From positions 1 to 11,856 of the forward strand of contig PBPX01000043.1 in assembly GCA_002724835.1 (NCBI GenBank): DNA of 11,856 nt, in the 5' to 3' direction. Every line of letters begins with the position of its first letter. The first letter of the stretch is position 1. This document shows, one piece after another, positions 1 through 11,856 of this stretch. The position numbers and the translations under genes were made by a program. Under the pieces are notes generated by a model. The model saw only the letters and a program-made list of their open reading frames with translations. It was not told where the DNA came from and searched no databases. Origin of the DNA: Actinomycetota bacterium. Its GTDB lineage: Bacteria; Actinomycetota; Acidimicrobiia; Actinomarinales; Actinomarinaceae.

Positions 1-1
1 T

Positions 2-265
2 TTTGAAAACTGTGAAGATATTTTAAGAAATGCTCTTCCAGAACAATTTGATTTAGATCCAGAAGTTGAAGCAGCTTTAGTGGATGCTTCTTTGGAATTT
101 TCACAATGTATGAGAGATCAGGGTATTGATTTTCCTGACCCTAAACCTGGAGAATTTGGATTTTTTGCTTTTAGAGATGCTGATATAGACTTCGGTTCGG
201 AAGCTGTACAAGAAGCTTTTGAAATCTGTCAGCCAGAAAATCCCCTAGAAAACTTAGATGATTAA
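2..265 (+). CDS. C-terminal part of a CMR/PDP-repeat secreted or lipoprotein-like protein (5' truncated)
   Basis: The frame is open from the left edge, so the true start lies outside the window; 87 residues are visible before TAA. The visible part begins with FENCEDIL, which looks like the end of one repeat. A second copy follows: acidic DPEVEAAL, then FSQCMRDQGIDFPDP, then FEICQP. The pattern 'FaqCMRexGvdfPDP ... feaCqp', often in two copies with paired cysteines, is typical of small actinobacterial lipoproteins or secreted proteins, often found near efflux genes. That is family knowledge recalled from pattern, not a search result. The GTG at position 80 is an internal valine codon, not the start, because the repeat continues upstream of it. 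The signal peptide or lipobox, if present, is outside the window. The biochemical role is unknown. The chain is very acidic, as is common for exported proteins of this group. Confidence 0.7.
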   Translation, partial: FENCEDILRNALPEQFDLDPEVEAALVDASLEFSQCMRDQGIDFPDPKPGEFGFFAFRDADIDFGSEAVQEAFEICQPENPLENLDD

Positions 266-304
266 ATTGAGAAAATGTCTTACTTACCTGTTTTAATTTA
301 AAGT

Positions 305-805
305 ATGGACAAAATAGAATTAGAAGGCTTAAAAGATGAAGAATTATTTGAGCTACAAAATTCAATTTCAGAAGTAATAAAACAACGAAATCTCAAAAAA
401 GGAGATGTGGATGAAATTATTGATTCAGCTTTTAATGTTGGATTCCCAAAAATGGATGCTGTGGGGCTAAATCCATGGGTCGAAGGTTCTCTTATAGTTT
501 GCCCAGGAGCAAGAATTGATAAATCTCAAACAAGGCATATTTGTAAATTTGTTGTTGCTGATGACGATTGGTCATGGGAATCTCAACACATGATTAGTGA
601 TGTTATAAGAAGAGATCAGTCATCCAAGCATTTTAAACAACATTCAATAACGTTAATTTCTCCATTTGAGGGCATGGTTTTACAGGTTATTTCTCAAAAG
701 TCTCAACAGGGAAAACATTTAGTTGATGGTATTGAGTCATTTACATTTAAAAATGGAAAACTTGAAAAAACAATGACAAAATCATCAAGATCTAGAGACC
801 ACTAA
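305..805 (+). CDS. Hypothetical protein of 166 residues
   Basis: I do not recognise this protein. It starts at ATG 305, 39 bases after the preceding stop, with no Shine-Dalgarno sequence. A TTTAAT at 292-297 lies seven bases before the ATG, so a leaderless start is possible. Residues 1-30 are charged and rich in Leu and Ile, and look helical (LKDEELFELQNSISEVI). Residues 45-100 hold aromatic and acidic patches: NPWVEGSLIVCPG with Cys66, and ICKFVVADDDWSWES with Cys80. The tail (155-166) is basic. No signal peptide or membrane segment is visible, so it is probably cytoplasmic. The even amino-acid composition, normal codon use and a full-length frame on the same strand between two real genes support a true gene. 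The two cysteines and the tryptophans could mark a binding site, but no function can be assigned. Confidence 0.75.
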   Translation: MDKIELEGLKDEELFELQNSISEVIKQRNLKKGDVDEIIDSAFNVGFPKMDAVGLNPWVEGSLIVCPGARIDKSQTRHICKFVVADDDWSWESQHMISDVIRRDQSSKHFKQHSITLISPFEGMVLQVISQKSQQGKHLVDGIESFTFKNGKLEKTMTKSSRSRDH

Positions 806-823
806 AGATTCTTTTTTCAATAT

Positions 824-829
824 TATAAT
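824..829 (+). promoter_or_regulatory. -10 element (TATAAT) for a leaderless ndh transcript
   Basis: A perfect TATAAT ends eight bases before the ndh ATG at 838. Transcription would therefore start at or within a base or two of the start codon. No Shine-Dalgarno sequence lies in between, which agrees with leaderless initiation. No good -35 hexamer is seen at the usual distance. Confidence 0.5.
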
Positions 830-837
830 TTAATTAA

Positions 838-2085
838 ATGGCAAAAATTATAATAATCGGAGGCGGTTTTGGAGGATTAAGCTTTCTTCAAAAAGCACGA
901 AAGAGTAAAAACGATTTCATATTAATCGATAAAACTAATCATCATTTATTTCAACCACTCTTGTACCAAGTCGCAACAGCAGTACTTTCACCAGCAGATA
1001 TAACAGTACCTCTTAGGAATTTATTCAAAAATGATAAAAACGTAAAAACAATTCTCTCAGAAGTAAAAGAAATAAATAAAGAAAAGAAGGAGATCACTTT
1101 AGATAATGCCGAAGTTATTAGTTATGACAAATTAATAATTAGTGCGGGTTCGAGCTATTCATTTTTTGGAAAAAACGAATGGTCTAAATTTGCTAAAGGA
1201 TTAAAAGTTATAAATGATGCATTAGACATAAGAGAAAAAATATTAAAAGCTTTTGAAAAAGCTGAAAACGAAAAAGATGAAAGAATAAGAAAAAAATATC
1301 TGAATTTTGTAATTATTGGAGGAGGACCAACAGGAGTTGAATTAGCAGGTTCAATTGCTGAAATAGCTTATAAAAACATGACTAAAGAATTTAGAAATTT
1401 TAGCAGCACAGATGCCAATATATATTTACTTGAAGCAGGAGACAGAATACTCCCATCCTATAGCGAGAGTCTTGCTAAAAAGTCTTATAAATTCCTAAAT
1501 GATTTAGGAGTAAAGGTAATGACAAAAGAGAGAGTAGAGAATATTGAAGAAATGAAGGTTACTACTAACAAGCAGGTTATTTATGCTGACAATATTATTT
1601 GGGCAGCAGGTAATGAGGCAAGCCCACTAATAAAATATCTAGACACAGAGACAGACAATGAAGGAAGAGCGGTAGTAAACCTAGATTGTTCTATAAAAGA
1701 AGACAACGAAGTCTATGTTATTGGTGATGCAGCAAACTTTAAAACAGAAAGTGGAGAATCATTACCAGGAATAGCTCCTGTCGCTATTCAACAAGGACGG
1801 TATGTTGCTCATAATATTAAAAAAAATATAGAAAAAGAAAAAAGAAAACCATTTAGATATTCAGATAAAGGCACGATGGCCACAATAGGAAGATTTAAAG
1901 CAATAGGAGTTGTAGGGAATTTTGAATTGGCAGGTTTTACAGCTTGGCTATTTTGGAGTTTAATTCACTTAGTGTATTTAATCGGTTACAGATCAAAGAT
2001 ACTTGTAGCTATAGAGTGGATTTTTGCTTACTTTTTTAACAAAAGAGGAACAAGGCTTATATACAGAGATGTAGATAAAAATTAA
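838..2085 (+). CDS. ndh: Type II NADH dehydrogenase (NADH:quinone oxidoreductase, non-proton-pumping)
   Basis: This 415-residue flavoprotein should transfer electrons from NADH to the membrane quinone pool without pumping protons. The N-terminal dinucleotide fold has GGGFGG at residues 8-13 for the FAD ADP moiety, followed by the family hallmark NHHLFQPLLYQVATAVLSP (34-52). A second Rossmann motif, GGGPTG (161-166), binds NADH, with acidic Glu199 at the end of the following beta strand. GDAANF (296-301) is the second FAD contact. GIAPVAIQQGRY (311-322) matches the quinone-site region. The C-terminus (about 366-400) is rich in Trp, Phe and Leu and ends with basic residues, as expected for the membrane-anchoring helices of NDH-2. 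Length is normal for the family. ATG 838 gives the usual short lead into the first beta strand, and TATAAT just upstream suggests a leaderless mRNA. The stop overlaps the mgtE stop on the opposite strand. Confidence 0.93.
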   Translation: MAKIIIIGGGFGGLSFLQKARKSKNDFILIDKTNHHLFQPLLYQVATAVLSPADITVPLRNLFKNDKNVKTILSEVKEINKEKKEITLDNAEVISYDKLIISAGSSYSFFGKNEWSKFAKGLKVINDALDIREKILKAFEKAENEKDERIRKKYLNFVIIGGGPTGVELAGSIAEIAYKNMTKEFRNFSSTDANIYLLEAGDRILPSYSESLAKKSYKFLNDLGVKVMTKERVENIEEMKVTTNKQVIYADNIIWAAGNEASPLIKYLDTETDNEGRAVVNLDCSIKEDNEVYVIGDAANFKTESGESLPGIAPVAIQQGRYVAHNIKKNIEKEKRKPFRYSDKGTMATIGRFKAIGVVGNFELAGFTAWLFWSLIHLVYLIGYRSKILVAIEWIFAYFFNKRGTRLIYRDVDKN

Positions 2086-3452
2086 ATTAATAAAAAAGCA
2101 ATTCCTAAAAAGCCTGCAAAACCTACAATATCAGTAACTAAAGTCAAAAATATATTTGAAGCTAAGGCTGGATCAAATTTTAATTTTTTAAGGATTAAAG
2201 GAATAGAAGCTCCAAAGAGATTACCAATCAAAATATTTCCAAAAACAGCAATGCTTAGTGACAAAGCATAGGCAGAAAGACCAACAATATTTAAAATCGC
2301 AAAAGATATAATTCCTATAATTAAACCATTTATAGATCCGATTAAAGATTGTTTGCCAATAACTTCAGCTACTCTCGCATCTGATACATCATTTCTAGCC
2401 AAAGCTCTAATAACTATGGCTAATGATTGAGCGCCCGAGTTACCTCCAACTAAAGCAACTACTGGCATCAATGCTGCAAGTAAAGCATCTCTAGCTATAG
2501 CTTCCTCAAATTGTGAGATTAAAACAGAGACAGTAAAAGCAAGAAGCAAATTAACAGCTATCCATGGAAGCCTTAGTTGAATTGATTTTTGTAGGGGTGT
2601 AAAAATTGTTTCTTCAGCTCCTGCACCAAAAGATTGAGAAAAGTCTTCTCCTATTTCAGATTCAATAATATCTAAAGCGCTGCTTACTGTTGTCTGTCCA
2701 ATTAGTTTATTGTTTTTATCAACCACAGGAAGAGCAAGTAACTCATATTGCTTTATTAGTCTTGCTGCTTCTTCTTGGTCTAATGATGGATTAATAAAAA
2801 TTGGATTTTGAATCATAACATTATCAATAGTTTCATCTTCATCTGCAAAAACTATTTCTCTAAATGAAACAACACCAGATAATCTATTTTCATCATCTAC
2901 TGAGTAAACATATAATAAGTCTTCAACATTTTCGTGAAGAGACTTTAATTCGACAAGAGCTTCTTTTATTGTTAAACCAATTGAAATTTTTGCAACTTCT
3001 TCAGACATAAGCCTTCCAACTGAATCCTTTGGATAAGCAAGTCTGCGATTTATATCCAACTTAGTTGATTTATCTAATATATCGAGTAAATCTTCAGCTT
3101 CATCAACAGTGCTTCTTTCAAAAACATCGACAACATCTTCTGTGTCCATCTCCCTAAAGATTTTTTCAACAGTTGTTTCTTTAAGGTTTTCTACAATTTC
3201 AATAATCGCCCTGGGTCTAAGTGATTCAAATATTTTAATAGACACGTCAATGGTAAGATCTTCTATTAAATGACTTGCATCACTAGGTTCAAACTCTTCT
3301 AAGGTGTCGGCAGAGTCAAAAGGGTCTGCTAACGCTATTTCATTCCAAATACTTAAATTTTTCTTTAGAAAGACAAGAGCATCTTCTGGACTTTTTCGTG
3401 CCAGCTCTCTTAGCTCCCCACCGTTTGTTGGCTCAATAATTTCTGAATTCAT
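2082..3452 (-). CDS. mgtE: Magnesium transporter/channel MgtE
   Basis: This 456-residue protein has the full MgtE layout. A helical Asp/Glu-rich N domain (about 30-135) is followed by two CBS domains (about 144-200 and 208-265), a connecting helix and five membrane segments (about 293-456). Within the membrane part, GGNSGAQS (336-343) is the conserved MgtE signature. Asp441 in LVTDIVGF corresponds to the pore aspartate needed for Mg2+ selection in characterised homologues. In this family the N and CBS domains sense cytoplasmic Mg2+ and close the pore when it is high. It is the third gene of a minus-strand run, 49 bases after the S9 peptidase stop. The gap has no Shine-Dalgarno sequence but has TAATAT ten bases before the ATG, so it may have its own promoter as well as read-through from the TPP-controlled genes. 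There is no room for an M-box riboswitch. Its stop overlaps that of ndh. Confidence 0.95.
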   Translation of the reverse strand: MNSEIIEPTNGGELRELARKSPEDALVFLKKNLSIWNEIALADPFDSADTLEEFEPSDASHLIEDLTIDVSIKIFESLRPRAIIEIVENLKETTVEKIFREMDTEDVVDVFERSTVDEAEDLLDILDKSTKLDINRRLAYPKDSVGRLMSEEVAKISIGLTIKEALVELKSLHENVEDLLYVYSVDDENRLSGVVSFREIVFADEDETIDNVMIQNPIFINPSLDQEEAARLIKQYELLALPVVDKNNKLIGQTTVSSALDIIESEIGEDFSQSFGAGAEETIFTPLQKSIQLRLPWIAVNLLLAFTVSVLISQFEEAIARDALLAALMPVVALVGGNSGAQSLAIVIRALARNDVSDARVAEVIGKQSLIGSINGLIIGIISFAILNIVGLSAYALSLSIAVFGNILIGNLFGASIPLILKKLKFDPALASNIFLTLVTDIVGFAGFLGIAFLLI

Positions 3453-3501
3453 AGATACTTCGATATTACTTTAGTTAGAAAAGAATGAGGTTAAAAGGTT
3501 T

Positions 3502-5376
3502 CTAGGTTAGGTGTTTATTATGCCAATTAATTATTGCTTCAAACCTTTGCTTTCTATGAACAGGTTGTCCTGACCTTGAAAGTTCATGGCTCTCTGCAGG
3601 AAACCTCATCATAGCTGATTCAACCCCTCTTCTTTTAAGGTTAGAAAAAAGTTGTTCACCTTGTTCAATAGGGCATCGATAATCATTTTCTGAATGAATT
3701 ATTAATGTTGGAGCAATTATATTATTTGCGTAAGTAATAGGACTTTTTTTCCTATATAGATTTATATTTTTATCGAATTCTTCTAATAAGTACATTTCTG
3801 GGAAAGTTATTCCAATATCTGAAGTTCCAACCATTGTTTCCCAATTTAAAAGGGCTCTTTCTACAACAGAAGACTTAAACATTTTTGGATAATGACTAAT
3901 TACCCAAGCAGTCATAAAGCCACCATAAGATCCCCCCATAATTCCGTAATTTTTATTAGAGATTTTCATTTCTTTTACCATTTCTTTAAACGCAGTAACC
4001 ACATCATGGGTATCATTTACTCCCCATTTGTTTCCACAAACATCTCTTAAAAATTTATGACCACGACCAGAAGACCCTCTAGGGTTGCAAGCAATTACAT
4101 TGAACCCAGCTTCAGCGTAGGTTTGGAATTCATCAAAATAGGTAAACCCATATTGAGCTGCCGGACCTCCGTGTATGCTTAGTAACGTAGGATTATTTTT
4201 GCCTACAAAAATACCCCAAGCATCAATTTTTGACTTACCTGTGTCTATTCTTTTATAAACACATTCATGTGACTTAGTTTTTTTATGAAAGCTTGAGTTT
4301 GCTTTAGAGGGTGTGTTTTCCCAATCTTCTAATTTTTTATCTTTTAGTTCATATATTTCATCTTGTTTTGAAAAAGTATTCGCAATTACTGAAATTCTAT
4401 TAGAACTTATTTCAAAATCAGAGATAGTCAATTGTTCATCAATTAATTTTTCAATATTTTTACCATCGCCCTTTCCAAGAAGTTGCTTCCCAGAATCTTC
4501 ATACAAAATATACATAAATGAGTCTCTACATTTAACATTTGTTATTGGTCTATCAAGATCTTGATAAAGGACAGTTGTTTTGCCCGTATCTTTTATTTGG
4601 TGAATACTTATATTTGTTGGCCATTCAAACCTTTTGTTTAACCCAATTCCATGAAGCTCATTATTAAAAATAAATAATTTCCCCCACATTCCTTCGGTAT
4701 GGATAGTTTCTAGTTTGCTGCCAGTTTTTTTTATAATTTTTTCATCAAGCATTGAACCTGATTCGTTGTAAGAGCTTGCTGTAAAATAAAGCGAGTTCCC
4801 TTTTTCAGCAATTGATCCAATAGATATAAACCCTTCTTTGTCTCCATCAATAATTTTTGAACTCTTTTGATTTGAAACGCTTACTTTATAAATATGGTTT
4901 CTCTTGTTAAAAATTATTCCACGAGTATCAAATCTGTATGGTATATTTTCAAGATATAGGGGCTCCATCTCTTTATCATCGATACTTTTAAAAGACGTAT
5001 CCCACTCTTTAGTAACTATGTAAATAAAATTATCTTTAGATGCCCAATAATAATTCTGAATGGTATCTTCTGTCTCAAATACAGTCGTTATTGAATTTCC
5101 ATCTTGGAAACAGAGAGAAGATATAGTTATTTTCTTACTTTTTTTTGTTGATTTTATATAGGAAAGTATTTTTTTATTATTTGAGTACTGCGGCATAGAA
5201 AAGTTACTTGCCTTAGTCCCTTTAAATTTTTTCCATGAATTTTTTGAATATCTCCAAAGCTCATTTTTATAGGTATTTTTATCAAAGTCCATCTTTGTGC
5301 TTTGTGCGACTATATTTTTATCATTAGATGTAATGTTTGATATTTTTCTATAATCAATTAAATTATTTGGTTTCAA
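3502..5376 (-). CDS. S9-family serine peptidase (prolyl oligopeptidase / acylaminoacyl-peptidase type)
   Basis: A 624-residue cytoplasmic serine hydrolase with no signal peptide. The N-terminal part (about 30-350) has the short beta-rich repeats of an S9 propeller. The C-terminal alpha/beta-hydrolase domain (about 375-624) carries HGGPAAQYG (402-410), NPRGSSGRG (431-439), the nucleophile Ser483 in GGSYGG (481-486), Asp565 in HSENDYRCP and His597 in AESHELS. This is a complete triad in the order and spacing of the S9C group, whose known members cleave short peptides or acylated amino acids. The start is TTG at 5374-5376, chosen because a perfect AGGAGG lies four bases upstream and no ATG is nearby. 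It follows the TPP-controlled symporter gene by 28 bases on the same strand, so co-transcription is likely. The substrate is unknown; a role in thiamin-precursor salvage would be inference from position only. Confidence 0.92.
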   Translation of the reverse strand: MKPNNLIDYRKISNITSNDKNIVAQSTKMDFDKNTYKNELWRYSKNSWKKFKGTKASNFSMPQYSNNKKILSYIKSTKKSKKITISSLCFQDGNSITTVFETEDTIQNYYWASKDNFIYIVTKEWDTSFKSIDDKEMEPLYLENIPYRFDTRGIIFNKRNHIYKVSVSNQKSSKIIDGDKEGFISIGSIAEKGNSLYFTASSYNESGSMLDEKIIKKTGSKLETIHTEGMWGKLFIFNNELHGIGLNKRFEWPTNISIHQIKDTGKTTVLYQDLDRPITNVKCRDSFMYILYEDSGKQLLGKGDGKNIEKLIDEQLTISDFEISSNRISVIANTFSKQDEIYELKDKKLEDWENTPSKANSSFHKKTKSHECVYKRIDTGKSKIDAWGIFVGKNNPTLLSIHGGPAAQYGFTYFDEFQTYAEAGFNVIACNPRGSSGRGHKFLRDVCGNKWGVNDTHDVVTAFKEMVKEMKISNKNYGIMGGSYGGFMTAWVISHYPKMFKSSVVERALLNWETMVGTSDIGITFPEMYLLEEFDKNINLYRKKSPITYANNIIAPTLIIHSENDYRCPIEQGEQLFSNLKRRGVESAMMRFPAESHELSRSGQPVHRKQRFEAIINWHNKHLT

Positions 5377-5380
5377 AAAA

Positions 5381-5386
5381 CCTCCT
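5381..5386 (-). promoter_or_regulatory. Strong Shine-Dalgarno sequence fixing the TTG start of the S9 peptidase
   Basis: AGGAGG on the minus strand lies four bases before TTG at 5376, within the 28-base gap after the symporter stop. It decides the unusual start codon. It also argues that the gene is translated from inside a longer transcript, unlike the leaderless genes nearby. Confidence 0.75.
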
Positions 5387-5404
5387 AAAAACTATAAAAC
5401 AAGT

Positions 5405-6769
5405 CTATTTTGAAATCTTATCGTAAGCAAATGTGAAGATTATAGAAGTTAAGAACCCAATAAGAAAAGTATTTAAGTCGGCTAAACCGTAAAGATCAGT
5501 TGGAATAAAAATACCCCCAGGGTTGTTTGTTAAATCAATAAATATATATCTATAAATAAATACAGATAACAAAGAAAAAACAAAAGGAACTAAAAGAAAA
5601 TGATCTTTAGATTTACTTTTTAATTTATAAAATGCAGGGAAAACCAAACATGTTGCAAGAAGATCTGCAACAAGAAAAACGGAAAATATATTTGTAACAT
5701 ATATTGCTGCAAATATTGCAAAATGAATAATTGCTAATGTTATGTACTGTGCTTCTTTTGCACCTTTCCCAATAAGATCTAAAGAAATTGTTGATGAGAT
5801 AGCATTTTCTAAAGTATCTATACTTGAAGCAACCAATAGCGTACAAAGAGAGACTAATAATACTGAAGAGAATAAATTTAATTCAAGTTGGCCAATAAAA
5901 CTAAGAGTCGGGCTCTCAAGACCCTTACCTGCTCCAACATCACCAGCTATGCCAATAAGTAAAATAGTTAAAAACGCACCGACTGCCGAAATGATAGATG
6001 CTTTTTTTATTGTCTTTTCATTTTTTGCAGAGAAAGTTCTTTGCCAGTAGCCTTGGGAAAATATTTCAGCAGCTGTAACAGCTAATATAACTGCAAGTGC
6101 AGATTTTAAACTGAATGTTTCAAAAGTTCCTAGTCCTCCTAATTTTGAGTAATTCACTATTTCAGAGAAAGAGTTCTGACTAAACCAAATACTAAATAAA
6201 ACTATTAACAATAAAATTATTCCAATGCCTTGAAACTTATCGGTTATATAAGAGGCTTTAAAACCAGATTTTTTTAAATAAGCATAAGTAAAGACGCCTA
6301 CAAGAATCATTATTCTTAAACCAGAAACTTCAGCAATTGACGGAAAAAGAAAGTTTATAGAAGCAAACTCTGCAACTAAAAAAGCACTCATATAAATTAT
6401 TGCAACTAGTGAGACTACTATTTGAGCTGTTCTTCCATATCTGATATTAATGAACTGTGGTAAGGTTGCTCCGCCTGGTACTAAATTTGCAATTTTTGGA
6501 CCTAGAAAAAATAAAAGTAAAAAAGGTGTAGCAGCCGATATAGCATAACCAATAACGTCATAACCTAAACCCCACCAAGCAACTTCGGCAGGAGCTGTAA
6601 GAATCCATAAGCCCATTCCACTTGCATAAAAGCTTAAAGAAACCCCAAATACATTTTCTGTTTTATTCAATACAAAATATTCATCTGTAGAAGACTTAAT
6701 TTTTGTAGTTCTAAAGTAGACCAGAAGTAGTATTAGCAAAATTATTCCATAAGCTATGACTGAATTCAT
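5405..6769 (-). CDS. thiV: Sodium:solute symporter, probable thiamin or thiamin-precursor importer (ThiV-like)
   Basis: A 454-residue, highly hydrophobic protein with about 12-13 membrane segments. It shows sodium:solute symporter (SSS, LeuT-fold) features: ASGMGLWILTAPAEVAWWG (49-67) in the first unwound helix region, LPQFINIRYGRTAQ (103-116), QGYWQRTFSAKNE (239-251) and SSIDTLENAISSTISLDLI (315-333), the last corresponding to the Na+-site helix. SSS proteins use the sodium gradient to import small solutes. The substrate call rests on the TPP riboswitch in the leader. An SSS transporter under a TPP riboswitch, named thiV, has been proposed in marine SAR11 bacteria to import the pyrimidine precursor HMP. 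Thiamin itself or another precursor is equally possible here. ATG 6769 is preceded by AAGGGAG eight bases upstream. It is the first gene of the likely operon with the S9 peptidase and perhaps mgtE. The family call is firm; the substrate is inferred and the symbol depends on the riboswitch. Confidence 0.85.
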   Translation of the reverse strand: MNSVIAYGIILLILLLVYFRTTKIKSSTDEYFVLNKTENVFGVSLSFYASGMGLWILTAPAEVAWWGLGYDVIGYAISAATPFLLLFFLGPKIANLVPGGATLPQFINIRYGRTAQIVVSLVAIIYMSAFLVAEFASINFLFPSIAEVSGLRIMILVGVFTYAYLKKSGFKASYITDKFQGIGIILLLIVLFSIWFSQNSFSEIVNYSKLGGLGTFETFSLKSALAVILAVTAAEIFSQGYWQRTFSAKNEKTIKKASIISAVGAFLTILLIGIAGDVGAGKGLESPTLSFIGQLELNLFSSVLLVSLCTLLVASSIDTLENAISSTISLDLIGKGAKEAQYITLAIIHFAIFAAIYVTNIFSVFLVADLLATCLVFPAFYKLKSKSKDHFLLVPFVFSLLSVFIYRYIFIDLTNNPGGIFIPTDLYGLADLNTFLIGFLTSIIFTFAYDKISK

Positions 6770-6772
6770 CTA

Positions 6773-6841
6773 CAATTCTCCCTTAAAAGATTGGGATCAA
6801 AGAACTGTTTTCCCTTCGTTGGAATTATCCAACAGGTTCTT
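6773..6841 (-). promoter_or_regulatory. Expression platform of the TPP riboswitch: alternative helices controlling the symporter ribosome binding site
   Basis: The Shine-Dalgarno AAGGGAG is at 6778-6784. A sequestering stem can form between CAGUUCUUU (6807-6799, read on the minus strand) and GGAGAAUUG (6781-6773): nine pairs, three of them G-U, burying the ribosome site. A competing helix can form between AAGAACCUGUU (6841-6831), which includes the conserved GAACCUG strand of the aptamer, and AACAGUUCUU (6809-6800). It has ten Watson-Crick pairs with one bulged C. The two helices share 6807-6800 and exclude each other. When TPP locks GAACCUG into the aptamer, the sequestering stem is favoured and translation stops. 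No U-rich terminator is seen, so control is probably translational. The pairings are read from sequence; the mechanism is inference. Confidence 0.65.
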
Positions 6842-6878
6842 ACGGTCGGTTTTTAACCCTCTCAGCCCTTGCTCCCGC
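6811..6878 (-). ncRNA. TPP riboswitch aptamer (THI element)
   Basis: Read on the minus strand, the leader holds the conserved TPP-aptamer blocks in order. GCGGGAGC starts at 6878 and CUGAGA lies at 6865-6860. A small GGUU-AAA-AACC hairpin precedes GACCGU. GAACCUG is at 6839-6833, GUUGGA-UAAU-UCCAAC forms P5 with the conserved UAAU loop, and GAAGGGA is at 6817-6811. GCGG can pair with CCGU for P2, and CCU with AGG for P4. The optional P3 arm is minimal: AGC and GCU around AAGG. The element binds thiamin pyrophosphate and usually turns off thiamin synthesis or uptake genes. It lies directly upstream of the SSS symporter and points toward it. The divergent EamA gene is not under its control. Confidence 0.93.
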
Positions 6879-6884
6879 TTTTTT

Positions 6885-6890
6885 ATATTA
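6885..6890 (-). promoter_or_regulatory. -10 element (TAATAT) for the riboswitch transcript
   Basis: TAATAT on the minus strand ends six bases before the first conserved aptamer base (GCGGG at 6878). Transcription would then start at the very beginning of the aptamer. No convincing -35 hexamer is visible, so confidence is modest. Confidence 0.45.
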
Positions 6891-6927
6891 CCCATAATCA
6901 TACTTCTTATTAGATAGTTTTCATAAA

Positions 6928-6936
6928 TGTTAAGCT
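6928..6936 (+). promoter_or_regulatory. Extended -10 element (TGTTAAGCT) for the EamA permease gene
   Basis: TGt followed by TAAGCT fits an extended -10 of TGN-TANNNT type. It ends six bases before ATG 6943, again implying a leaderless transcript. It lies back to back with the promoter of the riboswitch transcript. The -35 region is poor. Confidence 0.4.
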
Positions 6937-6942
6937 AGCAAA

Positions 6943-7857
6943 ATGGTGAAAAGAGAAAATAAAAAACTGGAAAAACCATCAATTTTTACTACGGTTATTT
7001 GTTTGTTTGCAGCAGCTTTCATGTGGGGATCTAGCAATGTTATTGCAAGAAGTTTACTAATTGAAGGTGTCGGCGAAATATTTCTTGTAACAGCAAGAGT
7101 TACTATCATTGGATCTTTATTATTCACTTATTATCTTATTTTTAATAGAGAAAAATTTAATAAAAAACTATTAAAAGAGGCCTCATTAGCAAGCTTCGCA
7201 TCTATATTTTTGGTTGGTTGGTCTTTTATTTTTTCACTTCAATATATTTCTTCTGGTTTAGTAACTTTAATGATTAGCTCAGCTCCAGTATTTACAGTTA
7301 TGTGGTTAAAAATATTACTTAAAGAGGAAAAGGTTTCAATCTCTAAGTACATTGCTATAGGCACAGGTTTCTCTGGAATTGCTTATCTTTTTATATCAAG
7401 AGAAACTGGATTACTAGATCAAGGAAATATATTTTTAGGAGGGTCACTAGCATTTATAGGGGTCCAAGGAATAGCTTTTGCAACCGTATTAAACAGAAAA
7501 TATGCTCCAAAGTATAAAGTTAGTAGCTGGTTAACATATCAATACCCTCTAGTTTTGATACTTTCTTGGGCTGCATTTTTTATTTCAGGTGTTGGAATAG
7601 AAAGCCTTGAACCTAGTCAGCAGTTAAGATTAGCAACACTAGTTGTATTCAACCTTGGAGCCTTTATGTCTTTCACCTGGTTAATTCAAAGAGTAAGCGC
7701 ATTGTTAGTGGCAACAGTAGATTATTTAGTCCCAGTAGTTGGAGTTACAGCTGGTGTAATATTTCTCAACGAAGTTTTTAATATAAATATTGTTATCTCT
7801 GGAATATTTATATTTATATCATTAGTTATAAGCACACGAGAAGAATTTTCAAATTAA
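6943..7857 (+). CDS. EamA-family (DMT superfamily) permease
   Basis: A 304-residue inner-membrane protein with about ten transmembrane helices in two EamA repeats. Repeat one runs from about 17 to 152, with AAAFMWGSSNVIARSL (23-38) and SAPVFTVMWLKILLKEE (113-129). Repeat two runs from about 165 to 298, with VPVVGVTAGVIFLNEVF (263-279). These small-residue and 'E' motifs at the end of helices 4 and 9 are the family signature. Members export or import amino acids, nucleobases or other metabolites, and the family alone does not reveal the substrate. The N-terminus has a short basic stretch before helix 1, consistent with the start at ATG 6943. The gene is divergent from the TPP-controlled symporter and its stop abuts the stop of the uracil-DNA glycosylase gene with no base between. 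A role in thiamin transport is not supported, because the riboswitch faces the other way. Confidence 0.9.
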   Translation: MVKRENKKLEKPSIFTTVICLFAAAFMWGSSNVIARSLLIEGVGEIFLVTARVTIIGSLLFTYYLIFNREKFNKKLLKEASLASFASIFLVGWSFIFSLQYISSGLVTLMISSAPVFTVMWLKILLKEEKVSISKYIAIGTGFSGIAYLFISRETGLLDQGNIFLGGSLAFIGVQGIAFATVLNRKYAPKYKVSSWLTYQYPLVLILSWAAFFISGVGIESLEPSQQLRLATLVVFNLGAFMSFTWLIQRVSALLVATVDYLVPVVGVTAGVIFLNEVFNINIVISGIFIFISLVISTREEFSN

Positions 7858-8436
7858 TTAAATTGAATTTAACTCTTTTTTAACTTTTTTCAAATCCTGC
7901 CAAGTCAGCCATTTAGGTTTACCCTTATTTTTTGAAGGGTTTCTAAGCAAGTAAGAAGGATGGAATATAGGCATATATTTAATATTATCTTTCTCAATCC
8001 ATTGACCTCTTATTTTTGATATTGGTTCATTAATTCCTAAAAATGATTGAACAGCAGTTGATCCAGCGAGAATAATAATTTTAGGCTTGAGTAAATTAAC
8101 CTGTTCATTTAACCAGGGCATGCATGCTTCTGACTCAGCAGCGCTAGGTTTTCGATTATTAGGAGGCCTACATTTTACAATATTTGTTATGTAGCAATCT
8201 TCTAAAGGATCTATGTCAACTGATGAAAGAGCAGTATCAAGCATTTTTCCAGCTCTTCCAACGAATGGTAAACCAGTAATGTCTTCCTGTTCGCCAGGAC
8301 CTTCACCTATTATTAGAACTTGAGCAGACTCATTTCCTTTTCCAACAACTACATTTTTTCTAGTTTTAGAAAGATTACAAGAAGTGCATTCAACACATTC
8401 AGAATTTAATTTTTTCAATGAAGAGTAATTTTTCAT
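7858..8436 (-). CDS. udg: Family 4 uracil-DNA glycosylase with [4Fe-4S] cluster
   Basis: A 192-residue DNA repair enzyme that removes uracil from DNA, starting base excision repair. Motif A is GEGPGEQED (44-52), followed by GLPFVGRAGKMLD (55-67). KCRPPNNRKP (88-97) and the late motif FHPSYLLR (158-165) complete the family 4 signature. The iron-sulfur ligands are expected at Cys17, Cys20, Cys89 and Cys105, in the spacing of known thermophile and actinobacterial members. Cys14 and Cys81 are extra cysteines. Motif A has GEGPG where many relatives have GEAPG. Length is typical of the short family 4 forms. ATG 8436 has no Shine-Dalgarno sequence; TAAACT at 8446-8451 could give a nearly leaderless message. 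The gene is convergent with the EamA gene, and upstream of it is the structured hairpin of 8459-8529. Confidence 0.94.
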   Translation of the reverse strand: MKNYSSLKKLNSECVECTSCNLSKTRKNVVVGKGNESAQVLIIGEGPGEQEDITGLPFVGRAGKMLDTALSSVDIDPLEDCYITNIVKCRPPNNRKPSAAESEACMPWLNEQVNLLKPKIIILAGSTAVQSFLGINEPISKIRGQWIEKDNIKYMPIFHPSYLLRNPSKNKGKPKWLTWQDLKKVKKELNSI

Positions 8437-8445
8437 ATATAGCTA

Positions 8446-8451
8446 AGTTTA
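8446..8451 (-). promoter_or_regulatory. Possible -10 element (TAAACT) for the uracil-DNA glycosylase gene
   Basis: TAAACT on the minus strand lies nine bases before ATG 8436 and just after the U run of the upstream hairpin. If used, the glycosylase has its own short-leader transcript and the hairpin ends an earlier one. The evidence is a motif match of TANNNT type only. Confidence 0.3.
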
Positions 8452-8458
8452 ATACCCC

Positions 8459-8529
8459 AAAAAATGAGAAAACCCTTGAATACTCCGCTTATTCAGTTTC
8501 CTGAATTAACTTGCTTCAAGGGTTATCTC
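8459..8529 (-). terminator. Strong intrinsic terminator-like hairpin with GAAA cap and U run
   Basis: On the minus strand, GAGAUAACCCUUGAA (8529-8515) pairs with UUCAAGGGUUUUCUC (8480-8466), fourteen pairs with a single U-U mismatch. Inside, after a small GCAA/GGAGUA internal loop, AUUCAG and CUGAAU (8506-8501 and 8496-8491) close a GAAA tetraloop, with flanking GUU/AGC pairs. One A follows and then six U residues (8464-8459). This is a textbook intrinsic terminator for minus-strand transcription. It would end the cbiM message (176 bases beyond its stop) or a small RNA starting in the gap. No U run exists on the plus-strand side, so it is one-directional. Confidence 0.65.
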
Positions 8530-8578
8530 TAACCCTTCTTGTAATGATCCTCTATAAAGATTTTCTTCACAAAAAGTT
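8459..8578 (-). ncRNA. Candidate small structured RNA or attenuator in the cbiM-udg gap
   Basis: Besides the terminator hairpin, AAGGGUUA-GAGA-UAACCCUU (8537-8518) forms a perfect 8-bp stem with a GNRA loop. It reuses the 5' arm of the terminator, so the two folds exclude each other like an antiterminator and terminator pair. A possible promoter lies upstream on the same strand: TTGATT at 8613-8608, 17 bases, then TATCTT at 8590-8585, which would start RNA near 8578. This gives a transcript of about 120 bases ending in the U run. It does not match the riboswitch classes or the SRP, tmRNA or 6S cores I can recall. No convincing small reading frame was noticed in the part read. It could equally be the 3' UTR of cbiM. 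The 5' end is a guess. Confidence 0.35.
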
Positions 8579-8641
8579 ACTTTAAAGATATAGATAAAAA
8601 TTCTTGAAATCAAAAAAAAATTAAATTTTTTTTCCCACTTT

Positions 8642-9568
8642 TTATACCTTTTTTCGATATTTTAAAACTATATTGCTCACACCAATTACAACAACGACTC
8701 CAAGTACAGCACTGAGAGCTGTTGAGAGAAAGTCGTTGTTCAGCCCTGATATGCCATAGTCGTCTAGTAATAAAACTATTCCACTACTTTCAGAGAATCC
8801 GAAATCACCAGCAACTGATTCTAGTCCATCGGGAGATGAAGAAGCATAAGGTGTAATTAGAGTTAGGCAAAGTAGTAAAAATATAAATAGCCCATAAAAA
8901 GAAGATTTATTATTATTTTTATCTTTATTAGCTTTTATATAAATTAAGTCAGATCTCACTCTTAATAATAAAGAAACTATTAACGCGGTTATAACTCCTT
9001 CCCCTAAACCAATTAGAAGATGAGATGACACCATTGCAATCAACACACTACCTAGTGGGACAGAAACGGTTCCACCAAGTGCATACTCAAATACAAAAGC
9101 AATTGACGAAAACACAACAGATAAAATTCCTGCCACAATAGAGCCTGAAATTATTGAAATATTAGCTTCTCCAAACAATTTCTTCCAAGAAGAAATTGTT
9201 AGCCATCCGACAAGAGAAGTAATAATTGCCATATTTAGAACATTTACCCCCAAAGCACTCAATCCACCGTCAGCAAACAGTAATGATTGGATAACAACAA
9301 CAATTGAAATGCAAATAATTCCAAGATTAGGACCAAGTACAATAACAGCTAAAGCTCCTCCAAGTAAATGCCCACTGGTGCCAGCTGCTATTGGAAAGTT
9401 AATCATCTGTAGAACAAAGATTAAAGCAGACATCATACCCGTTAATGCTATTAATTTATCAGCTACCAAGCTTTTGGCGCTTCTAATATAAGCCCATAGT
9501 GTAGCAAAACTAATGACTCCTGTTCCAATTGAAACGGGAGCATTTATAAAACCATCAGGTACATGCAT
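8642..9568 (-). CDS. cbiM: CbiM-type cobalt/nickel transport substrate-binding membrane protein with C-terminal PDGLE segment
   Basis: A 308-residue membrane protein. It begins MHVPDGFI, the CbiM/NikM signature in which the free amino end and His2 bind the metal. His67 in SGHLLGG (65-71) matches the second metal histidine, and SSHLLIGLGEG (181-191) is the other conserved stretch. The core (1-205) has about six membrane segments. A linker rich in Lys and Asn (213-222) leads to a C-terminal unit with one helix, SSSPDGLESVAGDFGF (243-258), and a last helix. This is the PDGLE/CbiN-like part, so it is a CbiM-CbiN style fusion. Such proteins normally work with CbiQ (or NikQ) and the ATPase CbiO in an ECF-type importer, but neither is in the window. 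Fused MN forms have been reported to give some uptake alone. ATG 9568 is fixed by the invariant N-terminus and is preceded by a near-ideal promoter. No cobalamin riboswitch is seen. Co2+ versus Ni2+ cannot be decided. Confidence 0.92.
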   Translation of the reverse strand: MHVPDGFINAPVSIGTGVISFATLWAYIRSAKSLVADKLIALTGMMSALIFVLQMINFPIAAGTSGHLLGGALAVIVLGPNLGIICISIVVVIQSLLFADGGLSALGVNVLNMAIITSLVGWLTISSWKKLFGEANISIISGSIVAGILSVVFSSIAFVFEYALGGTVSVPLGSVLIAMVSSHLLIGLGEGVITALIVSLLLRVRSDLIYIKANKDKNNNKSSFYGLFIFLLLCLTLITPYASSSPDGLESVAGDFGFSESSGIVLLLDDYGISGLNNDFLSTALSAVLGVVVVIGVSNIVLKYRKKV

Positions 9569-9574
9569 AACTAG

Positions 9575-9602
9575 ATTATAAAATAGTTAAGTCTTATTGC
9601 AA
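9575..9602 (-). promoter_or_regulatory. Promoter of cbiM (TTGCAA - 16 bp - TATAAT), leaderless
   Basis: On the minus strand, TTGCAA (9602-9597) is followed after 16 bases by a perfect TATAAT (9580-9575). The -10 ends six bases before the cbiM ATG, so the message would be leaderless. There is no Shine-Dalgarno sequence in the gap. It separates cbiM, at least in part, from the upstream ASCH and hydrolase genes. Confidence 0.65.
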
Positions 9603-9618
9603 GTCCTTTGCAGAAAGC

Positions 9619-10008
9619 TCAACTTATTAAATTGAAATGTATTGCAAAAATTCCATGAATAGGAATCATCTCTTTATATTCTTCAAAACTATAAAGCATC
9701 TCAACACCTTCTTCAAGAGAAGAAATAATCCCTGAGAGCACTTCAAGGCCCTCATTTTTTAGAAGGTCTTCAGGGTTTTTGTATTTTATCACCTTAAGAA
9801 CTTCAACACTTAAGGCATCTTTTTCGACTATTTCAAGACCTACAAAAGGTGGTCCATTAATTATTTGAAATTTAATAATGTCATAAGGTTCTAATTTTGT
9901 ATAGTCAATATTTTCATAACTATTATTAGTTCTTATTTCAACTTTTTTTCTACCTGAAATAATTGCTTCTAGTGGTTTCCTGTAAATCTCAAGAGGATAT
10001 GTTGACAT
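9619..10008 (-). CDS. ASCH-domain protein (PUA-like RNA-binding fold)
   Basis: A 129-residue protein that is a single ASCH domain. The start has YRKPLEAIISGRKKVEIRTN (9-28), matching the 'G.K..E.R' signature at 19-26 that marks the putative nucleic-acid or nucleotide-binding cleft. LEPYDIIKF (39-47) matches the 'l.pGD.i.f' strand, and IHGIFAIHF (117-125) the closing strand. ASCH proteins are predicted RNA-binding relatives of the PUA fold. Some act as nucleases or as amidohydrolases on modified cytidine, so the family does not fix one function. It follows the alpha/beta hydrolase gene by ten bases on the same strand and is probably co-transcribed with it. No Shine-Dalgarno sequence is seen before ATG 10008. 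The next gene, cbiM, has its own promoter 50 bases on. Confidence 0.8.
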   Translation of the reverse strand: MSTYPLEIYRKPLEAIISGRKKVEIRTNNSYENIDYTKLEPYDIIKFQIINGPPFVGLEIVEKDALSVEVLKVIKYKNPEDLLKNEGLEVLSGIISSLEEGVEMLYSFEEYKEMIPIHGIFAIHFNLIS

Positions 10009-10018
10009 TTTTTGTTTG

Positions 10019-10759
10019 TTAAATTATTTTATTCTCTTTTAACCATTGGTGAATTTCACTCAGAACAAAAGGTCGAGTGTCCTGATTTAAAATTTCGTGT
10101 TTTGAATTTTCGACTTCAACAAATGTTACATTGTCTAATTCAGAAATATTTTTACAACCAGAAATAGGCACTATTGTATCTCCTTTTCCATGAAGAACAA
10201 TGGTAGGTATATTTAAATTTTCTATATTTTCATCTACAAAATCTTGAACTTGAGTAATCGCATACCCTAATCTGAAGGTAAGACTTCGGAACACCAAAGG
10301 GTCTTTAAAATAATCTTCACCAACACTTTTATCTGTAGAGATGTTCTTTTTTGTTACTGGAGAAAAAGATCTAAAATTTGGTGCTATTTTTGATAATGGT
10401 CCAGAAAGGTTTCTAATAAATTTAGGATAATTATCTTCAAAAAGTGGAGCTGTAAGTATTAAGTAGTCAGGCTTTACTATTTCCTTTAATACTGCATTTG
10501 TAGCAACTAGACCACCGTAAGAATGACCAAAAAGTATTTTTTTCTCAGCACTCTGAATATTTTGAAAACCATTTATTACAGCGTTATCATTTTCTACCCA
10601 AGAATCTATATCGCCTTTCTTTTTTGCATCAGATCCATGTCCAGGTAAATCAATTAAATGAGATTTTATTCCTAACTTGTCGAACCAATCTGCATTTATT
10701 TTATGTCTTCCCTTATGTTCAAATAAACCGTGTAGTAACAAAACTTCAGTATTTCGCAA
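10019..10759 (-). CDS. Alpha/beta hydrolase, monoacylglycerol-lipase-like (serine lipase/esterase)
   Basis: A 246-residue cytoplasmic hydrolase with a complete triad. LLLHGLFEHKGRH (7-19) is the oxyanion region in the 'HG..EH.gRy' form typical of monoacylglycerol lipases and lysophospholipases. Ser80 in GHSYGG (78-83) is the nucleophile, Asp194 in HGKGDTIVP the acid and His221 in SKHEILN the base. A lid-like insert lies at about 105-165. It probably cleaves an ester of a fatty acid or similar small lipid; the exact substrate is unknown. The start is TTG at 10757-10759, four codons before the first beta strand, with a purine-rich GAGAAAA stretch upstream. No ATG fits. It is divergent from the N-demethylase-like gene (31 bases between starts) and leads the ASCH gene by ten bases. 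Confidence 0.9.
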   Translation of the reverse strand: MRNTEVLLLHGLFEHKGRHKINADWFDKLGIKSHLIDLPGHGSDAKKKGDIDSWVENDNAVINGFQNIQSAEKKILFGHSYGGLVATNAVLKEIVKPDYLILTAPLFEDNYPKFIRNLSGPLSKIAPNFRSFSPVTKKNISTDKSVGEDYFKDPLVFRSLTFRLGYAITQVQDFVDENIENLNIPTIVLHGKGDTIVPISGCKNISELDNVTFVEVENSKHEILNQDTRPFVLSEIHQWLKENKII

Positions 10760-10790
10760 TTTTTCTCTTTTCTCTATTAAATTAATAATA

Positions 10791-11504
10791 ATGAATATTG
10801 ATTATGTTAAAACTCCTTTTACAAATAACCCTTCAATGATCAGGCTTGAAGAAGCAGTTTATAATCAAAATCCTAATAAAAAATATTTGCAAGAAAAACA
10901 AAAACAGATTGACCTACTTGGCGAAGAATTGTTAGGGGAAACACAAATATCTAAAAAAGAAAATTTAATTGAAAAATTTATAAATTTTTGCAACCTTGAC
11001 AAAGGGCTATCTTTAAATGACATAACAACAAAATTTGAAGAAGATTTTGCAATTATGTACAAAGGGAAAATGGAGGTAGTGTCAGTTTGCTTTCCAAGTG
11101 GTTGGATACCAAAAGAAAAGTTAGGGAAGAATTTATCAGATATTCATAAACCAGTTGCTGATAATGAACAATTATTAAAAGCAAGCGACAAGCTTACAGA
11201 CTATATGACAAAACAAAGTATAAAAAGATGGGTTTGGACAATAACAACAAGCAATGAACTAAGCAATTTTCCAAATTACGAAAAACCTGAATTAACGTCT
11301 TTTGCAAATCTATTTTTTAGAGTTGAAACACAAACAACAGCTCCAGTTGACGGAGAGACAAGTTTATTTTTTATCAAGGTTGATGTTTTACCCTTAGCGC
11401 AAGTTTGGGACAAGAAGATATTAGATAGTATTAATTCAATGTCAGAAAATGTTTTAAAATATAAAGGACTTAAGCAAATTAAAGAATTATTGAATAAAGT
11501 ATGA
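10791..11504 (+). CDS. Haem-dependent oxidative N-demethylase-like protein (DUF3445 family)
   Basis: A 237-residue protein matching the DUF3445 / HODM alpha-subunit family, whose characterised member removes methyl groups from secondary amines such as dimethylamine using haem in a PAS-like fold. Visible signatures are FPSGWIPKEKLGKNLSDIHK (101-120), with IHKPV, then RWVWTI (145-150), and FRVETQTTAPVDGETSLFFI (176-195), equal to the family's 'lRvErQTl.rlp.sga.lFti' block. The protein is shorter than characterised subunits, essentially just the core domain. The QT block reads TTAPVDGE where relatives often have basic residues, so activity is uncertain. ATG 10791 is chosen over upstream in-frame codons because those would overlap the divergent hydrolase gene. 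TAAATT at 10778-10783, seven bases before it, suggests a leaderless start. It overlaps the next gene by four bases. Confidence 0.8.
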   Translation: MNIDYVKTPFTNNPSMIRLEEAVYNQNPNKKYLQEKQKQIDLLGEELLGETQISKKENLIEKFINFCNLDKGLSLNDITTKFEEDFAIMYKGKMEVVSVCFPSGWIPKEKLGKNLSDIHKPVADNEQLLKASDKLTDYMTKQSIKRWVWTITTSNELSNFPNYEKPELTSFANLFFRVETQTTAPVDGETSLFFIKVDVLPLAQVWDKKILDSINSMSENVLKYKGLKQIKELLNKV

Positions 11505-11856
11505 GTATGAAAAAAGTATACATAGCAGGTCCGCTATTTGATGATCACGAGAGAAGCTACTTAGAAGAGATAGCAGAAATATTAGAAAGCTACTCATATG
11601 AAACTTTCTTGCCTCATAGAGACGCAGGACTTGTTACTGGGGAATTTACTTTTGAAAAGAAATCTAAAGTGTTTGATGTAGATATGGAATATTTAGCTCC
11701 AGCAGATTTAGTTGTCGCTTTATTAACAGGAAGAGATGTTGACTCTGGAACAGCTGCAGAAATTGGTTATGCATATGGAGCAGGTAAAGAATTAGTAGGG
11801 ATATCAGCTAGAACTATAAAACCAATTAACAATTTTGTTTGGGGGTTGTTTGAGTA
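11501..11856 (+). CDS. Nucleoside 2-deoxyribosyltransferase family protein (3' end cut by window)
   Basis: The start ATGA at 11501 overlaps the TGA of the preceding gene, suggesting translational coupling; a second ATG at 11507 is possible. 118 residues are visible and the frame is open to the edge. KKVYIAGPLFDDHE (4-17) is the nucleotide-fold entry. VFDVDMEYLAPADLVVALL (57-75) and GRDVDSGTAAEIGYAYG (77-93) are the family core, with Glu87 as the expected nucleophile that forms the deoxyribosyl-enzyme intermediate, and Asp61 and Asp81 as likely base contacts. Known members exchange bases between 2'-deoxynucleosides; relatives hydrolyse nucleoside monophosphates (Rcl, MilB type). The usual length of about 140-160 residues means about 25-40 residues are missing. 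A role in base or nucleoside salvage is the most likely, but exchange versus hydrolysis cannot be told. Confidence 0.9.
   Translation, partial: MSMKKVYIAGPLFDDHERSYLEEIAEILESYSYETFLPHRDAGLVTGEFTFEKKSKVFDVDMEYLAPADLVVALLTGRDVDSGTAAEIGYAYGAGKELVGISARTIKPINNFVWGLFE

Follow-up and report, generated by a model that had tools for sequence, protein, structure and literature searches.

The DNA analysed here, called the window, is 11,856 nucleotides long and comes from Candidatus Actinomarina. The closest named relative of its symporter is 97% identical and comes from a genome with the title OCS155 cluster bacterium; the remaining six named symporter loci that were found are all titled Candidatus Actinomarina. 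These relatives bear out the actinobacterial context that a preliminary description of the window had considered likely. The minus strand carries a leader with a TPP riboswitch aptamer, a sodium:solute symporter (SSS) gene and an S9-family peptidase gene (Table 1). In all seven named Actinomarina loci the peptidase gene lies behind the symporter and an EamA gene is located divergently upstream. The peptidase gene and the symporter possibly share one transcript, in which case the peptidase may also be under TPP control. A review gives the median intergenic length in Ca. A. minuta as three bases (PMC4285135), so a long and conserved leader is noteworthy in this lineage.

Table 1. Features of the symporter locus, in window coordinates.
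Feature	Position	Strand	Basis or remark
S9-family peptidase gene	3502..5376	-	Pfam PF00326; 28 nt after symporter
SSS/SLC5-fold sodium:solute symporter gene, 454 aa, proposed thiamin importer	5405..6769	-	
Shine-Dalgarno-like AAGGGAG	6778..6784	-	sequence; 8 nt before ATG at 6769
UCCC leader element, candidate anti-Shine-Dalgarno strand	6793..6796	-	sequence reading
TPP riboswitch aptamer core, variant without P1	6811..6878	-	RF00059 match 6794-6888 minus
P2	6875-6878 with 6842-6845	-	
J3-2 UGAGA	6860-6864	-	
P4	6834-6836 with 6813-6815	-	
P5	6829-6832 with 6819-6822	-	
Ligand-region nucleotides	G6833, C6818, G6817	-	
Putative -10 box TAATAT	6885..6890	-	7 nt before CGGGAGC; predicted transcription start near 6879

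Window positions 1-8548 are duplicated on another contig of the same genome (C18) with 99.45% identity over 8548 bases. The duplicate is either redundant assembly or a mix of two strains. A second riboswitch in this genome was rejected because the two matches are one locus assembled twice. Elsewhere in the window, positions 8642-9568 encode a CbiM cobalt permease carrying a PDGLE domain at its C-terminus, a CbiM-CbiN-like fusion, and the protein encoded at 10791-11501 matches PF11927, the alpha subunit family of haem-dependent oxidative N-demethylase.

Read on the minus strand from 6878 to 6811, the leader gives GCGGGAGC..GGCUGAGAGGGUU..AACCGACCGUAAGAACCUGUUGGAUAAUUCCAACGAAGGGA and ends about 40 nt before the ATG. 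CUGAGA, GAACCUG, the P5 hairpin and GAAGGGA thus stand in front of the symporter gene in the order and orientation described earlier. The proposed check against the Rfam TPP model was successful only in part. Nothing was found at the gathering cut-off, which is the curator's threshold, and no element of any other Rfam family passed its own threshold anywhere in the window. With permissive settings, RF00059 matched at E 4.6e-7 (501 bases searched), though its score of 42.5 bits falls short of the 54.3-bit cut-off; the search of the window's own genome gave an E-value of 2.5e-7. In the Actinomarina order the model matched in 33 of 42 genomes and exceeded the cut-off in four, with a best score of 54.8 bits. 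In the class it matched in 213 of 246 genomes and exceeded the cut-off in 145, which suggests that sub-threshold TPP elements are common there and are not peculiar to Actinomarina. The core of the Actinomarina aptamer is nearly invariant across the genus while its flanks diverge. Together with the permissive match, this conservation indicates that the TPP riboswitch suggested at this position is real. All 70 fetched Actinomarina stretches with the element fit the pattern used to pick alignment rows, a pattern that itself contains UGAGA; the G013 element is outside these stretches.

Among 25 distinct aptamers, 17 of the 19 consensus pairs in P2 through P5 are canonical in every sequence; the two exceptions are the outermost P2 pair (canonical in 20 aptamers) and the innermost P5 pair (in 22). 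P3 and P5 show changes that preserve pairing. P3, which had been described as reduced to about three pairs, indeed has three pairs in the consensus and four in the fold of the window. The nucleotides reported as conserved around the TPP ligand are UGAGA, U59-A80, G60, C77 and G78 (PMC3764141), and all of them are present in the window and in the aligned Actinomarina aptamers.

The Actinomarina element differs from the family in three shared features. The first is P1, which has none of its five Rfam pairs in the window; cmscan alignments of nine further loci show three pairs at the most. The 32 distinct sequences average 1.69 of the 5 pairs, no improvement on the 1.91 that mismatched partners give. 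A conserved P1 shifted in register was rejected: among offsets 0-8 the maximum is 2.34 of 5 at offset 5, where eight of 32 sequences reach at least four pairs. The longest possible P1 helix has a mean of 3.62 pairs against 3.75 for shuffled partners (21 distinct flank pairs). Corresponding values are 5.10 against 4.05 for the actinobacterial TPP-SSS leaders, where seven of ten allow at least five pairs (the eleventh leader, L120, was not parsed and is left out), and 4.10 against 3.88 by chance for other elements of the class, where 13 of 29 allow at least five. In the Rfam register, other elements have a mean of 2.61 pairs and reach at least four in 7 of 31 cases (the Halomonas and G248 elements counted, L088 left out). 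A weak P1 is thus widespread in the class, most extremely so in Actinomarina. The unparsed L120 leader (around 2853-2963) lacks the expected GGGAGC strand and has a repeated GTAGTGACC.GATCA close by.

The second difference is in J4/5, where two nucleotides are missing so that CCUG runs directly into P5. These nucleotides are kept in all 11 TPP-SSS leaders from the phylum. Over 31 other parsed elements (the window's twin row, L084, excluded) 30 keep both, and L109 keeps one and has a form intermediate towards that of Actinomarina. The aptamer may have changed to the point of binding another ligand, or of binding TPP weakly; the loss of P1, with at least four Rfam pairs in none of the 32 sequences, and the J4/5 loss in 32 of 32 both favor this. 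Nevertheless, all nucleotides reported for the pyrimidine and pyrophosphate regions are kept and the lost positions are outside the nucleotides listed in the relevant section of PMC3764141, so such a change is considered unlikely. P1 is usual in the TPP class, does not touch the ligand and is regarded as the regulated helix (PMC11477058). Since P1 is missing, the element is classified as a variant of the TPP class that would work like it and not as a standard member. No TPP riboswitch lacking P1 was seen among the titles and abstract openings listed from the open-licence literature.

The third difference lies in front of the aptamer. Of 32 distinct upstream sequences, 30 have TANNAT exactly 8 nt ahead of CGGGAGC; in the other two, the window among them, the distance is 7 nt. 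T at column -3 and A at column -2 each occur in 27 of 32; conservation extends to columns -16 and -15 and to an A-rich block from about -42 to -38, and most other columns are near background. Other TPP elements have a TANNNT box 10-21 nt away. If TANNAT is read as a -10 box, the predicted transcript start may be at or beside P2. The window has a second box, TATGAT (6902-6897), 12 nt further upstream. This box is the pick of a consensus scan, which found one site against 0.9 expected by chance.

Because P1 is described as the regulated helix of TPP riboswitches and is missing here, another strand would have to do the switching. A candidate is the UCCC element, which is complementary to GGGA at 6779-6782, 6811-6814 and 6873-6876. 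CCC occurs at this place in 30 of 32 leaders (counted by eye) and is missing from L008 and L019. Pairing of UCCC with the 3' GGGA of the aptamer is statistically weak, with p<0.05 in 6 of 32 leaders and a median p of 0.365. UCCC could hypothetically be the anti-sequestor partner of this GGGA. No intrinsic terminator was found between 6700 and 6960, and translation attenuation is said to be the most common mode outside the Firmicutes (PMC2258182). The minimum-energy folds of some free leaders (L005, L011 and L028) pair GGGA in the 5' strand of P2 with UCCC. In the free leader such pairing would keep UCCC away from the Shine-Dalgarno site; once the aptamer forms, UCCC would be able to pair with that site. 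When the aptamer was constrained to form, the computed accessibility of the Shine-Dalgarno site fell in 22 of 31 leaders (in two by only 0.01), was equal in two and rose in seven, and one further sequence has no recognised site. The window is one of the two leaders with equal accessibility. These results are mixed: a switch is neither demonstrated nor, for the window, even suggested, and strand exchange between UCCC and GGGA is put forward as a hypothesis.

The element and the SSS gene are strictly linked. Both are present in the same 33 and missing from the same 9 of 42 genomes. Eight of the nine genomes without them are less than 80% complete. The ninth, G019, is 90% complete and has neither the element nor the gene, yet it has a thiamin pyrophosphokinase (TPK); therefore, either another supply exists or the assembly misses the region. 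The scan covered 39 records, made up of the window and 38 loci, some of which overlap or share a genome. In 38 of the 39 the SSS gene adjoins the element, and the remaining record, L013, ends at a contig end.

Relatives of the symporter are rare in the class and more widespread in the phylum. Outside the genus, 1 of 353 genomes of the class has a relative at an E-value of 1e-10 or better, while 19 of 396 genomes of the phylum (own genome included) match a profile based on Marine Group II proteins at E 1e-60. In the best 11 of the 18 other matching phylum genomes, a TPP element is located directly upstream on the strand of the gene in every case; seven of these elements are over the cut-off and the lowest has 45.2 bits. 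Judged from these sequences, TPP-controlled SSS genes recur in Actinomycetota. The expectation that this locus would extend a SAR11-type system to an actinobacterium holds for the host, but the Actinomarina case is not isolated. The best plasmid relative comes from Halomonas (27% identity in the alignment), and its TPP element (65.1 bits) overlaps the start of the gene. The sole relative in the class, in the Acidimicrobiia genome G248, ends a cluster that reads thiE-DAO(thiO)-thiS/thiG-thiE-thiD by Pfam, thiO being a DAO-type frame named by its position. A TPP element of 64.6 bits heads this cluster, and the genome (84% complete) has no ThiC match. No symporter relative is encoded on the viral contigs. 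In six genomes of family f71 (G405, G419, G534, G544, G592 and G641) the SSS matches stop at about profile position 417 in frames of 487-697 aa; these proteins possibly have another architecture.

The window protein has the SSS fold over its whole length. Pfam SSF (PF00474) has no match to it at E-values up to 1 and matches one of nine alignment members; TIGR00813 matches it below its cut-off. A profile of 37 rows matches SLC5 structures with a best E-value of 1.9e-10. It is conceivable that the symporter carries an unrelated solute such as choline, proline or urea, with the riboswitch left over from an ancestor as a remnant. In the structural comparison the choline carrier CHT1 and the urea carrier DUR3 do rank best, though SLC5 structures score high generally, and the protein, if named at its source at all, is labelled hypothetical protein, Na+/proline symporter or SSS family symporter. 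A remnant would not be expected to keep its core nearly invariant in 25 distinct aptamers, which shows no decay, nor would TPP elements be expected in front of relatives of 30-37% identity in other Actinomycetota and in Halomonas. An unrelated cargo is therefore very improbable.

The sixth transmembrane helix (TM6) may be informative about the cargo. The structure model has a helix break in TM6 at residues 235-237. With the Actinomarina protein as query, all 120 best-listed of 1584 proteins read AE.FS.G.WQR, abbreviated here as E..S. For the G248 relative, 115 of the best 120 of 1399 proteins read AN.FH.G.WQR (N..H), one reads E..S and four are without the motif, so the N..H reading is found in 115 of 116 listed actinobacterial-type relatives with the motif. 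It is also found in 11 of 11 fetched actinobacterial relatives that are linked to TPP elements. The single E..S protein in this list, P0237, has close relatives that bear the name of Marine Group II archaea (Thalassarchaeum), and the best 120 of its 1048 relatives, itself included, are all E..S. Among the matches listed, the only other bearers of the E/S pair are Marine Group II archaea and their close relatives. No protein named SAR11 is among the best 120 of the 1399 (G248) and 1048 (P0237) proteins, most of which are unnamed. In a tree of 22 rows, whose root is a drawing aid, Actinomarina is on a long branch (2.06) and the archaeal-type rows (91/89) and N..H rows (100/100) are apart. HMMER aligns the TM6 segment with ANLYYWGF of vSGLT, in which N and the second Y presumably contact or gate the sugar. 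An acidic residue in TM6 would suit a cationic cargo such as thiamin, and the exchange of N/H for E/S could possibly mark a change of specificity.

Residue markers have been given for ThiV/SSSP proteins as Y78, D139 and F254 followed by His or a polar residue, in SiaT numbering (PMC11452348). SiaT itself was among the hits of profile and sequence searches. All 14 Actinomarina-type rows share Y74 and an F236 with S behind it, which may correspond to two of these markers. The TM3 segment has Glu133 as its acidic residue instead of an Asp.

The thiamin genes of Actinomarina restrict which B1 compound could be used. ThiC was found in 0 of 41 Actinomarina genomes (13 of 14 controls) and ThiE (PF02581) in 0 of 41 (11 of 14 controls). 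The genomes are 60-94% complete, so these absences rest on the repeated zero. TPK was found in 39 of the 41 genomes and the TPP-enzyme domain Transket_pyr in 37. ThiB is over its cut-off in 0 of 41 genomes and has weak matches in 20. The presence of ThiG was rejected: its matches in 36 of 41 genomes cover just 44-61 of 247 positions. In the window's own genome the matched frame has 308 aa and is followed at once by a PdxT-like frame, so the match is most simply PdxS, and the ThiG matches look like PdxS on this reading.

Since the pyrophosphokinase is present and a TMP synthase is missing, the cell could use thiamin but not HMP. Import of HMP or a related pyrimidine, with the cell completing thiamin, has been proposed for SAR11 ThiV, an SSS protein under a TPP riboswitch that is a likely HMP importer (PMC11452348). 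The position of the G248 relative at the end of a thi cluster, in a genome without a ThiC match, points in the same direction. However, HMP would be unusable without TMP synthase, ThiE and ThiC are absent from all 41 genomes with working controls, and Actinomarina has E and S at the TM6 positions where the G248-type relatives have N and H. Import of HMP is thus quite unlikely here, and intact thiamin is the likelier cargo. The preliminary description had left the choice between thiamin and a precursor. The link to thiamin holds, given the gene linkage and the TPP elements in front of relatives, but a precursor is unlikely with ThiC and ThiE absent and the pyrophosphokinase present.

It is therefore likely that the leader is a TPP riboswitch that represses translation of an SSS importer of intact thiamin in a cell that does not produce thiamin. 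This reading draws on the aptamer core, the strict gene linkage, the SSS fold, the lack of ThiC and ThiE matches and the matches to pyrophosphokinase and TPP-enzyme domains. The transporter, presumably coupled to sodium, would bring intact thiamin or its phosphate ester into the cell and the pyrophosphokinase would convert imported thiamin to TPP. When plentiful, TPP would bind the aptamer and turn the leader OFF, repressing translation of the transporter and closing the loop. A more detailed version is tentative and somewhat doubtful: the riboswitch would lack P1 and start at P2, either GGGA in the 5' strand of P2 or the 3' strand of P4 would swap partners with UCCC, and the change from N/H to E/S in TM6 would have turned a pyrimidine-type carrier into a thiamin-type one. 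The trimmed aptamer and the E..S reading of TM6 are the two features that look new.

The vitamin dependence of the order has been likened to that of other streamlined microbes, in a text whose relevant part names no B1 transporter (PMC7771536). In a coastal study most Actinobacteria there appear to be reliant on ThiB, and Actinomarina is unmentioned in the corresponding section (PMC10881298). In the open-licence literature searched, a thiamin riboswitch or transporter of Actinomarina is undescribed in the sections covered (PMC7771536, PMC12008989, PMC5069720, PMC4285135). The locus therefore offers a candidate B1 importer for a streamlined marine lineage whose B1 supply is undescribed in the literature found. 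It also leads to the prediction that Actinomarina draws on intact thiamin and SAR11 on HMP, such that two streamlined plankton groups would divide the B1 compounds between them. If the trimmed aptamer works, a TPP riboswitch can dispense with P1, which bears on the minimal size of a riboswitch.

The Actinomarina leader resembles the RF00059 THI element in P2, P3, the GC pairs at the place of P3a, P4, P5, UGAGA and the equivalents of G60, C77 and G78, and it is located upstream of a thiamin-related gene. It differs in having no conserved P1, two nucleotides fewer in J4/5 and a -10-like box directly before P2, and most Actinomarina elements are below the Rfam cut-off, which is passed in 4 of 42 genomes. 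In other Actinomycetota and in Halomonas, the TPP-linked SSS genes (L081, L083, L120-L129 and L131) are homologous with 30-37% local identity, and a TPP element is upstream of the gene or, in G248, of the cluster. The leaders of the other Actinomycetota differ from that of Actinomarina in that they keep J4/5 and that a P1 of at least five pairs is possible in most of them (7 of 10), and their proteins have N..H in TM6 (11 of 11). Marine Group II proteins of the SSS type (Thalassarchaeum, P0268, P0260 and relatives) share E..S in TM6 in 120 of 120 listed and are 35-38% identical to the window protein.

Precedents for an SSS-type protein in B1 uptake have been described as SAR11 ThiV and algal SSSP/SSSQ (PMC4260697, PMC11452348) and fungal Dur31 (PMC5997356). 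The ThiV/SSSP proteins of SAR11, Methylobacillus and algae share with the window the SSS fold and a TPP riboswitch in front of the gene (PMC4260697, PMC11452348). SAR11, like Actinomarina, is a streamlined marine host. Unlike the SAR11 case, Actinomarina has no ThiE or ThiC matches, so HMP would be useless to it. Dur31 of Candida is a protein with an SSF domain under a TPP riboswitch, which its authors describe as a thiamin transporter (PMC5997356). It differs from the Actinomarina system in being eukaryotic and in a riboswitch that acts on splicing. The Actinomarina system is a trimmed TPP riboswitch in front of a ThiV-like SSS transporter whose cargo is most likely intact thiamin.
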